From Brevundimonas lenta (GTDB lineage Bacteria; Pseudomonadota; Alphaproteobacteria; Caulobacterales; Caulobacteraceae), in assembly GCF_014196335.1 (NCBI RefSeq), contig NZ_JACIDM010000001.1, forward strand, positions 1,342,195-1,406,194: 64,000 nucleotides of DNA. The letters run 5' to 3'. Positions 1 to 64,000 of this stretch are shown one piece after another (positions within the stretch are counted from its first letter, which is position 1; each line of letters starts with the position of its first letter). A program made the translations under genes and the position numbers. The notes under the pieces were generated by a model that was given only the letters and a program-made list of their open reading frames with translations, was not told the DNA's origin and made no database searches.

Positions 1-210
1 GAGGCCGAGGCGTCGCGTGATGCGTACCAGGCCGCCCTGACCAAGGCGGGCCGTGGCCAGATCACCACCGAGATCACGCCGGCGGGTCCGTACTATTTCG
101 CCGAAGACTATCACCAGGGCTATCTGGCCAAGAACCCGGCCGGCTACTGCGGCATCGGCGGCACGGGCGTGACCTGCCCGATCGGCGTCGGCGTCCCGGC
201 GGATGCCTGA
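1..210 (+). CDS. msrA: Peptide-methionine (S)-S-oxide reductase MsrA, C-terminal part (cut by window edge)
   Basis: The reading frame is open from the first base and ends at TGA 208-210, giving the last 69 residues of a protein that begins outside the window. The tail contains [13 protein letters not shown] followed by [10 protein letters not shown], the conserved C-terminal block of MsrA. MsrA reduces the S-epimer of methionine sulfoxide in oxidised proteins; its catalytic GCFWC motif lies upstream of the window and cannot be seen. The following gene starts two bases after the stop, so the two are probably co-transcribed. An msrB for the R-epimer lies at 37186. Confidence 0.9.
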
Positions 211-212
211 TC

Positions 213-557
213 ATGGACCGGGCGGGCGTCGGCAGGGTCTGTCTGGCGCTGCCCGGCGCCACGCTTGATCACCCCTTCGGCGAACATCACGACGCCTATC
301 GCATCGGCGGCAAGATGTTCGCCATGGTCGGCGAGATGGGCGGCATCTCCTTCAAGGTCTCCGACATCGCCTATGAGGTCCTGACCGAGGAGGGGCGCGC
401 CCGTCCGGCGCCCTACCTCGCCCGCGCGAAATGGGTGAACCTCGAACGCATCGACGCCTGGACCAACCAGGAGCTGGCCGAGCACCTCGCCATCGCCCAC
501 GCCATCGTCGCGTCGAAACTGACGAAGAAGCAGCGGGCGGAGCTGGGGCTCTCGTAA
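213..557 (+). CDS. MmcQ/YjbR family DNA-binding-like protein
   Basis: A 114-residue protein of the usual length for the MmcQ/YjbR family. Family hallmarks are an early LALPGATLDHPFG block, GGKMFAMV in the middle, FKVSD, and a C-terminal WVNLE segment followed by a helical tail rich in Lys and Arg (KLTKKQRAEL). The family has a CyaY-like fold and is often annotated as DNA-binding, but its biochemical role is not established. The start ATG lies two bases after the msrA stop, suggesting translational coupling. It is followed by a long inverted repeat that separates it from the convergent DUF885 gene. Confidence 0.8.
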   Translation: MDRAGVGRVCLALPGATLDHPFGEHHDAYRIGGKMFAMVGEMGGISFKVSDIAYEVLTEEGRARPAPYLARAKWVNLERIDAWTNQELAEHLAIAHAIVASKLTKKQRAELGLS

Positions 558-560
558 TTC

Positions 561-688
561 CGCTCATCCCGGCGAAAGCCGGGACCCAGTCCTTTGGGCG
601 CGCGGAACGAGCCGTTGCAATCTCACCCGGCTCCATGCGCCAGCGCTCGAACACAAGCGCTGGGTCCCGGCTTTCGCCGGGATGAGCG
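561..688. repeat. Long intergenic inverted repeat with a CGGCGAAAGCCGG core
   Basis: Two perfect 29-base arms (561-589 and 660-688) are reverse complements, separated by 70 bases. Each arm holds its own small palindrome, CCCGGCGAAAGCCGGG. The spacer ends with a second small inverted pair (641-647 and 656-662). The element sits between two convergent genes, where it could act as a two-way terminator. The pattern looks like a dispersed intergenic palindrome family rather than a one-off, but only one copy is in this window. Confidence 0.75.
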
Positions 689-694
689 GACTAT

Positions 695-2497
695 TTAGTT
701 CGCGGCCCGCGCCTTCTCTTCCGCGATCCAGCGGTCCATGCGCTCGTCCAGCAGCGCCATCGGCAGCGGGCCGTCGACCAGCAGGGCGTCGTGGAAGCGG
801 CGCACGTCGAACCGGTCGCCCAGCTCGCGCTCGGCCCGGGTCCGGATTTCGCGCAGACGGATTTCGCCGATCTTGTAGGCCGTCGCCTGGCCCGGCCAGC
901 CGATGTAGCGCTGCAGCTCCGTCTCGATGTTCAGCGGCGCCAGGGCCGAGTTGTCGCGGAAACAGGCGCGCGCCTGTTCGATGTCCCAGCCCATCCAGTG
1001 AATGCCGGTGTCGGCCACCAGACGGCAGGCGCGCCACATCTCATAGCTCAGGCGACCGAACCGCTCGTACGGCGTGCGGTAGAACCGCATCTCCTCGCCG
1101 AGAAACTCGGAGTACAGCCCCCAGCCCTCGACGAAGGCGGTCACGTCCACGCTGCGGCGGAAGTAGGGGCCTTCCTCGGCCTCCTGCTGCAGGGCGATCT
1201 GCAGATGGTGGCCGGGCACGGCCTCGTGCAGCGTCAGGGCCGGCAGTTCGTACAGCGGCCGCTGGTCCAGCGACGAGGTGTTGACCATGTAGCCGCCGGC
1301 GATGCCGTTCTCCATCGAGCCGGGATTGTAGCGGCCGGTGGTGTAGTTGGCCTCGATCTCGCGCGGCACCGGGCGCACGCCGTAGGGCGTCCGGGGCAGG
1401 GTGCCGAACAGGGCCGGCAGGCCGTCGTCCGACCGCTTGGCCATCTCCGACGCCTTCTCCAGCAGGTCCTCGCGGCTGGTGGCGTAGAACTGCGGATCGG
1501 TGCGCAGGAAGTTCAGGAACGAGGCGAAGTCGCCGGTCCATCCCGCCGCCTGCATCTCGGTGTCCATCCGGGCGCGGATGCGCGCCACTTCCTGGCGGCC
1601 GATCTCGTGCACCTGGTCCGGGGTCAGGTCCGTCGTCGTGTAGCCGCGCACCAGATAGGCGTACATATCGCGGCCGCCCGGGCGGTTGACCAGGCCCAGG
1701 GTCTCCGGCGCGGCCGGCAGATAGTCCTCGCGCAGGAAGCGGGCCCATTCGCGCCGCTCCGGCATGATGCTGTCGTTGACGACCTTTGCGGCGCGTTCGC
1801 GCAGTGCGGTCTGTTCGGCGGCGGGGATCGAGGCGGGCAGGTTGGCCAGCGGGCGCAGCAGCGGATCGGTCGCCGGCGTGAGGGCCGCTTCAGGCTCCAC
1901 CAGGGTCAGGGCGTTCTCGACGATCGAGCGCGGCTGAACCATGCCGGTCTCCAGGCCGCGCCGCGCATTGGCCAGCTGGTCCTTGTAGATCTGCGCCAGT
2001 CCCTCCAGGCGGGCGATCCACGCGTCCGCATCCGCGCGCGAGGCGATCCGGGTCGAGCTGGCCAGATAGCCGGCCAGCTGTCCGGGTCCGCCTTCCGAGT
2101 TGAAGGCGTCGATACGCCCCGTATCAAGCGGGATCCGGTCACGCGACCGCTTGATCACATAGGTCAGGAAGGCGTGGTTGATCCGGTCGTCGGCGTTCAG
2201 CGTCGATGCGTCGATGGCCGCCAGCCGGTCGGCGAATCCCTTCAGCGTCGGCTCCTGGGCGACCTCGAAGGCGCGCGAGCTGTCCGGCAGTTTCGACTGC
2301 GCCGCCCGGTCGCCTTCCATGCCCGCGGTGATCGGATCGATCGAGCGCAGGTAGGCTTCGTAGTCCGCCAGCACCGAGGCCAGGGCCGGGTTCTCGGCGT
2401 GCCGCGCGGCGGTCGCCGGTGCGGGCGTCTGTGCGAACGCCGGGGCGGCGCAGGCGGCGAACAGGGCGATGGCGCTGACGGCGACGACGGTCTTCAT
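695..2497 (-). CDS. DUF885 family exported metallopeptidase-like protein
   Basis: A 600-residue protein. The start at 2497 is chosen because it begins a clean signal peptide (MKTVVAVSAIALFAAC, cleavage probably after APAFA) and is preceded by GGGAGGG at good spacing; the open frame upstream looks untranslated. Around residue 422 it has LHEAVPGHHLQ, the HExxPGHH metal-binding signature of DUF885 proteins, which are distantly related to M3/M32-type peptidases. The product is probably periplasmic or, since AAC could also act as a weak lipobox, membrane-anchored. Substrate is unknown. It is convergent with the YjbR gene. Confidence 0.85.
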   Translation of the reverse strand: MKTVVAVSAIALFAACAAPAFAQTPAPATAARHAENPALASVLADYEAYLRSIDPITAGMEGDRAAQSKLPDSSRAFEVAQEPTLKGFADRLAAIDASTLNADDRINHAFLTYVIKRSRDRIPLDTGRIDAFNSEGGPGQLAGYLASSTRIASRADADAWIARLEGLAQIYKDQLANARRGLETGMVQPRSIVENALTLVEPEAALTPATDPLLRPLANLPASIPAAEQTALRERAAKVVNDSIMPERREWARFLREDYLPAAPETLGLVNRPGGRDMYAYLVRGYTTTDLTPDQVHEIGRQEVARIRARMDTEMQAAGWTGDFASFLNFLRTDPQFYATSREDLLEKASEMAKRSDDGLPALFGTLPRTPYGVRPVPREIEANYTTGRYNPGSMENGIAGGYMVNTSSLDQRPLYELPALTLHEAVPGHHLQIALQQEAEEGPYFRRSVDVTAFVEGWGLYSEFLGEEMRFYRTPYERFGRLSYEMWRACRLVADTGIHWMGWDIEQARACFRDNSALAPLNIETELQRYIGWPGQATAYKIGEIRLREIRTRAERELGDRFDVRRFHDALLVDGPLPMALLDERMDRWIAEEKARAAN

Positions 2498-2547
2498 GGA
2501 GTCCCTCCCAAATCGGTGCGGGACTGCACTCCGGCGAAGCGGCGCCG

Positions 2548-3045
2548 TCAACCGCAGAAGGCGAAGAACTGTTCGATCCGTCCGGCCGATCCGGGGTGCG
2601 GCGCGAACGGCTGACGCTCGTCGCCCTGCCACAGCGCCAGCCAGCCGACGCGGCGGAAGCGCTGGAACACCGGCTCGTCGGCGCGGGCCTCGGCCGACAG
2701 GAAGACGCCCTCGTTGACCATCGACGGCTCGGACTTCGCCCGATAGCGCTCGGTGTCGCCGCCGGATTCGATGTGGATTTCCGGAGCCGTCCCCGCGGGC
2801 GCATTGGCGCTCAAATCCAGTCGGCCGGACCCCCGACGGCAGTCCAGGCCCAGCTTCAGGTCGTCGGTGGCCTCGGTCCCGTAGGCCAGCCGGGCGTCGT
2901 TCTCATCCTCATGGAAGAACCAGTCGTATCCGGCTACCGGGGCCGGCCCTGCTGCGGTGGCGACCGGAGGCGCCGGTTCAGGCGCGGTCGCGCACGCGGC
3001 GACGCCCGCCAGCAAACTCAGCGACAACAGGATAGGCAGGCGCAT
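2548..3045 (-). CDS. Predicted lipoprotein, tandem paralogue A
   Basis: A 165-residue protein with a lipoprotein signal (LLAGVAAC lipobox near residue 18) and then a Pro/Ala-rich linker. I do not recognise a named family. The mature part starts with YDWFFHEDENDARLAYG, has a Cys in LDCRRGSG and ends in FFAFCG. The same layout (Trp, acidic residue, LAYG-like, Cys-x-x-Gly, then Phe-x-x-x-Cys near the C-terminus) recurs in the next two genes downstream on the plus map, so these are three tandem paralogues. The two conserved cysteines suggest a disulfide in the periplasm. Confidence 0.75.
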   Translation of the reverse strand: MRLPILLSLSLLAGVAACATAPEPAPPVATAAGPAPVAGYDWFFHEDENDARLAYGTEATDDLKLGLDCRRGSGRLDLSANAPAGTAPEIHIESGGDTERYRAKSEPSMVNEGVFLSAEARADEPVFQRFRRVGWLALWQGDERQPFAPHPGSAGRIEQFFAFCG

Positions 3046-3060
3046 GCACGGCTCCGGGGA

Positions 3061-3495
3061 TCAACCCGAGCACAGTTCGGCGAAGCGGCGCAGCTTGGCA
3101 AGATGGGCGGCCGGCACCTCGATGGCGCGTCGTTGCTCGCCCACGGTGATCGTCAGCTTGCCGTCGACGGCGAAGGCCGCGAACACCGGATGGTCGGTCC
3201 GCACCGCCATCTTCGTCGTGCCCGCGCGGGCCGGCTCCACTTCCGCCAGCGCCGACACAGTACCCGCGGTGATCCGCGCCACGCCCGCCGGGGTGTCGCT
3301 GCCGTACAGCGTCAGCAAGGCGACGCTGCTTCCCGGCGCGCATTCCAGGGTCGAGCGAAGGTTGGCCGTGTCCGGCACCTCATTCGCCAGCACGATCGGC
3401 GCGTCTTCGTACAGCGTCCAGGTCCAGGCCGACTCGTTCAGTATCTGGCCCCCGAGAGCCACGCTCGCCGCGAGGGCGATCAGGTATGCAAACAT
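3061..3495 (-). CDS. Exported small protein, tandem paralogue B
   Basis: A 144-residue protein with a short hydrophobic N-terminus (MFAYLIALAASVALGG) that looks like a signal peptide. The body has WTWTLYEDAPIVLA, a Cys in LECAPGSS and ends in RRFAELCSG. It aligns by eye with the lipoprotein at 2548-3045 and the protein at 3529-3996: the same Trp/acidic N-terminal motif, the same two Cys positions, and a DHPVFAAF block that matches DEPVFQRF in paralogue A. It is the most divergent of the three. Function unknown. The 15-base gap to paralogue A suggests a shared transcript. Confidence 0.7.
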   Translation of the reverse strand: MFAYLIALAASVALGGQILNESAWTWTLYEDAPIVLANEVPDTANLRSTLECAPGSSVALLTLYGSDTPAGVARITAGTVSALAEVEPARAGTTKMAVRTDHPVFAAFAVDGKLTITVGEQRRAIEVPAAHLAKLRRFAELCSG

Positions 3496-3528
3496 GGCAG
3501 CCCCCGCTGATGACCGACCCGGTATGGG

Positions 3529-3996
3529 TCAGGCGTGGTCGTTTCCGCAATAGGCGAAGAACTCGCCGATCAGCCGGCGCTCTTTCGGCGTGGCCGTCAG
3601 CTCAAACGTCCCGGCGTCGCCTTCGACCGCCAGCTTGCCCTTGCGGGCCAGGTCGCGCATCGCCGGATCGCGGGTCGAGATGCGGGCCTCGTCGGCCAGC
3701 CCACCGCTCAGCGGATCGATCGCCGAAGTCATCGCCGTGTGGATCAGGCGCGGACTGGCCGGTTGAACGTCGCCGTACACCGTCGCCAGCGACCCGCCCT
3801 GTTCGCAGGTCATCATCAGCGCCAGTTGATCCGAATTCTCGACGCCGTAGGCCAGCTTGGCCATCCCGGCCTCATGCGTCAGGTGCCAGCCCATCTCGCC
3901 GGATACCGTCTGAACGTCCGAGTTGGAGGCGCTGGAATGCGCGGCTGCGGCGATCAAACCCAGGGCGGCGACGGCGGGAATGGCGAACTTAAGCAT
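3529..3996 (-). CDS. Exported small protein, tandem paralogue C
   Basis: A 155-residue protein. The start at 3996 is chosen because it gives a signal peptide (MLKFAIPAVAALGLIAAAAHSSAS); the frame stays open for 112 codons further upstream but that part is Arg-rich and not protein-like. The mature part has MGWHLTHEAGMAKLAYG, a Cys in MMTCEQGG and IGEFFAYCG near the C-terminus, matching the pattern of the two neighbouring paralogues. It is first in the apparent three-gene transcription unit. Function unknown; the paired cysteines suggest a periplasmic disulfide. Confidence 0.75.
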   Translation of the reverse strand: MLKFAIPAVAALGLIAAAAHSSASNSDVQTVSGEMGWHLTHEAGMAKLAYGVENSDQLALMMTCEQGGSLATVYGDVQPASPRLIHTAMTSAIDPLSGGLADEARISTRDPAMRDLARKGKLAVEGDAGTFELTATPKERRLIGEFFAYCGNDHA

Positions 3997-4209
3997 GGGA
4001 AAACACTCACGTCTGACCGGGCAAACGCTGCTCTCCGTTAACGGTTCACGGCTCCGCTTGACTGAGTCGAAGCGGATTCGGTTTGTGACCGAATTGCCTC
4101 TTGTTCGACGAACGTCGTGATGAGCGTCGGGTTGGCCGTTGTTCCGGAGTATGGTTGATCGATGGAACCGTCCGGGCTCACTGGTATCCGGGCGGTGAGG
4201 GGAAGGGTG

Positions 4210-4854
4210 ATGGGCCTGCTGGAGACACTGACGCCGCGCGAGCGCGAATGCCTTCGCCTCGTCGCCGGACATATGCAGTCCAAACAGATCGCCCGTCGTC
4301 TCGGCATCAGTCCTTCGACGGTCGACCGGCATTGCGAAAAGGCCATGCGCAAGCTCAGCGCGGGCGACCGGGTGACCGCGGCGCTGATGCTGGCGGCCGC
4401 CGAAGGCATACCGAATGACTCGGAATGGGGACCATTCCCAATCGAGAAAAGCGCTCCCGTCGGGTCGGATGACCTGGCGAAAGGGAGCTTCTATGAGCCA
4501 GTCGAATCTTTACCCGGACGAGCTGCCGGCCATGCGCTGGAGCCAGCTGGAATCTGTGATGATCAGCCTCGCGGATACGGACGCCAAACGTCTGATGGTC
4601 CGGCATCTGGTGGAGGGCACCCGCAAGCAGGCGGCTTTCCTTCCGGTCGAGGAGACTATCCGGGAGGTGCTGTGCATCAGCTTCGCGCTGATGGATGGCG
4701 ACTTCCGCCCGCAAGCGCCTACAGCCCCCTTGCGCGCCTGACCCTTGTCGTCGGTTTCGCCGCCTTCATCGCGGCGACCGCGACGCTTTTCTTCGGCGCG
4801 GAACAGGTGGCGTTTCTCTTCCAGTGGCTCCGCTACGGGGAAGGAGGGCCCTGA
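4210..4854 (+). CDS. LuxR-type HTH protein with C-terminal transmembrane segment
   Basis: A 214-residue frame. ATG 4210 is preferred over 4162 because GAGGGGAAGG precedes it. Residues 5-60 form a LuxR/GerE helix-turn-helix (LTPRERECLRLV, KQIARRLGISPSTV, KAMRKL). There is no receiver or autoinducer domain. The last ~45 residues hold one strong membrane helix (LTLVVGFAAFIAATATLFF). Between them lies a low-complexity linker overlapped in another frame by the gene at 4493-4741. Third-position G/C by hand count is 32/77 in the linker but 35/43 in the membrane segment, so the linker is weakly constrained. Alternatively the membrane part is a separate small protein starting at GTG 4672. Confidence 0.65.
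   Translation: MGLLETLTPRERECLRLVAGHMQSKQIARRLGISPSTVDRHCEKAMRKLSAGDRVTAALMLAAAEGIPNDSEWGPFPIEKSAPVGSDDLAKGSFYEPVESLPGRAAGHALEPAGICDDQPRGYGRQTSDGPASGGGHPQAGGFPSGRGDYPGGAVHQLRADGWRLPPASAYSPLARLTLVVGFAAFIAATATLFFGAEQVAFLFQWLRYGEGGP
4493..4741 (+). CDS. Small hypothetical protein nested in the linker of the HTH-TM gene
   Basis: An 82-residue soluble protein in the +1-shifted frame relative to the HTH-TM gene. ATG 4493 is preceded by AAAGGGAGCT, a good ribosome binding site. Hand count gives 67 of 82 third positions G or C (about 82 percent), the level of real genes here, whereas the overlapping frame gives 42 percent across the same bases, so this is the frame under protein-level selection. The product is helical with a WSQLESVMISLADTD segment; no family is recognised. 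Together with the genes on either side it forms a compact cassette. Confidence 0.7.
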   Translation: MSQSNLYPDELPAMRWSQLESVMISLADTDAKRLMVRHLVEGTRKQAAFLPVEETIREVLCISFALMDGDFRPQAPTAPLRA

Positions 4855-4884
4855 CCTCGCCGTCTCTTTGGAGGAGGCACTGAG

Positions 4885-5223
4885 ATGAAACGTATGGATG
4901 TGGCGACCAATCTCGCCGAGCAGCTGTTTGAGGCCGAGGCCGCGATCGAGGCCGCGTATTGCAAGATCGGGGCGCTCGCCCAGGCCTTGCCGGAAGCCCG
5001 GGCGCGATCCGGCATGTCGTCCACGGTCGGCCAGGCGGCTTTCCAGGGGCTGATGGAATCGATGGCGGGCCAGGTGCAGTCCCGCAGCGCCATGATCCTG
5101 GTCCACCAGGAGCTCGCCCGCCTGAAGGCGAACTCCCCGTATCGCGCGGTCGCCATCGGCGGCGGTCTCAAGGAAGACGAACCTGTGGAGCGGCCCCAGG
5201 GCCGTCTTGCCCTCGTAAGCTAG
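4885..5223 (+). CDS. Conserved hypothetical helical protein of the HTH cassette
   Basis: A 112-residue protein, predicted mostly helical, with ATNLAEQLFEAEAAIEAA near the N-terminus and a TVGQAAFQGLMESM block in the middle. A GGAGGAGG-like ribosome binding site (TTTGGAGGAGGCACTGAG) precedes ATG 4885. No catalytic motif or membrane segment is visible. From memory of the family, similar proteins follow LuxR-type HTH-TM genes in other alphaproteobacteria, which would make this a conserved partner, but that was not checked here. Gap to the HTH-TM stop is 30 bases, so an operon is likely. Confidence 0.7.
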   Translation: MKRMDVATNLAEQLFEAEAAIEAAYCKIGALAQALPEARARSGMSSTVGQAAFQGLMESMAGQVQSRSAMILVHQELARLKANSPYRAVAIGGGLKEDEPVERPQGRLALVS

Positions 5224-5299
5224 GAGCGCGAAGGGTGGCGCGGGCAGGGGAGCTCGCGCCATTCCAGCAATCGTCACCTACATCGCCGGCTTCGTCGCC

Positions 5300-5677
5300 A
5301 TGGGCCTCACCGTGCTGCTCGCCTTCCTGCGCGGCGGCGCGCTGGAGAAACAGGTCGCGGGCGTCGTCGGCGCCGCCTGGATCGCATCCGCCCTGGTGCC
5401 GCTCGGCGGCCGCATCGGCCCGGCGTGGCTGCTCGTCGCCATCGACGTCGGCCTGCTGCTGTACCTGCTCTACCAGGCGGCCTTCGCCAAACGGTTCTGG
5501 CCGGTGGTGGCGGCGGGCTTCCAGCTGCTGATCGTGGCCACCCACGCCACCTTCGCCCTGCGCATCCAGCTGGAGCAGTGGGGCTATTTCACCGCCTACT
5601 ATCTGTGGAGCTGGGGCGTCCTCGCCTGCATCGCCGTGGGCGCCCTGTCGGCAAAATCGTCCGCCCGCGACGCGTGA
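5300..5677 (+). CDS. Small integral membrane protein, hypothetical
   Basis: A 125-residue protein with about four hydrophobic segments (GLTVLLAFL, VGAAWIASALVPL, AWLLVAIDVGLLLYLLY, FWPVVAAGFQLLIVA, WSWGVLACIAVGAL). The first helix actually begins upstream of ATG 5300 in the same frame (AIVTYIAGFVA), but no ATG/GTG/TTG start is available there and no clear Shine-Dalgarno precedes 5300, so the true start is uncertain. No family recognised. It lies 76 bases after the HTH cassette and before an XRE regulator. Confidence 0.65.
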   Translation: MGLTVLLAFLRGGALEKQVAGVVGAAWIASALVPLGGRIGPAWLLVAIDVGLLLYLLYQAAFAKRFWPVVAAGFQLLIVATHATFALRIQLEQWGYFTAYYLWSWGVLACIAVGALSAKSSARDA

Positions 5678-5727
5678 AAGCTTGCAGCGTCGTTCAGGTT
5701 GCGCGACCTTCAGGGTAAGAGGTCGCC

Positions 5728-6108
5728 ATGTCTTTTGATGCTGAAGCTATTGATCCCGTTGACCGCTACGTCGGGGAGCGCATTCGCGCCGAACGCATGG
5801 CCGCGGGCCTGACCCAGACCCAGCTCGGCGCCGCCGTCGGGGTCACCTTCCAGCAGATCCAGAAGTACGAGCGCGGCGTGAACCGCGTCTCGGCCTCGAC
5901 CCTCGCCCGCGCCGCCAAGGCCCTGGGCGTTCCGGTCATCCGCCTGTTCCCGGATCTCGATCCGCCGACCGGGGGCCAGAAGGTCCTCATCGGCGACATC
6001 GAGGGCGGTGTGGCCCTGACCGATTGCTACGCGGCCATGTCGCCCAAGCAGCGCACCCTGCTGCTTGAAATCGCGCGACAATTCGCCGGAACGGCCAAGG
6101 CCGGCTAG
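5728..6108 (+). CDS. XRE-family helix-turn-helix regulator
   Basis: A 126-residue protein. Residues 12-70 are an HTH_3/Cro-CI domain: VGERIRAERMAAGLTQTQLGAAVGVTFQQIQKYERG followed by VSASTLARAAKALGVPV (read as two adjoining blocks). The short C-terminal part (ALTDCYAAMSPKQRTLLLEIARQF) has the helical form seen in many caulobacterial relatives of this regulator. AAGAGG lies upstream of ATG 5728. It is convergent with flgH four bases away. Binding site and targets are unknown. Confidence 0.85.
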   Translation: MSFDAEAIDPVDRYVGERIRAERMAAGLTQTQLGAAVGVTFQQIQKYERGVNRVSASTLARAAKALGVPVIRLFPDLDPPTGGQKVLIGDIEGGVALTDCYAAMSPKQRTLLLEIARQFAGTAKAG

Positions 6109-6112
6109 GGCC

Positions 6113-6859
6113 TCAGAACGGGCTGAACCGCTCCACCAGCGACTGCGCCGCCGGCGTGGCCTGCACGCGGCTGATGTCGCCGCGGCCGCCGTAGCTGATC
6201 CGCGCCTCGGCGATCTGGGTGTGCATGATGGTGTTGGCCGAGCTGATGTCCTCGGGCCGCACGATGCCGGCGACGGTCAGTTCGCGGACCTCGCGGTTGG
6301 TGCGCACTTCCTGCCGACCCTGGATCACCAGGTTGCCGTTGGGCAGCACGTCGGAGACCACGGCGGCGATGGTCAGGTTGACCCGCTCGGCCCGATTCAC
6401 CGAGCCGGAGCCCGCGGCGTTCGATTCGCCGCCCATGCCGACCATGTTCTCCGGGTCGAAACCGCCCGGGAACAGCTGGCCCAGGCTGCCTTCGAGGCCG
6501 AACAGATTGGTCACCCCGGCCGAGATGTCGTTGCTGCGGGTGCGCTGGGTCGAGTTCTGCGTCTGGGCGCGGTCGTCGATGTCGATGTTGACGGTGACGA
6601 TGTCGCCGATCCGGCGCGCGCGCTGGTCGCCGAAGAAGGTGCGCGAGCCCGTGCGCCACAGGCTGTTGGCGCTGGCGGCGCGGTCGGCGCGCTGCTGCTC
6701 CGCCGACGGCAGATAGGTCTGGCTCGCCGGCACCATGGCCGCCGGATAGGACATGGGGGCCAATTCCGGCCCGCGGACCGTCTCGACGACGGACGAGCAG
6801 GCGGTCAGGGCCATCGAGGAGGCGAGGGCGGCGGCGGTGACGATCAGAGCGGTGCGCAT
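6113..6859 (-). CDS. flgH: Flagellar basal-body L-ring protein FlgH
   Basis: A 248-residue lipoprotein of typical FlgH length. The signal peptide ends in a lipobox (LTAC, Cys near residue 21). The middle contains SLWRTGSRTFFGDQRARRIGDIVTV, whose order of motifs is diagnostic for FlgH, followed by the C-terminal IRPEDIS-like block VRPEDISSANTI and ISYGGRGDIS. FlgH forms the outer-membrane L ring around the flagellar rod. It is the last gene of the minus-strand flgF-flgG-flgA-flgH unit, 14 bases after flgA. Confidence 0.96.
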   Translation of the reverse strand: MRTALIVTAAALASSMALTACSSVVETVRGPELAPMSYPAAMVPASQTYLPSAEQQRADRAASANSLWRTGSRTFFGDQRARRIGDIVTVNIDIDDRAQTQNSTQRTRSNDISAGVTNLFGLEGSLGQLFPGGFDPENMVGMGGESNAAGSGSVNRAERVNLTIAAVVSDVLPNGNLVIQGRQEVRTNREVRELTVAGIVRPEDISSANTIMHTQIAEARISYGGRGDISRVQATPAAQSLVERFSPF

Positions 6860-6873
6860 CGGTACTCTTCCCT

Positions 6874-7479
6874 CTATCGGGCGGCGAACTGTTGGGTGCG
6901 GGCGGATTGCGCCGCGGGACCGGCGACGGCCTGTCCCGGAGCGACGGCGACGGCGTCGATGGTGCGGCCGGATTGCAGGTTGCGGACGGCGATCCGCTGG
7001 CCTTCTGCGGCGTTGCCCTCGGCGCGGCCGGTGATGGCCAGGCGGACGCCGCCGACTTCGTAGGCGACCTCGACCATGTCGTTGCGGCTGATGATCCGGT
7101 CGGCGTAGGCCGGGGCCCGCACGGGGGCGGCGCGAGCCAGCGCCGGGGCCGGTCCGGCGGCCGCGGCGGCCTGGGTTACGGCGCCTTGCGGGGCCATCGC
7201 GGCGTTGCGCACGACCACGCGGCGCAACCCGGTCGGATTTGCCCAGTCCAGCCCGGCCTGGCGGGCCATGCTCTGCAGCTGGCCGGCCTCGAACACGATC
7301 GAGGGCCCGGCGCGGTTGCCGACGACCACATTGGCCGCCGATCCGGCGCCGTCGAACAGGTCGCCCAGGGTGACGCGGCCGTCGTCGTCGACGGGATTGG
7401 CTTTCAGCGTGACCGGACCGGCCATGGCCGAGCCCGCGAACGCCAGCGCCGCGACGGCGCCGAAGATCAGGGCCCTCAC
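6874..7479 (-). CDS. flgA: Flagellar P-ring assembly chaperone FlgA
   Basis: A 201-residue protein with a Sec signal peptide (MRALIFGAVAALAFAGSAMA). The C-terminal half has the SAF/ChapFlgA-type layout: DRIISRNDMVEVAYEVGGVRLAITGRA and then GQRIAVRNLQSGRTIDAVAV (separate blocks), the latter being the family signature. FlgA is the periplasmic chaperone for FlgI P-ring polymerisation. Translation starts at a GTG that overlaps the flgG stop (GTGA), indicating coupling. flgI itself is not in the window. Confidence 0.92.
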   Translation of the reverse strand: MRALIFGAVAALAFAGSAMAGPVTLKANPVDDDGRVTLGDLFDGAGSAANVVVGNRAGPSIVFEAGQLQSMARQAGLDWANPTGLRRVVVRNAAMAPQGAVTQAAAAAGPAPALARAAPVRAPAYADRIISRNDMVEVAYEVGGVRLAITGRAEGNAAEGQRIAVRNLQSGRTIDAVAVAPGQAVAGPAAQSARTQQFAAR

Positions 7480-8264
7480 GACTTCACCTGCGCGCTGACC
7501 GACAGCATCTGGTCGGCGGTGGTGATGACCTTCGAGTTCATCTCATAGGCCCGCTGGGCGATGATCAGGGCGCTGATCTCGGCCACCGCGTCGACGTTCG
7601 AGGACTCGGTGTAGCCGTGCAGCAGCTCGCCGAAGCCCAGGTCGCCGGGCGAGCCCACGCTGGCCGCACCCGAGGCGGCGGTTTCCATCAGCAGGTTGTC
7701 GCCGACCGCTTCCAGACCCGCCTCGTTGAAGAAGGTCGCCAGCTCCAGCTGGCCGACGATGGCCGGGTCGGTCTGGCCGGCCGAGATGACCTGCACCTGG
7801 CCCGACTTGGAGATCGCCACATCGACCGCGTCCTGCGGGATCGTGATGTTCGGCTGCACCGCATAGCCGTCGTCGGTGACCAGCTGGCCCTCGCCGTTGA
7901 CGGAGAAATTGCCGGCCCGGGTGTAGGCTGTCTCGCCCGAGGGCAGCTGGATCTGGAAGTAGCCGCGGCCGTCGATGGCCACGTCGTAGCGGCCGCCGGT
8001 CTGGGTCGGCGTGCCCTGTTCGGTCACGCGATAGACCGCCCCGGCCTTCACGCCGGCGCCGATCTGGATGCCGGTCGGAACCACGGTGCCCTGGCTGGAC
8101 GACTGCGCGCCCATCCGCTCGACGTTCTGGTACAGCAGGTCCTGGAACTCGGCCCGCTGCCGCTTGAACCCGACCGTGTTCATGTTGGCGATGTTGTTCG
8201 AGATGACCTCGACGTTCAGCTGCTGGGCGGCCATGCCCGAAGCTGCGGTTCTGAGCGCGCGCAT
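7476..8264 (-). CDS. flgG: Flagellar distal rod protein FlgG
   Basis: A 262-residue protein, the standard length for FlgG. It begins MRALRTAASGMAAQQLNVEV and continues with NNIANMNTVGFKRQ, the N-terminal rod/hook signature. The C-terminus carries SNVDAVAEISALIIAQRAYEMNSK (in two overlapping motifs), the FlgG/FlgE C-terminal signature. No signal peptide, as expected for a type III flagellar export substrate. It follows flgF by 14 bases and overlaps flgA by four bases. Confidence 0.97.
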   Translation of the reverse strand: MRALRTAASGMAAQQLNVEVISNNIANMNTVGFKRQRAEFQDLLYQNVERMGAQSSSQGTVVPTGIQIGAGVKAGAVYRVTEQGTPTQTGGRYDVAIDGRGYFQIQLPSGETAYTRAGNFSVNGEGQLVTDDGYAVQPNITIPQDAVDVAISKSGQVQVISAGQTDPAIVGQLELATFFNEAGLEAVGDNLLMETAASGAASVGSPGDLGFGELLHGYTESSNVDAVAEISALIIAQRAYEMNSKVITTADQMLSVSAQVKS

Positions 8265-8278
8265 GTCTCAGTGCTCCC

Positions 8279-9016
8279 TTACGAAACCCGGCCCAGCCGC
8301 TCGACCGAGCGGCGCGACAGGTCGTTGGTGTTTTCGATCATCTTCGACACGCTCTCGTAGGCGCGCTGAATCTCGATCAGATTGGTGATCTCGAGGATCG
8401 GATTGACGTTCGAGCCTTCCAGCATCCCCTGACGCACGCGGGCGTCGGTCGCCTCGATGGCGACGGCGTTGGAGGCGTTGCGGTACAGGCCGTCGCCGCC
8501 CTTCTCGAGCGCGGCCAGCGCATCGAAGCGGACGACCGACAGACGGCCGACCGGCTGTCCGTTCTGGCTGATGGTGCCGTCGGCGGCCACCGCGGGCTGG
8601 CCCAGCGTGGTGTCGAGGATGATCTCGCCGGCGTCGCCCTGCACGATCGCGCCGCCCTCGGTGGTCAGGCGGCCTTCCGGATCCAGCGTGAAGGCGCCGT
8701 CGCGGGTGTAGGCCTCGCCGCCGCCGTACTGCAGCTTGAAGAACGCGCCTTCGCCCTCGATGGCGAAGTCCAGCGTCCGGCCGGTCTGTTCAAGTGCGCC
8801 CTGGCCGAAGTCGCGGCCCACGCCGTTATCCAGCACGAAGCTGACGCCGGGGCGGACGAAGGCGTTGCGGGCGCGTTCGCCCACCTCGGTGCCGACCAGC
8901 AGCTGTTCGACCTTGAAGCCGTTCGTGTCCGCATTGGCGATGTTGTTGGCCACGACATCGAGTTCGCGGCGCAGCGTCATCTGGCGTGACAGTCCGGCGT
9001 ATGCGGCGTTTTCCAC
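8279..9016 (-). CDS. flgF: Flagellar proximal rod protein FlgF
   Basis: A 245-residue protein with the rod-protein N-terminal motif NIANADTNGFK and the C-terminal motif NPILEITNLIEIQRAYES. It differs from FlgG in the shorter length and in the FlgF-type start (MENAAYAGLSRQMTLRREL). It is first in the flgF-flgG-flgA-flgH unit, has a good ribosome binding site (GAAAGGAG) and is preceded by a consensus sigma-54 promoter at 9042-9058. It is exported by the flagellar type III apparatus. Confidence 0.96.
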   Translation of the reverse strand: MENAAYAGLSRQMTLRRELDVVANNIANADTNGFKVEQLLVGTEVGERARNAFVRPGVSFVLDNGVGRDFGQGALEQTGRTLDFAIEGEGAFFKLQYGGGEAYTRDGAFTLDPEGRLTTEGGAIVQGDAGEIILDTTLGQPAVAADGTISQNGQPVGRLSVVRFDALAALEKGGDGLYRNASNAVAIEATDARVRQGMLEGSNVNPILEITNLIEIQRAYESVSKMIENTNDLSRRSVERLGRVS

Positions 9017-9041
9017 GGGCGGCTCCTTTCGCCATCACCAT

Positions 9042-9058
9042 CGCAACGCCCGTGCCAA
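9042..9058 (-). promoter_or_regulatory. Consensus sigma-54 promoter for flgF-flgG-flgA-flgH
   Basis: Read on the minus strand the sequence is TTGGCAC-GGGCG-TTGC, an exact match to the TGGCAC-N5-TTGC sigma-54 consensus with GG and GC spaced by ten bases. Transcription would start near 9031, about 15 bases before the flgF start codon. In Caulobacter the comparable hook/rod operons are sigma-54 and FlbD dependent, so the assignment fits the gene content. Confidence 0.85.
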
Positions 9059-9131
9059 CAGGGTGAATCCAGTCGTGGCGGGCATTTGGGCCATTTCGTC
9101 CCCCCGGGCGCCCGGCAGGATTTGCCGGTTC

Positions 9132-9147
9132 TAAACGCCTCGTTAAC
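9132..9147 (+). promoter_or_regulatory. Candidate CtrA-type box upstream of fliL
   Basis: TAAA-CGCCTCG-TTAAC lies 46 bases before the fliL start. It resembles the CtrA consensus TTAA-N7-TTAAC with one mismatch in the left half. Early flagellar genes such as fliL-fliM are CtrA targets in Caulobacter, which gives the match some context, but a single imperfect box is weak evidence. Confidence 0.35.
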
Positions 9148-9192
9148 CAAAACCCGCTCGAATGGTCGTGAAGATTCCCGGGGCGCGTACAC

Positions 9193-9831
9193 ATGCTGAA
9201 GTTCGGCAAGAAGAAGGGTGGCGGTGACGCCAACCTGCCCGCCGTCACAGATGGCGAGACCGTCGACGGCGAAGCCGCGCCCGCGAAAAAGAAGCTGCCT
9301 CTCCTGTTCATCGCCATCCCGGCCGCGCTGGTCGTGCTGGGCGGGGGCGGGGGCGCCGCCTTCCTGCTGATGCAGCCTAAATCGGCCGCCGCCGAAGAGG
9401 GCGGGCACGGCGCCGAGAAGAAGGGCGGGCACGAGAAGAAGGCCGACAAGAAGGGCGGGGGACACGGCGCCGGCGCCGAGGGCGAGGCCAATCCCGCTCT
9501 GGGCGTGATCGCCGAAGGCCCTGACGGGGTGACGTTCTACACCCTGCCCGACATGGTCGTGAACATTCAGTCCGCCGACGGACGCCCGACCTTCCTCAAG
9601 CTCAAGATCACGCTGGAGATGAAGGACGCCGCCCTGGCCGAGCACATCCAGGCCGAGATGCCGCGGATGCAGGACATGTTCCAGGGCTTCCTGCGCGAAC
9701 TGCGTCCCGAGGACCTGGCCGGGTCCGCCGGCAGCTATCAGCTGAAGGCCGAGATCCTCCGCCGCGTGAACCTGATCGCGGCCCCCGGCAAGGTCGACGC
9801 AGTCCTGATCGAAGAAATGCTGGTGCAGTAG
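9193..9831 (+). CDS. fliL: Flagellar basal body-associated protein FliL
   Basis: A 212-residue protein with a short cytoplasmic tail, one membrane helix at about residues 35-60 (LPLLFIAIPAALVVLG) and a periplasmic domain. Between helix and domain is a Lys/His/Gly-rich linker (HEKKADKKGGGHG). The domain has YTLPDMVVNIQS, LKLKITLEM and a C-terminal IEEMLVQ typical of FliL. FliL sits at the stator-rotor interface and supports torque. It starts the fliL-fliM-DUF6468-motE unit; fliM begins two bases after its stop. Confidence 0.93.
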   Translation: MLKFGKKKGGGDANLPAVTDGETVDGEAAPAKKKLPLLFIAIPAALVVLGGGGGAAFLLMQPKSAAAEEGGHGAEKKGGHEKKADKKGGGHGAGAEGEANPALGVIAEGPDGVTFYTLPDMVVNIQSADGRPTFLKLKITLEMKDAALAEHIQAEMPRMQDMFQGFLRELRPEDLAGSAGSYQLKAEILRRVNLIAAPGKVDAVLIEEMLVQ

Positions 9832-9833
9832 GC

Positions 9834-10898
9834 ATGAGCGACGCCGCCTTCGCCGACGACGCCGATCCCTTCGCCGAACCGCTCGACCCGCTGGGCGATC
9901 GTCCGGCGATGTCCGAGCGCGTTCTGAACCAGGACGAGATCGACAGCCTGCTGGGTTTCGACCTCGGCGACGACGACGGCTCCGAACGCTCGGGCATCCG
10001 CGCCATCATCAACTCGGCCCTCGTCTCGTACGAGCGCCTGCCGATGCTGGAGATCGTCTTCGACCGCCTCGTGCGGCTGATGACGACGTCGCTGCGCAAC
10101 TTCACATCGGACAACGTCGAGGTCTCCCTCGACAACATTTCGTCGATCCGGTTCGGCGACTATCTGAACTCCATCCCCCTGCCGGCCATCCTCGCCGTCT
10201 TCCGGGCCGAGGAGCTCGACAACTACGGCCTGCTGACGGTCGATTCGAACCTCATCTACTCGATCGTCGACGTTCTGCTCGGCGGCCGCCGCGGCACCGC
10301 CGCCCTGCGCATCGAGGGCCGGCCCTACACCACCATCGAACGCGTCCTGGTCCAGCGCATGGTCGAGGTCGTGCTGGCCGACGCCCGCGCCGCCTTCGAG
10401 CCGCTGACCCCGGTCCACTTCAACCTGGATCGCCTCGAGACCAATCCGCGCTTCGCCGCTATCGCCCGGCCGGCCAACGCCGCCATCCTGGTCAAGCTGC
10501 GCATCGACATGGAAGACCGCGGCGGCCGCATCGAATTGCTGCTGCCCTACGCCACGCTCGAACCTATCCGGAAGATGCTGCTGCAGCAGTTCATGGGTGA
10601 GAAGTTCGGTCGCGACAACATCTGGGAAGGCCACCTGGCCACCGAACTCTGGACCACCGAAACCGAGGTCCGCGCCGTGCTGGACGAGCAGCAGCTGCCG
10701 CTCTCCCAGGTGCTGGATTTCAAGGTCGGGGACACCCTGATGCTCAACGCCACGCCGGATTCGGAGATTTCGATCCGGGCCGGGACCATCCCGCTGACCA
10801 TCGGTCGCATGGGCCGCAAGGGCCAGCACATCGCCGTCCGGGTCGAGGCTCCGATCAATGTCGAGGCCGCCACCAGCCTGACGAAGGGGAAACGCTGA
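9834..10898 (+). CDS. fliM: Flagellar motor switch protein FliM
   Basis: A 354-residue protein. The N-terminal CheY-P binding motif is present as LNQDEIDSLLGF at residues 31-42. The middle domain includes FGDYLNSIPLPAI and a VEVVLADARAAFEPL stretch, and the C-terminal SpoA (FliN-like) domain contains VLDFKVGDTLML. FliM forms the C ring and receives the chemotaxis signal. Its stop TGA shares one base with the ATG of the next gene, indicating translational coupling. Confidence 0.96.
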   Translation: MSDAAFADDADPFAEPLDPLGDRPAMSERVLNQDEIDSLLGFDLGDDDGSERSGIRAIINSALVSYERLPMLEIVFDRLVRLMTTSLRNFTSDNVEVSLDNISSIRFGDYLNSIPLPAILAVFRAEELDNYGLLTVDSNLIYSIVDVLLGGRRGTAALRIEGRPYTTIERVLVQRMVEVVLADARAAFEPLTPVHFNLDRLETNPRFAAIARPANAAILVKLRIDMEDRGGRIELLLPYATLEPIRKMLLQQFMGEKFGRDNIWEGHLATELWTTETEVRAVLDEQQLPLSQVLDFKVGDTLMLNATPDSEISIRAGTIPLTIGRMGRKGQHIAVRVEAPINVEAATSLTKGKR

Positions 10899-11467
10899 TG
10901 ACCGGAATGATCCTCGACGGCGTCCTGATGCTGCTGCTCGTCGCCGCGCTCGGCTACGGCGTGCGGCTTGAGAAGAAGCTCACCGCCCTTCGCGCCGGCC
11001 AGCTGGCCTTCGCCTCCGCGGTCACCGAACTGAACGCCGCCGCCGGCCGGGCCGAGTCCGCCCTGGCCTCGCTCCGCGCCTCCGGTCAGGAGACCGACCT
11101 CCTGCACGACCGCATCGTCAAGGCGCGCGAGGTGAAGGCCCAGCTCGAAACCCTGATCACTCGCGGCGGCGAATTCTCCCGTCCGCGCGCCGTCGAGGCC
11201 GCGCCGGCCGCTCCGGCGGTCGAGGTCTCGCAACGCGCGCCGGCCCCGCGGCCGGTTCCTGTCGCCGCAACGCCCGAGGCCGACGAGCGCGCCCAGCGCA
11301 TGGCGGCCCTGGCCGAGCGCATCCAGGGCATCGGCGCCCCGGCTCGCGCCGCGCCCGCACGCGACAACGTCGCCGCCATCGTCGGCGCGCTGACCGCTAA
11401 CCAATCCGCGAAGCAAAGCCTCAACCGGGCGCGTCGCAGTCTCGACGAAGACCTGTTCGCCGCCTGA
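10898..11467 (+). CDS. DUF6468-like flagellar-operon membrane protein
   Basis: A 189-residue protein with one N-terminal membrane helix (ILDGVLMLLLVAALGYGV), a coiled-coil-like segment (LEKKLTALRAGQLAFASAV, then AESALASLRAS and IVKAREVKAQLETL) and an Ala/Pro-rich tail. This layout matches the caulobacterial DUF6468 proteins found next to fliM; the name is from memory and was not searched. Function is unknown, but position between fliM and a motE-like gene points to the motor. Start overlaps the fliM stop. Confidence 0.7.
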   Translation: MTGMILDGVLMLLLVAALGYGVRLEKKLTALRAGQLAFASAVTELNAAAGRAESALASLRASGQETDLLHDRIVKAREVKAQLETLITRGGEFSRPRAVEAAPAAPAVEVSQRAPAPRPVPVAATPEADERAQRMAALAERIQGIGAPARAAPARDNVAAIVGALTANQSAKQSLNRARRSLDEDLFAA

Positions 11468-11484
11468 ACCCCGAGTAGCTGATC

Positions 11485-12372
11485 ATGCGCAAGATTCCCC
11501 GTATTCTGCCGCTCGTCGCCGTCGCCATCGGCGGGGTCGTTCTGGTGCGCGCCATCGGTGTCGCTCCCGGCCTGTTCGAGGGCGCCAAGGCCTGGGCCGA
11601 GGAAGCCGTGCCGGCCGCCGAAGCCGCCGCCCGTCCGGCCGCGCCGGCCGTCTGCGCCCTGACGCCCGAGCAGCTGGCCCAGCAGGCGGGCATCTCGCCG
11701 GCCGAACTGCGCATCATCCAGTCGCTGTCGCAGCGCCGCACCGAACTGGACGCCCGCGACGCCGATCTGGCCTCCATGCTCCCCCTCATGACCGCCGCCG
11801 AGCAGAAACTCGACGCCAAGGTCCAGGCGCTCGAAGCCGTGAAGGCCGAGGTCGCGACCCTGCTGGGTCAGGTCGACGAGCGCGAGAAGGCCGAGATCGA
11901 CCGTCTGGTCGCCGTCTATTCCGCCATGCGTCCGCGCGAGGCCGCCCGCGTCTTCGCCACCCTCGACGACGACGTCCGCCTGCCGGTCGCCGCCGCCATG
12001 CGCCCGCGCTCCCTGGCCGCCGTCATGGCCCAGATGGAGCCCTCCGCCGCCCGCGTCCTGACCGAAAAGCTGGCCCGCCGCTTCGAGGCCCAGCAACAAC
12101 TGGCCGCCCGCGCCGCCGCCGCTGCAGCAGGCGCGTCCGCCCCGACCCAGACCGCCGAGGCCGCCCCGCCGCCGGCCGCCGCTGCCCCGGCGCCCGCTCC
12201 GGCCCGCGCCGCGGCCCGTCCGCCGGCCCGCCGCCCGACGCCGCGTCCCGCCGCCACGCGCACGCCGCCCCCGGCGCCCGCTCAGGCCGAACCGCAAGGC
12301 GAGCGCCCCTACCAGGCCCCGGCCGCCACGCCGGCCTCACCCCCCAGCCAGCCCCGCCAGTCGGTGCAGTAG
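11485..12372 (+). CDS. MotE-like flagellar protein with MgtE-N-type domain
   Basis: A 295-residue protein with an N-terminal membrane/signal helix (ILPLVAVAIGGVVLVRAIG). Residues ~70-195 resemble the MotE/MgtE-N region: a coiled coil (ELDARDADLASMLPLM), then YSAMRPREAARVFATLDDD and ARVLTEKLARRF. The C-terminal 95 residues are low-complexity Ala/Pro/Arg. In rhizobia MotE is a chaperone for the periplasmic motor protein MotC; here I infer only a periplasmic motor-associated role. It ends the fliL unit and is followed by a hairpin at 12395. Confidence 0.7.
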   Translation: MRKIPRILPLVAVAIGGVVLVRAIGVAPGLFEGAKAWAEEAVPAAEAAARPAAPAVCALTPEQLAQQAGISPAELRIIQSLSQRRTELDARDADLASMLPLMTAAEQKLDAKVQALEAVKAEVATLLGQVDEREKAEIDRLVAVYSAMRPREAARVFATLDDDVRLPVAAAMRPRSLAAVMAQMEPSAARVLTEKLARRFEAQQQLAARAAAAAAGASAPTQTAEAAPPPAAAAPAPAPARAAARPPARRPTPRPAATRTPPPAPAQAEPQGERPYQAPAATPASPPSQPRQSVQ

Positions 12373-12394
12373 GGTAGGGACGCAGACAAAAGCA

Positions 12395-12423
12395 GAGGGC
12401 CGCTCCTTGCCGGGGCGGCCCTC
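12395..12423. terminator. Intrinsic terminator between convergent motE-like and exbD genes
   Basis: GAGGGCCGCTCC and GGGGCGGCCCTC form a 12-bp stem with one mismatch and a five-base loop. On the minus strand the hairpin is followed by CTGCTTTTG, on the plus strand by CTTCGTTT, so it may serve both convergent units. Confidence 0.65.
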
Positions 12424-12447
12424 CTTCGTTTGAGCCGGGCGTCGCGC

Positions 12448-12879
<432 letters not shown>

Positions 12880-12973
12880 GGGCGTATCCTCCCTGTCATG
12901 TCCGTCGCGTGATGCGGCCGACAGGGCGATGTCGAGCTTGGCCGTGGGCTTTTCCGGGGCCGGATCAGGGCAT

Positions 12974-13005
12974 GAAAAAGGGCCGCCTCCCGAAGGAAGC
13001 GGCCC
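12974..13005 (-). terminator. Intrinsic terminator after the upstream orphan exbD
   Basis: On the minus strand AGGGCCGC and its partner form a stem over 12979-13005, followed directly by CTTTTTC (12974-12979 on the map). An alternative outer stem exists: bases 12961-12970 are the perfect reverse complement of 13003-13012, sharing bases with the terminator arm. Confidence 0.75.
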
Positions 13006-13030
13006 TGATCCGTGCGAACCGGCGTGACGC

Positions 13031-13471
13031 CTATTCGATGTCTTCGTTCAGCAGGCCGACCTTGAAGAAGCCGGTTTCCTGCAGCTTGTTCATGACTTCC
13101 ATGAACTGGTTGTACTTCACTTCCGGCTGGGCGCGGACGAACACGCGCTCCTGCTTGCAGCCCGGGTCGCCGCCGCCGAGAGCGGCGCAGACGTCGGCCG
13201 GCAGGCGCTCGATCGAGGTTTCACCGCCCGGCAGGAAGATCGCGCCCGATTCCTGGATGGTGATGTAGACCGGCTCTTTTTGTTCGGTCGGGTTCACCGG
13301 CGGCACCGCCGGCGGCAGGTCGAGGCGGATCGACACGGTGGCCAGCGGCGCGGCGACCATGAAGATGATCAGCAGCACGAGCATGATGTCCACGAACGGC
13401 GTGACGTTGATGTCCGAGTTCTGCTGGATCGTGCCGGCCTTGCTGCCCGGACCGGAAAGTTTGGCGCCCAT
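13031..13471 (-). CDS. ExbD/TolR-family protein with cysteine pair (orphan copy 2)
   Basis: A 146-residue protein with the ExbD motif INVTPFVDIMLVLLIIF (Asp28) and a periplasmic domain ending FKVGLLNEDIE. Like its neighbour at 12448-12879 it has two extra cysteines (Cys95 and Cys105) around a DVCAALGGGDPGC loop that the operon ExbD at 44679 lacks. The two orphan copies are clearly a tandem duplication. There is no ExbB-like gene nearby. A separate terminator after it suggests independent transcription from its partner. Confidence 0.88.
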   Translation of the reverse strand: MGAKLSGPGSKAGTIQQNSDINVTPFVDIMLVLLIIFMVAAPLATVSIRLDLPPAVPPVNPTEQKEPVYITIQESGAIFLPGGETSIERLPADVCAALGGGDPGCKQERVFVRAQPEVKYNQFMEVMNKLQETGFFKVGLLNEDIE

Positions 13472-13632
13472 AAGCGGGTGTCTCCATCAGGCCCGGCGCG
13501 TCATGCGGCGAGCGTCGCTGAAAGCTTCGGATCGTCTCTTGGCGTCCCGGAACCCGCTTGTAAAGCGGCTTCGCAGCCCTGGGGGTTCCAGAGCGACGCC
13601 TTTGCCCGGAAATCCCCTCCCAGGCGAGCCGA

Positions 13633-14250
13633 TCAGCCCTTGGCGAGCTTCAGGAAGCGATCCTTCAGCGCCGCGTCGGTCTTGAAGACGCCAGTGAAAC
13701 GCGTGGTGATGGTCGAAACGTGGCGATGGTGCACGCCGCGAGTCGTCATGCACTGATGTTCGGCGTCGATCAGGATGGCGACGCCCTGCGGCTGCAGATT
13801 CGATTCGATGGCGTCGGCGATCTGGTTGGTCAGCACTTCCTGGGTCTGCAGGCGGCGCGAATAGATCTCCACGACCCGCGCCAGCTTCGAAATGCCCACG
13901 ACCTTCTCGTTCGGGATGTAGGCGACGTACGCCTTGCCCAGGAACGGCGCCATGTGGTGCTCGCAGTGGCTTTCGACCTCGATGTCGCGCAGCAGCACCA
14001 TGTCGTCATAGCCCTGCACGTCCTCGAACGTGCGGCTCAGCTCCTTGGCGGCGTCGGCGTCATAGCCGTCGAACCATTCGCCATAGGCGTCGACCACGCG
14101 CTTGGGTGTGTCGATCAGGCCCGGGCGGTCCGGATTGTCGCCGGCCCAGGCCAGCAGCGTCCGCACGGCTTCCAGCGCCTGTTCGCGGCTGGGGCGGATG
14201 ACTTCGTCGTTTTCGCCGACCAGGACGGGCTTGACGGGGGTGACGCTCAT
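13633..14250 (-). CDS. folE: GTP cyclohydrolase I FolE
   Basis: A 205-residue enzyme that converts GTP to 7,8-dihydroneopterin triphosphate, the first step of tetrahydrofolate synthesis. Family motifs are [17 protein letters not shown] (zinc Cys and catalytic His), [17 protein letters not shown], and [11 protein letters not shown] with the second zinc Cys, so it is a canonical type IA enzyme. The start at 14250 is chosen because the frame upstream is Arg/Val-rich shadow sequence and because MSVTPVKP begins the aligned region. It is divergent from cysS. Confidence 0.95.
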
Positions 14251-14412
14251 TCTCGATCTCGAAGCGGCGAAGTAGCGCCGGGGCGAAGGCCACCGGAAGG
14301 ACGCGCGCCGCTCTCCCTTTATTCTCAGCCGATACCCTGTCGAGTATGCGGCAAGGCGGCTATATGGGCGATCCCGTAAGTTCCGCAAGAAAACTGAGGC
14401 GACTGCAGCCCG

Positions 14413-15822
<1,410 letters not shown>

Positions 15823-15853
15823 GACCGCGTCCGCCCACGGACGGCGCAGGCCA

Positions 15854-15955
15854 AGTGGTTAGTGGCTAGTGATTAGTGATTGCTGGTTCTCCGATGGTGA
15901 TGAGCGGGCGCCGACGGCAGCCGCTTCAACCACTAATCACTAGCCACTAATCACT
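15854..15955. repeat. Inverted arms of tandem 7-mers (AGTGRYT / ARYCACT)
   Basis: The left arm (15854-15881) is four tandem 7-mers: AGTGGTT, AGTGGCT, AGTGATT, AGTGATT. The right arm (15928-15955) is AACCACT, AATCACT, AGCCACT, AATCACT. The arms are reverse complements except for two transitions, which would pair as wobble or mismatches. The spacer is 46 bases. The element lies in the gap between cysS and the convergent small gene at 15988. It is markedly A/T-richer than its surroundings. Confidence 0.85.
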
Positions 15956-15987
15956 AATCGGCACCGGCGCATGGGCCAGCGCGCTCC

Positions 15988-16200
15988 CTACGTAATCCGC
16001 TTCACGCTCACCGGATCGCTGGCCGGGAACGTCTCCTCGATGCCTTCGTCGACCAGCGCCTCCTGCCGGTCCTCGGCCATGCGTTCTTCCTCGCACAGCT
16101 GGTCCGGCTTGCCGGTCTCGCGCGGCGCCTTTTTGGCGTAGGGCACGTCGTCGGGCGACGCCTGCTGGTGATCGGTCTGGCCGGGTGTGTGTGTCGTCAT
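15988..16200 (-). CDS. Small hydrophilic hypothetical protein
   Basis: A 70-residue, highly charged protein without membrane segments. The C-terminal motif DEGIEETFPASDPVSV resembles the short EETFPASDP motif that occurs in many small alphaproteobacterial proteins of unknown role. ATG 16200 is chosen over an in-frame GTG at 16209 because GAGG lies ten bases upstream of the ATG but only one base from the GTG. It follows the acidic protein gene by 12 bases and is probably in the same transcript. Confidence 0.65.
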   Translation of the reverse strand: MTTHTPGQTDHQQASPDDVPYAKKAPRETGKPDQLCEEERMAEDRQEALVDEGIEETFPASDPVSVKRIT

Positions 16201-16212
16201 GGGGTTCACGCC

Positions 16213-16662
16213 TCAGTTCCTGGGGTGATCTTCGTCGCCGTCCGGGCCGTAGCCCAGGTCGGCTATGTCATCGTCGGAAAGCCGCTTGGCCTCCCAGTGG
16301 GCGGCGCTCGCCTGGGCGCCGCGCGAGTTCTCCATCAGGCCGGAATAGACCAGCTCGACCTCGTCGGCGCCGCGCTGTCCGTTGCTCTCGCCGTCGATCT
16401 CGGTCAGCCGTTCGCCGTCGACGCCCAGCAGGGCGTCCGCCTCGGCCTCGATGCCTGACGCGCCCAGCTCCTCGTCGAGGTCGTCGACCTCCTCGTCCTC
16501 GTCGAACTCTTCCTCGTCGGCGTCGCCGTCGGCCTGGGTGACGTCCAGGACATCGTCCGCCTCGTCGAGCATCACATCGCCGTCGCCTTCGTCGTCGATG
16601 TGAGTTTCGTCAAAGGTTTCAGACTGTTCCTGATCGTCCTGATAGTCGTCGAGTTGCGGCAT
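16213..16662 (-). CDS. Very acidic hypothetical protein
   Basis: A 149-residue protein. The first 75 residues are dominated by Asp and Glu (for example DADEEEFDEDEEVDDLDEEL), while the C-terminal 45 residues form a distinct block, ELVYSGLMENSRGAQ then AAHWEAKRLSDDDIADLGYG, which looks like a conserved domain. I do not recognise the family. The bipartite layout suggests a disordered acidic arm with a folded C-terminal module. First gene of a two-gene minus-strand unit. Confidence 0.7.
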   Translation of the reverse strand: MPQLDDYQDDQEQSETFDETHIDDEGDGDVMLDEADDVLDVTQADGDADEEEFDEDEEVDDLDEELGASGIEAEADALLGVDGERLTEIDGESNGQRGADEVELVYSGLMENSRGAQASAAHWEAKRLSDDDIADLGYGPDGDEDHPRN

Positions 16663-16759
16663 GGGTCGTCCCTTCTTCAGGGCCTAAACGCCACGCCTGC
16701 GGACGATGTTCCGCGCCGGGAAACCTGCGTTTCCGAACCTTGTGTGGATGGATCGGCCG

Positions 16760-18553
16760 TCAGGCCGCCAGCGACGCCGGGTTGGCGACCGCTTCGTCCA
16801 GCGCTGTGCGCACCCGCGCGATCACGCCTTCCCAGTCGTCGAAGGTGTCGCGGCGGAAGAACTCCAGGTGCGGATAGAAGGGGTATTTGTCCGTCGCCAG
16901 ATAGTGCCAGTCGTCCGGCGCGGTGATCATCCACGCCGTGCCGCCCACGGCCGCCGCCAGGTTGGTCCCGGCGATGCCCGGTCCGACCACCAGGTCCAGC
17001 GCCGCCGACAGGGCCGCCACATCCTCCAGGTCGTCCTTCAGGTCGATCGGCGGGGTCCAGATCTTCACCCCGGCCGCCTCGGCCGCCGCCAGGTCCTCGG
17101 CCACGTCGCCGCACTGCAGATTGACCATCACCGCGCCCGGCGTCGTCAGCACTGGCTTCCAGCGCTCGAAGCTCGAGAAATACCGCGCCCGCGATCCGGT
17201 CAGCACCAGGCTCTTCCAGTGCAGCCCGACCTTCAGCCCCGGACCCAGCTTCTCCAGCTCGGCCTTCCAGTGCGCCACCTTCGCCGGATCGGCGACCAGA
17301 TAGCCCCGGCGGTTCGGGAAGCTCTCCACCGTCGGCCGGTAGATCGCCAGCAGCGACGCCATCGGGACCCAGGCGTCGACGCCGCCTTCCAGCTCCTCGG
17401 CGAACGGCACATAGCGGGTGATCCGGCCCTCCAGCTTCACCGCCTTGTGGCCGCCGAACACAGCCTCCGGATGCGCGCGCTGGAACAGGCCGATCAGGCG
17501 CGGCTCCACGGCCACGAACACCTTGCCCTCGGGCCCCACGGCCTTGATCGCGTCGCCGATCACGGTGCCGAACACCATCTCGTCGGCGATGCCCTGTTCA
17601 CCCACGATCAGCAGCCGCTTGCCGCGGATATCCTCCGTCTTCGGGTCCCAGCGCGGCGCGTCCACCGCCACCCGCATCGATTCCGGCAGATGCGGATCCA
17701 GCCGCACCTCATAGGCCTCGAAGCCCTCGGGGATCCGGCCCAGCGTCATCAGCAGCATGGCCCGCGCCATGTTCATCATCGCCCGCTCGTACGGATTCTC
17801 CGCGCCCGGCATGGCGGCGTCCAGGTCCTCCAGCGCCCCCAGCGCATCGCCCAGCGGCTGGCGGGCGTTGGCGCGGTTGTAGCGGGCCTTGGCGAAATTC
17901 GGGTCGTGCCGCAGCGCCTCCTCGAAGAAGGTCAGGGCCGTGCCCATCTCGCCCTGGTCGCTCAGCACCGTGCCCAGCGTGTTCCACAGCACCGGCGATT
18001 CGGGCTCCACCGCGATCAACGCCCGCAGCGTCTCCACGGCATCGCCGTAACGCTTCTGGTCGCGCTGCACGCAGGCCAGGTTGTTGGTCGCCTCGATATG
18101 TCCCGGCTCGACCGCCAGATATTTCAGCAGCAGCTTCTCGGCGATCTCCAGATAGCCCATCTGCTGCGCCAGCCGGCCCAGGTCGTGGGCCACGTCGGTC
18201 TCGTTGGGCAGCAGCTTCAGCGCCGCCTCATAGGCCTGCAGGGCCTGACCCAGCCGCCCGGACTTCTCCTGGCAGATGGCCAGCACATGCCAGGCGAGGC
18301 CGTTGGTCTCGTCCATCTTCAGCGCGTCCAGCGCGCGCCGCGCGCCCAGCTCGAAGTCGCCGGCCCGGATCGCCATCAGCGAGGCCTTCAGCTTCTCCAG
18401 CGCCTTGCGCTGCGTCTTCACGTTCAGCTTCGGACTGGCCAGCTGGTGCGACAGCTTGCGGATCGCCTCGGGGGAGGCGGAGTCGCCTGCGGTGCCCTGG
18501 GCGATGGGGGCGATCCCGTGGATCTGTTCGGGGACGAGTTCGACGGCGGACAT
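16760..18553 (-). CDS. flmG: Flagellin glycosyltransferase FlmG (TPR plus glycosyltransferase)
   Basis: A 597-residue protein. The start at 18553 (MSAVELVPEQ) is used because the longer frame upstream is shadow sequence. Residues ~60-300 are TPR repeats (for example AWHVLAICQEKSGRLGQALQAY and ATNNLACVQRDQKRYGDAVETL in part). The C-terminal half is a GT-B-like region with RLLIVGEQGIADEMVFG and VVGPGIAGTNLAAAVG. This TPR-N, GT-C layout and the location beside flbT, flaF and flagellin match Caulobacter FlmG (formerly FlbA), which glycosylates flagellin with a nonulosonic sugar. No sugar-synthesis genes are in the window. Confidence 0.85.
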   Translation of the reverse strand: MSAVELVPEQIHGIAPIAQGTAGDSASPEAIRKLSHQLASPKLNVKTQRKALEKLKASLMAIRAGDFELGARRALDALKMDETNGLAWHVLAICQEKSGRLGQALQAYEAALKLLPNETDVAHDLGRLAQQMGYLEIAEKLLLKYLAVEPGHIEATNNLACVQRDQKRYGDAVETLRALIAVEPESPVLWNTLGTVLSDQGEMGTALTFFEEALRHDPNFAKARYNRANARQPLGDALGALEDLDAAMPGAENPYERAMMNMARAMLLMTLGRIPEGFEAYEVRLDPHLPESMRVAVDAPRWDPKTEDIRGKRLLIVGEQGIADEMVFGTVIGDAIKAVGPEGKVFVAVEPRLIGLFQRAHPEAVFGGHKAVKLEGRITRYVPFAEELEGGVDAWVPMASLLAIYRPTVESFPNRRGYLVADPAKVAHWKAELEKLGPGLKVGLHWKSLVLTGSRARYFSSFERWKPVLTTPGAVMVNLQCGDVAEDLAAAEAAGVKIWTPPIDLKDDLEDVAALSAALDLVVGPGIAGTNLAAAVGGTAWMITAPDDWHYLATDKYPFYPHLEFFRRDTFDDWEGVIARVRTALDEAVANPASLAA

Positions 18554-18682
18554 TCGGCGATCCTGAAGCGACGACCCACCTTTGCGGGCGGGGTCACAAG
18601 AGATGGTTAACCACGTCTGTTTAGCCTGCGTTGGTTCCCGGCTTCCTAACGTTTGCGCCGGGCCGAAGGGGAAAGCCGCCCA

Positions 18683-19105
18683 ATGCCGCTCAAGCTGTCG
18701 CTCAAACCGGGCGAGAAATTCGTGTTGAACGGAGCCGTCGTCCAGAACGGCGACCGCCGCGGCGTGCTGATCCTTCAGAACAAGGCCAGCGTGCTGCGCG
18801 AGAAGGACATCCTCCAGCCCGAGGATGTGAACTCGCCGGCGAAGCGGATCTATTTCCCGGTCATGATGATGTACCTGGACGAGGTCGCGGCCCCCAAGGT
18901 TTACGACGAATTCGCGCTTCGCCTGACCGAGTTCATGGGGGCCACGCGCAATCCGGACGTTCTCGCCGACTGCGTCGCGGCGTCCCGGCACGTGATGGCC
19001 CGCGAATACTACAAGGCGCTGATGGCGGCCCGAAAACTGGTGGATTACGAGGAAGGTCTGGCGAATGTCGCTTCAGGCATACAAGACCGCAGCCACGCGG
19101 GCTGA
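18683..19105 (+). CDS. flbT: Flagellin translation regulator FlbT
   Basis: A 140-residue protein of standard FlbT length. It begins [20 protein letters not shown] and has the conserved [13 protein letters not shown] and [13 protein letters not shown] blocks. ATG 18683 is chosen over an upstream GTG-like start because of the GAAGGGGAAAG ribosome site. In Caulobacter FlbT binds the leader of flagellin mRNA and lowers its stability until the hook is complete. Its 3' end overlaps flaF by 41 bases, so the two are co-translated. Confidence 0.93.
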
Positions 19106-19430
19106 GAACCCCCGTGAAATGGAGTATCGGCTGTTCGGGCAGGTGACCCGGGCGCTGATGCACGCCTCGACGGTCGATGCCTCCGACATCGCCACCCGCA
19201 TCGACGCGCTCGACTGGAACCGTCGCCTGTGGTCGACGCTCGCCACCGACTGCTCCAACCCCGACAACGCCATGCCCATGGCGCTGCGGGCCCAGATCAT
19301 CTCCATCAGCCTCTTCGTCGGCCGCCACTCGTCCGCGGTCATGCGCGGCGAGGACGACTTCGAAGCCCTCATCGACATCAACAAGATGATCATGCAGGGC
19401 CTCGCCGGCCCGGGCGCGCAAGCGGCGTAG
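19065..19430 (+). CDS. flaF: Flagellin synthesis regulator FlaF
   Basis: A 121-residue protein with the FlaF blocks [34 protein letters not shown] and [15 protein letters not shown]. FlaF promotes flagellin secretion and opposes FlbT in Caulobacter. The 41-base overlap with flbT is unusually long but both frames carry recognisable family sequence, so both are genuine. It is followed by a gene-free 970-base region before the flagellin gene. Confidence 0.93.
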
Positions 19431-19433
19431 CCC

Positions 19434-19580
19434 GCCCTCTCCCGATGGGAGAGGGCTTGAGCGCCCGCGAGCGAAGCGAGTGGCTGCGCGAAAGGGTGAG
19501 GGTCGTCGTCGGATGCTCGTCACCACCCGACCCTCATCCGACCGGGCTCCGCCCGGCCACCTTCTCCCATCGGGAGAAGG
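19434..19580. repeat. Intergenic inverted-repeat element bounded by CTCTCCC/CTTCTCCC palindromes
   Basis: The left end is a perfect 23-base palindrome around CCCGATGGG (19434-19456) and the right end a palindrome around CCCATCGGG (19560-19580). Inner parts also pair: GGGTGAGGGTCG near 19493 with CGACCCTCATCC near 19528. The right end (GGGCTCCGCCCGGCCACCTT) is related to the ends of the elements at 20063 and 50035, so all three appear to be members of one family. Confidence 0.7.
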
Positions 19581-20062
19581 AAATCTTGCTGGCTATTCCC
19601 GAACTCTTTTCGCCAACCCGCGGATTTCCCCCACCTAAATTCCCTCTACGCAGCGAGGTATCCGCCTCCCCCATAATCTCCCCATCCCGTCGATGGGGAG
19701 GGCGTCGGATCCAGCGCCTCGACGACGACGGGCTGTGGTCGAGCGATGAAGCCCGGGCGAAGGGTAGTCCGGGGGGCCTCGTCGGACAGCGATGGATGCT
19801 GTCCGCTTGCTCGCCGCGCATCGAAGGTGCGGACCGCTGGCTCAGCCGATGTCCCACCCACGTCGCTTCCAGCAATGGCGGCGGCGGAGATCCGTCAAGG
19901 CTCTAACAGGGCCGCCAGCCGGAGGGCGCGCGAAACCAACGACCACGCGGGGCGGCCTGTCTCGTCGAAACGGTAAAACTATCAAAGCACCGGGCGAGGC
20001 CCGGACGCCCCGCGCCTTCCCCTCCCTTCCGGCGGCTCCCGCCGGAGGATGCACCCGCACGT

Positions 20063-20202
20063 CCTTCCCCCATTTCGGGGGAAGGTGGGCTGCGGAGCAG
20101 CTCGGATGGGGGCTGTCGATGGCGATCCCTCGTCTGGCCTGGCGGCTGCAGACAGAGCCCCCATCCGGCCCTCCGGGCCACCTTCCCCCGAAATGGGGAA
20201 GG
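20063..20202. repeat. Intergenic inverted-repeat element, CCTTCCCCC family, copy 1
   Basis: The left end is a palindrome CCTTCCCCCATTTCGGGGGAAGG (20063-20085, read as two halves) followed by TGGGC and TCGGATGGGGGCT. The right end (20157-20202) carries AGCCCCCATCCGG and CCACCTTCCCCCGAAATGGGGAAGG in part, the inverse of the left. The 140-base element recurs at 50035-50179 with the same ends and a different middle. No reading frame is inside it. Confidence 0.8.
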
Positions 20203-20310
20203 GGCGCTTCTGGACAGGGAGAACTTCCGGGCGGCGAAAATTGCCGGGTGGCCGCGCCCGTGCCCCGTCCGCGTCCCAACAAATACAATGAGATAGACGG
20301 TTACCGATCA

Positions 20311-20324
20311 GGCCCCGTTCTTGC
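20311..20324 (+). promoter_or_regulatory. Sigma-54-like promoter of the flagellin gene
   Basis: GGCCCC-GTTCT-TGC gives GG and GC dinucleotides separated by exactly ten bases, with four of six -24 bases and the TTGC -12 element matching the consensus TGGCAC-N5-TTGC. Transcription would start near 20336 and leave a leader of about 67 bases. Flagellin genes in Caulobacter are sigma-54 dependent. Confidence 0.65.
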
Positions 20325-20337
20325 GTAGGCCCCTTCG

Positions 20338-20374
20338 AACCAGAAACCGGTTCTACGGCCAGAAGGCCGTTAAC
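20338..20374 (+). promoter_or_regulatory. Two stem-loops in the flagellin mRNA leader
   Basis: GAACC-AGAAA-CCGGTTC and then ACGGCC-AGAA-GGCCGT form two consecutive hairpins between the predicted start of transcription and the ribosome binding site GGAAGGA. In Caulobacter FlbT acts on the flagellin leader, so these hairpins are candidate FlbT-responsive structures; that link is inference. Confidence 0.5.
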
Positions 20375-20402
20375 AACCGACCAGAATGGAAGGAACTACC
20401 CG

Positions 20403-21233
20403 ATGGTTATGTCGGTCAACACGAACGTGGGCGCCCAGATTGCGCTCCAGAACCTGAACGCGACCAACGCCCAACTGGCGACGACGCAGAACCGGATCAA
20501 CACCGGCAAGTCTGTTTCGAACGCCAAGGACAACGGGGCCATCTGGGCTATCGCCCAGGGCCAACGTGCCGACATTGGAGCACTGGGCGCGGTGAAACAG
20601 TCGCTCGACCGTGGCGTGGCCGCAGTCGACGTGGCGCTGGCGGCGGGCGAGACGGTCTCCGACCTCTTGCTCCAGATGAAGGAGAAGGCTCTCGCAGCGA
20701 CTGATGCGTCGCTCAAGACCGCGTCCCGCGCGGCCCTCAATGAGGACTTCAAGTCCCTTCGCGACCAGATCGCCTCTGTGACCAACAACGCCGATTTCAA
20801 CGGGATCAACCTGCTGAAGACCGGCGCCACCGGTTTCTCGGCACTGGCCAATGCGGCGGGCACTGCCACCCTCACGGTGCAGTCGGAAGTTCTCGCCCTG
20901 GGCAGCACGTCCGTCACGGTTACGACGACGCAATCGATCGACACCCTGACCAAGGCGACGGCCTCCCTTTCGGCCGTTTCCACCTCCATCGACCGTGTTT
21001 CGGGCGCCCTGGCGCGTCTGGGCACCAAGTCGAAGGCGCTCTCCACCCACCTGACCTTCGTCGGCAAGCTGACGGATGCTCTGGAAGCGGGTGTGGGCAA
21101 TCTGGTCGATGCCGATCTGGCGAAGGAAAGCGCCAAACTCCAGGCCCTGCAGACGAAGCAGCAGCTGGGGGTTCAGGCTCTGGGCATCGCCAATCAGACG
21201 CCGCAGCTGGTTCTGTCGCTGTTTCGCAGCTGA
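20403..21233 (+). CDS. Flagellin (FljK/FljM-like)
   Basis: A 276-residue filament protein. The N-terminal D0/D1 region is SVNTNVGAQIALQNLNATN and NNADFNGINLLKTG; the C-terminal D0/D1 region is AKLQALQTKQQLGVQALGIAN followed by QLVLSLF. The variable domain is short, as in caulobacterial flagellins. ATG 20403 has GGAAGGA eight bases upstream; an in-frame ATG at 20409 is possible. Which of the fljJ-fljO types it equals cannot be told by eye. Secreted by the flagellar export apparatus and likely glycosylated by FlmG. Confidence 0.95.
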   Translation: MVMSVNTNVGAQIALQNLNATNAQLATTQNRINTGKSVSNAKDNGAIWAIAQGQRADIGALGAVKQSLDRGVAAVDVALAAGETVSDLLLQMKEKALAATDASLKTASRAALNEDFKSLRDQIASVTNNADFNGINLLKTGATGFSALANAAGTATLTVQSEVLALGSTSVTVTTTQSIDTLTKATASLSAVSTSIDRVSGALARLGTKSKALSTHLTFVGKLTDALEAGVGNLVDADLAKESAKLQALQTKQQLGVQALGIANQTPQLVLSLFRS

Positions 21234-21254
21234 TTCACATCAGGCTCTCGCAGG

Positions 21255-21280
21255 CGCCGGAGGGGGAAACCTCTCCGGCG
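21255..21280 (+). terminator. Probable terminator after flagellin
   Basis: CGCCGGAG and CTCCGGCG form an 8-bp perfect stem extended by AGG/CCT pairing, shortly after the flagellin stop. It is followed by TCTCGCGTTT, so the U tract is short. Confidence 0.6.
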
Positions 21281-21300
21281 TCTCGCGTTTCCGGCCCGCG

Positions 21301-21936
21301 TCAGAACAGGCCGGTGACCCATTCCCATGAGTTGGTGATGGCGGCGCTCACCACCTCCCACGCCAGCCAGGCCGCCAGCGCGAAGGCGATCGTGCCGATC
21401 CAGGCGACCACGATCACCGCCCCGTCGCGCTGCATCAGGCCGAAGCCGAAGGCGGCGATGATCAGCGACGGGACCAGATTGGCGAAGATGATCGGCAGCA
21501 TCAGGATCACCACCAGGCCCGTGCAGGCCAGGCCGATCATCACCTCGCCGACCTCGTTGGTCATCGGCGAATACCGCGGGCGGGACCAGCGCTCGACCTT
21601 GCGCAGCGGTTTCAGCACCTTGGAAATCGCAGTCCGGTATCCGCCCCGGTCGATGCTGCTCCGCAGCACCCAGGCCGGCATCCACAGCTGGTCGCGGCGG
21701 ATCACCAGCTGCAGGGCGATCAGCAGGATCGGCAGGCCGATCACGGTCGTGGTGCCGGGCAGGGCCCCGATCAGCGCGCTGATCAGCCCCAGGAACAGCA
21801 GCAGGGCCCCGATCCCGCGCTCGCCGAACGCATTGACCAGCTCCCCCAGATACAGCTTGGGGTCGGTCTTGGCGCCGATGTCCTCGATGACCTGCGAGAA
21901 GGGCCGGTCGTCGCTCTGATAGTCGTAGTCTGGCAT
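21301..21936 (-). CDS. ExoD-family membrane protein
   Basis: A 211-residue protein with the ExoD pattern: an N-terminal soluble part containing KLYLGELVNAFGERGIGALLL, then PGTTTVIGLPILLIALQLV, a charged loop and C-terminal membrane helices. ExoD was named for a role in rhizobial exopolysaccharide production and alkaline tolerance, and its biochemical activity is unknown. The start at 21936 is preferred since the residues upstream are not family-like; no strong ribosome site is seen. It is convergent with flagellin. Confidence 0.85.
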   Translation of the reverse strand: MPDYDYQSDDRPFSQVIEDIGAKTDPKLYLGELVNAFGERGIGALLLFLGLISALIGALPGTTTVIGLPILLIALQLVIRRDQLWMPAWVLRSSIDRGGYRTAISKVLKPLRKVERWSRPRYSPMTNEVGEVMIGLACTGLVVILMLPIIFANLVPSLIIAAFGFGLMQRDGAVIVVAWIGTIAFALAAWLAWEVVSAAITNSWEWVTGLF

Positions 21937-22049
21937 CGGCGACGGGGGGATCCGAAGGTGTGTGCGCTGATCTATGCACGCTGGCGGTGACGCGCCACTT
22001 AACAAACGTCCATCCGTTGCAGATGTCGCAGGCGAACTTGAAGGCCGGG

Positions 22050-22235
22050 TCAGTGCTTCACGTGCTCCGGTTTGCCCGTCCGCTTCGTATGGGCGAATTC
22101 CTCAAGCTGCGCCTCGGTCATGGACTCGGCCATGTGCTTCGAGGCGCCCTTCAGCTCCGATTTCGGCGTATCGCCGCGTTTGGCGGACAGGGCGGCTCCG
22201 GCGGCCTTCTGCTGGGCGGCGGATTTTGCGGGCAT
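22050..22235 (-). CDS. DUF3008 family small protein
   Basis: A 61-residue basic protein. MPAKSAAQQKAAGAALSAKR and ELKGASKHM followed by MTEAQLEEFA and HTKRTGKPEH match the DUF3008 pattern throughout its length. The start at 22235 has GAAGGAG seven bases upstream, which is decisive over longer frames. Its function is unknown; the composition suggests a small nucleic-acid- or stress-associated protein, but that is a guess. Confidence 0.85.
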   Translation of the reverse strand: MPAKSAAQQKAAGAALSAKRGDTPKSELKGASKHMAESMTEAQLEEFAHTKRTGKPEHVKH

Positions 22236-22361
22236 GTCACGGCTCCTTCGGGACCCGGAAACCCGCAATCGTCCCGGCGGTTCCGCAGTTGTGACTTGCA
22301 GAACGCCGATCCTTGATGCCCGTTGCAGCGCTGCGGGACAGGCCCGCCAGGAGGGGTGGAT

Positions 22362-22877
22362 ATGCGCACGATCATCATGGTCGCCGGTCTGGCGACGCTG
22401 ACGCTGGCGGGCTGCAATCAGGCCGGCGACAAGGCGAAGGACGCCCCCGGGGCCGCGGTCGACGCCGCAGCGCCTGCTGCGGCGACGGGCCTGCCCGAAG
22501 GACCGACACCCGGCCTCTGGCGGGTGACCACCAGCATCGCCGGCATGCCCGCCAGCGTTACCCCGCCCGCTATGGAAACCTGCATCACCGAATCGAAATT
22601 CGAGTCCCAGGGCCCGGCGCCGGAGACCCCCGGCATGACGTGCGAACACCCGACCTTCCGCCGCGACGGCGACGCCGTGCTCGGCCGGTCGGTCTGCACC
22701 TCCACCGAGGGCGTCCGCATGGAGTCGGACTACCGCCTGACCGGCGACTTCACCCGCCGCTACACGATGGAGGTGAAGACCACGACCACGCCCGCTCCGA
22801 CCCCCGCCATGGCCTCCACGACCATGACGATGAATCTGGAGCGTCTCGGCGACTGTCCGGCGTCAGCCGCCCAGTAG
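22362..22877 (+). CDS. DUF3617 domain lipoprotein
   Basis: A 171-residue protein with a lipobox (LTLAGC, Cys near residue 16). The DUF3617 domain begins GLWRVTTSIAGMP and contains CITESKF, MTCEHPTFRRDG and FTRRYTMEV, the repeated Cys pattern of this family. It is preceded by GGAGGGG. Function is unknown; family members are periplasmic or surface lipoproteins in many proteobacteria. Its 3' end overlaps the convergent isovaleryl-CoA dehydrogenase gene by 15 bases. Confidence 0.85.
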   Translation: MRTIIMVAGLATLTLAGCNQAGDKAKDAPGAAVDAAAPAAATGLPEGPTPGLWRVTTSIAGMPASVTPPAMETCITESKFESQGPAPETPGMTCEHPTFRRDGDAVLGRSVCTSTEGVRMESDYRLTGDFTRRYTMEVKTTTTPAPTPAMASTTMTMNLERLGDCPASAAQ

Positions 22878-24026
22878 CTCGCGGCCGATCAGGAAGCGGC
22901 GGATCTCGTTGGTGCCGGCGCCGATGTCGTACAGCTTGGCGTCGCGCACCAGCCGCTCCACCGGCCACTCCTTCGTGTAGCCGGCCCCGCCCAGGGCCTG
23001 CACGGCCTCCAGGCTGACCTTCACCGCATTCTCGCTGGCCAGCAGAATCGCGCCCGCCGCGTCGTAGCGGGTCGTCTTGCCCTGGTCGCAGGCGCGGGCC
23101 ACCGCATAGACGTAGGCGCGGGCCGAGTTCAGGGCCACGTACATGTCGGCGACCTTGGCCTGCATCAGCTGGAAGCTGCCGATGGCCTTGCCGAACTGCT
23201 TGCGCTCGCGGACGTAGGGCAGGACCACGTCCAGCGCCGCCTGCATGATGCCCAGCGGGCCGGCCGACAGCACGGCGCGCTCATAGTCCAGGCCGCTCAT
23301 CAGCACGCCGGCGCCGCCGCCGACCGGACCCATCACGTTCTCCTCCGGGACCTCGCAGTCCTCGAACACCAGCTCGGCGGTGTCCGAACCGCGCATGCCC
23401 ATCTTGTCCAGCTTTTTGGAGACGCTGAAGCCCTTCATGCCGCGCTCGATCAGGAAGGCGGTGACCCCGCCGTTGCCTTCGCCGGTGCGGGCGTAGACCA
23501 CCAGGGTGTCGGCCGAGGGCGCGTTGGTGATCCAGAATTTCGTGCCGTTCAGGACGTAGCGGTCGCCCTCCTTGCGGGCCTGGGTCCGCATCGACATCAC
23601 GTCCGAGCCCGAGCCGGCCTCCGACATCGCCAGCGAACCGACGTGCTCGCCCGAGATCAGCTTCGGCAGATACCGGTTCTTCTGCTCCGTCGTGCCCCAG
23701 CGGCGGATCTGGTTGACGCACAGGTTGGAGTGGGCGCCGTAGCTCAGGCCGATCGAGGCCGAGGCGCGCGACACCTCCTCCATGGCCACCACATGCTCGA
23801 GGTAGCCGAGGCCGAGGCCGCCGAACTCTTCCTCGACGGTGATGCCGTGCAGGCCCAGCTCGCCCATCTCGGGCCACAGCTCGCGCCGGAACTGGTTCTT
23901 CTCGTCGATCTCGGCGGCCAGCGGGGCCAGCCGGTCGGCGGCCCAGCGGGCCGTGGTTTCGCGAATGGCGTCAGCGGTCTCGCCGAGGCCGAATTCCATC
24001 GATTGGGGGGCGTTGGGAATGCTCAT
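22863..24026 (-). CDS. ivd: Isovaleryl-CoA dehydrogenase
   Basis: A 387-residue acyl-CoA dehydrogenase. ITVEEEFGGLGLGYLEH, AMSEAGSGSDVMSM and KFWITNAPSAD are the FAD/substrate blocks. The catalytic Glu lies at about residue 249 in GLDYERA, the helix-G position that marks isovaleryl-CoA dehydrogenases, in contrast to the later Glu of short-chain enzymes. It oxidises isovaleryl-CoA to 3-methylcrotonyl-CoA in leucine breakdown. The next enzymes of that route (methylcrotonyl-CoA carboxylase and hydratase) are 27-33 kb away, so here the pathway is split between loci. Confidence 0.92.
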   Translation of the reverse strand: MSIPNAPQSMEFGLGETADAIRETTARWAADRLAPLAAEIDEKNQFRRELWPEMGELGLHGITVEEEFGGLGLGYLEHVVAMEEVSRASASIGLSYGAHSNLCVNQIRRWGTTEQKNRYLPKLISGEHVGSLAMSEAGSGSDVMSMRTQARKEGDRYVLNGTKFWITNAPSADTLVVYARTGEGNGGVTAFLIERGMKGFSVSKKLDKMGMRGSDTAELVFEDCEVPEENVMGPVGGGAGVLMSGLDYERAVLSAGPLGIMQAALDVVLPYVRERKQFGKAIGSFQLMQAKVADMYVALNSARAYVYAVARACDQGKTTRYDAAGAILLASENAVKVSLEAVQALGGAGYTKEWPVERLVRDAKLYDIGAGTNEIRRFLIGRELLGG

Positions 24027-24062
24027 GGGCCGGGGGTAGCACCGCCCGCGCGGCAGGCAAAG

Positions 24063-25319
24063 TCAGCTCGATTTGCCCGCCCGCACATACAGGTTCCAGG
24101 ACGACACCCCGACGCAGATCACGCCGATCAGCGCCAGCACCCATCCAATCAGGATGAAGTCGCCGTTGAACGACTCCTCCAGCATGGCCTTGCGGAACGA
24201 CGCGGCCGACGCGCCGCATGCGCCCAGCCCGACCACGCCCATGATCAGGAACGCCCCGGTGTCGGCCCAGTCGAACCGACGCGGCTGCTTCGGCTCCACC
24301 TCATGGCGCAGCACCGACAGGGTCGGCTCGTCCTCGAACAGAACGGTCTCTTCAGGCGCTGCAGGATCGGCGCGGTCTTCGGCCGGCCACACGGGACGGA
24401 CCTCCGACTCGACAAAGTCCGCCTCGACCGCCGGGGTCAGAACCAGCGGCTCGTCCATCGGCGGAAAAGGCGATGGACCGGGCGCGGGCGGCACCAACGG
24501 CGCGACCGGCCGGGCGGCGACGGGCTCCGGCGCCGGCTCCGGCGCGGCGACCGTTTCGACGGGCACCGGTTCCGGGATAGCGACCGGCTCCGGTTCGACG
24601 ACCTCGGGGGCCTCCTGCACGGGTACTGGCGCGCTCTGCGCCAGCGGCGCGAAGCCGGGCAGGGGCCCGATGATGGCGGCCGCATAGGGCGAGTAGCGCT
24701 GCAGCTGCAGCGCAGCCGGTGGCGGGGCAGGCGCCTCGACGGCCGGTTCTGCGACAGTCTCGGCGTGACCGAAATCGGGACGGATGATGGGCGTTTCCAC
24801 CACCGGGGCGGTCTGGACCGGCGGCGGGGGCAGCGGGGCGGCCAGCAGATCCGCCAGATGCACCGGCCCGGCGGGATCCGCCACGAACAGGGCGCGCTCT
24901 GCGGCGCGGCGGCGCAGCGACACTTCCGGCGTCACCGTCTCGGGCCAGCCGACCAGCGCGTCGGCGGCTTCGCCCGCCTGTCCGGCGTTCAGGCGCTGCA
25001 GCACGTCCGAAGTCAGGAAACGATCCACACCCACCGACACGGCGAAGCTGGCGAGGGCGTCGAACTGGTGCTGGTTCAGCGGGGCCGACACCTGCTCGTT
25101 CAGCGCCTTCACCACCGGCATCAGGTCGTACTGCAGCAGCAGTTCGGCGTCCTGTTCGCCGACCGTCAGGCCTTCGCGTGCGGAGGCGGTGTGGCCATAG
25201 CCGATGACCCAGCGGCCATCCTCGTCGCGCACGGCGCGCGGACGGAAGCCCTCAAAACTCTTGATGAGGACGACTCCCTCGCGGGAGACCTTCAGACGTG
25301 ACCTGGTCGTTTCGGACAC
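24063..25319 (-). CDS. spmX: SpmX-like polarity protein (muramidase-like domain, Pro-rich linker, two TM)
   Basis: A 418-residue protein with a GH24 lysozyme-like domain at residues ~10-150, a long acidic Pro/Glu/Val-rich linker (~155-345) and two C-terminal membrane helices (FLIMGVVGLGACGASAASF and FILIGWVLALIGVICVGV). This order is that of Caulobacter SpmX, which marks the stalked pole and activates DivJ. Catalytic positions equivalent to T4 lysozyme Glu11 and Asp20 are Glu23 and Asp32, but the Thr26 position is Val38 (RWVIGYGHT), so enzymatic activity is doubtful. No signal peptide is present. Confidence 0.85.
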   Translation of the reverse strand: MSETTRSRLKVSREGVVLIKSFEGFRPRAVRDEDGRWVIGYGHTASAREGLTVGEQDAELLLQYDLMPVVKALNEQVSAPLNQHQFDALASFAVSVGVDRFLTSDVLQRLNAGQAGEAADALVGWPETVTPEVSLRRRAAERALFVADPAGPVHLADLLAAPLPPPPVQTAPVVETPIIRPDFGHAETVAEPAVEAPAPPPAALQLQRYSPYAAAIIGPLPGFAPLAQSAPVPVQEAPEVVEPEPVAIPEPVPVETVAAPEPAPEPVAARPVAPLVPPAPGPSPFPPMDEPLVLTPAVEADFVESEVRPVWPAEDRADPAAPEETVLFEDEPTLSVLRHEVEPKQPRRFDWADTGAFLIMGVVGLGACGASAASFRKAMLEESFNGDFILIGWVLALIGVICVGVSSWNLYVRAGKSS

Positions 25320-25394
25320 CGGTTTGATCCAAATCGAGACGGAAGCGCTCGCTTGCCGGGAGAACCAGCAAGCCCCGCGCCGGTCCGGACCTGC

Positions 25395-26807
25395 CTAGAG
25401 CAGGACGAGTGTGGCCAGGCCGAGGAAGATCAGGAAACCGAAGAAATCGGTCGTCGCCGTGACGAAGACGGCGGAAGACACCGCCGGGTCGAACTTCAGC
25501 CGCGACAGGGTCAGCGGCGTCAGCACCCCGACCGAGGCCGCCACCATCAGGTTCAGCACCATGGACGAGGCGATCACCGCCCCGATCCGCCAGTCGCCGG
25601 ACCAGAAGCCCGCCGCGAGGCCGATCAGCGGCGCCAGCAGCAGGCCGTTGGCCAAACCGACCGCCAGTTCGCGCCAGAAGGTGCGGTTGGCGTTGGAGCT
25701 GTTCAACTCGCGCATGGCCAGGGCGCGGACGGTCACCGTCAGGGCCTGGGTGCCGGCGTTGCCGCCGATGGCCGAGACGATGGGCATCAGGACGGCCAGG
25801 GCCACGATCTGCTGGATGGTCGCGCCGAAGAAGGAGATGACGCTGGCGCCGAGCACCGCCGTGCCCAGGTTGATCGCCAGCCACGGCACGCGGCCGCGCA
25901 CGATCTCCGGCACCGAGGACCCGCGGTCCTCGTCGGACACGCCGGCCAGACGCAGGATGTCCTCGCGGTTCTCTTCCTGAATGATGTTGACGATGTCATC
26001 GACCGTGATCTGGCCGACGAGACGGCCGGCGCTGTCGATGACCGGCGCCGAGATCAGGTGATATTTCTCGAAGATGTAGGCGACCTCTTCCTGATCCTGG
26101 TCGACGGTGATCTCGTTCACCGGGTCCATGATCTCGGTCAGGGCGGTCGTTCGGGGCGCGCGCAGCAGCTGGCTGATGGCGACGCCGCCGACCGGGCGGT
26201 TCACCGGGTCCACGACATAGATGTCGAAGAACAGCTCGGGCAGCTCCTCGCCCTGCTTGCGGATGTGGTCGATGGTGTCGCCGACGTTCCAGAACGCCGG
26301 CGCGGCCATCACCTCGCGCTGCATCAGGCGGCCGGCCGAATCCTCGGCATAGCCCAGCGAGCTCTCGATCGCGGCGCGATCGACCTCGGGCATGGCCGCC
26401 AGAACCTTCTCGCGCTGGTCGTCCTCCAGATCCTCGACCACCGCCGCGGCGTCGTCGGAGTCCAGTTCCTGCAGCGCCTCGGCAAGCGTCAGGTGCGGAA
26501 CGCGCTCCAGCACCTCCTCGCGAATCCCGTCGTCCAGTTCGGGCAGGGTCTCGGCCAGCAGGTCCGCCGGCAGCCACACAGTGACCACGCCCCGGTGTTC
26601 GGCGGTCAGGAAGCCCATCAGGTCGGCCACGTCGGCCGGGTGCAGGTCTTCCAGCAGCGAACGAAGCTTCATCCCGTCGCCGTCATCGGCGGCGTCGACG
26701 ACCTTCTCCACGAAGGCCGGCGTCAGGACGTAATCCTCGTCCAGCGCGACGTGTTCGATTTCGTCGTCGGGAGCGGGCGACAAGGGGGCTGTTGCGGTGG
26801 TGTTCAC
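25395..26807 (-). CDS. mgtE: Magnesium transporter MgtE
   Basis: A 470-residue protein. The cytosolic N domain includes LHPADVADLMGFL and VLERVPHLTLAEAL; two CBS domains follow (VGDTIDHIRKQ and DQEEVAYIFEKY with VGQITVDDIVNII); then five membrane helices beginning RVPWLAINLGTAVLGASVIS and containing GNAGTQALTVTVRAL, the conserved pore signature. The protein is a Mg2+-gated channel whose cytosolic domains close the pore at high magnesium. Length is standard. Confidence 0.95.
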   Translation of the reverse strand: MNTTATAPLSPAPDDEIEHVALDEDYVLTPAFVEKVVDAADDGDGMKLRSLLEDLHPADVADLMGFLTAEHRGVVTVWLPADLLAETLPELDDGIREEVLERVPHLTLAEALQELDSDDAAAVVEDLEDDQREKVLAAMPEVDRAAIESSLGYAEDSAGRLMQREVMAAPAFWNVGDTIDHIRKQGEELPELFFDIYVVDPVNRPVGGVAISQLLRAPRTTALTEIMDPVNEITVDQDQEEVAYIFEKYHLISAPVIDSAGRLVGQITVDDIVNIIQEENREDILRLAGVSDEDRGSSVPEIVRGRVPWLAINLGTAVLGASVISFFGATIQQIVALAVLMPIVSAIGGNAGTQALTVTVRALAMRELNSSNANRTFWRELAVGLANGLLLAPLIGLAAGFWSGDWRIGAVIASSMVLNLMVAASVGVLTPLTLSRLKFDPAVSSAVFVTATTDFFGFLIFLGLATLVLL

Positions 26808-26930
26808 GCCTCGGCCTCCCTCAGTCTGTCAGATCAGCCGTAAGCCGATGATTCGCCCTTGGAAACGATATCCGTTTCCGTCTGAAGTGACTGCCTGTCC
26901 CTTGGTAGGGGGACACACGGCAAATAACGA

Positions 26931-27015
26931 TGGTGCGGTCGAGAAGACTCGAACTTCCACGGGTTGCCCCACAGCGACCTCAACGCTGCGCGTCTACCAA
27001 TTCCGCCACGACCGC
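26931..27015 (-). tRNA. tRNA-Leu (GAG)
   Basis: Read on the minus strand, the acceptor stem GCGGTCG pairs with CGACCGC, discriminator A and an encoded CCA. The anticodon arm CAGCG-TTGAGGT-CGCTG gives anticodon GAG. The long variable arm (TGTGGGGCAACCCGT region) and the T loop TTCGAGT are standard for class II tRNA-Leu. Length is 85 bases with CCA. Confidence 0.95.
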
Positions 27016-27079
27016 TCGCATCGGAGGGGGGCTGATAGCGGAGAGATTGGAGAAAGGGAAGGGGCGTTTGCGCGCGAAA

Positions 27080-27376
27080 TCAGGCGGCGCCGGCCATGAA
27101 GTCGTAGACGTCCGCCGGGCGGGTCACGGTGATGGCGATCCGATCCTCGCGGATCTCGATCTCGCCGCGCGCCACGGGGTGATTATTGGCGAGGATCCAG
27201 ACCTCGTCATGCTCGGATGCGTCGAGCGGAATCACCGCCCCGCGGCCCATCCGCAGCAGCTGGCTCATCGGCAGGACGGAGCGCCCCAGGACGACCGAGA
27301 TCTCGACATCGACGGCTTCGATCTGGCTCATGGAGGACTCGGACACTGACTGGACTGGCGCTGGACGGTCTTGCAT
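27080..27376 (-). CDS. FliN-like SpoA-domain protein
   Basis: A 98-residue protein whose C-terminal ~75 residues form a SpoA (FliN) domain: [30 protein letters not shown] and [17 protein letters not shown] in order. It starts at ATG 27376, chosen because GGGAG precedes it; a shorter form from ATG 27331 is possible. In Caulobacter fliN lies in a different flagellar operon, so this may be the only FliN or an extra paralogue; it stands apart from the other flagellar genes and is divergent from lipB. Confidence 0.75.
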
Positions 27377-27406
27377 GGCGCTCCCGACCCCCACATTGAG
27401 GGCGAC

Positions 27407-28123
27407 ATGGTTTCCCGGACATTAAGCGACACTGTTTCAAAGCTGATCCGCGCCGACGGCCGCCCGGCCGAATGGGCGGTCTCGAGCGGCTATGTCGACT
27501 ATCCGGAGGCGGTCGAGGCCATGGAGGCCCGCGCCGCGGCGATCGCGGCGGGCGAGGCCCCCGAACTGATCTGGCTGCTGGAGCACCCGCCGCTGTACAC
27601 CGCCGGCGTCTCGTCGAAGGACGATGACCTGCTGGACGCCGGCCGCTTCCCGGTCCACCGCAGCGGACGTGGCGGCCAGTTCACCTATCACGGCCCCGGC
27701 CAGCGCGTGGCCTACGTCATGCTGGACCTGAACCAGCGCGGCAAGGACGTGCGCGCCTTCGTGCGCGGCCTCGAACAATGGATCATCGGCGGTCTGGGGG
27801 AGTTCGGCGTCAACGCCGACGTTCGCGACGGCCGCGTCGGCGTGTGGGTCGAGCGCAAGGGGCCGGGCTGGTCACGCGAGGACAAGATCGCCGCCATCGG
27901 CGTCAAGGTCCGCAAATGGGTCAGCTTCCACGGCATCAGCCTGAACGTGGAGCCCGACCTGTCGCACTTCGGCGGCATCGTGCCCTGCGGCATCAGCGAG
28001 CACGGCGTCACCAGTCTGGTCGACCTCGGCGTCCCCGCCACCATGGACGAGGCCGACGAGGCGCTGCGCACAAGCTTCCGGCGCGTGTTCGGGCCGGTCG
28101 CAGCGGGCGCAGCGCCTATCTGA
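27407..28123 (+). CDS. lipB: Lipoyl(octanoyl) transferase LipB
   Basis: A 238-residue enzyme that transfers octanoyl groups from acyl carrier protein to the lipoyl domains of 2-oxoacid dehydrogenases. Motifs: [20 protein letters not shown], the catalytic Lys near residue 167 in [10 protein letters not shown], and the catalytic Cys near residue 194 in [15 protein letters not shown] 27407 is chosen by the GAGGG site upstream and family length. The divergent FliN-like gene starts 31 bases away, so the two promoters must overlap. Confidence 0.95.
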
Positions 28124-28131
28124 AACGATAT

Positions 28132-28159
28132 GACGGGCCCGCCAGGCAGCGGACCCGTC
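28132..28159. terminator. Hairpin between convergent lipB and TonB-receptor genes
   Basis: GACGGGCCCGC and GCGGACCCGTC form an 11-bp stem with one mismatch and a six-base loop, nine bases after the lipB stop. No long T run follows on either strand, but the position between convergent genes supports a terminator role. Confidence 0.55.
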
Positions 28160-28169
28160 TCTCACCGGA

Positions 28170-30524
28170 TCAATACCGGACCGTCATCTCCAGGCCGAAG
28201 GTGCGCGGAGCGTTGAAGTTGCCGTAGTCGCCCAGCGTCGCCCGGTTGGCCGGATCGCGGCGGTAGACATGCGCTTCGTCCAGCAGGTTGCGCGACCACA
28301 GGGCCAATTCCACCATCGGCGCACCGGCGGCGAACTGGAGGTCGGAGATGGCGAGGCGGCCGTTGACGATGAACGAGGAGTCGTTCTTGACCGCGGACTG
28401 GTCGAAGGTCTGGGTCGCATCGGCGTAGCTGGCGTCGATGTGGGCCCGGAACGTGCCGTTCGACAGCGGCGATTCCCAGTCGGCGGCCACGTTGGCGGCG
28501 TTCTTCGGCGTGAAGACGATGAACACCGGCTGGACCACGCCCGTGAACGGGTTCTCCGTGGGCGGGATCTCCGTGTCGGTATAGGCGTAGGCGGCCGACA
28601 GACGCAGGTTTTCAGTGGCCTGGAACTGGCCTTCCAGCTCGAGGCCCCGGATTTTGGTCGTGCCCGGCGCATTGACCGTCTCGAGCGTGTTGCGGGTCGA
28701 GGCGCCGATCACCGTGACCAGGCTGAAGTCGATCTGGCTGCCTTCGCGATCCATGGCGTAGAGCGCGGCGTTCAGGCGGAGCCGGTTGTCGAACAGGTCG
28801 CTCTTCAGACCGATCTCGTACGCCTTGACCTCTTCCGCGTCGAACGAGCGGTAGGTCAGCGAGCGCGAGGATGCGCCGCCGGCCCGGTAGCCGGTCGAGT
28901 ATTTGGCGTAGACGTTGACCTCGTCGGTCGCTTCCCACGCCACCGTGACCAGCGGGTCGAAGCGGTCGGTCGAGGTCTCGAAGGTGAAGTTGGTCGCCAC
29001 GTTGTTGACCGTGGACAGCACGCCGTCCTTGTCATCCCAGGTGTAGCGGCCGCCCACGGTGATGTGCAGGGCGTCCGCCATGACGTCGGGCGTCCAGGTC
29101 GCCTGACCGTAGATGGCCTTCGATTCCGAGTGGGCCGTCGAGGCGCGGTCGACGAAGCGGAAGCCGCGAATGGTCGGGGTCGGGTCCAGGATGGTGTAGC
29201 CCGTGCCGTCAGAGTTCCAGCGGTTGGTCGACGGCGTCGCCGCGTCGTCGGACACGGTTTCCTTGAAGTAGTAGAGGCCGCCGACGTAATCGAGCCGGTC
29301 GCCCGCCGAGCCGACCGCCTGGAACTCCTGGCTGAACTGGTGCTGCCACAGGCCGGCCAGCGAGTAGCGGCTGAAGTTGGAGTTCGGTCCGACGACCGGC
29401 GGACGGTGGGCGCCCGCGATGTTGTCGTACTGGTCGACGTCGACTTCGCGATAGGCGGTGATCGAGCGCACTTCCAGCGCATCGGTCGGGCGCCACGACA
29501 GGTGCAGGTCCGTGCCCTGGGTCTCGTCCGTGCTCCACTGCTGCGGCACGCCGATGTCGGCGACGGTCATGCGGTCCTCGCCCTCGACGATGACGATCGG
29601 GGCCAGGTCACGGATGCTGCCGGACGGCACGCTGGCGGAGGTCCACGGCACGACCGGCCGGCCCAGCGGGTTGAAGTTCAGCAGCTGGCTGTAGAACGGG
29701 GTGTTCTTGTCGAGGCCCGTATCCGCCGCGAGATCGGCGGTGAAGTTGTCCGTCGGGGTCCACCGAACCTGGGCGCGCAGCCCGCGGCGGTCATACTGGC
29801 CGAAGCCTTCCTCGCCCGGCAGGATGTTGCTGGTCACCGGACCTTGCACCTGAATGACGCCGTCCACCTTGAAGGCGAAGTCGCCGAAGGCCGGGAAGTC
29901 GACGTGCAGTTCCGAGTTGTAGGATTCCAGGTTGCCGACGCCGGCGACGGCGCGCACGCCGAACTCGCCCGACGGTCTGCGGGTCACCAGCGACAGGGCG
30001 CCGCCTTCCGTGTTCCGGCCGAACAGGGTGCCTTGCGGGCCCTTCAGGACTTCGACGCGTTCGATGTCGAGCAGGGCGGAGCCGAGGCCGTGCTGCCGGC
30101 CCAGATAGACGCCGTCGATATAGACGCCGACGCCCTGTTCGCGGGCGGGCTGGTTGGCGTCCAGGGGCACGATGCCGCGGATACCGATGGTCAGGGCCGA
30201 CTGGCGGGCCTCGAACGTGGCGACGCGCAGGCTGGGGACCGCGCCGTCGGCCAGATCGATCAGGCTCTGCACGTGGCGATTGGACAGGTCTTCCGAGCCT
30301 ACGACCGAGATCGAGATCGGCGTCTCCTGCAGATTGGTCTCGCGCTTGGTGGCGGTGACGATGACCTCGTCCAGGCCGGTGACGTCGCCCGGACCGGGCT
30401 CGCCGGGCTGGGCGGCCATGGCGGTATCGGCGGCCGGAGCCGTCTGCGCCAGCGCGGGCGTGGCGACGGCCATAAGGATGCTGCCCAGCAGCAGGCGTGT
30501 GCGGAAGGTGGTGTTGCAGGTCAT
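28170..30524 (-). CDS. TonB-dependent outer-membrane receptor
   Basis: A 784-residue receptor. A signal peptide (to about residue 26, ATPALAQ) precedes a TonB box DEVIVTATKRE at residues ~52-62. The plug domain has VQSLIDLADGAVPSL, RGIVPLDANQP and VLKGPQGTLFGRNT with GGALSLVTRRP. The barrel follows and ends in FGLEMTVRY, with a terminal aromatic residue for outer-membrane assembly. The substrate is not evident: no sigma/anti-sigma pair and no uptake genes adjoin it. The family is expanded in Caulobacterales and serves iron complexes, sugars and other solutes. Confidence 0.93.
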   Translation of the reverse strand: MTCNTTFRTRLLLGSILMAVATPALAQTAPAADTAMAAQPGEPGPGDVTGLDEVIVTATKRETNLQETPISISVVGSEDLSNRHVQSLIDLADGAVPSLRVATFEARQSALTIGIRGIVPLDANQPAREQGVGVYIDGVYLGRQHGLGSALLDIERVEVLKGPQGTLFGRNTEGGALSLVTRRPSGEFGVRAVAGVGNLESYNSELHVDFPAFGDFAFKVDGVIQVQGPVTSNILPGEEGFGQYDRRGLRAQVRWTPTDNFTADLAADTGLDKNTPFYSQLLNFNPLGRPVVPWTSASVPSGSIRDLAPIVIVEGEDRMTVADIGVPQQWSTDETQGTDLHLSWRPTDALEVRSITAYREVDVDQYDNIAGAHRPPVVGPNSNFSRYSLAGLWQHQFSQEFQAVGSAGDRLDYVGGLYYFKETVSDDAATPSTNRWNSDGTGYTILDPTPTIRGFRFVDRASTAHSESKAIYGQATWTPDVMADALHITVGGRYTWDDKDGVLSTVNNVATNFTFETSTDRFDPLVTVAWEATDEVNVYAKYSTGYRAGGASSRSLTYRSFDAEEVKAYEIGLKSDLFDNRLRLNAALYAMDREGSQIDFSLVTVIGASTRNTLETVNAPGTTKIRGLELEGQFQATENLRLSAAYAYTDTEIPPTENPFTGVVQPVFIVFTPKNAANVAADWESPLSNGTFRAHIDASYADATQTFDQSAVKNDSSFIVNGRLAISDLQFAAGAPMVELALWSRNLLDEAHVYRRDPANRATLGDYGNFNAPRTFGLEMTVRY

Positions 30525-30620
30525 GAGTCGTCCCCCGTTAGGTGAGGGACGGCTCTAGCGGCGCCTTGCGTCTGTACTGTCGCGGTGCGGCGACGCTTAT
30601 GTATATCTTCTATGTCGTGA

Positions 30621-30645
30621 CTGACATGGGACGTTCATATGTCAG
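30621..30645. promoter_or_regulatory. Inverted repeat upstream of the TonB-receptor gene, candidate operator
   Basis: CTGACAT and ATGTCAG are perfect inverted half-sites with an 11-base spacer, in an A/T-rich stretch about 100 bases upstream of the receptor start. The spacing suits a dimeric repressor or activator. The cognate regulator is unknown. Confidence 0.4.
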
Positions 30646-30806
30646 ACATCGACTGGTTTGACCGGTGTCACATGTTGTTTGTGTGAATGTTCGGTGTTGG
30701 GATTTACACGCGCTTCGCGGTGCGATCGCAGAGGCTTCGGCGCCTTCCACGACCCTAAGCCGTCCCGCAATAGAAACCCACCGGCACCCTCGCGCATTCC
30801 GGCTGC

Positions 30807-31379
30807 ATGCCCAGCCACAAGATTGCGATCATCGTCGGCAGCCTTCGCAAGGACAGCCTGAACCTCAAGGTGGCGAAGTCGATCTGCGCCTTTGCGGAGA
30901 ACCTCGACTGCACCATCGTCGAGATCGGCGACCTGCCGCTGTTCAACCAGGACCTGGAGGGGACGCCGCCGGCCGCGTGGGTGCGCTTCCGGCAAGATAT
31001 CCGGGCCGCCGACGGCGTGCTGTTCGTGACGCCGGAGTACAATCGCGGGATTCCCGGCGTGCTGAAGAACGCCATCGACGTGGGCTCGCGACCCTATGGG
31101 CAGAGCGTCTTCTTCAAGAAGCCGGGCGCGATCGTCAGCGCCTCTCCCGGCATGATCGGCGGCTTCGGCGCCAACCACCAGGTGCGGCAGGCCTGCGTCT
31201 TCCTCGACATGCCGGTGATGCAGCACCCGGAGGCCTATCTGGGCCAGGTGTCCGACGCCAGTTTCGACGAGGGCGGCTGCCTGAAGGACGGCGACCTGAA
31301 GGACCTGATCCGCAAACTGTCCGAAGCCTTCCACGACTGGGTGGATGTGATCATCCGGGCGCGGGCGGCGCTGGCGTAG
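30807..31379 (+). CDS. NADPH-dependent FMN reductase family protein
   Basis: A 190-residue flavoprotein. The N-terminal phosphate-binding loop is GSLRKDSLN, followed by VEIGDLPLFNQDLE and the family signature TPEYNRGIPGVLKNAID, then SASPGMIGGFGA. These match the ChrR/ArsH-like NADPH-dependent FMN reductases, cytosolic quinone or metal reductases. The exact substrate cannot be set. It stands alone in a plus-strand position between minus-strand genes. Confidence 0.9.
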   Translation: MPSHKIAIIVGSLRKDSLNLKVAKSICAFAENLDCTIVEIGDLPLFNQDLEGTPPAAWVRFRQDIRAADGVLFVTPEYNRGIPGVLKNAIDVGSRPYGQSVFFKKPGAIVSASPGMIGGFGANHQVRQACVFLDMPVMQHPEAYLGQVSDASFDEGGCLKDGDLKDLIRKLSEAFHDWVDVIIRARAALA

Positions 31380-31382
31380 GGC

Positions 31383-31784
31383 TCAGTCCTCGTCGTCGGC
31401 CGGGCCGATCGCATTTTCGACCAGTTCGCGCCAGACGGGATCGGTGTCGTCGACCAGGTCGACGTCCTCCAGCAGCGCTACAGCCGAGCCGCCGTCGGGC
31501 AGGATGAGGCCCAGCACCTCCATGGTCTCACCGTCGGCGCTGACGTGGGCCTCGGCCTGGACGGCGACCGCCGCCTGTTCGCCGTCGTCGTCCCACCAGA
31601 TCACGGGCTGGGGCAGGTCCATGTCGATGAGCGAGGGATTCTCGGTGTCGTCCAGCGCAAAGACCGCGTGGCGGGCGCGGACGTCGTCGAGGGCGGCGAT
31701 GCGGCCCGTGAACGGCTTCAGGCGCGACCAGTCGTCGACGTCGAAGCCGCCGGAGTCGTCGAGATCATCATCATGCTGGGTCAT
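31383..31784 (-). CDS. Acidic hypothetical protein
   Basis: A 133-residue, Asp-rich soluble protein. An N-terminal acidic run (MTQHDDDLDDSGGFDVDDW) precedes a folded-looking middle with VRARHAVFALDDTENPSLID and VIWWDDDGEQAAVAVQAEAHV in part. No family is recognised and no membrane segment or catalytic motif is visible. It is convergent with the FMN reductase (three bases apart) and follows the HD-GYP gene by 100 bases. Confidence 0.65.
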   Translation of the reverse strand: MTQHDDDLDDSGGFDVDDWSRLKPFTGRIAALDDVRARHAVFALDDTENPSLIDMDLPQPVIWWDDDGEQAAVAVQAEAHVSADGETMEVLGLILPDGGSAVALLEDVDLVDDTDPVWRELVENAIGPADDED

Positions 31785-31883
31785 CGGGGGCGCTCCGTGG
31801 TGGCTTCACGCGCTCCTTCCGCCCGTCGGGCGCGCAAGGCAAGGTCCGCGCCATCCCGCTCAGCCCGGCTGCGTAGGGATGGC

Positions 31884-33272
31884 CTACGCCGCCTGAGCGG
31901 CCGGCTCCGCCCCGACCATGGTTTCCAGCGCGGCGAAAACGTCCGGATCCAGCGCTCCGCCGACCGTCTTGCGCATGATGTCCAGCGCCTCCGTGACGGG
32001 CAGGGCGCCGCGATAGGGTCGCTCGGCGGTCAGCGCGTCGAAGAAGTCGGCGACGGTGATGATCCGGGTCTCGAGGGTGATCTCGCCGCCTGACAGCGCG
32101 TGCGGATAGCCAGCGCCGTCCAGCCGCTCGTGGTGGGCCGCCGACACCCGCGCCATCTCGCGGAAGGAGGAGATGCGCGACAGGATCGCCTCGGTATGCG
32201 TGGCATGCGCTTGAACGGCGGCCCATTCGTCCTCGTCCAGCCGCGCGGGCTTGTCGAGGACGGCGTTGCTGACCCCCAGCTTGCCGACGTCGTGCAGCAG
32301 GGCGGCGCGCCGCAGCCAGCGCCGCCGCTCGGTCCCGACGCCCATCGCCTCGCCCAGCCGGTCGGCGTAGCCGGCGACCCGCTCGCTATGGCCGCTGGTG
32401 TAGGGACTCTTGGCGTCGACCACGTGGCCGAAGGCGGCGGCGATGTCGTCCAGATAGTCCTCGTCCACCGCCACCCGGTGCTGCGCCGGCTCCAGATCGT
32501 AGATCCGGGTGCGCAGGTCGGGGTCGGCAAGGCCGGTCCAGAAGTCGGGCTCCCCGGCGATCCCGAGGAAGGCGTCGACCAGCGCCGGATCGAACCACGT
32601 CCCGCGTCGCGCCTTCGCCTCGCGCCGCGCCGCCGCCGCCCCGCCCGCCGTCTGGAAGACGTCTATCACCTGCGCCAGCAGGGCGATGCGCGCGTAGACC
32701 GGGATCGCTTCGCCCGCCGCGCCCGTCGGCCGGCCGCGGCCGTCCCAGTGCTCGTCGAGGTGCTGGATCCCTTGCGCCACTGCCTCGGAGAAGCGCAGCC
32801 GGCGGGCGATGTCGGCCCCCCGGTGACAGCGCGTCTCGATCAGCTCCTGGGCGATGTCGCCGCCGTTGCGCATGATGTTGGCGACGGCCCGCAGCCGCGC
32901 CCCGAGGCCGGACTGCACCCCGGTGTGGGCGAAGACGAAGCCCAGCACCTGCGGCAGGCTGCGGTTCACGAATTTGAAGTCGCGTTTGAAGCTGAGATCG
33001 TCAGTCAGATACAGTTCGCAAATGCGCGCCGCGTTGCTGCTGCACCCCAGATCCTTGAGCAGCAGGGCGTAGTAGAGCTCCCACAACGCATCGTCAGGCA
33101 GACCGATCCGGCGTCCGATCCGCATGCCGATCCAGCACGCCCGCACACAATGCCCGGCCGGCTGGCCCTCGGTGATATCGAGCGCATAGCTGAGCGCCGA
33201 CAGCAGCTCCGCCAGTTGCAGTCTCTCCGCCGAGGCCTCGGGCGGGGAGGGCGGTGCGGTCCGGTTCGGCAT
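31884..33272 (-). CDS. HD-GYP domain protein (probable cyclic-di-GMP phosphodiesterase)
   Basis: A 462-residue protein. The N-terminal half (~20-250) contains a degenerate HD-like region (GHCVRACWIGMRIGRRIGL and HLDEHWDGRGRP). The C-terminal half (~285-455) is a canonical HD-GYP domain with TSGHSERVAGYADRL, HDVGKLGVSN at about residue 327, HHERLDGAGYP at ~379 and the IITVADFFDALTAERPYR block. It should hydrolyse cyclic-di-GMP. No membrane or receiver domain is present, so input must come through the N-terminal half. Start 33272 is chosen over one twelve codons upstream by the GAGGGG site. Confidence 0.9.
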   Translation of the reverse strand: MPNRTAPPSPPEASAERLQLAELLSALSYALDITEGQPAGHCVRACWIGMRIGRRIGLPDDALWELYYALLLKDLGCSSNAARICELYLTDDLSFKRDFKFVNRSLPQVLGFVFAHTGVQSGLGARLRAVANIMRNGGDIAQELIETRCHRGADIARRLRFSEAVAQGIQHLDEHWDGRGRPTGAAGEAIPVYARIALLAQVIDVFQTAGGAAAARREAKARRGTWFDPALVDAFLGIAGEPDFWTGLADPDLRTRIYDLEPAQHRVAVDEDYLDDIAAAFGHVVDAKSPYTSGHSERVAGYADRLGEAMGVGTERRRWLRRAALLHDVGKLGVSNAVLDKPARLDEDEWAAVQAHATHTEAILSRISSFREMARVSAAHHERLDGAGYPHALSGGEITLETRIITVADFFDALTAERPYRGALPVTEALDIMRKTVGGALDPDVFAALETMVGAEPAAQAA

Positions 33273-33445
33273 GGCGCGGGTCCCCTCGTCGACGTCGACG
33301 GGAGGCACCGTACGAGAAGCGCGGTTAAGCCTTCGTGCGGAGGTTGCGGCCTCCGCCCCTGACGCCGGGCGGTTTCAGGAACACCGGCCGCCGCCGGCTT
33401 TGGCGAGGGGGCGAAGCGGTCGGGGTCGGGAGAAGCTTGGCGGAG

Positions 33446-35428
33446 CTATCCGAACTCCACCAGCACGTCGTCGGCGGCGACCGGATCGCCGGCCTTGGCG
33501 GATACGGACTTCACCACGCCGTCGCGCTCGGCCTTGAGGATGTTCTGCATCTTCATGGCTTCGATGATGGCGACGGTCTCGCCGGTCTTGACCTCTTGGC
33601 CGAGGGTCACCGGGATGGCGACGACGAGGCCGGGCATGGGCGACAGCACCAGTTTGGAGGTGTCGGCGGCGACCTTCTCCGGCAGGCGGGCGTAGAGGTC
33701 GGCCAGGCGCGGGCGCAGCACGCGGACGCGGGCGCGGGCGGCGCGGTGGCGGATGACGAAGCCGTCGGCGACGCGCTTGACCTCGGCCGTGAAGGACTCG
33801 CCGTCCAGGTCGGCCTGGAACTGGGCCAGGCCGGGACGCCACTCGATGTCGGACAGGCGCACGTGACCGCCGCCGGTCAGGCCCAGCAGCAGGGCTTCGT
33901 CGGCGTCGTAGCTCAGGGTGACGCCGTGCGGTTCCTTGTCGATCAGGACGACCCAGTCGGTGCGGTCCGACGGGTCGCCATCCTGCTCGGCCTGGATCTC
34001 GTTCATGGCCACGGCGGCGGCGATGAGGATGTGGGTCTGGCGCGCGTCGGGCTTGAGGCCGTGGAAGCCGTCGGGGAACTCGTCCTTGATGTAGCTGGTC
34101 GAGATGTTCCCGCTGCGGAAGCGCGGCTGGTCCATGACGGCGGCGAGGAAGGGCACGTTGTGCCCGACGCCGGCCAGGTGGGTGTCCTCAAGCGCGCGGG
34201 CCATGCCGGTCAGGGCTTCGTCGCGGGTCGGGGCCCAGGCGCACAGTTTGGCGATCATGGGGTCGTAGAACATGCTGATCTCGTCGCCCTCGCGGACGCC
34301 GGAATCGTTGCGCACGACGTAGCCGTCCTCGTGCTCGCCCTCTTCGGGCTGCTCGTAGCGGACGAGGCGGCCGATGGAGGGCAGGAAGCCGCGGTAGGGG
34401 TCCTCGGCGTAGATGCGGCTCTCGATGGCCCAGCCGTTGATGGCCAGGTCCGACTGTTCGAAGGCCAGCTTCTCACCCCAGGCGGAGCGGATCATCTGCT
34501 CGACCAGGTCGACGCCGGTGATCAGTTCGGTGACCGGGTGCTCGACCTGCAGGCGGGTGTTCATCTCGAGGAAGAAGAAGCTGCGGTCCTGACCGGCGAC
34601 GAACTCGACGGTGCCGGCGCTATCGTAGTTGACGGCCTTCGCCAGAGCGACGGCCTGGGCGCCCATGGCCATGCGGGTCGCTTCGTCCAGCAGCGGGGAG
34701 GGGGCCTCCTCGATGACCTTCTGATTGCGGCGCTGGATCGAGCATTCGCGCTCGAACAGGTGAACGACGTTGCCGTGCTTGTCGCCCAGCACCTGAATCT
34801 CGATGTGGCGCGGATCGATGATGAATTTTTCGAGGAAGACGCGGTCGTCGCCGAAGGCGTTCAGCGCCTCGGCCTTCACCGCCGCGAAGCCCTCGGCCAT
34901 GTCGTCGTCGCCGTGGGCGACGCGGATGCCCTTGCCGCCGCCGCCGGCGGAGGCCTTGATCATCACCGGATAGCCGATCTCGCGGGCGATCTTCACCGCC
35001 TCTTCGGTCGATTCAATCAGGCCCATGTGGCCGGGAACGGTCGAGACGCCGGCGTCCTGGGCGAATTTCTTGGAGGTGATCTTGTCGCCCATGGCGTCGA
35101 TCGCCTCGGGGTTCGGGCCGATGAAGGCGATGCCCTCGTCGCGCAGACGGCGCGCGAATGCGGCATTTTCGCTCAGGAAGCCGAAGCCGGGGTGCACAGC
35201 TTCCGCGCCGGTCTGTTTGACCGCCTCGACGATTTTGTCGGCCAGCAGATAGCTCTGGGCGGCCGGCGCGGGGCCGATCAGTACGGACTCGTCCGCCATT
35301 TCGACGGCCAGCGAACCGGCGTCCGCCTCCGAATAAACCTGCACCGTCTGGATGCCCATGCGGCGGCAGGTCTTGATGATGCGGACGGCGATCTCGCCGC
35401 GATTGGCGATCAGGATCTTCTTGAACAT
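33446..35428 (-). CDS. pccA: Propionyl-CoA carboxylase alpha (biotin) subunit
   Basis: A 660-residue biotin-dependent enzyme. Order: biotin carboxylase N domain (KKILIANRGEIAVRIIKT), ATP-grasp (MIKASAGGGGKGIRV, ECSIQRRNQKVIEEAPSP, FLEMNTRLQVEHPVTE), BT domain, and biotinyl domain with EAMKMQN near residue 625. The ~150-residue BT region and motif details favour propionyl-CoA carboxylase over acetyl-CoA carboxylase; a methylcrotonyl-CoA carboxylase alpha subunit is present separately at 50182. It carboxylates propionyl-CoA to methylmalonyl-CoA with PccB, which is not in the window. Confidence 0.85.
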   Translation of the reverse strand: MFKKILIANRGEIAVRIIKTCRRMGIQTVQVYSEADAGSLAVEMADESVLIGPAPAAQSYLLADKIVEAVKQTGAEAVHPGFGFLSENAAFARRLRDEGIAFIGPNPEAIDAMGDKITSKKFAQDAGVSTVPGHMGLIESTEEAVKIAREIGYPVMIKASAGGGGKGIRVAHGDDDMAEGFAAVKAEALNAFGDDRVFLEKFIIDPRHIEIQVLGDKHGNVVHLFERECSIQRRNQKVIEEAPSPLLDEATRMAMGAQAVALAKAVNYDSAGTVEFVAGQDRSFFFLEMNTRLQVEHPVTELITGVDLVEQMIRSAWGEKLAFEQSDLAINGWAIESRIYAEDPYRGFLPSIGRLVRYEQPEEGEHEDGYVVRNDSGVREGDEISMFYDPMIAKLCAWAPTRDEALTGMARALEDTHLAGVGHNVPFLAAVMDQPRFRSGNISTSYIKDEFPDGFHGLKPDARQTHILIAAAVAMNEIQAEQDGDPSDRTDWVVLIDKEPHGVTLSYDADEALLLGLTGGGHVRLSDIEWRPGLAQFQADLDGESFTAEVKRVADGFVIRHRAARARVRVLRPRLADLYARLPEKVAADTSKLVLSPMPGLVVAIPVTLGQEVKTGETVAIIEAMKMQNILKAERDGVVKSVSAKAGDPVAADDVLVEFG

Positions 35429-35589
35429 GCGTATCCGGGGGTGAGGCTTCGCCCCGATTAGGCCGCGATCCTCCGTGAGTAAACCGACCGGGGGCGTTCA
35501 TCCGAACGGGGTAGAGGCTTGGCAAGGTCGCTGCTGACGGGTTTAAACGCTGCCGTCTCCCGTTCAATCGGCCCTGGAGCCTGACTCTG

Positions 35590-37080
35590 ATGTCCCGTTT
35601 CCTCCCCATCGCCGCCTCCGCGGCCCTGGCTGTCGCCATCAGCGCCGGCGCCGTTCAGGCCCAGGATTTCCGCGCCCTGGCCCGCCAGGACCTGCAGACC
35701 GCTCATGACGAGCTGGCCGCCAACCACCCCGCGCCCGCCATTCCCGGCGAGGCCAGCACCAGCTTCCGCGGCTGGCTGGACAGCGGCCTCCAGGAATCCC
35801 TGGGCATGGTCAATCGCGTCAACAGCGGCGACAGCCACGCCTATCTGCTGCGCTACTACACCGGCGGCTTCCGCGACTCGAACATCTCGGCCACCCCGAC
35901 CTTCGAAGGCGTCGGCCCGTATTTCGGCATCAGCTGGCCGGGCTTCACCACCGGCTGGCGCAACGGCAAATACGTCGTCACCTATGTGAAGCCGGGCGTG
36001 CGCAATGCGCCGCAGGTCGGTGACGTGCTGGTCGACTGCAACACCATCCCGATCGAGCAGTTCGCCCGCTCCAAGCTGGACCGCTGGGAAGGCAACCTCG
36101 ACACCGAGGCCGGCCGCGTCACCACCGCTCCCTATCTGATGTGGAACCGGAACAACCCGTTCACCGCCGGCGTGCCGTCGCTGTGCAACTTCGAACGCCG
36201 CGGCCGTAACCGCGCCATCGAGATCAAGCCGGTGCCGGTGGCCCCGGGCGACCTCGAGGCCGCCTACCGCGCCACCGTCTGGATGCCGTCGGCCACGCCG
36301 CTGGCGATCGAGACCGTCAACGGCCGTCCGTGGGTCAACGTCCACTCGTTCGCCGACTCGGCGGGCTGGGACGCCTTCAACAGCCAGATCGAGGCCCAGG
36401 CCGCCGCCCTGCGCGGTCCGCAAGGCTTCGTGCTGGATCTGCGCGGCGCCGCCGGCAGCTCGATCTACACCTCGACCGCGCGCGGCTATGCGCTGGCCAA
36501 CCGCATCTGGACGCCGGAGTTCACCTCCAGCCGCCAGCCGGCCGCCGGCGACATCACCTACCGCGCCACCCAGGGTAACCGCGACTGGTACGCGGCCACG
36601 CTTGGCCGCATGGAAGCCGATCCGCGCTTCGTCCAGGAAGCCGGTCCGGTGATCGAACAGACCCGCGCCATCGTCGCGGCCTTCGACACGGCCCTGGCCG
36701 CCGGTCAGTCGACCTTCACCGTCCCGGGCCGCGCGGTCGCTGCCGACACCGGCGCGTCCAACCCGGTTCAGGGTCCGGTCGTCGTTCTGGTTGACGCCGG
36801 CTGCTCGGGCGGCTGCCTCGACACCCTGGACCTGCTGTCCAAGCTGCCGAACGTGCGCATCGCCGGTTCGACCACGGCGACGGACACGATCTTCATCGAG
36901 CCGACCATCATGCGTCTGCCGTCGAACTATTCGGACCTCAGCTACGGTCACAAGGCCTGGACGTCGCGCGCCCGCGCCAACGGCCAGCCCTACGCCCCGG
37001 CGCAAGGCCTGGCCTACACCGGCAACCCGACCGACGAGGCCGCGGTGCGCACCTGGGTGGGCACGCTGTTCGGCGGTTAA
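35590..37080 (+). CDS. Exported S41-peptidase-like protein
   Basis: A 496-residue protein with a signal peptide (to about residue 25, GAVQAQ). The C-terminal half resembles S41/tail-specific protease folds: GFVLDLRGAAGSS in place of the usual LRxNxGG, and VVLVDAGCSGGCLDTLDLL at the position of the nucleophile Ser. That Ser would lie between two Cys residues, which is unusual. The rest is unrecognised. It may be a peptidase relative or a non-catalytic homologue. It stands alone and ends at a strong hairpin. Confidence 0.7.
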   Translation: MSRFLPIAASAALAVAISAGAVQAQDFRALARQDLQTAHDELAANHPAPAIPGEASTSFRGWLDSGLQESLGMVNRVNSGDSHAYLLRYYTGGFRDSNISATPTFEGVGPYFGISWPGFTTGWRNGKYVVTYVKPGVRNAPQVGDVLVDCNTIPIEQFARSKLDRWEGNLDTEAGRVTTAPYLMWNRNNPFTAGVPSLCNFERRGRNRAIEIKPVPVAPGDLEAAYRATVWMPSATPLAIETVNGRPWVNVHSFADSAGWDAFNSQIEAQAAALRGPQGFVLDLRGAAGSSIYTSTARGYALANRIWTPEFTSSRQPAAGDITYRATQGNRDWYAATLGRMEADPRFVQEAGPVIEQTRAIVAAFDTALAAGQSTFTVPGRAVAADTGASNPVQGPVVVLVDAGCSGGCLDTLDLLSKLPNVRIAGSTTATDTIFIEPTIMRLPSNYSDLSYGHKAWTSRARANGQPYAPAQGLAYTGNPTDEAAVRTWVGTLFGG

Positions 37081-37137
37081 GCGTTGTAAGTAGCGCTACC
37101 GCGCTTCGCGCTGCTTGAGCGCGGGAGCGGAACATCA

Positions 37138-37169
37138 GGGCCGGACGGGGTGGAACCCCCGTCCGGCCC
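37138..37169 (+). terminator. Strong terminator after the S41-like gene
   Basis: GGGCCGGACGGGG and CCCCCGTCCGGCCC form a 13-bp stem with a short loop, followed by TTCCTATTT. It lies just 17 bases before the msrB start. Confidence 0.75.
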
Positions 37170-37185
37170 TTCCTATTTGGGCTGC

Positions 37186-37662
37186 ATGACCCAGGATCAT
37201 CGCTCCCCCTCCGGTTTCGACCTCACGCCCCCGACCGACGCCGAGCGGACGGCGCTGGAAGCGGCCCTGTCGCCCGAAGAGAAGCGCGTCATGCTGGCCC
37301 ACGGCACCGAGGCGCCGTTCTGCGGCACCCTGCTGGGCGAGAAGCGGGCAGGGGTGTTCTGCTGCCGCGAATGCGGCCTGCCGCTGTTCCGCAGCGTGAC
37401 CAAGTTCGAAAGCGGCACCGGCTGGCCCAGTTTCACCGAACCGGTGGACGAGGCCCACGTCCAGGCGATCTCCGACACCAGCTACGGCATGGTGCGCACC
37501 GAGACCCTGTGCGCCCGCTGCGGCAGCCACCAGGGCCATGTCTTCCCGGACGGCCCCGGACCCGCCGGTCTGCGCTACTGCATCAACTCGGTGTCGCTCG
37601 AGTTCGTCGCCGAAGGCGAGCCGCTTCCCGACCCGTTGCACCGGGGAGACGGAAACGCCTGA
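37186..37662 (+). CDS. msrB: Peptide-methionine (R)-S-oxide reductase MsrB
   Basis: A 158-residue enzyme that reduces the R-epimer of methionine sulfoxide. Zinc cysteines are in FCCRECGLPL and CARCGSHQGHVFPDGP; the catalytic Cys is near residue 132 in RYCINSVSLEF. GTG starts exist upstream at 37150, but they fall inside the terminator stem, so ATG 37186 is used. It complements the msrA at the left edge, though the two are far apart. Confidence 0.95.
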   Translation: MTQDHRSPSGFDLTPPTDAERTALEAALSPEEKRVMLAHGTEAPFCGTLLGEKRAGVFCCRECGLPLFRSVTKFESGTGWPSFTEPVDEAHVQAISDTSYGMVRTETLCARCGSHQGHVFPDGPGPAGLRYCINSVSLEFVAEGEPLPDPLHRGDGNA

Positions 37663-37711
37663 CCTTGGCCTTAATCGCGGCTAGGGTGGGGTTGGTACAG
37701 GAGTTGGGCGC

Positions 37712-38245
37712 ATGCTGGTTTCCGCACTGATGATGGCCGCCGCGCTCGTCGCGAGCGACCAGGACGGCGTTGTCGCCACCGCGCCTGCGACCTCCGTCGA
37801 TCTGACGGCCGCGACCCAGCCGGTCGCGCCCAGCGTCATCGGAGCCACCCAGGAGGCCGCCCCGCACGGCCTGACCACCGATCAGCAGATCGACCGCTGG
37901 CTGTCGGACCGCGATCCCGCCGCCGTGCCCTACGCCGACGGCGGCGCGCCGGTGGCGATGCAGGACGACCGCGAAATGCACGGCCAGCTCAGCTTTGGAA
38001 TCGGCACCGGCGGCTATCGCGACTACGGCGCGGCGGTGTCGCTGCCGATCGGCGACAACGCCCGCCTGAACCTGAGCTATCGTCAGATCGAGAACGGCTA
38101 CTATCCGTATGGATACGGCTACGGTTACGGGCCCTATTCCGAGGATGTCCTGTTCGGCATTCCGGAACGCTCGAAGGCCGGTGCGGCCTACGAACTGGAA
38201 TCGCGCGGGATGCGTGCGACCCGTCTGCCTCCGCTCGGGCAGTAG
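37712..38245 (+). CDS. Exported hypothetical protein with Tyr/Gly-rich C-terminus
   Basis: A 177-residue protein with a short hydrophobic N-terminus (MLVSALMMAAALVAS) that may be a signal peptide. The C-terminal part has repeated Tyr-Gly (YPYGYGYGYGPYSED) and a beta-strand-like GQLSFGIGTGGYRDYGAAV. It resembles small outer-membrane or surface proteins in composition, but no family is recognised. AGGAG precedes ATG 37712. Transcribed alone, ahead of the tRNA-Thr terminator. Confidence 0.6.
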   Translation: MLVSALMMAAALVASDQDGVVATAPATSVDLTAATQPVAPSVIGATQEAAPHGLTTDQQIDRWLSDRDPAAVPYADGGAPVAMQDDREMHGQLSFGIGTGGYRDYGAAVSLPIGDNARLNLSYRQIENGYYPYGYGYGYGPYSEDVLFGIPERSKAGAAYELESRGMRATRLPPLGQ

Positions 38246-38364
38246 GCTGTCAGGACGGTGTCGGGGAATCGCTGATTCCCGCATCCGGTCCCGCGCCGTT
38301 CAATCCGGCCGTTGAGCAGTTCGCGAAAGACGTGCGCGCACGGGTCATTGAAAACGCAAAGAAA

Positions 38365-38392
38365 AAAGGCCCGATCTCGCGATCGGGCCTTT
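38365..38392. terminator. Bidirectional terminator between the 37712 gene and tRNA-Thr
   Basis: AAAGGCCCGATC and GATCGGGCCTTT form a perfect 12-bp stem with a TCGC tetraloop. T runs follow on both strands (TTTCTTTT on plus; TTTTTTC on minus), so both convergent units end here. Confidence 0.9.
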
Positions 38393-38400
38393 CTTTTAAA

Positions 38401-38475
<75 letters not shown>

Positions 38476-38574
38476 GGAAACTGAGGAAGCGGCCCTATAG
38501 CTAACCGGGGACAACTGGGGAAGCCCCGAAATCAGAAGCTTGCGGAAAAGTTTTGCGCGGGCTCTCATCACCTC

Positions 38575-38802
38575 ATGGACAAGCCCGCGATGACGCCATC
38601 CGCCGCCGATCCGGCGACCGACGTTCCGCCGCCCGCGACGCCTGTGGCGAAGGCCGCTCCGGCCGCCGCGCCGGAGGTGACCACGCCCGTGACGGCGCCG
38701 CCCAAGGCGAAGTCCGAGAAGGCGCTTCGGCTGGCCAAGGCGCTCCGCGAGAACCTGCGTCGCCGCAAGGTGGCCGTGAAGCCCGCAAGACCGAGCAACT
38801 GA
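38575..38802 (+). CDS. Small basic-tailed hypothetical protein
   Basis: A 75-residue protein with an Ala/Pro/Thr-rich N-terminal half and a basic helical C-terminal tail, [18 protein letters not shown], a motif seen at the end of many small alphaproteobacterial proteins. No membrane segment. No convincing ribosome site precedes the ATG. Lies 116 bases upstream of murA on the same strand and may be co-transcribed with it. Confidence 0.6.
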
Positions 38803-38917
38803 AAGTCATCGGCGGTACGCCGTCGACGGCCTTTCGCAACCGGGGCCGTCCGCGCTAGATAGCCGATCCCCCGTCGTCCCCTTTCGGTTTTTCAGGCGCC
38901 GGGTTGCAAGAGACGAC

Positions 38918-40207
38918 ATGGACAGCATCGCCATCACCGGCGGCGCCACGCTGAACGGATCGATTCCCGTCAGCGGCGCCAAGAACTCCGCCCTCAAGTT
39001 GATGGCCGCCTCGATCCTGACGGATCAGCCGCTGCTGCTCACCAACATGCCGCGCCTGGCGGACACCAAATTCCTTGGCCGCCTGCTGCAGGAGCTGGGC
39101 GTCGAGGTGAGCGAGCGTGACGGCGCCGACGGGCAGGAGACGCTGTTCCACGCGGCGCAGATTCGTTCGACCTTCGCGCCCTACGATCTGGTCCGGCAGA
39201 TGCGGGCTTCATTCAACGTGCTGGGCCCGCTGCTGGCGCGCACCGGCGAGGCCAAGGTCTCGCTGCCGGGCGGCTGCACCATCGGCGCGCGGCCGGTCGA
39301 TCTGCACCTGCAGGCGCTGACGGCGCTGGGCGCCGAGATCGAGCTGGACGAGGGCTATGTCACCGCCCGCGCCCCGAAGGGCCTGAAGGGCGCCGAGATC
39401 GAATTCCCGTTCGTTTCCGTCGGCGCGACCGAGCACGCCATGCTGGCCGCCGTGCTGGCCCAGGGAACGACCGTGCTGCGCAAGGCGGCGCGCGAGCCCG
39501 AGATCGGCGACCTGGCCCGCTGCCTGACGGCGATGGGCGCGAAGATCGAGGGAATCGACACCGACGTCCTGACCATCACCGGCGTCACGTCGCTGGGCGG
39601 GGCGAACTGGCCGGTGATCGCCGACCGGATCGAAATGGGCTCCTACGCCGTGGCGGCCGCCATGGCCGGGGGCGAGGTGCGGCTGACGAAGGCGCGTCCC
39701 GAGCTGATGAGCGCCCTGACCGACAAGATGATCGAGGCCGGCGTCGAGGTGATTCCCACCGAAGACGGCGTCATCGTGAAGCGCGATCCGAAGCAGCGTC
39801 TGAAGGCCGTCAATGTGACGACCGAAGTCTATCCGGGCTTCGCCACCGACCTGCAGGCCCAGTTCATGGCCCTGATGACCACCGCCGAGGGCGAGAGCGT
39901 CATCCATGAGAACATCTTCGAGAACCGCTTCATGCACGCGCCCGAACTGGCGCGTCTGGGCGCGGACATCCACGTCCAGGCGGGCGAGGCCGTCGTGAAG
40001 GGCGTGCCGGTCCTGCATGGCGCACCCGTCATGGCCACCGACCTGCGGGCCTCGGTCAGCCTCGTGATCGCCGGCCTGGTCGCTGAAGGTGAGACGACCG
40101 TCGGCCGCGTGTATCATCTGGATCGCGGTTTCGAGCGTTTGGAAGAGAAGCTGGGCGCGTGCGGCGCCGATATCCGGCGGATCAAGGGCGAGTCGAATGA
40201 ACACTGA
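38918..40207 (+). CDS. murA: UDP-N-acetylglucosamine 1-carboxyvinyltransferase MurA
   Basis: A 429-residue enzyme of standard length, the first committed step of peptidoglycan synthesis (transfer of enolpyruvate from PEP to UDP-GlcNAc). Motifs: [14 protein letters not shown] at the N-terminus, [16 protein letters not shown], the catalytic Cys near residue 119 in [14 protein letters not shown], and [16 protein letters not shown]. The Cys is intact, so fosfomycin sensitivity at the enzyme level is expected. Its last eleven bases overlap the next gene. Confidence 0.97.
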
Positions 40208-40688
40208 GGCTACGGGCGCGGAGGAGGAGGCGATCCCGGGAACGGCGATCGAGCCCCTGCGCCTGCTGGCCGAGGACGCCGACGACCTGCACATCATCTC
40301 GGCCGCGCTACAGGACGCGATCATGCGGCCGGTCGACATCGTCTGGGAGCGCTCGGCACGCCGGGTGACCCTGGCGCTGAGCCGGTTCTGCTGGGAGTGC
40401 GGCGGCACCCGGGTGATGGCGGCGATGCAGTTCGGCGACGTGCTGGCGGTGAAAAGCCGCCGCCTGCCTCGCGGTCCTGAAAGCGCGCTGGAGCTGTTGG
40501 CGATGGATTTCGAGCCGACCGAGGCGCCGGGCGGACGGGTCATCCTGATGTTCGCCGGGGGCGGCGACCTGCGTATCGACGTGGAATGCCTCGACGCCGT
40601 GCTGACGGACCTGTCGGAGCGCTGGCCCGCCCGCATCGCCCCGACCCATCTGGCGGATTCGCCGGAGACCGGAGACGCCGCCGCGTGA
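40197..40688 (+). CDS. DUF2948 family protein
   Basis: A 163-residue protein. The family pattern is [22 protein letters not shown], followed by [12 protein letters not shown] and a C-terminal [22 protein letters not shown]2948 genes follow murA in many alphaproteobacteria; the role is unknown. ATG 40197 lies inside the murA 3' end (11-base overlap), showing translational coupling, and the stop overlaps the GTG of the next gene. Confidence 0.88.
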
Positions 40689-41146
40689 GCGACCATCGCC
40701 TGTCGTCGATCGAACTGGACGCCGCCAGCCTGCCGGCGGCGACGGCTGAAATCGAGCATGAGCGCCGCGTCGCCATCTTCGACCTGGTCGAGAAGAACAG
40801 TTTCGAGCCCGTGGGCGCTGAACGCGGCCCCTACGCCCTGAAGATGTCGTCCCAGGACGGCCGCCTGGTCTTCGATGTGACCGGCCCCGGATTCTCGAAG
40901 GCCCACGGCCTGTCGATGTCGCCCCTGAACAAGATCATCAAGGACTACATCGAGATCTGCGACAGCTACTACGAGGTGCTGCGCGGGACCGACGTCGGCA
41001 AGATCGAGGCGGTCGACATGGGCCGCCGCGGTTTGCACAACGAGGGGGCGGAGGTGCTTCAGACCCGCCTGGACGGCAAGATCGGCATCGACCACGAGAC
41101 GGCGCGGCGCCTGTTCACGCTGGTGACGGCGCTTTACCGCCGCTGA
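40685..41146 (+). CDS. UPF0262 family protein
   Basis: A 153-residue protein. The start is GTG 40685, overlapping the previous stop (GTGA). The family blocks are SSIELDAASLPAAT, ERRVAIFDLVEKNSF, PYALKMSSQDGRLVFDV and RRGLHNEGAEVLQTRLDGKI. Usually found downstream of murA and hisD-like genes in alphaproteobacteria; molecular function is unknown. It is the third gene of the murA unit. Confidence 0.88.
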   Translation: MSDHRLSSIELDAASLPAATAEIEHERRVAIFDLVEKNSFEPVGAERGPYALKMSSQDGRLVFDVTGPGFSKAHGLSMSPLNKIIKDYIEICDSYYEVLRGTDVGKIEAVDMGRRGLHNEGAEVLQTRLDGKIGIDHETARRLFTLVTALYRR

Positions 41147-41190
41147 CCTCGACTAACGACGCGTTTTGGGGCATTAGGCGCCCTCATTTC

Positions 41191-41216
41191 GACGCGCGCT
41201 CCGCCCGGCGCGCGTC
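41191..41216 (+). promoter_or_regulatory. GC-rich hairpin upstream of infA
   Basis: GACGCGCGC and GCGCGCGTC form a 9-bp perfect stem with an 8-base loop 33 bases before the infA start. No T run follows, so it is either an inefficient terminator of the murA unit or leader structure of infA. Confidence 0.4.
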
Positions 41217-41248
41217 CCGACTCGTATCCACCGGGCGTGAGAGGCCGC

Positions 41249-41467
41249 ATGGCTAAGGAAGAACTGCTCGAGTTTCCCGGCGTCGTCAGCGAACTGCTGC
41301 CGAACGCGACGTTCCGCGTGACGCTCGAGAACGACCACGAAATCATCGCCCACACCGCCGGCAAGATGCGCAAGAACCGCATCCGCGTTCTGGCCGGCGA
41401 CAAGGTCCTGGTCGAAATGACGCCCTACGACCTGACCAAGGGCCGCATCACCTATCGCTTCAAGTAA
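41249..41467 (+). CDS. infA: Translation initiation factor IF-1
   Basis: A 72-residue OB-fold protein identical in layout to standard IF-1: [40 protein letters not shown] and [12 protein letters not shown]. It binds the ribosomal A site with IF-2 and IF-3. ATG 41249 is chosen by family length; a GTG four codons upstream is in frame. It opens a run infA-maf-rne-like-yacG with very short gaps. Confidence 0.97.
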
Positions 41468-41479
41468 GGACGGGCTCGG

Positions 41480-42058
41480 GTGAGCCGTCCTGAATTGGTG
41501 CTGGCTTCGGCCAGCCCGCGCCGCGTTGAACTGCTGGCGCTGGTCGGGATCGTCCCCGACCGCATCGACCCCGCCGACATCGACGAAACGCCGCTGAAGG
41601 ACGAGACGCCGCCGCGTCTCGCCGCGCGTCTGGCCGTCAGCAAGGCCCGCGCCGTCGCCGACCGGGCGCCGGGGGCCGTGGTGCTGGCCGCCGACACCGT
41701 CGTCGCCGTCGGCCGCCGCCTGCTTGAAAAGGCCGCCGACGAGGCCGAGGCGACCCGCTTTCTGAAACTGCTGTCCGGCCGCAATCACCGGGTGCTGACC
41801 GGCGTGGCCGTGGCCGCGGGCGGCCAGGTGCGCCATCGCGTCGTCGATACGCGGGTCAGCTTCAAGGTCCTGTCCGACGCCGAGATCGCCGCCTACGTCG
41901 CGTCCGGCGAATGGAGGGGCAAGGCGGGGGCCTACGGCATCCAGGGCCGGGCCGGCGCCTTCGTCACACGACTGGTCGGCAGCTATCCGGCCGTAATGGG
42001 CCTGCCGCTGCCCGAAAGCGTGAATCTGCTGGCCGGCGCGGGCTGGCGGCCGTCGTGA
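41480..42058 (+). CDS. maf: Maf-family nucleoside triphosphate pyrophosphatase
   Basis: A 192-residue enzyme starting at GTG 41480. Motifs are LVLASASPRRVELL at the N-terminus, VVLAADTVVAVGRRLLEKA in the middle and YGIQGRAGAFV at the C-terminal active site. Maf proteins hydrolyse non-canonical or canonical NTPs; some dephosphorylate m7GTP or dTTP/UTP. This belongs to the YhdE/YceF-like group and the precise specificity cannot be set. Start lies 12 bases after infA. Confidence 0.92.
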   Translation: MSRPELVLASASPRRVELLALVGIVPDRIDPADIDETPLKDETPPRLAARLAVSKARAVADRAPGAVVLAADTVVAVGRRLLEKAADEAEATRFLKLLSGRNHRVLTGVAVAAGGQVRHRVVDTRVSFKVLSDAEIAAYVASGEWRGKAGAYGIQGRAGAFVTRLVGSYPAVMGLPLPESVNLLAGAGWRPS

Positions 42059-43080
42059 GCCGGCTGGAGGCCTTCCTCGACAACACGCCCGGGGAGGTCC
42101 GGGGCGTCGTCATGCGGGACGGCCGGCCGGAACATCTCATTATATACAGGGACGACGACGACCCGCAGCTGCGGCTGGGCGCGCGCTCGGTCGGGCGGGT
42201 CATCGACGCCCCCGCGGGCCTGAAGGGCGCCTTCATCGAGCTGGGATCGACCTCCGCGCCGGGCTTCCTGCCGCTTCGGGCCAGTGAAAAGGTGCTGGTC
42301 GGGGCCAAGGTCGAGGTCGAGGTCGTCGCCGAACGCCGGGAATCAAAGGGCGTCGTGCTTCGCATGCTGGGGGCAGGGGAGGGCGCGCCGCGTCTGCTGA
42401 GCCCGGCGCCCACGGTCCCGGAGATTCTTGAACAGCTGGCGCCGGGCGTCGAACAGATCGCCGGACGCGCCGCGATCGAGGCCGGCCTGGAGGCTGAGGA
42501 GGAGGCCGCTTCCTCTGTCGGGAAATATCCCGACACCGGCCTGGACCTGATGGTCGAGCGCACGCGGGCGCTGATCGCGGTCGATCTGGACCTCGCCGCG
42601 ACCCCTGGGCCGGGTACCGGAGGCAAGGCGCGCGACCGGGCGAATCGCCAGGGCCTGCGTGAGGCGGCCCGCATCATGCGGCTGAGACGGTGGGGCGGAC
42701 TGGTCGCCATCGACCTGATCGGGGTCGGACACGACGGCGCGGCGATTCTTTCGGCCGCGCGGGAGGCCTTCGGATCGGATCCCGACATCGTCTACGGCCC
42801 GATCAACCGCTTCGGCGTGCTCCAGCTGGCCCTGCCGTGGCGCCGGACGCCGCTGGAGGAGGTGATTGATTCCCGCTCGGTCCTGACCCGGGCGATCGCC
42901 GTGACCCGCCGGCTGAAACTGGAGTTGATGTCCGACACCACCCGGGCCCGGGTCGTTGCGCGCTGTGCGCCGGATGATGCGGCGCTGGCGGCTCCCCTGG
43001 TCGCGAGGCTGGGGCCGAGGGCCGGGGTGCGGGCGGATCCGGCGCTTGCGCCGGGCGCTATAGTCGTCGAGGAGGGCTGA
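42055..43080 (+). CDS. Ribonuclease E/G-like protein (short form)
   Basis: A 341-residue protein starting at GTG 42055, overlapping the maf stop. The N-terminal part has an S1-like region (AFIELGSTSAPGFLPLR) and the C-terminal part has GGLVAIDLIGV, which corresponds to the metal-binding Asp segment of RNase E/G (consensus GGLIVIDFIDM). It is much shorter than RNase E and lacks the large insertions and the zinc-link region. Function as an RNase is probable but not certain; an Asp and other active-site residues should be checked in alignment. Confidence 0.75.
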   Translation: MSRLEAFLDNTPGEVRGVVMRDGRPEHLIIYRDDDDPQLRLGARSVGRVIDAPAGLKGAFIELGSTSAPGFLPLRASEKVLVGAKVEVEVVAERRESKGVVLRMLGAGEGAPRLLSPAPTVPEILEQLAPGVEQIAGRAAIEAGLEAEEEAASSVGKYPDTGLDLMVERTRALIAVDLDLAATPGPGTGGKARDRANRQGLREAARIMRLRRWGGLVAIDLIGVGHDGAAILSAAREAFGSDPDIVYGPINRFGVLQLALPWRRTPLEEVIDSRSVLTRAIAVTRRLKLELMSDTTRARVVARCAPDDAALAAPLVARLGPRAGVRADPALAPGAIVVEEG

Positions 43081-43082
43081 CC

Positions 43083-43247
43083 ATGGCCACCTGTCCGATC
43101 TGCCGCCGCCAGCCGGCCGGCCCCAAGTACAAACCCTTCTGCTCAAAGCGCTGCGCCGATGTCGATCTGCAGCGCTGGTTCAGCGGCGGATACGCCATTC
43201 CGGACAGCGTCGACGACGCTTCGACGAATGACCGCGAAGAAGACTGA
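43083..43247 (+). CDS. yacG: DNA gyrase inhibitor YacG
   Basis: A 54-residue zinc-ribbon protein starting two bases after the RNase E/G-like stop. It has CPICRRQPAGPKYKPFCSKR followed by CADVDLQRWF, the Cys-x2-Cys...Cys-x3-Cys pattern and the LQRWF block that define YacG. It binds GyrB and inhibits gyrase. It is often found next to rne- or coaE-type genes. It ends the infA-yacG run. Confidence 0.93.
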   Translation: MATCPICRRQPAGPKYKPFCSKRCADVDLQRWFSGGYAIPDSVDDASTNDREED

Positions 43248-43311
43248 TCTGACCGCTTGCCACCCGAAAGCGGCTCGCTTATAGACCCCGCTCCCTCGCT
43301 TCAAAGCGTGC

Positions 43312-43387
43312 GCCTGGGTAGCTCAGTTGGTAGAGCAGCGGATTGAAAATCCGCGTGTCGGTGGTTCGAATCCGCCCCCAGGCACCA
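43312..43387 (+). tRNA. tRNA-Phe (GAA)
   Basis: The acceptor stem GCCTGGG pairs with CCCAGGC, with A73 and an encoded CCA. The anticodon arm GCGGA-TTGAAAA-TCCGC gives anticodon GAA. D loop AGTTGGTA and T loop TTCGAAT are standard. Length is 76 bases with CCA. Confidence 0.96.
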
Positions 43388-43767
43388 TTCCCGTTTCCCC
43401 AGTCGGAAATCGGTGAACACCCATCATCAAAATGTCGCTTTCGGCCCCAATCTTCGGGATTGAACGCGTTTGTCCCCCGTGGGGGGAAAAGCGCCGTTGC
43501 GCACTTGACGCTCTGGTAACCGTTCGCCAAAGGAGCTTGACCGCTTTCCTTTGCGAGCGGCCGACTTGACGAGGGAAAACGGTTTCCCAAGGCAGTCGAC
43601 ACCGCCCCGGATCGCCGCAAGGCAACCGGAAGCGTCAGGAGGCGTTCCGCAGAGCGGGGTTCCGTGAACCCCGGCGATGTGGACGAGAGATTTTCATCGG
43701 GGGCGGTCGCGAATGCGGCCGATCTCCAGGGTTCCACGTGTCAGACCAAAGCAGGAACTGGCGAACT
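43388..43767. other. Intergenic region upstream of exbB
   Basis: No gene is seen in these 380 bases. They hold a small palindrome CCCCC-GT-GGGGG at about 43474-43485 inside an extended GCG...CGC pairing, and an inverted repeat CAAAGGA-N12-TCCTTTG at 43528-43553. TTGACG at about 43505 could be a -35 element but no clear -10 follows. This is the likely promoter region of exbB-exbD-tonB. Confidence 0.5.
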
Positions 43768-44673
43768 ATGCTCGATTTCAAGAAGACCAACATCCTCCTG
43801 GCCATGGCCGGCGCCGCCGTCCTGATGGCCGGTACGCCGGTCCTCGCGCAGGATGCCGCCGCTCCGGCCGCTCCGGCCGCCGCGACCACCACCACTGCTG
43901 CTCCGGCTGACGCCGCTGCCGCCGCCGCCGCGACCCCGGCTCCCGAGGCCGCTCCGGCCGAGGAAGCTCCCGCCGCCGAAAGCCACGGCAAGATGACCGT
44001 CGCCTCCATGTTCATGGACGCGGACATCGTCGTTAAGGTCGTGATGATCGGCCTCGTTCTGGCTTCGGTCTTCTCCTGGACCCTGCTGCTCATCAAGCTG
44101 TTCGAGTTCGGCTCGCTGAACCGCGCCACCGACCGCTTCCTGGAATCCTTCCGCGGCGCCCGCACCATCGCGGACATGCGTAAGGTCGCAACCTCGGACG
44201 AGTTCGAAGGCAACCCGCTGGCCGACATGGCCGCCGCGGCCACCGACGAAATCGAACTGTCGCGTCAGGCTGGTCTGTCGGTCACCGGCGATCACCGTGA
44301 CTCGGCTCTGCTCCGCGCCCAAACGGCCGTGGCTGCAGTGCAGTCGGGTCTGGCCAAGCGCCTGTCGGGCGGCCAGCAGTTCCTCGCCTCGGTGGGTTCG
44401 ACCGGTCCGTTCATCGGTCTGTTCGGCACCGTGTACGGCATCATGAACTCGTTCATCGGCATCGCGAACTCCAACACGACCAACCTGGCCGTCGTGGCTC
44501 CCGGCATCGCCGAAGCCCTGCTCGCCACCGGTATCGGTCTGTTCGCCGCTATCCCGGCCGTTATCTTCTACAACTACTTCAACACGCGCATCGCCTCGTA
44601 CGGCACCCGTTCGGACGGCTTCAACGCCGAGCTGATCAACGCGATCTCGCGTAACCTCGACAAGGGGGCGTAA
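43768..44673 (+). CDS. exbB: ExbB, TonB-system proton channel
   Basis: A 301-residue protein. A signal-like N-terminus (MLDFKKTNILLAMAGAAVLMAG) is followed by an Ala/Pro-rich periplasmic segment and three membrane helices typical of ExbB: VVKVVMIGLVLASVFSWTLLL, FIGLFGTVYGIMNSFIGIA and ALLATGIGLFAAIPAVI. The conserved Thr/Pro-containing segment TGIGLFAAIPAV is intact. ATG 43768 is preferred over GTG 43738. It works with ExbD and TonB, which follow at once, to transmit proton-motive force to outer-membrane receptors. Confidence 0.94.
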   Translation: MLDFKKTNILLAMAGAAVLMAGTPVLAQDAAAPAAPAAATTTTAAPADAAAAAAATPAPEAAPAEEAPAAESHGKMTVASMFMDADIVVKVVMIGLVLASVFSWTLLLIKLFEFGSLNRATDRFLESFRGARTIADMRKVATSDEFEGNPLADMAAAATDEIELSRQAGLSVTGDHRDSALLRAQTAVAAVQSGLAKRLSGGQQFLASVGSTGPFIGLFGTVYGIMNSFIGIANSNTTNLAVVAPGIAEALLATGIGLFAAIPAVIFYNYFNTRIASYGTRSDGFNAELINAISRNLDKGA

Positions 44674-44678
44674 GCAGC

Positions 44679-45116
44679 ATGGCCGCCAAACTTTCAGGTG
44701 GCGGCGGCGGCAAGTACGCCATCGAGCAGAACAGCGAGATTAACGTCACGCCGTTCGTGGACATCATGCTTGTCCTGCTCATCATCTTCATGGTGGCGGC
44801 TCCGCTCGCCACCGTGTCGGTGGAGGTCAAACTGCCGCGCGCGGTCGCACCGCCCCAAGAAAACCCGCCGAAGCCGTTCTTCGTTTCTATCCAGAACGAT
44901 GGATCGGCCTACATCGGGGACAACCGGGTGGACATCGATGCGGTCGGAAGCACGCTGGGCACGATGATCGGCAACAAGCCGCCGTCGGACGAACGGATCT
45001 TCATCCGTGCGGACCAGCAAACCCGCTACGGTGATTTCATGCAGGTCATGAATTCGCTGCAGGATCACGGCTTCTACAGCGTGGCCCTGGTCGGCGAAGA
45101 CACGTCCACGAAGTAA
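44679..45116 (+). CDS. exbD: ExbD, TonB-system component
   Basis: A 145-residue protein with INVTPFVDIMLVLLIIFMVA, whose Asp28 is the essential membrane acid, and a periplasmic domain ending HGFYSVALVGEDTS. Unlike the two orphan ExbD proteins at 12.4 and 13.0 kb it has no cysteine pair. It starts six bases after exbB stop and is followed 13 bases later by tonB. Confidence 0.95.
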   Translation: MAAKLSGGGGGKYAIEQNSEINVTPFVDIMLVLLIIFMVAAPLATVSVEVKLPRAVAPPQENPPKPFFVSIQNDGSAYIGDNRVDIDAVGSTLGTMIGNKPPSDERIFIRADQQTRYGDFMQVMNSLQDHGFYSVALVGEDTSTK

Positions 45117-45129
45117 GGGCCGGTGAATC

Positions 45130-45846
45130 ATGACAGACGTTGAATATCACCGCAGTCGCTACGACCCGCCCAAGCCCAAGGGTTTCCTCGGGGTTCCCCC
45201 GGGGGTCCTGATCACCAGCCTGGCGGTCGTCAGCATTCTCTTCGCCCTGCTGGCGTTCTACTTCGTGAACATGCAGTTCAAGCTGCGTGAAGTGCGCTAC
45301 TCGGACGACGCCGTCGACGTGGAGCTGATCGAGCCGGTCCCGCCGCCTCCTCCGCCCCCGCCGCCGCCGCCGCCGCCGGACACGCCCCCGCCGCCCAAGC
45401 TGCAGGTTCGCGTCCCGGCTCCGGTCGCGACCACGACTCCGCCTCCGCCGGTCTACATTGAGCCGACGAAGAAGGAAGAACGGGTCGAGTACTCGGGGCC
45501 CCCGGCGATCGTCCCCGGACCTCCGCCGCCTCCGGCCCCGCCGGCTCCGGCGCGTCCGTCGGTCATCACGAACCCGACCTGGGCTCGTCAGGTGGCTCCG
45601 GACTTCCCGCAGCGCGCCATGGATCGCGGCGTCGACGGTGGTCGCGCTACGGTGCAGTGCACGGTGCAGCCGAACGGCAGCCTGCAGAACTGCTCGGTCG
45701 TCTCGGAAGAGCCCGCTGGTATGGGCTTCGGCCAGGCGGCCCTGGCAGCCGCTCGACGCTCGCGGGTTTCGCCCCGTACCGTCGACGGCGCGGCTGAAGG
45801 CGCAACCGTCCGCTGGTCGGTTCGCTTCCTCCCGCCGGCAGACTAG
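45130..45846 (+). CDS. tonB: Energy transducer TonB
   Basis: A 238-residue protein with one membrane helix (VLITSLAVVSILFALLAFYFV), a proline-rich spacer that includes PPPPPPPPPPP and PPPAPPAPARP, and a C-terminal TonB domain: QVAPDFPQRAMDRGVDG, VQCTVQPNGSLQNC and GATVRWSVRF. It spans the periplasm to the TonB boxes of receptors such as the one at 28170-30524. It is the last gene of the operon. Confidence 0.94.
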   Translation: MTDVEYHRSRYDPPKPKGFLGVPPGVLITSLAVVSILFALLAFYFVNMQFKLREVRYSDDAVDVELIEPVPPPPPPPPPPPPPDTPPPPKLQVRVPAPVATTTPPPPVYIEPTKKEERVEYSGPPAIVPGPPPPPAPPAPARPSVITNPTWARQVAPDFPQRAMDRGVDGGRATVQCTVQPNGSLQNCSVVSEEPAGMGFGQAALAAARRSRVSPRTVDGAAEGATVRWSVRFLPPAD

Positions 45847-45868
45847 GCCGACAGGACTAAAGACGATG

Positions 45869-45900
45869 ACGCCCCGGAGGATCACCTCCGGGGCGTTTTC
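45869..45900 (+). terminator. Strong intrinsic terminator after tonB
   Basis: ACGCCCCGGAGG and CCTCCGGGGCGT form a perfect 12-bp stem with an ATCA tetraloop, followed by TTTTCGTTT. Confidence 0.92.
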
Positions 45901-45966
45901 GTTTGCGCGGTGCGGAGCGATCCGCCCTGGCCGGCGTTGTGCGGTGAAGCTTGAGCCGGAGACCGC

Positions 45967-46710
45967 ATGACCCGAACGACCCTGATCCCCCTCTTCGCCG
46001 CGGGCCTCGCCCTGTCGGCCTGCGCCTACAACGACACCCTCGGCCGCGACCAGTTCCTGATCGTCGACGACCGTGCCCTGGATCAGCAGGCGGACGCCGC
46101 CTGGGCCGAGATGCTGCGTACGGAGCGCACCTCCAGCGACGCCGCCGCCAACGCCCGTATCCGCCGTGTGGGCGAGCGTATCGTCGGGGCCGCGGGCCTG
46201 ACCGACCGCCGCTGGGAGTATGCGGTCTTCGTCAGCACCAGCCCGAACGCCTTCGTCCTGCCGTCCGGCAAGATCGGGGTGACCACCAGCCTTCTGGCCC
46301 TGGTCGAGAACGACGACCAGCTGGCCGCCGTCCTGGGCCATGAGGTCGGCCATGTGGTGGCCCGCCACGCCGCCGAGCGCTATTCGACCACGGCCGCCAG
46401 CAGCATCGTCCTCAGCGGGGTTCAGGGCGTCGCCGGCGACTATGGACAGGCCGTGGGCGCCATCGGCGGACTCGGGGCCCAGTTCGGCGTCCTGCTGCCG
46501 TTCTCGCGCCGTGACGAGCTGGAGGCCGACCGCCTCGGCGTCGACTACATGGAGCGGGCCGGCTACCGGCCTTCGCAGGCGATCGTCCTGTGGCGGCTGA
46601 TGCAACAGCAGCGGGAGGGCTCGACCCCGGAATTCGCCTCGACCCACCCGTCCGACACGACCCGCATTGCGGCGCTGGAGCAGTACATCGCCAGCCGCGG
46701 CTGGAGCTGA
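45967..46710 (+). CDS. M48-family metalloprotease lipoprotein
   Basis: A 247-residue protein with a lipobox (LALSAC) and the M48 core: VFVSTSPNAFVLPSGKIGV, HEVGHVVARH (zinc motif at about residue 126), and RRDELEADRLGVDYMERAGY with the third zinc ligand. It resembles BepA/LoiP-like outer-membrane quality-control proteases rather than HtpX, as it has no multi-span membrane region. GGAGA precedes the start. Confidence 0.9.
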   Translation: MTRTTLIPLFAAGLALSACAYNDTLGRDQFLIVDDRALDQQADAAWAEMLRTERTSSDAAANARIRRVGERIVGAAGLTDRRWEYAVFVSTSPNAFVLPSGKIGVTTSLLALVENDDQLAAVLGHEVGHVVARHAAERYSTTAASSIVLSGVQGVAGDYGQAVGAIGGLGAQFGVLLPFSRRDELEADRLGVDYMERAGYRPSQAIVLWRLMQQQREGSTPEFASTHPSDTTRIAALEQYIASRGWS

Positions 46711-46720
46711 CGCCTGATGA

Positions 46721-46840
46721 GGGGCGAGGGCCCAGGGGCGAGGGTCGAAAGCGTATGGGACCAGATGATGGAGCCACGGAAGGCCGTCTGCAGGTTGCCG
46801 TCTCCGACACTTCGACCCTCGACCCTCGCCCCTCGACCCT
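46721..46840. repeat. Inverted arms of tandem 7-mers (GGGTCGA / GGGGCGA), copy 1
   Basis: The left arm (46721-46748) is GGGGCGA, GGGCCCA, GGGGCGA, GGGTCGA; the right arm (46812-46840) is TCGACCC, TCGACCC, TCGCCCC, TCGACCC plus one T. The 63-base spacer shows no gene. The same 7-mers in the same arrangement recur at 58986-59107. It lies between the M48 gene and tRNA-His. Confidence 0.85.
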
Positions 46841-46917
46841 GCCTATCGTCACTATGTTGAAATCCAGCTTGATCGGCGCACGCGACCCCGCTACAGACGC
46901 CGCTCGCGCGGATATGT

Positions 46918-46994
46918 GCAGCCTTAGCTCAGCTGGTTAGAGCGCCGGTTTGTGGAGCCGGAGGTCCTCAGTTCAATCCTGAGAGGCTGTACCA
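46918..46994 (+). tRNA. tRNA-His (GTG), alphaproteobacterial type
   Basis: The acceptor stem GCAGCCT pairs with AGGCTGT, leaving a G1-T72 wobble, discriminator A73 and encoded CCA. The anticodon loop TTGTGGA gives GTG. The base at position -1 is T, so the otherwise universal G-1 with C73 is missing, as described for Caulobacter and relatives. Length is 77 bases with CCA. Confidence 0.93.
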
Positions 46995-47014
46995 TCCCCG
47001 CCCACCAGGGGACG

Positions 47015-47815
47015 ATGTCAGGCATGACCGACTCGTCGCCCGCCTGGGACCCCACGCAATACAGTCGTTTCGAAGCCGAGCGGGATCGCGCCGCGCTGGA
47101 CCTGTTGCTGCGCGTGCCCGGCGATCTGGAGCCGCGCGAGATCTGGGATCTGGGCTGCGGAACCGGACAGCACGCCGCCTTGCTCAAGCGTCGCCATCCC
47201 GGCGCCCGTGTCCACGGCCTCGATTCGAGCCCGGCCATGCTCAAGCAGGCGCGGGAGCTCAGTGTCGACGTCGACTGGCGCGCGGGCGATATCGGATCGT
47301 GGTCCGCGGACTGGCCGGTCGACCTGATCTTCGCCAACGCCTCGCTGCAGTGGTTGCCGGATCATGAGGGCCTGCTGCCCCGGCTGACCGCCGCGCTGGC
47401 GTCAGGCGGCGTGCTGGCGGCGCAGATGCCCCTGGCGCACGAGAGCCGGCAACACACCCTGATGCGCGCCGTGGCGGCGGACGGACCGTGGGCGGCCAGG
47501 CTTGAATCCGTGAACACCATCCGACCGTTGCTGGCGGTCGAGCGCTACTACGATCTGCTGGCGCCCGCCTGCCGCGACATCGACATCTGGTCGACCACCT
47601 ATCTGCACGTGCTGAACGGGGCGGATGCGGTGCTGGAATGGATGAAGGGCACGGCGCTGCGTCCCTACATGACGGCCTTGGCGGACGATCCGGCTATGCG
47701 TTCGTCTTATCTTTCCGCCCTCGGCGAACGGCTTTCCGAAGCTTTCCCGCGACGGTGGGATGGGGTGACCCTGCTGCCGTTTCCCCGCCTGTTTCTGGTG
47801 GCGCGTCGTCGCTGA
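47015..47815 (+). CDS. tam: Trans-aconitate 2-methyltransferase
   Basis: A 266-residue class I methyltransferase. The SAM-binding motif is IWDLGCGTGQHAALL, followed by VHGLDSSPAML, and the Tam-specific region FANASLQWLPDHEGLLPRL, WSTTYLHVL and GTALRPY. It methylates trans-aconitate, an aconitase inhibitor. ATG 47015 and ATG 47024 are both possible; the former has GGGGA very close. Its 3' end overlaps the convergent patatin-like gene by 122 bases. Confidence 0.88.
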   Translation: MSGMTDSSPAWDPTQYSRFEAERDRAALDLLLRVPGDLEPREIWDLGCGTGQHAALLKRRHPGARVHGLDSSPAMLKQARELSVDVDWRAGDIGSWSADWPVDLIFANASLQWLPDHEGLLPRLTAALASGGVLAAQMPLAHESRQHTLMRAVAADGPWAARLESVNTIRPLLAVERYYDLLAPACRDIDIWSTTYLHVLNGADAVLEWMKGTALRPYMTALADDPAMRSSYLSALGERLSEAFPRRWDGVTLLPFPRLFLVARRR

Positions 47816-49541
47816 GGGCGCGACGGCGACGAAGACCCGTCACCGGCCCGTCCAGTTTGGCCAGTGCATCCTTCATGGCGCGATAGCCGGCGTCCACGGC
47901 GGGAACGAAGCCCTTCCAGTCGCGGATATCGATGCCGTCGGGCGTCGGCTGCACAAGCACGTCCGTCGCGGCGCGCGAGCTTTCCAGATCCGCGTCGGTC
48001 GTCAGGGTCGCGGAGCGCATCATGATCGAGACGATCGGCGGGCCGCGCTTCCATGCGCCGGTGGCGATCAGCCGCCAGATCGACGGCGGGTTCTCGATCA
48101 GGTCGGGATCGACGCCGCGGGCCTCGGACATGTCGATGCCGACGATCGGGCCGCTGGTCATCTGGCGCATGACCTCGGCCGGGAAATTCTTCAGCACGGC
48201 GCCGTCGACCAGCACCTGGCCGTCGATGACGATGGGCGGCAGAATGCCCGGGATGGCGATGGAGGCGCGCATGGCCCGGCGCATCAGGCCGCGGCGATGC
48301 ACCTCGATCTTCCCGGTCGTCAGATTGGTCGAGACGCAGAAGAACGGCCGCACCAGATCGGCCATGTCGATGTCGCCGTAGGCGTCTTCCAGCAGGCGCT
48401 CGACCTTCCGGGCCCGGCTCATGGCCAGCATCGGGAAGGTGATGTCCGACAGCGGGTCGCTCTTCACGAACGAGTTGCGGATGCGGTCCTCAAGCTCGTC
48501 CTGGGACCAGCCCATGGCCGGACCCGCGGCCACGACGGCGCCCATCGACGAGCCGCCGACGAAGTCGATCGGCACGCCGGCCTCCTTCAGGGCCCTCAGC
48601 GCGCCGATGTGCGAATAGGCCCGGGCGCCGCCGCCTGACATGACCACGCCCACGGCCGAGCCGGTGACCACGCGGGCGATGCGGGCCGCGTCTGCGTGAT
48701 CGCCCTCGACCGCCTGGAACCACCGGCCGGGCTGCACCGCGTCCAGCCAGACGGCGGTGTTGGCCGGCCGGGCCATGCGCGGATCGCGCAGCAGCACCAG
48801 GTCGGTGCGGCGCTGGGCGTCCAGCACGCCGGCGTGGGGCATGGGTCTGTTCGGCGGGGCCATCAGGCCCGAGCCGACGACGAACACGCGATCCACCTGG
48901 CGGGCGCACAGGGCGGCCCAGGCGGGCTCGTCCATCTCGGCGACGTACAGGACGAAGTCGTGCGCATCCTCGACCCGGCTGAACCATTCGGCCGCCGAGG
49001 CGAGGGCGGAATGGTCGATGACTTCGCAGGTGAAGCCGTCGGCCTCGATGGCGGCGGCCACCCGCTCGACGAAGGCGCGGATGGGCTGGGGGCGGGCCGA
49101 GACGAAGCCGAACACACTGGGTTCGCCGCCGCCCGAGCGCCGGTCGCGCGCGCGCTGGATCATCAGGCGCGACAGCTCGACCATCAGGTCCGGCTCGGTG
49201 CGGGCGGCCTCGAAGAAGGCCTCGCGGGGCAGGGCGAGGATTTCGGAATCGCGCAGGGCCACGACGTCGGCGGTGTGCGGGCTGCCGGCCAGCATGGCCA
49301 TCTCGCCGGCCGGATCGCCGGGCCGGATGACGCCGACGAACTGGGGCGGCTGTTCGGCGACCTCGCGCCGGAACACGCCGAGACGGCCCGAGCGCAGCAG
49401 ATACAGGGTGTCGGCCGGGTCGCCTTCCGCGAACAGGGTCTCGCCGCCGGTCAGGGCGAACCAGCTGGCGCGCGTGTTCTTCCCGCCCTCGAAGATGCGG
49501 TGCAGGGCGTCTTCCAGCCGATCGGAGCGGGCAGGGGCCAT
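47694..49541 (-). CDS. Patatin-like phospholipase with cyclic-nucleotide-binding domain
   Basis: A 615-residue protein resembling neuropathy-target-esterase-like lipases. Residues ~20-140 form a cNMP-binding domain (ETLFAEGDPADTLYLLRSGR, GEMAMLAGSPHTADV). A middle linker follows, then the patatin domain with GVVMSGGGARAYSHIGAL, the nucleophile GGSSMGAVVA near residue 330 and the Asp of the DG dyad in VLVDGAVLKNFP. The last ~40 residues, beginning after MKDALAKLDG, are low-complexity and overlap tam antisense by 122 bases, so the C-terminal tail may be a read-through artefact of lacking a stop. Confidence 0.88.
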   Translation of the reverse strand: MAPARSDRLEDALHRIFEGGKNTRASWFALTGGETLFAEGDPADTLYLLRSGRLGVFRREVAEQPPQFVGVIRPGDPAGEMAMLAGSPHTADVVALRDSEILALPREAFFEAARTEPDLMVELSRLMIQRARDRRSGGGEPSVFGFVSARPQPIRAFVERVAAAIEADGFTCEVIDHSALASAAEWFSRVEDAHDFVLYVAEMDEPAWAALCARQVDRVFVVGSGLMAPPNRPMPHAGVLDAQRRTDLVLLRDPRMARPANTAVWLDAVQPGRWFQAVEGDHADAARIARVVTGSAVGVVMSGGGARAYSHIGALRALKEAGVPIDFVGGSSMGAVVAAGPAMGWSQDELEDRIRNSFVKSDPLSDITFPMLAMSRARKVERLLEDAYGDIDMADLVRPFFCVSTNLTTGKIEVHRRGLMRRAMRASIAIPGILPPIVIDGQVLVDGAVLKNFPAEVMRQMTSGPIVGIDMSEARGVDPDLIENPPSIWRLIATGAWKRGPPIVSIMMRSATLTTDADLESSRAATDVLVQPTPDGIDIRDWKGFVPAVDAGYRAMKDALAKLDGPVTGLRRRRALSDDAPPETGGETAAGSPHPTVAGKLRKAVRRGRKDKTNA

Positions 49542-49582
49542 GCAGGAAGCCTAACGAGAGTCGCGGGAGACGCGAGAGCGTC

Positions 49583-49978
49583 TCACCACGCCCCGAGTTC
49601 CCTCAGTTCGCGGACCAGATCGCCGGGAAGGTCGGTGGCCTCGGCCGCCGTCAGGTCGGGCGGCACATCCTTGTCGAAATAGCGCCAGCCCTGGAACGGT
49701 CGCCGCGCCAGCGGGGCGGTGCGGATGACGCGCGACTCCAGCTTGATCTCGCAGCGGCTGGCCGCGCCCTCGCCCACGGTGGAGATGTCCAGGATCGGCT
49801 GGCGGCACAGCACCGAGCCCTTGATGACCCAGTACAGCGAACCGCCGTCCTCGATCTCTGCTGCGCGTTTGGGCGTCATCCGCGTGTGGACGATGCGCCA
49901 GTCGCTGCGCTCGGCGTTCCGCTCCAGCGTCTCGACGTCGGAGACGCCGACGCACAGCTTGATCATGTTCAGGGGCAT
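49583..49978 (-). CDS. DUF1489 family protein
   Basis: A 131-residue protein with the DUF1489 pattern: MIKLCVGVSDVETLE at the N-terminus, HTRMTPKRAAEI, GSLYWVIKGSVLCRQPIL and PFQGWRYFDKDVPPDL. This family is widespread in alphaproteobacteria and has no assigned biochemical function. It is on the minus strand, 41 bases upstream (in transcription) of the patatin-like gene and may be co-transcribed with it. Confidence 0.88.
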   Translation of the reverse strand: MPLNMIKLCVGVSDVETLERNAERSDWRIVHTRMTPKRAAEIEDGGSLYWVIKGSVLCRQPILDISTVGEGAASRCEIKLESRVIRTAPLARRPFQGWRYFDKDVPPDLTAAEATDLPGDLVRELRELGAW

Positions 49979-50034
49979 GGGGCGCGGCCTAGCGCGGATT
50001 TGGCGAGGAAGTAAGGCAGGTCCGGGATCAGCAT

Positions 50035-50179
50035 CCTTCCCCCATTTCGGGGGAAGGTGGGCCGCGGAGCGGCTCGGATGGGGGCTGTTGAGGGCGCGGC
50101 TGCTTGAGGTCAGGAAGGCGCGGGAAGAGCCCCCATCCGTCAGGCTCCGCCTGCCACCTTCCCCCGAAATGGGGGAAGG
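50035..50179. repeat. Intergenic inverted-repeat element, CCTTCCCCC family, copy 2
   Basis: Ends are the same palindromes as at 20063-20202: CCTTCCCCCATTTC and GGGGGAAGG on the left, the inverse on the right, with shared inner blocks TCGGATGGGGGCT and AGCCCCCATCC. The middle differs. It lies between two minus-strand genes, just after the mccA stop. Confidence 0.8.
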
Positions 50180-50181
50180 AG

Positions 50182-52080
50182 TTATTCCGCGGCTCTCACC
50201 ACCGCCAGCACCGTGCCTTCGCCGACCTGTTCGCCGACGGCGACCCCGACGGTCTCGACCACGCCGTCGAACGGGGCGACCAGGGCGTGCTCCATCTTCA
50301 TCGCTTCCAGCACCACGATCGGTGCGCCCTTCGGCACCGCGTCGCCGGCCATGGCGGGCGTGGCGACGATCTTGCCCGGCATGGGTGCACGGAGAGAGCC
50401 GTCGGAGGCGGCGCCGGCGCCCGCCCCCGCCTTTGCGAACGTCCGTATTTCGAAGGCCTGTCCGTCCTCGAAGCTCACGCCTGAATTCGTCGAAAGCGGC
50501 AGGTACCCAGACACCGCATATTTGTCGGGGCTAATCCGAACCCGTCGCCGAACGCCGTCGACCACGACGTCTTGAAGGCCTGTCGACGGGCCGTTTGCCC
50601 GGAACCCAAGAGTGCCGTCGTATCCGTGCCAAGGACTATGGGGGTCACCCTCCCAGTGGTTGCTGCACTGGAAGCGTAGGTAACGAGCGGCGTCTTCGAG
50701 TGCGTCTTCCGACAACGGGAGCGCAGCCAGCGCGGCCTCCTCGGCGGCGATGAATCCCGTATCCACGTCGCCCTCGACGAACCTCGGATGGTCGAGGCAA
50801 CGCACCAGGAAGCCGGCGTTTGTCTTCACCGGCCAGACCTCGACCTCGGAGCAGGCGATGCTCAGCTCGGCCGCCGCGTCCTCGCGGGTCTCGGCGTGGA
50901 CGATCAGCTTGGCGATCATTGGGTCGTAGAACTGGCTGACCTCGCCGCCGGCCATGACGCCGGTGTCGACGCGGACGTCGTCGGGCAGGACGAAATGCTC
51001 CAGCTTCCCAATCGAGGGGAGGAAGCCGTTGGCGGGGTCCTCAGCGTAGAGGCGGGCCTCCATGGCCCAGCCGTTCAGGTGGATCTCTTCCTGCTTCAGC
51101 GGGATCGGCTCGCCAGCGGCGACGCGGAACTGCCATTCGACCAGATCGACGCCGGTGACCTCCTCGGTGACCGGGTGCTCGACCTGCAGGCGGGTGTTCA
51201 TCTCCATGAACCAGATGCGGTCGGCCTTCAGGCCGTTCGAGGCGTCCGCGATGAACTCGATGGTGCCGGCGCCCTGATAGTTCACGGCCTTCGCGGCGCG
51301 CACGGCGGCGTCGGTGACGGCCTTGCGGGTGGCCGCGTCCATGCCGGGGGCGGGGGCTTCCTCGATGACCTTCTGGTGGCGGCGCTGCAGCGAGCAGTCG
51401 CGCTCATACAGGTGCACCACGTTCCCGTGGCTGTCGCCGAAGACCTGCACCTCGATGTGGCGCGGGCGGGTGATGTAGCTCTCGATCAGCACGCGGTCGT
51501 CGCCGAACGAGGCCTTGCCCTCGCGCCGCGCGCTGGCCAGGCCGTCGGCGAAGTCCTCGGCCCTGTCGACCTTCTTCATGCCCTTGCCGCCGCCGCCGGC
51601 CACGGCCTTGATCAGCACCGGGAAGCCGATGCGGCTCGCCTCGGCGGTCAGGGTGGCGTCGGACTGGTCCTCGCCCTGGTAGCCCGGGGTGACCGGCACG
51701 CCGGCCTCGATCATCAGCTTCTTGGCCGCGTCCTTCAGGCCCATAGCCCGGATCGACGCCGGCTTCGGCCCGATCCAGACGATGCCGGCCGCCGCGACCG
51801 CTTCCGCGAAGTCGGCGTTCTCGGACAGGAAGCCGTAGCCCGGGTGGATGGCCTCGGCTCCCGTGGCCTTCGCCGCCGCCAGCACCTTCTCGGCGACCAG
51901 ATAGGACTCGCGCGCGGCCGCCGGCCCGATCAGCACGGCCTCGTCCGCCTCGCGCACGTGCAGGGCGTCGGCGTCAGCCTCCGAGTAGACGGCGATGGTG
52001 CGGATGCCCATCCGCTTGGCGGTGCGGAAGACACGGCAGGCGATCTCGCCGCGATTGGCGACCAGTACGGACTTGAACAT
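50182..52080 (-). CDS. mccA: 3-methylcrotonyl-CoA carboxylase alpha (biotin) subunit
   Basis: A 632-residue biotin enzyme: biotin carboxylase domain (FKSVLVANRGEIACRVFRTA, LIKAVAGGGGKGMKKV, ERDCSLQRRHQKVIEEAPAP, MEMNTRLQVEHPVTEEVTG), BT region and a C-terminal biotinyl domain with EAMKMEHALVAPFDG near residue 595. Its partner, the carboxyltransferase subunit (54833-56425), and the hydratase lie upstream in the same direction, which assigns it to leucine catabolism (LiuD). It carboxylates 3-methylcrotonyl-CoA to 3-methylglutaconyl-CoA. Confidence 0.92.
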   Translation of the reverse strand: MFKSVLVANRGEIACRVFRTAKRMGIRTIAVYSEADADALHVREADEAVLIGPAAARESYLVAEKVLAAAKATGAEAIHPGYGFLSENADFAEAVAAAGIVWIGPKPASIRAMGLKDAAKKLMIEAGVPVTPGYQGEDQSDATLTAEASRIGFPVLIKAVAGGGGKGMKKVDRAEDFADGLASARREGKASFGDDRVLIESYITRPRHIEVQVFGDSHGNVVHLYERDCSLQRRHQKVIEEAPAPGMDAATRKAVTDAAVRAAKAVNYQGAGTIEFIADASNGLKADRIWFMEMNTRLQVEHPVTEEVTGVDLVEWQFRVAAGEPIPLKQEEIHLNGWAMEARLYAEDPANGFLPSIGKLEHFVLPDDVRVDTGVMAGGEVSQFYDPMIAKLIVHAETREDAAAELSIACSEVEVWPVKTNAGFLVRCLDHPRFVEGDVDTGFIAAEEAALAALPLSEDALEDAARYLRFQCSNHWEGDPHSPWHGYDGTLGFRANGPSTGLQDVVVDGVRRRVRISPDKYAVSGYLPLSTNSGVSFEDGQAFEIRTFAKAGAGAGAASDGSLRAPMPGKIVATPAMAGDAVPKGAPIVVLEAMKMEHALVAPFDGVVETVGVAVGEQVGEGTVLAVVRAAE

Positions 52081-52116
52081 GGCGTCTCTCTAGCGGCTCG
52101 CGCGGCCCGGGGCCAC

Positions 52117-53214
52117 TCAGTGACCGGCCATCTCGTTGAAGCCCAGGTACAGCCACAGCAGGGCGAGCAGCGAGAAGGTGCAGGTCGTCAGCACGAAGAG
52201 CACGAACATCCGCGCCAGGGTTCCGAAAACGCTGCGCTGATAGGCGCCCTTCATGTGCAGATACAGATGCGCCGGCGCCAGCCACAGCAGCCACCAGGCC
52301 ACCGGCCCCGTCACGATCGACAGCCCCATGATGGCGATCAGCAGCAGCAGCTGGAACGACAGCGAGTGCATCGAGAAAATCACGTGGTCGAACACGAAAT
52401 AGCGGCGGTTGAAGGCGAACAGCAGCGTCAGCATCAGCGCCGAGACGGGCAGGGCTAGGATGGCCACGCGGTGGGCCCAGATCTCGAGGATCAGGGAGAA
52501 GCGGGCCGGGTCGTCGCGCACGGCCGCGATGCGGGCGTCGAACCAGTGCTGCACGCTGCGCAGCTTCTCGGCGTCGTCGCCCTCCATCTTCGGGGCGTCG
52601 GCGGCGTTGTCGCGGGCCTTCTCGGCCACGTCCGTGCCGAGGCTGCGGCCGAAGGTGACCCAGTCGCCCTCGGCGGCCGCGATCTGCGTCTTCTTCTCGG
52701 CCTCGGTCAGGGTGGGGTCGTTCATGACCTGCGTACGGAACTCGTCCATCGCCGCCGTGCCGGGTGTGATGGTGCGGCCGTTGTATTTCATGGTGGCGCC
52801 GCCGCGCGCGGCCTCGGCGTCATGCCGGCGGTCGGCGTCGGCCTTCATCGCGGCGTGGCCGACGAAGAAGGCGATCAGCAGGATGACCAGGAACATGCGG
52901 AACGGCTGCACCTGGGCGGCGCGCTTGCCGTCCAGATAGTCGCGGGTCAGCTGGCCGGGGCGGCGCAGCAGGTTGGGCAGGGTCGTGAACAGCCGCCCGT
53001 CGAGGTGCAGCAGGCTCTCAACCGCCTCGACCGTCAGCTTCCAGATCGACTTGTGGAAGTCCTCGGCCAGCTGGCCGCACTCATGGCAGTGCGGGCCCTG
53101 CAAGACCGTCTGGCAGTTGGCGCAGGGGGTGCCCGGCGGAATGTCCGCGTGCTGACGTTTCCATTTCAGCCAGCCGCCGGCCGAGGCCAGCGCCGCCGTT
53201 TCCAGTTCCGCCAT
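52117..53214 (-). CDS. DUF3667-type membrane protein with zinc ribbon
   Basis: A 365-residue protein. Residues ~30-48 form a zinc ribbon CANCQTVLQGPHCHECGQ (two CxxC pairs). A conserved block HKSIWKLTVEAVESLLHLDG and TLPNLLRRPGQLTRDYLDGKR matches DUF3667. About five membrane helices follow (FRMFLVILLIAFFVGHA, ILALPVSALMLTLLFAF, LLLLIAIMGLSIV, VAWWLLWLAPAHLYLH, VLFVLTTCTFSLLALLWLY). Function is unknown. It has a good GGAGGGG site and lies inside the leucine-catabolism run. Confidence 0.85.
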   Translation of the reverse strand: MAELETAALASAGGWLKWKRQHADIPPGTPCANCQTVLQGPHCHECGQLAEDFHKSIWKLTVEAVESLLHLDGRLFTTLPNLLRRPGQLTRDYLDGKRAAQVQPFRMFLVILLIAFFVGHAAMKADADRRHDAEAARGGATMKYNGRTITPGTAAMDEFRTQVMNDPTLTEAEKKTQIAAAEGDWVTFGRSLGTDVAEKARDNAADAPKMEGDDAEKLRSVQHWFDARIAAVRDDPARFSLILEIWAHRVAILALPVSALMLTLLFAFNRRYFVFDHVIFSMHSLSFQLLLLIAIMGLSIVTGPVAWWLLWLAPAHLYLHMKGAYQRSVFGTLARMFVLFVLTTCTFSLLALLWLYLGFNEMAGH

Positions 53215-53238
53215 GTCGCCCCCTCCGATTGATTCCTG

Positions 53239-54138
53239 TCAGGCCCAGCCCGGCTTACGCTTTTCAAGGAAAGCGCGCACGCCTTCCTGACCTTCGGATG
53301 AAACGCGCGCCCGTGCGATCCGTCGGGCGGTCTCCTCCATCAGGCCGCCGTCCACCTTGTGGTGGGCCACGTCGTGCACCAGCCGCTTGGCGTCGCCCAT
53401 GGCGCCCGGCGCATTGGCCGACAGGCTGTCGGTCAGCATGGAGATGAACTCGTCCATCGAGCCCTCGGGCAGGACCATGTCGATCAGACCGGCGTGCGCG
53501 GCGTAGTCGGCGTCGAAGATGTTGGCGGTCAGGAACAGCTGACGCGCGCGGCGCGGGCCGATAGCCTCGATCACATAGGGGGCGATGGTCGCCGGGATCA
53601 GGCCCAGCTTGACCTCGGAGAAGGCGAAGCGCGCGCCCTCGACCGCCACCGCCATGTCGCAGGCCGCCACGATGCCGGCGCCGCCGCCCATGGCCGCGCC
53701 CTCGACCAGCGCCACGGTCAGCGCCGGCACGTCGTGCAGCGCCTTCAGCATCTTCGCCAGGCCCATGGCATCGCTGCGGTTGTCGGATTCCGACCAGCCC
53801 GCGGCGTCCCGCATCCAGGCCAGGTCCGCCCCGGCGCTGAACGTCCCGCCGGCGCCGCGAATGAAGACGACGCGCACGTGGTCCGCGCCGTGCAGGGTCT
53901 CGAACGCCTCATACAGCGCCGCGATGGTCGCGGCGTCGAAGGCGTTGCGCTTCTCCGGTCGGTTGATGGTGACGAAGACCACCCCGTCGGCGGTGGACTC
54001 GATGCGCACCAGATCGTCGTTGGCGTCCGGCGCCGCACCGGCCACCAGCGGCTGGGCGATCGCATTGATCTCGGCCGCCTCGGCGTCGGTGATGTCGAGG
54101 GCGTCTTCGGGCTCGGCGTCGGTGGGCTTGTCGTTCAT
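53239..54138 (-). CDS. Methylglutaconyl-CoA hydratase (enoyl-CoA hydratase family)
   Basis: A 299-residue crotonase-family enzyme. The oxyanion-hole blocks are GTFSAGADLAWMRDA and VALVEGAAMGGGAGIVAACD, followed by FSEVKLGLIPATIAPYV, a sequence typical of methylglutaconyl-CoA hydratase (LiuC). It carries an unusual acidic N-terminal extension of ~45 residues (DAEPEDALDITDAEAAEINA). Start at ATG 54138 is preferred to a TTG at 54168 that would overlap the previous gene. Forms 3-hydroxy-3-methylglutaryl-CoA. Confidence 0.85.
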   Translation of the reverse strand: MNDKPTDAEPEDALDITDAEAAEINAIAQPLVAGAAPDANDDLVRIESTADGVVFVTINRPEKRNAFDAATIAALYEAFETLHGADHVRVVFIRGAGGTFSAGADLAWMRDAAGWSESDNRSDAMGLAKMLKALHDVPALTVALVEGAAMGGGAGIVAACDMAVAVEGARFAFSEVKLGLIPATIAPYVIEAIGPRRARQLFLTANIFDADYAAHAGLIDMVLPEGSMDEFISMLTDSLSANAPGAMGDAKRLVHDVAHHKVDGGLMEETARRIARARVSSEGQEGVRAFLEKRKPGWA

Positions 54139-54148
54139 GGGGGAGCTT

Positions 54149-54829
54149 TCAGTGGGGGGCTTTGACAAAATGCCTGAGGTTCAAAACCGCAATTGGCTTG
54201 TCGGCTATCCAGTTGTGAGCAGCGCGAGTCACGCCATCGAAGGTGGCCAAGATCGCACCCTGTGCACCGGAATGCTGAAGAGCACCATAAAGCTCCCGAA
54301 CAACTGATGGCGAGAGAGGCCTTCTATGGGCTTTGCACTGAACGATGACATGTTCTGCGTCACGCCGCATGACGAGGTCTATTCCGCCATCTCCGGCACC
54401 GCCAACTGAAGTGACATCCCAACCTTTCTGGCGGAAGTATCGAGCGACCAGTCGTTCGAACATCGCGCCGTCTGCGTTCCGCCAAAGATTGGCGGTTTGG
54501 GCCATTGTCCACGAGCTAGAAATGCGACGATGCTCATCGTAGGCGATCAGCTCTCGGCTATGCGCGCGGAGGGCCCGCTGATGCGCTCCCAAGGGGTTCC
54601 AATGGCCATCCCACCATCGGAGTTGCGCCCCGTGGACTGGCTCAACTGGGCGAGGACGCCTTGGCTCTTCAAGTTCGCGTTCTTGCAGCAGCCCAAGTTG
54701 AAGCCCCAGATCGATTGCCTCTCCCATATTGGTGGGATGAACAGCCGTGCTTGATAGAACGGCCATCAGGCTTTCGCGCGTGAGTGACTGTCGGAACCCA
54801 ATCAGTACTCGTCTGGCTTCGTCTTGCAT
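54149..54829 (-). CDS. Mrr-type restriction endonuclease-like protein
   Basis: A 226-residue protein. The C-terminal half is an Mrr_cat-like PD-(D/E)xK nuclease domain: FERLVARYFRQKGWDVTSVG (Glu125), GAGDGGIDLVMRR (Asp151), VIVQCKAHRR (Gln164-x-Lys166) and ELYGALQHSGAQGAILATF. The N-terminal ~115 residues are unrecognised and might be a target-recognition or partner domain. It starts three bases after the mccB stop, inside the leucine operon. One 60-base line near its 3' end counts 33 G/C, lower than flanking genes, suggesting acquisition. Confidence 0.8.
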   Translation of the reverse strand: MQDEARRVLIGFRQSLTRESLMAVLSSTAVHPTNMGEAIDLGLQLGLLQERELEEPRRPRPVEPVHGAQLRWWDGHWNPLGAHQRALRAHSRELIAYDEHRRISSSWTMAQTANLWRNADGAMFERLVARYFRQKGWDVTSVGGAGDGGIDLVMRRDAEHVIVQCKAHRRPLSPSVVRELYGALQHSGAQGAILATFDGVTRAAHNWIADKPIAVLNLRHFVKAPH

Positions 54830-54832
54830 TCC

Positions 54833-56425
54833 CTACATCCGGAACACGCCGAACGTCGTCTCCGGCACCGGGGCGTTCAGCGAGGCGCTGATCGCCAGCC
54901 CTAGCACGTCGCGGGTCTGGGCCGGGTCGATGACGCCGTCGTCCCACAGGCGGGCGGTGGCGTAGTACGGATTGCCCTCGTCCTCGTATTTCTGGCGCAC
55001 CGGGGCCTTGAAGGCTTCGGCCTGTTCCGGCGTCCAACTGTCGGCGTCGCGGTGGACGGTGGCCAGCACGGCGGCGGCCTGTTCGCCGCCCATGACGCTG
55101 ATCCGGCTGTTCGGCCAGGTGAACAGGAAGCGCGGGGAATAGGCGCGGCCGCACATGCCGTAGTTGCCGGCGCCGAAGCTGCCGCCGATCAGCACCGTGA
55201 ACTTGGGCACCTCGGCGGAGGCCACGGCGGTGACCAGCTTGGCCCCGTTCTTGGCGATGCCCTCGGCCTCGTAGCGGCCGCCGACCATGAAGCCGGAGAT
55301 GTTCTGCAGGAACAGCAGCGGGATCTTCCGCTTGCAGGCCAGTTCGATGAAGTGGGCGCCCTTCAACGCGCTCTCCGAGAACAGCACGCCGTTGTTGGCC
55401 AGGATGGCGACCGGATAGCCCCAGATGCGGGCGAAGCCGCACACCAGGGTGGTGCCGTACAGGGCCTTGAACTCGTCGAACTCCGAGCCGTCGACCAACC
55501 GGGCGATGACCTCGCGCACGTCATAGGGCGCGCGCACGTCGTCGGGGATCAGGCCGTACAGCTCCTCGGCGTCATAGGCCGGGGCCTTCGGCTCGCGCAC
55601 GTCCAGCTCGACCTTTTTCACCGTATTGAGGCCGTCCACGATGGTGCGCACGATCTCCAGCGCGTGTTCGTCGTTCTCGGCGACATAGTCGACCACGCCG
55701 GACTTGCGGCCGTGGGTCTCGGCGCCGCCCAGCTCCTCGGCCGAGATGACCTCGCCGGTCGCGGCCTTCACCAGCGGCGGGCCGGCCAGGAAGATGGTGC
55801 CCTGGTTGCGGACGATGACGGTCTCGTCCGACATCGCCGGCACATAGGCGCCGCCGGCGGTGCAGCTGCCCATGACGCAGGCGATCTGCGGGATCGCCTT
55901 GGCCGACATGCGCGCCTGGTTGAAGAAGATCCGTCCGAAATGGTCGCGGTCGGGGAAGACCTCGGCCTGGTGCGGCAGGTTCGCGCCGCCGGAATCGACC
56001 AGATAGACGCAGGGCAGGCTATTCTGCTCCGCGATCTCCTGCGCCCGCAGGTGCTTCTTCACCGTCATCGGGAAGTAGGCGCCGCCCTTCACCGTCGGAT
56101 CGTTGGCGACGATCATCACCTCGCGGCCCGCCACACGGCCGACGCCGCAGATCATGCCGGCGCCCGGCGCCTCGTCATTGTACATGCCGCCGGCGGCCAG
56201 CTGGCCGACCTCGAGGAACGGCGAACCGGGATCCAGCAGGCGCTCGACCCGGTCGCGGGGCAGCAGCTTGCCGCGGGCCACGTGCCGCTCGCGGCTGGAG
56301 TCGGAGCCCCCGCGCGCGGCCTTCGCCACCTTCTCGTGCAACTCGTCGCGAAGCGCGCGGTTGTGAGCGTCCAGCGCCTTGAAGGCGGCGCCGTGGGGAT
56401 CGATCGCGGAAGAGAGCTTGGGCAT
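54833..56425 (-). CDS. mccB: 3-methylcrotonyl-CoA carboxylase beta (carboxyltransferase) subunit
   Basis: A 530-residue carboxyltransferase. Conserved blocks are [80 protein letters not shown] and [13 protein letters not shown]. The acyl-CoA and biotin-binding regions are complete. With MccA it performs the biotin-dependent carboxylation step of leucine breakdown. It is first in the run mccB, mrr-like, hydratase, DUF3667, mccA; the Mrr-like gene begins directly after its stop codon. Confidence 0.94.
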
Positions 56426-56500
56426 GCGGGTGGTTTAGGCGGCTTCGAGGGCGCGGGGAAGTTCTCCTGCTGCCTGGCGGACTGGCGGCGCTGGATTCGT

Positions 56501-56650
56501 CACAACGGGCACAACGAGACACGACGAACACGACGGGGCTGGCGTCCTGCGGCGTCCGCCGGGCGACGCCATTCATTCCGAATGCGGGCCTTTGGCCCGC
56601 GGGCGTCCTCTGCGGGCACGTTCCCGTCGTGACTCGTCGTGCCCGTTGTG
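56501..56650. repeat. Inverted arms of tandem 9-mers (CACRACGRR)
   Basis: The left arm is CACAACGGG, CACAACGAG, one A, CACGACGAA, CACGACGGG (56501-56537). The right arm is CCCGTCGTG, one A, CTCGTCGTG, CCCGTTGTG (56623-56650), the reverse complement with one unit fewer. The spacer contains the perfect hairpin GCGGGCC-TTT-GGCCCGC. It fills the 320-base divergent gap between mccB and the MATE gene; no gene is in that gap. Confidence 0.8.
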
Positions 56651-56745
56651 ATGAACCTTCCCAAGTGAAGGGGTAGCCCAGCTTATGGCAGGCCAAGGAA
56701 TGCCGGGTTGACCCGCAAGCCCGACCGTGGCCTGTCGCCCGTCCC

Positions 56746-58086
56746 ATGTTCGGCCTCAGCTCCCAGACCCGCGTCACCCTGAAAGACCTGCTCCATCTCG
56801 CATGGCCGGTCGTGCTCGCGCGCATCGGCATCATGACCATGGGCCTGACCGATGCGATCGTGGTCGGCAACTATTCGGGCGAGCAACTGGCCTTCCACGC
56901 CCTGGCCTGGGCGCCGACCGCCATCCTGGTGACCACCGCCGTCGGCCTGATGCTGGGCGTGCAGGTCATGACCGCGCGCATGCTGGGCGAGGGCCGCACG
57001 CACGAGGTCGGGGCCGTGTTCCGGCGCGGCGTGGTCTACGCCCTGCAGATCGGCGTCGTCTCCATGATCGCCCTGATCGCGCTGGGCCCGTGGGGCCTGC
57101 GTCACGCCAACCTGGCCGAGGGGCTGGGCGAGGGCGCGGGCGGCCCGCTGGTCATCTTCGCCCTGTCGATGCCCGCCTATCTGGTGTCCGTCGCCGGCCA
57201 GTTCTTCCTCGAGGCCCTGCACAAGCCCAAGCCGGGCATGTGGGCCATGTGGATCGCCAACGGCGTCAATCTGGCGCTGAACCTGGTGCTGGTGCCCGAC
57301 TTGCTCGGCATTGGTTGGTCCGGCGCGGCGGCCTCGGCCTGGGCGACCTTCGGCGCGCGGCTGGCGCTGGCCGTCTTCCTGATCTGGTACATCCTGCGCC
57401 TGCCCGAGGCGCGGGCGCTGGGCGTGTTCGACCGGCCCAAGCGCGACATCCCCGCCGAGCGCGAGCAGCGCAAGGTCGGCTACGGCGCCGGCAGCTCCTA
57501 CTTCATCGAGGTCGGCGCTTTCGCCGCCATGACCTTCATCGCCGGTCAGCTGGGCGCGGTCGAAACTTCGGCCTGGACCATCGTGCTCAACATCTCGGCC
57601 ATCGTCTTCATGGTGCCCATGGGCCTGTCGTCGGCGACGGCGGTGCTGGTCGGCAAATCCTATGGTGCGGCGGACGGGAGGGGCGTGATGCGCGCAGGCC
57701 TTGTCGGCATCGGCGTGGTGACGGTTCTGGCCACGGTCATAGCCTTCGTCGTCTGGCCGACGGCGCCGTGGCTCGCGTCCGCCTACAACCGCGACCCGGC
57801 GCTGCTGGCGGTCGCCATTCCGGCGATCGTGCTGGCGACCCTGTTCTTCGTCGCCGACGCCATGCAGGTGGTCGCCGCCCAGGCCAACCGCGCGGCGGGC
57901 GACGTCTGGTGGCCGACGATCATGCATTTCGTCAGCTACACGGCGATCATGATGCCGCTGGGCTGGTGGCTGGCCCACCGCATCGGCGTGAACGGCCTGG
58001 TCTGGGCGGTGATCGTCGCCAGCCTGGTCTCGGCGGCCCTGCTGACCGGGCGGTTCGTGCGCGTGGCGCGGCGGCTGCCGGCGTGA
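56746..58086 (+). CDS. MATE-family multidrug/toxin exporter
   Basis: A 446-residue, 12-helix membrane protein. The two MATE halves are visible: LAWPVVLARIGIMTMGLTD with VVGNYSGEQLAF in the first, and GAGSSYFIEVGAFAAMTFIAG in the second; PMGLSSATAVLVGKSYGA is the typical loop motif. It resembles the NorM/DinF-type group. It exports cationic drugs by Na+ or H+ antiport, but the substrate is unknown. No adjacent regulator is seen; the next gene overlaps its stop. Confidence 0.93.
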   Translation: MFGLSSQTRVTLKDLLHLAWPVVLARIGIMTMGLTDAIVVGNYSGEQLAFHALAWAPTAILVTTAVGLMLGVQVMTARMLGEGRTHEVGAVFRRGVVYALQIGVVSMIALIALGPWGLRHANLAEGLGEGAGGPLVIFALSMPAYLVSVAGQFFLEALHKPKPGMWAMWIANGVNLALNLVLVPDLLGIGWSGAAASAWATFGARLALAVFLIWYILRLPEARALGVFDRPKRDIPAEREQRKVGYGAGSSYFIEVGAFAAMTFIAGQLGAVETSAWTIVLNISAIVFMVPMGLSSATAVLVGKSYGAADGRGVMRAGLVGIGVVTVLATVIAFVVWPTAPWLASAYNRDPALLAVAIPAIVLATLFFVADAMQVVAAQANRAAGDVWWPTIMHFVSYTAIMMPLGWWLAHRIGVNGLVWAVIVASLVSAALLTGRFVRVARRLPA

Positions 58087-58598
58087 CTGCGATCCCGGAG
58101 CTCGTGACCGAACGGCTGCGGCTCCGGGCCCCGCGCGAGACCGATCTCGAGACTTACATCCGGTTCTACGGCGACACCGAGGCCTCGGCCTTCTACGGCG
58201 GGCCGCTGACGCCCAACCAGGCATGGAGCCGGCTGGCGCGCGATGTCGGCCACTGGGTGCTGCGCGGCTACGGCCTGTGGTTCGTCGAACGCCTGGACGA
58301 CGGCGCACCGGTCGGCGGATGCGGCTTGTACTGGCCGCTGGGCTGGCCCCGGTCCGAGCTCACCTGGTGGGTTCTGCCGGAACAGCGCCGCCGGGGCTTC
58401 GCCGCCGAGGCGTCCTGCGCCGCCATCGCCTGGGGCTACGACACCCTCGGCTGGGACCGGATCGAGACCCACTGCGACGACGCCAACGAACCGGCCCGGA
58501 GCCTGATCGGCGCCCTCGGCGGGACGAAGTTCGCGCGGGAGGTCTTCCCCGACGGGAAGGAACGCGACGTCTTCGAATTTCCGCGGCCTCAGGCCTGA
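58083..58598 (+). CDS. GNAT acetyltransferase (RimJ/RimL-like)
   Basis: A 171-residue protein starting at GTG 58083, four bases inside the MATE 3' end. Motifs: [50 protein letters not shown] (acetyl-CoA loop QRRRGFA) and [19 protein letters not shown]. This is the RimJ/RimL-type GNAT pattern for modification of N-termini or small amines. Target unknown. It overlaps the convergent VOC gene by ten bases. Confidence 0.9.
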
Positions 58599-58957
58599 AC
58601 GAACCTCAGCGTATTGCCGTCCGGGTCGTCGGCGTAGAACTCCCGCGTGCCCCACGTCTGATCCACCGGCCCCTGATGCACGGGCGAGTCCGGCTTGTGC
58701 GACGGATCCAGCCCGCGCGACCGGAAGCTCGCGAACAGGGCGTCTACGTCCTCCACGACGACCACGACCGCCTGCCCGACCACCCCGTCGCCCGAATGGC
58801 TCGACAGGAACAGCAGGTCCCCGCCGCGCGTCAGCTCGGCGAACGCCGGATCGCCCTCCGACGGCCAGATCCCTCGGGCCTCGAAGTCCAGCACGCCGGT
58901 GTAGAAGGCCACCGACCGGGCCATGTCGCTGCATTTGACGGTGGGGATGATGGCCAT
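58589..58957 (-). CDS. VOC-family (glyoxalase/bleomycin-resistance-like) protein
   Basis: A 122-residue single-domain vicinal oxygen chelate protein: [21 protein letters not shown] and [14 protein letters not shown] are the N- and C-terminal repeats, with a Glu in EARGIWPSE. Such proteins bind a metal or sequester antibiotics; the specific ligand is not evident. It lies between the GNAT gene and metG. Confidence 0.88.
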
Positions 58958-58985
58958 GGCCGAAGCCTATGCCGGGGGAGATGGA

Positions 58986-59107
58986 GGGTCGAGGGGCGAG
59001 GGTCGAGGGGCGAGGGTGGGCCGTGGGTGTTGCGAAATCCCGCCGCACTCGCCACTAACCTGTCTCGCTGCCAGTCGACCTCCCCTCGACCCTCGCCCCT
59101 CGACCCT
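58986..59107. repeat. Inverted arms of tandem 7-mers (GGGTCGA / GGGGCGA), copy 2
   Basis: The left arm is GGGTCGA, GGGGCGA, GGGTCGA, GGGGCGA and a degenerate GGGTGGG (58986-59020). The right arm (59075-59107) is TCGACCT, CCCC, TCGACCC, TCGCCCC, TCGACCC plus T. It is the second copy of the element at 46721-46840. Its right end lies ten bases before the metG ATG, so it must be part of the metG leader or promoter. Confidence 0.85.
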
Positions 59108-59116
59108 TAGGCCTCC

Positions 59117-60823
59117 ATGTCCCGCATCCTCATCACCTCGGCGCTGCCCTACATCAACGGCATCAAGCACCTGGGGAACCTGGCGGGCTCGATGCTGCCG
59201 GCCGACGTATACGCCCGCTTCAAGCGCGCCCAGGGCCATGAGGTCCTCTACATCTGCGCCACCGACGAGCATGGCACCCCGGCCGAGCTGGCCGCCGCCG
59301 CCGCCGGTCAGGACGTGAAGACGTATTGCGACGAGCAGCACGACATCCAGAAGAGCGCCGGCGAGAAGTTCGGCCTGTCCTACGACTGGTTCGGCCGCTC
59401 CTCGAACAAGCCGAACCACCGCCTGACGCAGCATTTCGCCGAGGTGCTGGAAAAGAACGGCCTCATCGAGGAACGCGTCGACCGGATGATCTATTCGATC
59501 GACGACGCCCGCTTCCTGCCCGACCGCTACGTCGAGGGCACCTGCCCGCACTGCGGCCACGTCGGCGCGCGCGGTGATCAGTGCGACAACTGCGGCCGTC
59601 TGCTTGACCCGACCGACCTGATCGATCCGTATTCCTCGGTGTCCGGTTCGAAGAACCTGGAAGTCCGGGACACCCGTCACCTCTATTTGCTGCAGACGAA
59701 GCTGGAGCAGCCGATCCGCGACTGGATCGGGACCAAGGCCGACTGGCAGACCCTGGCCCGGTCCATCGCCTACAAACATCTCGACGAAGGTCTGATCGAT
59801 CGCGGCATCACCCGCGACCTGAAGTGGGGCGTTCCGGTGGTGGCCGAGGACGGCGGGCCGCGCCCCGGTATGGAAGGCAAGGTCTTCTACGTCTGGTTCG
59901 ACGCCCCCATTGAATACATCGGGGCGACCGAGGAATGGGCCGACGCGACCGGCCGCACCTGGCGCGACTGGTGGCGCACCGACGAAGGCGCCGACGACGT
60001 CCGCTACGTCCAGTTCATGGGCAAGGACAACGTCGCCTTCCACACCGTCAGCTTCCCGGCGACCATCCTCGGCTCGGGCGAGCCGTGGAAGACCGTCGAC
60101 ACGCTCAAGGCCTTCAACTGGCTCAACTGGTACGGCGGCAAATTCTCGACCAGCCAGAAGCGCGGCGTCTTCATGGACCAGGCGCTGGAGCTGCTGCCCG
60201 CCGACTACTGGCGTTGGCACCTGACCGCCTATGGCCCCGAACATTCGGACGCAGCCTTCACCTGGGAGCAGTTCCAGTCGACGACGAACAAGGACCTGGC
60301 CGACGTGCTGGGCAATTTCGTCAACCGCATCGTCAAGTTCGCGGAGTCGAAATTCGAGGGCGTCGTTCCCGACGAGGGCGAGCCGGGCCCGCTGGAAGCG
60401 AAGCTGGAGGCCGACATCCGCGCCGGCATCGCCGACGCCACGGCCCAGTTCGAGGCCATGGAGTTCCGCAAGGCCGCCCAGGCCCTGCGCGCCGTCTGGG
60501 TGCTGGGCAACGAGTATCTGCAGGAGGCCGCCCCCTGGACCGCATACAAGACCGATGTGCCGCGCTCGGCCGTCGGCGTGCGCACCGGCCTGAACCTGGT
60601 GGCCCTGTTCGCCCGTCTGGCCGCGCCGGTCATGCCGTTCGCGGCCGCCCGCATCGCCGCCTCGGTCGGCTCGACCGACCTCAGCTGGCCGACCGCCGAC
60701 GAGCCGTTGCTGGACGTCCTGCCGCGCGGCCGGGCGGTCGCTGCGGGCGGCGTGCTCTTCACCAAAATCGAGGATGGCCAGGTCGTGGAATGGTCAGAGC
60801 GCTTCGGCGGCGCTCAGGCGTAG
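59117..60823 (+). CDS. metG: Methionyl-tRNA synthetase
   Basis: A 568-residue enzyme. [17 protein letters not shown] carries the HIGH-type signature, [19 protein letters not shown] is the four-Cys zinc knuckle, and KFSTSQKRG replaces KMSKS, as is usual in MetG. C-terminal anticodon-binding domain contains [12 protein letters not shown]. There is no C-terminal tRNA-binding EMAP domain, so it is a shorter form. Its last ten bases overlap the convergent regulator gene. Confidence 0.97.
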
Positions 60824-61644
60824 CCGTGGTTCCGGCGCAAGGCCTCTGTCACCCGCAGCGCGCTGCGCGCCTGCAGGGTGAACGGATCCGCAGCCGAGCC
60901 CCGGAACTGCTCTGACCACAGGGTGACGCCGGCGTTCCCGTCGATCAGGAAGGCGGTGACCCTGACGTCGTCGCCGCACACGCTGACGGCGCCGTCGACT
61001 ACGTGGCTGGCGCCAAGCGACCGGGCCGCGTGGCTCTTGCTCGTTCCGCGGAACCGGAAGCTGTCGGGGCGCCCGACCACCGCCGTGCCGCTGTCCCGCG
61101 CCAGCATCGACAGGATGCAGTCCGACACCCCTTCGGCCAGGGATGCGGCGGCGGGATCGCCGGTTCCGTCGAAGGCCAGAACAGCCACCAGCGGATCCAC
61201 GCTCTCCTCGGCGGCCTCGGCGCGCCAGTACGCGCCGTCCGCCGGCGCCCAGGACTTCGCTTCCGTCACCCGGACAGGCGCCGGCGACATGGCCTTCGTC
61301 CTGACCAGTCGGTATCCGACCCGGGGCACGGTCTCGATGGCAAAGCCGGCCTCGAAGCCTTCCGCCAGGCGGCGGATCTTGCCGATAATCCGGTTGATCG
61401 CGTCGTCGCCGACGATCACCCCGTCCCAGCAGCGGGCGATCAGATCGTCCCGCGACAGAACCGAGCCCTCGGCCTTCGCCAGCGCGACCAGAACCAGGGC
61501 CACACGCGGCTCGATATGCTGTGCGTCGCCATGGGCCTCCGCCTCGCACAGCGATGGCCGCAAGGTCATGTCGCCCACAAGGAGATCCGGTTCGTGTGCC
61601 AGACCTCGCGCTGTTTGATCGGAGCCCGATCCGTAGGCGGTCAT
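60814..61644 (-). CDS. Winged-helix regulator with TolB-like C-terminal module
   Basis: A 276-residue protein. Residues ~20-115 form an OmpR/PhoB-type winged helix ([44 protein letters not shown]). The C-terminal half has the module known from CadC-like and adenylate-cyclase proteins: [41 protein letters not shown] and [22 protein letters not shown]. There is no membrane helix between them, unlike CadC. ATG 61644 is used; a TTG at 61695 would extend it by 17 residues. Target genes are unknown. Confidence 0.82.
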
Positions 61645-61957
61645 CGGCGTTACGTCAGCCGGAAAGCGGCTGCCTGACTTCGTCTGAAGGCGCAAAACCG
61701 GTCGTGCAGGAGCGCGGCGCGCCGGGCTTCCGGCTATCGCGACCAGTCAGCTGAAAATACCTGATTGTTGCAGTTCTTAATGTACGCCTCGCGCCCGGCC
61801 GGGTCGCATTAAATCGGCTCAATGTTGGAGGCGACGAGGTGGTCCGGACCGCGATCCATCGGCTTAAGATCGGCTGTCCGACCTTTCCGGCATCGGCCGT
61901 AAACCGGACTCTGGACGCGGCGTCATCCTGCGTCATCGAGTTTCCGGAGACCTCCCC
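61645..61957. other. Intergenic region upstream of urcA
   Basis: These 313 bases hold no gene. The middle (about 61741-61830) is A/T-richer, with AAATACCTGATTGTTGCAG and CTTAATG followed by a GGCCGGG stretch. No clear promoter, repeat or hairpin was identified apart from CGCCCGGCCGGGTCG. Confidence 0.5.
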
Positions 61958-62332
61958 ATGACCGGCATTTCCAGGGCCCTGGCCGTCGTCGCAGTATCGA
62001 CGCTCGCGCTGGCCGCCAGCAGCGCCCAATCCCAGACCTATCCTGACCAGACCACCCGCATCGCGCCGGTCGAGGTGCTTCGTGACTCCGTGCGCATTCA
62101 ATACGGCGACCTCGATCTGGCCACCGTTGCGGGCCGGGACGCCATGGACGCCCGGATTCATCGGGCGAGCTTCCATGTTTGCCAGGTGAACCGTCAGCCC
62201 CTGGTTCAGCAGTTCGACAGGCTGCAATGCGTGAACGAGGCCCGTCGCGGCGCCAACCAGCAACTCGCCAACAATATGGCCAGAAGCTACGCCCAGAACG
62301 AGCGCGTGCTGGTCATGGCGATCGCTCATTAG
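61958..62332 (+). CDS. UrcA family exported protein
   Basis: A 124-residue protein with a signal peptide (to about residue 26, SSAQSQ) and the UrcA pattern: VRIQYGDLDLATVAGRDAMDARI, HVCQVNRQPLV and a second Cys in LQCVNEARR. UrcA proteins are common in Caulobacter and Sphingomonas and are of unknown function, probably periplasmic with one disulfide. GGAGA precedes the ATG. Confidence 0.9.
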   Translation: MTGISRALAVVAVSTLALAASSAQSQTYPDQTTRIAPVEVLRDSVRIQYGDLDLATVAGRDAMDARIHRASFHVCQVNRQPLVQQFDRLQCVNEARRGANQQLANNMARSYAQNERVLVMAIAH

Positions 62333-62423
62333 CTGTTCGCCTCAAACGGACTAGGTCGTCCGGCCGCCTCGACGCTGCGCCCATACGGCGGTATTCCGTA
62401 GTCCCTCTGATCTGGAGGGCGTG

Positions 62424-62870
62424 ATGCGCTCGCTCGCGGTCGTGACGGCCTGTCTGGGGGCTCCGCTTCTGGGGTTGCTGCCCGCCTGGCAGGCCGTGGA
62501 GCAGGTCCAGTCGATCCCCCTGCGTCGTGGATATTACGTAGCCTCCGACACCGGCTGCGATGAAGCCTCCCGCGCCACCGTGATGCTGTTCAAGGGCGAT
62601 GGCTTCGGGCTCAACTGCGAAACCGTGTCGATCGAGCGCCTCAGCCCGACCCGCTACCGCCTGAACGACCGCTGCTCCGACGACAGGGGAGGCGAGGGGA
62701 CCACGGACTCGTCCACCGTCTACGAGGTTAGCAGCGACATGGCCTTCACCATCCGTGGAGACGATGGCTCGGCCTACTCTGCGCGCTTCTGCCGGCAGCA
62801 GCAGATGCCGGAGCCCTTCAGCACCAACGACATCTCCGACATCGTCAAGGCGCCCGCGCCTACGCCTTGA
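62424..62870 (+). CDS. Exported hypothetical protein with conserved cysteines
   Basis: A 148-residue protein with a signal-like N-terminus (MRSLAVVTACLGAPLLGLLPAW). The mature part has Cys in TGCDEASRA, LNCETVSI, DRCSDDRG and RFCRQQQ, an even number that suggests disulfides in the periplasm. No family is recognised. ATG 62424 is preferred to GTG 62421 because GGAGGG is at better spacing. It overlaps the convergent gene by 11 bases. Confidence 0.7.
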   Translation: MRSLAVVTACLGAPLLGLLPAWQAVEQVQSIPLRRGYYVASDTGCDEASRATVMLFKGDGFGLNCETVSIERLSPTRYRLNDRCSDDRGGEGTTDSSTVYEVSSDMAFTIRGDDGSAYSARFCRQQQMPEPFSTNDISDIVKAPAPTP

Positions 62871-63987
62871 TCATATGCGGCGTGAAGCGCGCCGTATTGC
62901 CGGTGATCAGACCGGCCTCGCGGATGCCCATGCCGACCGCCTCGCCGTCGACGATCCAGCTGCCGATCACCGGCCGGTGTCCGTCGAAATCGGGTAGATC
63001 GTACAGCCGCTGCCAGACGTAGCCTTCGTCGCCGTAGTCGCCGCCGGTCGCCTCGACGACCCGGCCGCCCTTCACCACCGAGATGTTGGCGCCTTCGCGG
63101 GCCAGCACCGGTTTGCGGACATGGTCGCCGGTCAACGGCTCGAACGAGGCCTCCAGCAGGTTCGGATGATGCGGGAACAGATCCCACAGGATCGGCAGCA
63201 GCGCCTTGTTCGACCAGATCATCTTCCAGACCGGCTCGATCCACTGCGTAGGCGCGGTCGCGATCAGCCGTCCGAAGTCCTCGGCCAGCAGCCATTCCCA
63301 CGGATAGAGGTGGTACAGGACTTCGATCGGTCGGCCCGCGTCGTCGATGAACCGTCGGCCGTCCCAGGCGATCTCCTCGATCGGCGTCTGCACGCTTCCG
63401 ACCCCGCCCTCGCGCGCCACATCCCGCATATAGGCCACGGTGACCGCGTCCTCGGCCGCGCCCTGCGACGAGTGGGTGAAATGGGCCAGCGGCGACTGCA
63501 GCCGCGGCGCGATCTCGCGCCAGCGCGCGATCAGCGCGTCATGGATGCCGTTGAACTGGTCGCGTCCCGGAAAGACCTCTTCCAGCCAGTCCCACTGAAT
63601 CACCGCCGCCTCGAGCAGGGACGTCGGGGTGTCGCAGTTGAACTCGAACATCTTCGGCGGCGAGACGCCGTCGTAGCCCAGGTCGAGGCGGCCGTAGTTC
63701 AGCGCCGGCGGCTCGTCGTCCCACGCCTTGCGGATCATCGGGACGGCGAAGTCCGGGATGCCGAAGCGGTGGAACAGGTCGTGGTCGATGATGTGCTGCC
63801 CGGCCTTCAGGCACAGGGCGTACAGCTCTTCGGTCGCTAGTTCGATCTGCCGGATCTGACGCCGGTCGAAACGGTAGCAGGCGGCCTCGTTCCAGTAGGG
63901 AACGCCCTCCGCGGTGTGCCAGACGAGGCCCAGGGCCTCGACCCGCTCGCGCCAGTCGTGGCGCGGCGTCAGAGGCAGGCGATCCAT
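62860..63987 (-). CDS. Glutathionylspermidine synthase family protein (YgiC-like)
   Basis: A 375-residue ATP-grasp protein of the preATP-grasp/glutathionylspermidine-synthase family: YRFDRRQIRQIELATEELY, FEFNCDTPTSLLEAAVIQWDW, VLYHLYPWEWLLAEDFG, WKMIWSNKALLPILWDLFP and VLAREGANISVVKGG. It lacks the amidase domain of E. coli Gsp. YgiC-type members are peptide ligases of uncertain substrate. A stop codon of another minus-strand gene lies five bases upstream of its start (63992-63994), so it is probably the second gene of an operon that continues outside the window. Confidence 0.88.
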   Translation of the reverse strand: MDRLPLTPRHDWRERVEALGLVWHTAEGVPYWNEAACYRFDRRQIRQIELATEELYALCLKAGQHIIDHDLFHRFGIPDFAVPMIRKAWDDEPPALNYGRLDLGYDGVSPPKMFEFNCDTPTSLLEAAVIQWDWLEEVFPGRDQFNGIHDALIARWREIAPRLQSPLAHFTHSSQGAAEDAVTVAYMRDVAREGGVGSVQTPIEEIAWDGRRFIDDAGRPIEVLYHLYPWEWLLAEDFGRLIATAPTQWIEPVWKMIWSNKALLPILWDLFPHHPNLLEASFEPLTGDHVRKPVLAREGANISVVKGGRVVEATGGDYGDEGYVWQRLYDLPDFDGHRPVIGSWIVDGEAVGMGIREAGLITGNTARFTPHMIKA

Positions 63988-63991
63988 GGGG

Positions 63992-64000
63992 TCAGCCGCC
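63992..64000 (-). CDS. Last codons of an upstream gene (cut by window edge)
   Basis: On the minus strand, the sequence reads two Gly codons and TGA, ending five bases before the YgiC-like start. It may be the end of the preceding gene of that operon. Nothing can be said about its product. Confidence 0.3.
   Translation of the reverse strand, partial: GG

Follow-up and report, generated by a model that had tools for sequence, protein, structure and literature searches.

We analysed a 64,000-nt stretch of the Brevundimonas lenta genome (contig NZ_JACIDM010000001.1, positions 1,342,195 to 1,406,194 of the forward strand; hereafter the window). The genome carrying it is 3.36 Mb, with a GC content of 65–71% per 2-kb stretch. 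A cassette near the start of the window includes one coding sequence, 4493–4741, that lies wholly within another, 4210–4854, on the same strand and in a different frame. The features, in window coordinates, are as follows:

4210..4854, plus strand: gene for a 214-aa protein with a helix-turn-helix (HTH) domain, a linker and a transmembrane (TM) helix, here HTH-TM; an alternative in-frame ATG lies at 4162 and the frame is open to the stop at 4854
4225..4389, plus strand: GerE/LuxR-type HTH domain (PF00196; residues 22–76 of the ORF read from ATG 4162)
4480–4487, plus strand: Shine–Dalgarno (SD) sequence of the nested gene, AAAGGGAG
4493..4741, plus strand: nested gene, ATG 4493 to TGA 4741, 82 codons, in the +1 frame relative to HTH-TM
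~4738..4794, plus strand: C-terminal membrane helix of the HTH-TM protein, LTLVVGFAAFIAATATLFF, mean hydropathy 2.21
4885..5223, plus strand: helical partner, 112 aa, a predicted two-helix hairpin
5300..5677, plus strand: fourth cassette gene, for a multi-spanning protein of 125 aa with about four TM segments by eye (4-TM)

PF00196 matched the HTH-TM protein at E 7.5e-16 (58 bits; cut-off 23.5), and the domain starts about five residues past ATG 4210. The linker is rich in Gly and Arg, and the membrane helix begins at the nested gene's end. A first-pass annotation of this DNA had proposed, from third-position G/C, that both overlapping frames are real. Its counts were reproduced: the nested frame has 67/82, and the HTH frame has 33/77 over 4495–4725 (32/77 in the original count) and 35/43 over 4723–4851, where it resumes as the hydrophobic helix, as the annotation had described.

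A Hidden Markov Model (HMM) of the nested protein matched 224 of 390 genomes and, once more distant members were included, 237 of 388 genomes of the family Caulobacteraceae, spread over 12 of its 22 genera. At the order level every one of the 52 matching genomes (of 398) belonged to the same family, and at the class level 4 of 385 genomes matched, of which two lie outside the family and gave only weak hits (E ~1e-3). Among the loci of the first set, an HMM built from alignment A2 detected an HTH domain upstream of 107 of the 110 nested matches (109 distinct), and in 105 of those the HTH frame was open through to the membrane helix. After pooling and removal of repeats, 129 distinct nested matches remained, 127 with an HTH domain and 124 with the HTH frame open through the nested gene to the helix. 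The distance from the HTH domain to the nested gene was 1 mod 3 in all 124 loci, despite 45 different lengths, and distant paralogues whose nested protein is as little as 18–20% identical to that of the window keep the same layout. Loci and pairs are related, not independent, in all of these counts. The comparison shows the two predicted genes conserved together across the family and its paralogues (124 of the 127 HTH-bearing distinct loci), in agreement with the proposals that both frames are real and that the linker was colonised by a second gene.

The three exceptions carry indels, scored against the closest relatives available. Both proteins have altered C-termini in L014, where a gap of 7 bp close to the nested core's end removes the nested stop. 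In L156 (8-bp insertion relative to a relative at 82% identity) and L251 (11-bp gap) the change lies upstream, so that the HTH-TM frame is broken and the nested gene spared. The frame is nevertheless still open over the nested core in all three loci, and the membrane helix still readable in L156 and L251; the breaks in these two therefore look recent, or like assembly errors. No locus combined a broken nested frame with an intact HTH-TM gene, the case that the first-pass annotation had named as contradicting the nesting, which is a partial test because most loci were found by nested HMMs, and these are blind to HTH-TM genes with a decayed nested frame. Nor was a single-frame correction that would fuse the parts seen among the relatives.

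Two loci deserve separate mention. The genome that contains the window also carries a second, very divergent layered copy (L098, G000:C1:568200-574400), with the 4-TM gene present and the helical partner absent. Among 17 named relatives, titled Brevundimonas (13), Caulobacteraceae (2), Alphaproteobacteria (1) and, probably wrongly, Bordetella (1), the last is a Bordetella sp. MAG (L046, JAFKFS010000023.1) with a Brevundimonas-type cassette, and is probably mis-binned or mis-titled.

Substitution patterns show purifying selection on the predicted nested protein. Its median dN/dS was 0.245 (IQR 0.184–0.312; 474 of 493 pairs, mutually related), and its codon positions 1, 2 and 3 differed at 0.164, 0.135 and 0.327. 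Over the same bases the linker gave an apparent dN/dS of 1.84, with no amino-acid conservation; this raised value reads as a reflection of the fact that the linker's synonymous sites are the constrained sites of the nested gene. Of the homologue comparison called for by the first-pass annotation, the part concerning two open frames and a selected nested protein held, and the part asking for purifying selection on the linker did not. Overlapping frames can in principle share conservation, and an accidental ORF inside a genuine HTH-TM gene could then seem conserved through its DNA. We regard this as vanishingly unlikely here, given that changes follow the nested frame and not the HTH frame, that the nested start has an SD site, that the structural model has a confident three-helix core and that homologues occur with no HTH domain at all.

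The proposed SD site of the nested ATG has counterparts in the relatives. With the best nested start chosen at each locus, an SD match of at least 4 bases was found in 101 of 105 loci; choosing the best start inflates this count, and the identical procedure in the other two frames, used as a control, gave 12/105 and 28/105. An AlphaFold model of the nested protein (mean pLDDT 82) has three helices, at residues 16–26, 30–47 and 52–67, and the product is predicted to be a small soluble three-helix protein. It had no credible known family (best E among 31 members, 0.028), no credible match when its profile was compared by sequence with solved structures (best E 0.019) and no significant match in a fold search of the model against the PDB (best E 1.8). 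Two of the 129 distinct matches are free-standing (L013/L099, G129:C11, and L022, G095:C5), with no HTH, partner or 4-TM gene in the 6.0 and 2.5 kb of available sequence. In another locus, L115 (G089:C34:13600-19700), the nested gene has 175 aa and comprises, by eye, apparently two tandem nested domains, with the HTH-TM frame open through both.

The rest of the cassette recurs as well. The first-pass annotation had pictured a layered cassette that included a helical partner, and the partner lies downstream in 96 of 105 nested loci; to this can be added the 4-TM gene, downstream in 103 of the 104 loci with enough flank. Both are present in all 17 named relatives. The partner model (mean pLDDT 75) has helices at residues 3–42 and 50–83; no credible known family was found for it (best E 0.01), nor a significant match in a PDB fold search (best E 0.76). 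For the 4-TM protein no family was credible either, with 2 of 31 members matching DUF7937 (best E 0.00046). PHROG returned no match for the nested protein or the partner and one weak match (E 0.043) for the 4-TM protein, and PADLOC returned only weak matches, to the HTH. A phage or plasmid origin was considered and set aside, the nested protein of L024 having no tblastn match at E up to 1 in either collection. A flagellar link, suggested by the nearby window genes flgH, flgA, flgG and flgF (named by eye), was likewise dropped, as none of the four lies within the flanks (at most 5 kb per side) of the 17 named relatives.

A profile search with HTH-TM itself, meant to catch HTH-TM genes with a wrecked nested frame, covered a small set of 14 genomes, 12 of them lacking a nested HMM match. 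It yielded seven compact HTH-TM homologues with no nested HMM match at E up to 1, in which the helix follows 51–60 residues past the HTH domain, against 109–178 in the nested loci compared; the 4-TM gene accompanies six of the seven and the partner four. One further locus, L217, was excluded as a different type (HTH, membrane helix, then a long C-terminal part). Searches with the partner, run for the same purpose, matched 30 of the 140 order-level genomes and 3 of the 133 class-level ones. Two of the loci, L264 from another family of the order and L269 from another family of the class, have HTH-TM, partner and 4-TM genes with no nested match, and both alternative frames contain stops over the linker. 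These searches show that the same cassette, with a short linker and no nested gene, occurs elsewhere, including in two genomes of other families. A tree of the 4-TM protein (38 rows) had three label changes and is compatible with one origin. A further variant of the cassette has tandem partner pairs beside the 4-TM gene, with no HTH upstream in the available stretch; it was seen at L255, L258, L260, L261 and L256, the last being the same place as L271.

The first-pass annotation had offered, as an alternative, that the membrane segment is a separate small protein starting at GTG 4672. We rejected this candidate, as the helix piece has no conserved start: in the 150 nt preceding the helix, only 50 of 105 loci have a start codon of any kind and 17 have one with an SD match of at least 4 bases, the background SD match per start codon in those loci being 370/1,839. 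Where no such start exists, the helix can be reached only by reading through the nested gene. Since nested-less cassettes also have the HTH domain and the membrane helix in one frame, the two appear to form one chain, with 7–31 residues after the helix in the 105 loci.

We then weighed whether the HTH frame crosses the nested gene by chance or by selection. As a control, 31 ordinary long genes of the window were read in the same relative frame (+2), which was free of stops in 57% of windows of 82 codons and in 52% of windows of 94 codons. Because more than half of ordinary 82-codon windows are equally open, the open HTH frame at the window locus alone is weak evidence. A further measure is the stop-making T, that is, a T at a nested third codon position before a codon beginning AA, AG or GA, which would stop the HTH frame. 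None occurred at the 14 risky positions of the window locus, and across the 105 loci the count was 0 of 1,822 sites, against T at 817 of 6,447 sites before other codons; ordinary window genes have T at 88 of 2,136 sites before AA, AG or GA codons and at 636 of 8,603 before others. Under synonymous recoding of the nested gene, the HTH frame is expected to stay open with a mean chance of 0.20 per locus, and it was open in 105 of 105; the control frame was open in 0 of 105, against 1.5% expected. Multiplied over representatives, these chances give about 1e-16 for 24 sharing less than 60% identity and about 1e-6 for 10 sharing less than 40%. A laxer null that uses the 52% found for 94-codon windows of the window genes gives only about 1e-7 and 1e-3, respectively.

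A rival reading accepts no more than the nested gene and the HTH domain as real: the HTH frame would cross the nested gene open by chance, and the TM piece would be a separate small protein or spurious. Open frames of this kind are common at such GC content, as the window genes show, and the linker sequence is unconstrained; moreover, the HTH-equivalent frame is also open in L013 and L022, which have no HTH domain, so frame openness alone is not diagnostic. This reading is nonetheless very improbable in the face of 129 open cores among 129 distinct matches, the complete lack of stop-making T's, a single phase in 124 of 124 loci over 45 distances, a TM piece with no conserved start, and compact nested-less proteins that join HTH and TM in one chain. 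Beyond openness, the remaining weight of the sequence evidence is supplied by phase, stop avoidance and the downstream helix, and the single-chain case for HTH-TM rests on these three because the linker has no amino-acid conservation. The comparisons show a putative linker that is nearly free in sequence, yet held stop-free and in phase. Overall, they indicate that selection keeps the outer frame open, less strongly so when judged by the window-gene rate.

On these grounds, the locus is very probably a true same-strand overprinted gene pair. The fixed frame relation in 124 of 124 loci is also what programmed frameshifting would require, and HTH–nested or nested–TM fusions might be made instead of, or besides, independently initiated products. 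We give this little chance, frameshifting being unnecessary when about 100 of 105 loci have a nested start codon with an SD site.

As to how the overprinted pair came about, we infer that a regulator/partner/4-TM cassette existed first and that the linker of its regulator then gained the nested gene, either by origin in place or by insertion and bridging, the long linker being a by-product. The variant in which a small gene was inserted and bridged as a unit within the regulator gene, as opposed to de novo overprinting in the linker, would fit a domain that is free-standing in L013 and L022, is apparently tandem in L115 and may move as a unit. It is unlikely, if well short of negligible: nested-less cassettes already encode one HTH-TM chain, so the membrane part is no later fusion, and free-standing copies make up just 2 of 129 matches.

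To our knowledge, two selected readings of one DNA stretch are rare outside viruses, and few deeply conserved nested pairs are known in bacteria. Standard annotation excludes fully nested gene pairs. According to the available text of PMC5810103 and PMC7103648, the overprinted genes of E. coli O157:H7 include laoB, which runs antiparallel to the gene of a CadC-like regulator, and pop, which lies antisense to ompA. As far as those texts describe them, they resemble the present case in that a complete second gene overlaps another in a different frame, a kind barred by annotation rules. They differ in being antisense and from E. coli O157:H7, whereas the present pair is same-strand, has its own SD site, spans 12 genera and keeps both frames in several paralogous lines.

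Within the literature on nested genes in Caulobacter and its relatives, we found no description of the present pair or cassette. A similar case is C. crescentus CCNA_00832, for which the available portion of PMC4117421 gives a same-strand nested CDS in the +2 frame with LC-MS peptides for both frames. At 804 and 360 nt, it matches in size the present pair of several Caulobacter-like genomes, where HTH-TM has 804 nt and the nested gene, stop included, 363 nt. We dropped it as an orthologue, as gene counting back from fljN makes it probably a LysR gene; on that reading the size match is coincidence. The counting used excerpts that identify CCNA_00835 as fljN (PMC4551563) and CCNA_00830 as a beta-galactosidase (PMC9007349), and the numbering also drew on excerpts of PMC3951458 and PMC5172544. 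In two mutually close genomes that probably lie near C. crescentus, counting two genes from the flagellin cluster leads to one that is LysR-like by eye, and HTH-TM lies some 14–18 kb away, beyond a GH35 beta-galactosidase. Gene counting places the C. crescentus cassette near CCNA_00822–00824, a position that is unproven. The available text of PMC4551563 lists the hypothetical protein CCNA_00822 as increased 13.2-fold in stationary phase and decreased in a cspC mutant; from this lead, itself unproven, the cassette may be starvation-related.

The domain make-up of the HTH-TM protein can be compared with two known classes of regulator. Like LuxR/NarL-FixJ (GerE) regulators it has a PF00196 HTH, but with this domain at the N terminus and a membrane helix at the C terminus; among the 25 of 28 Pfam matches listed, all fell on the HTH region, with no receiver, ligand or autoinducer domain. 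Membrane-tethered one-component regulators of the CadC/ToxR type have an N-terminal HTH (OmpR-type) and a single membrane helix. HTH-TM shares this plan and differs in its GerE-type HTH and in its short tail: the protein has no periplasmic sensor domain, because so few residues follow the helix.

Translation from 4210 would yield a tail-anchored regulator with its N-terminal DNA-binding domain inside the cell, and translation from 4493 a small helical protein, tying the two products together in inheritance and perhaps in dose. The membrane helix would keep the DNA-binding domain at the membrane beside the 4-TM protein, a candidate membrane sensor, and the nested and hairpin proteins could act as cytoplasmic modulators of the regulator. 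The nested protein, made from the regulator's own message, might bind the regulator (or the partner) and so adjust the amount of regulator acting on DNA. This scheme, of a membrane-held regulator, a 4-TM sensor and nested and hairpin modulators with the nested protein binding regulator or partner, is the weaker inference, and we put it forward tentatively, as rather doubtful in its details. Searches by family and by fold gave no match that would support a more specific role for the cassette proteins. Somewhat better placed, while still short of probable, is the idea that the regulator's flexible linker doubles as the gene for its modulator, one stretch of DNA fixing both pairing and relative dose, in an arrangement that lasted through duplication and spread in Caulobacteraceae.

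If the linker does encode a modulator, the loci would form a natural series that shows overprinting at both stages, with a short linker and no gene beforehand and with the nested gene afterwards. Both frames survive together across many genera and paralogues, and sister cassettes lacking the nested gene serve as controls, so that a bacterial overprinting event becomes open to test: the way in which a second gene establishes itself in a linker, what is lost from the linker, and the reason for the two products remaining tied. The comparison also uncovers a putative regulatory cassette, with a tail-anchored HTH regulator, a nested three-helix protein, a helical hairpin and a 4-TM protein, in the family of the model genus Caulobacter.

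Two further features adjoin the cassette in the window. On one side lie three consecutive look-alike small proteins on the minus strand (2548–3045, 3061–3495 and 3529–4008), with signal-peptide-like starts by eye. On the other is an XRE-type regulator (HTH_3, 1e-14) at 5728–6108, and 3 of the 17 named relatives have similar regulators close to their cassette.
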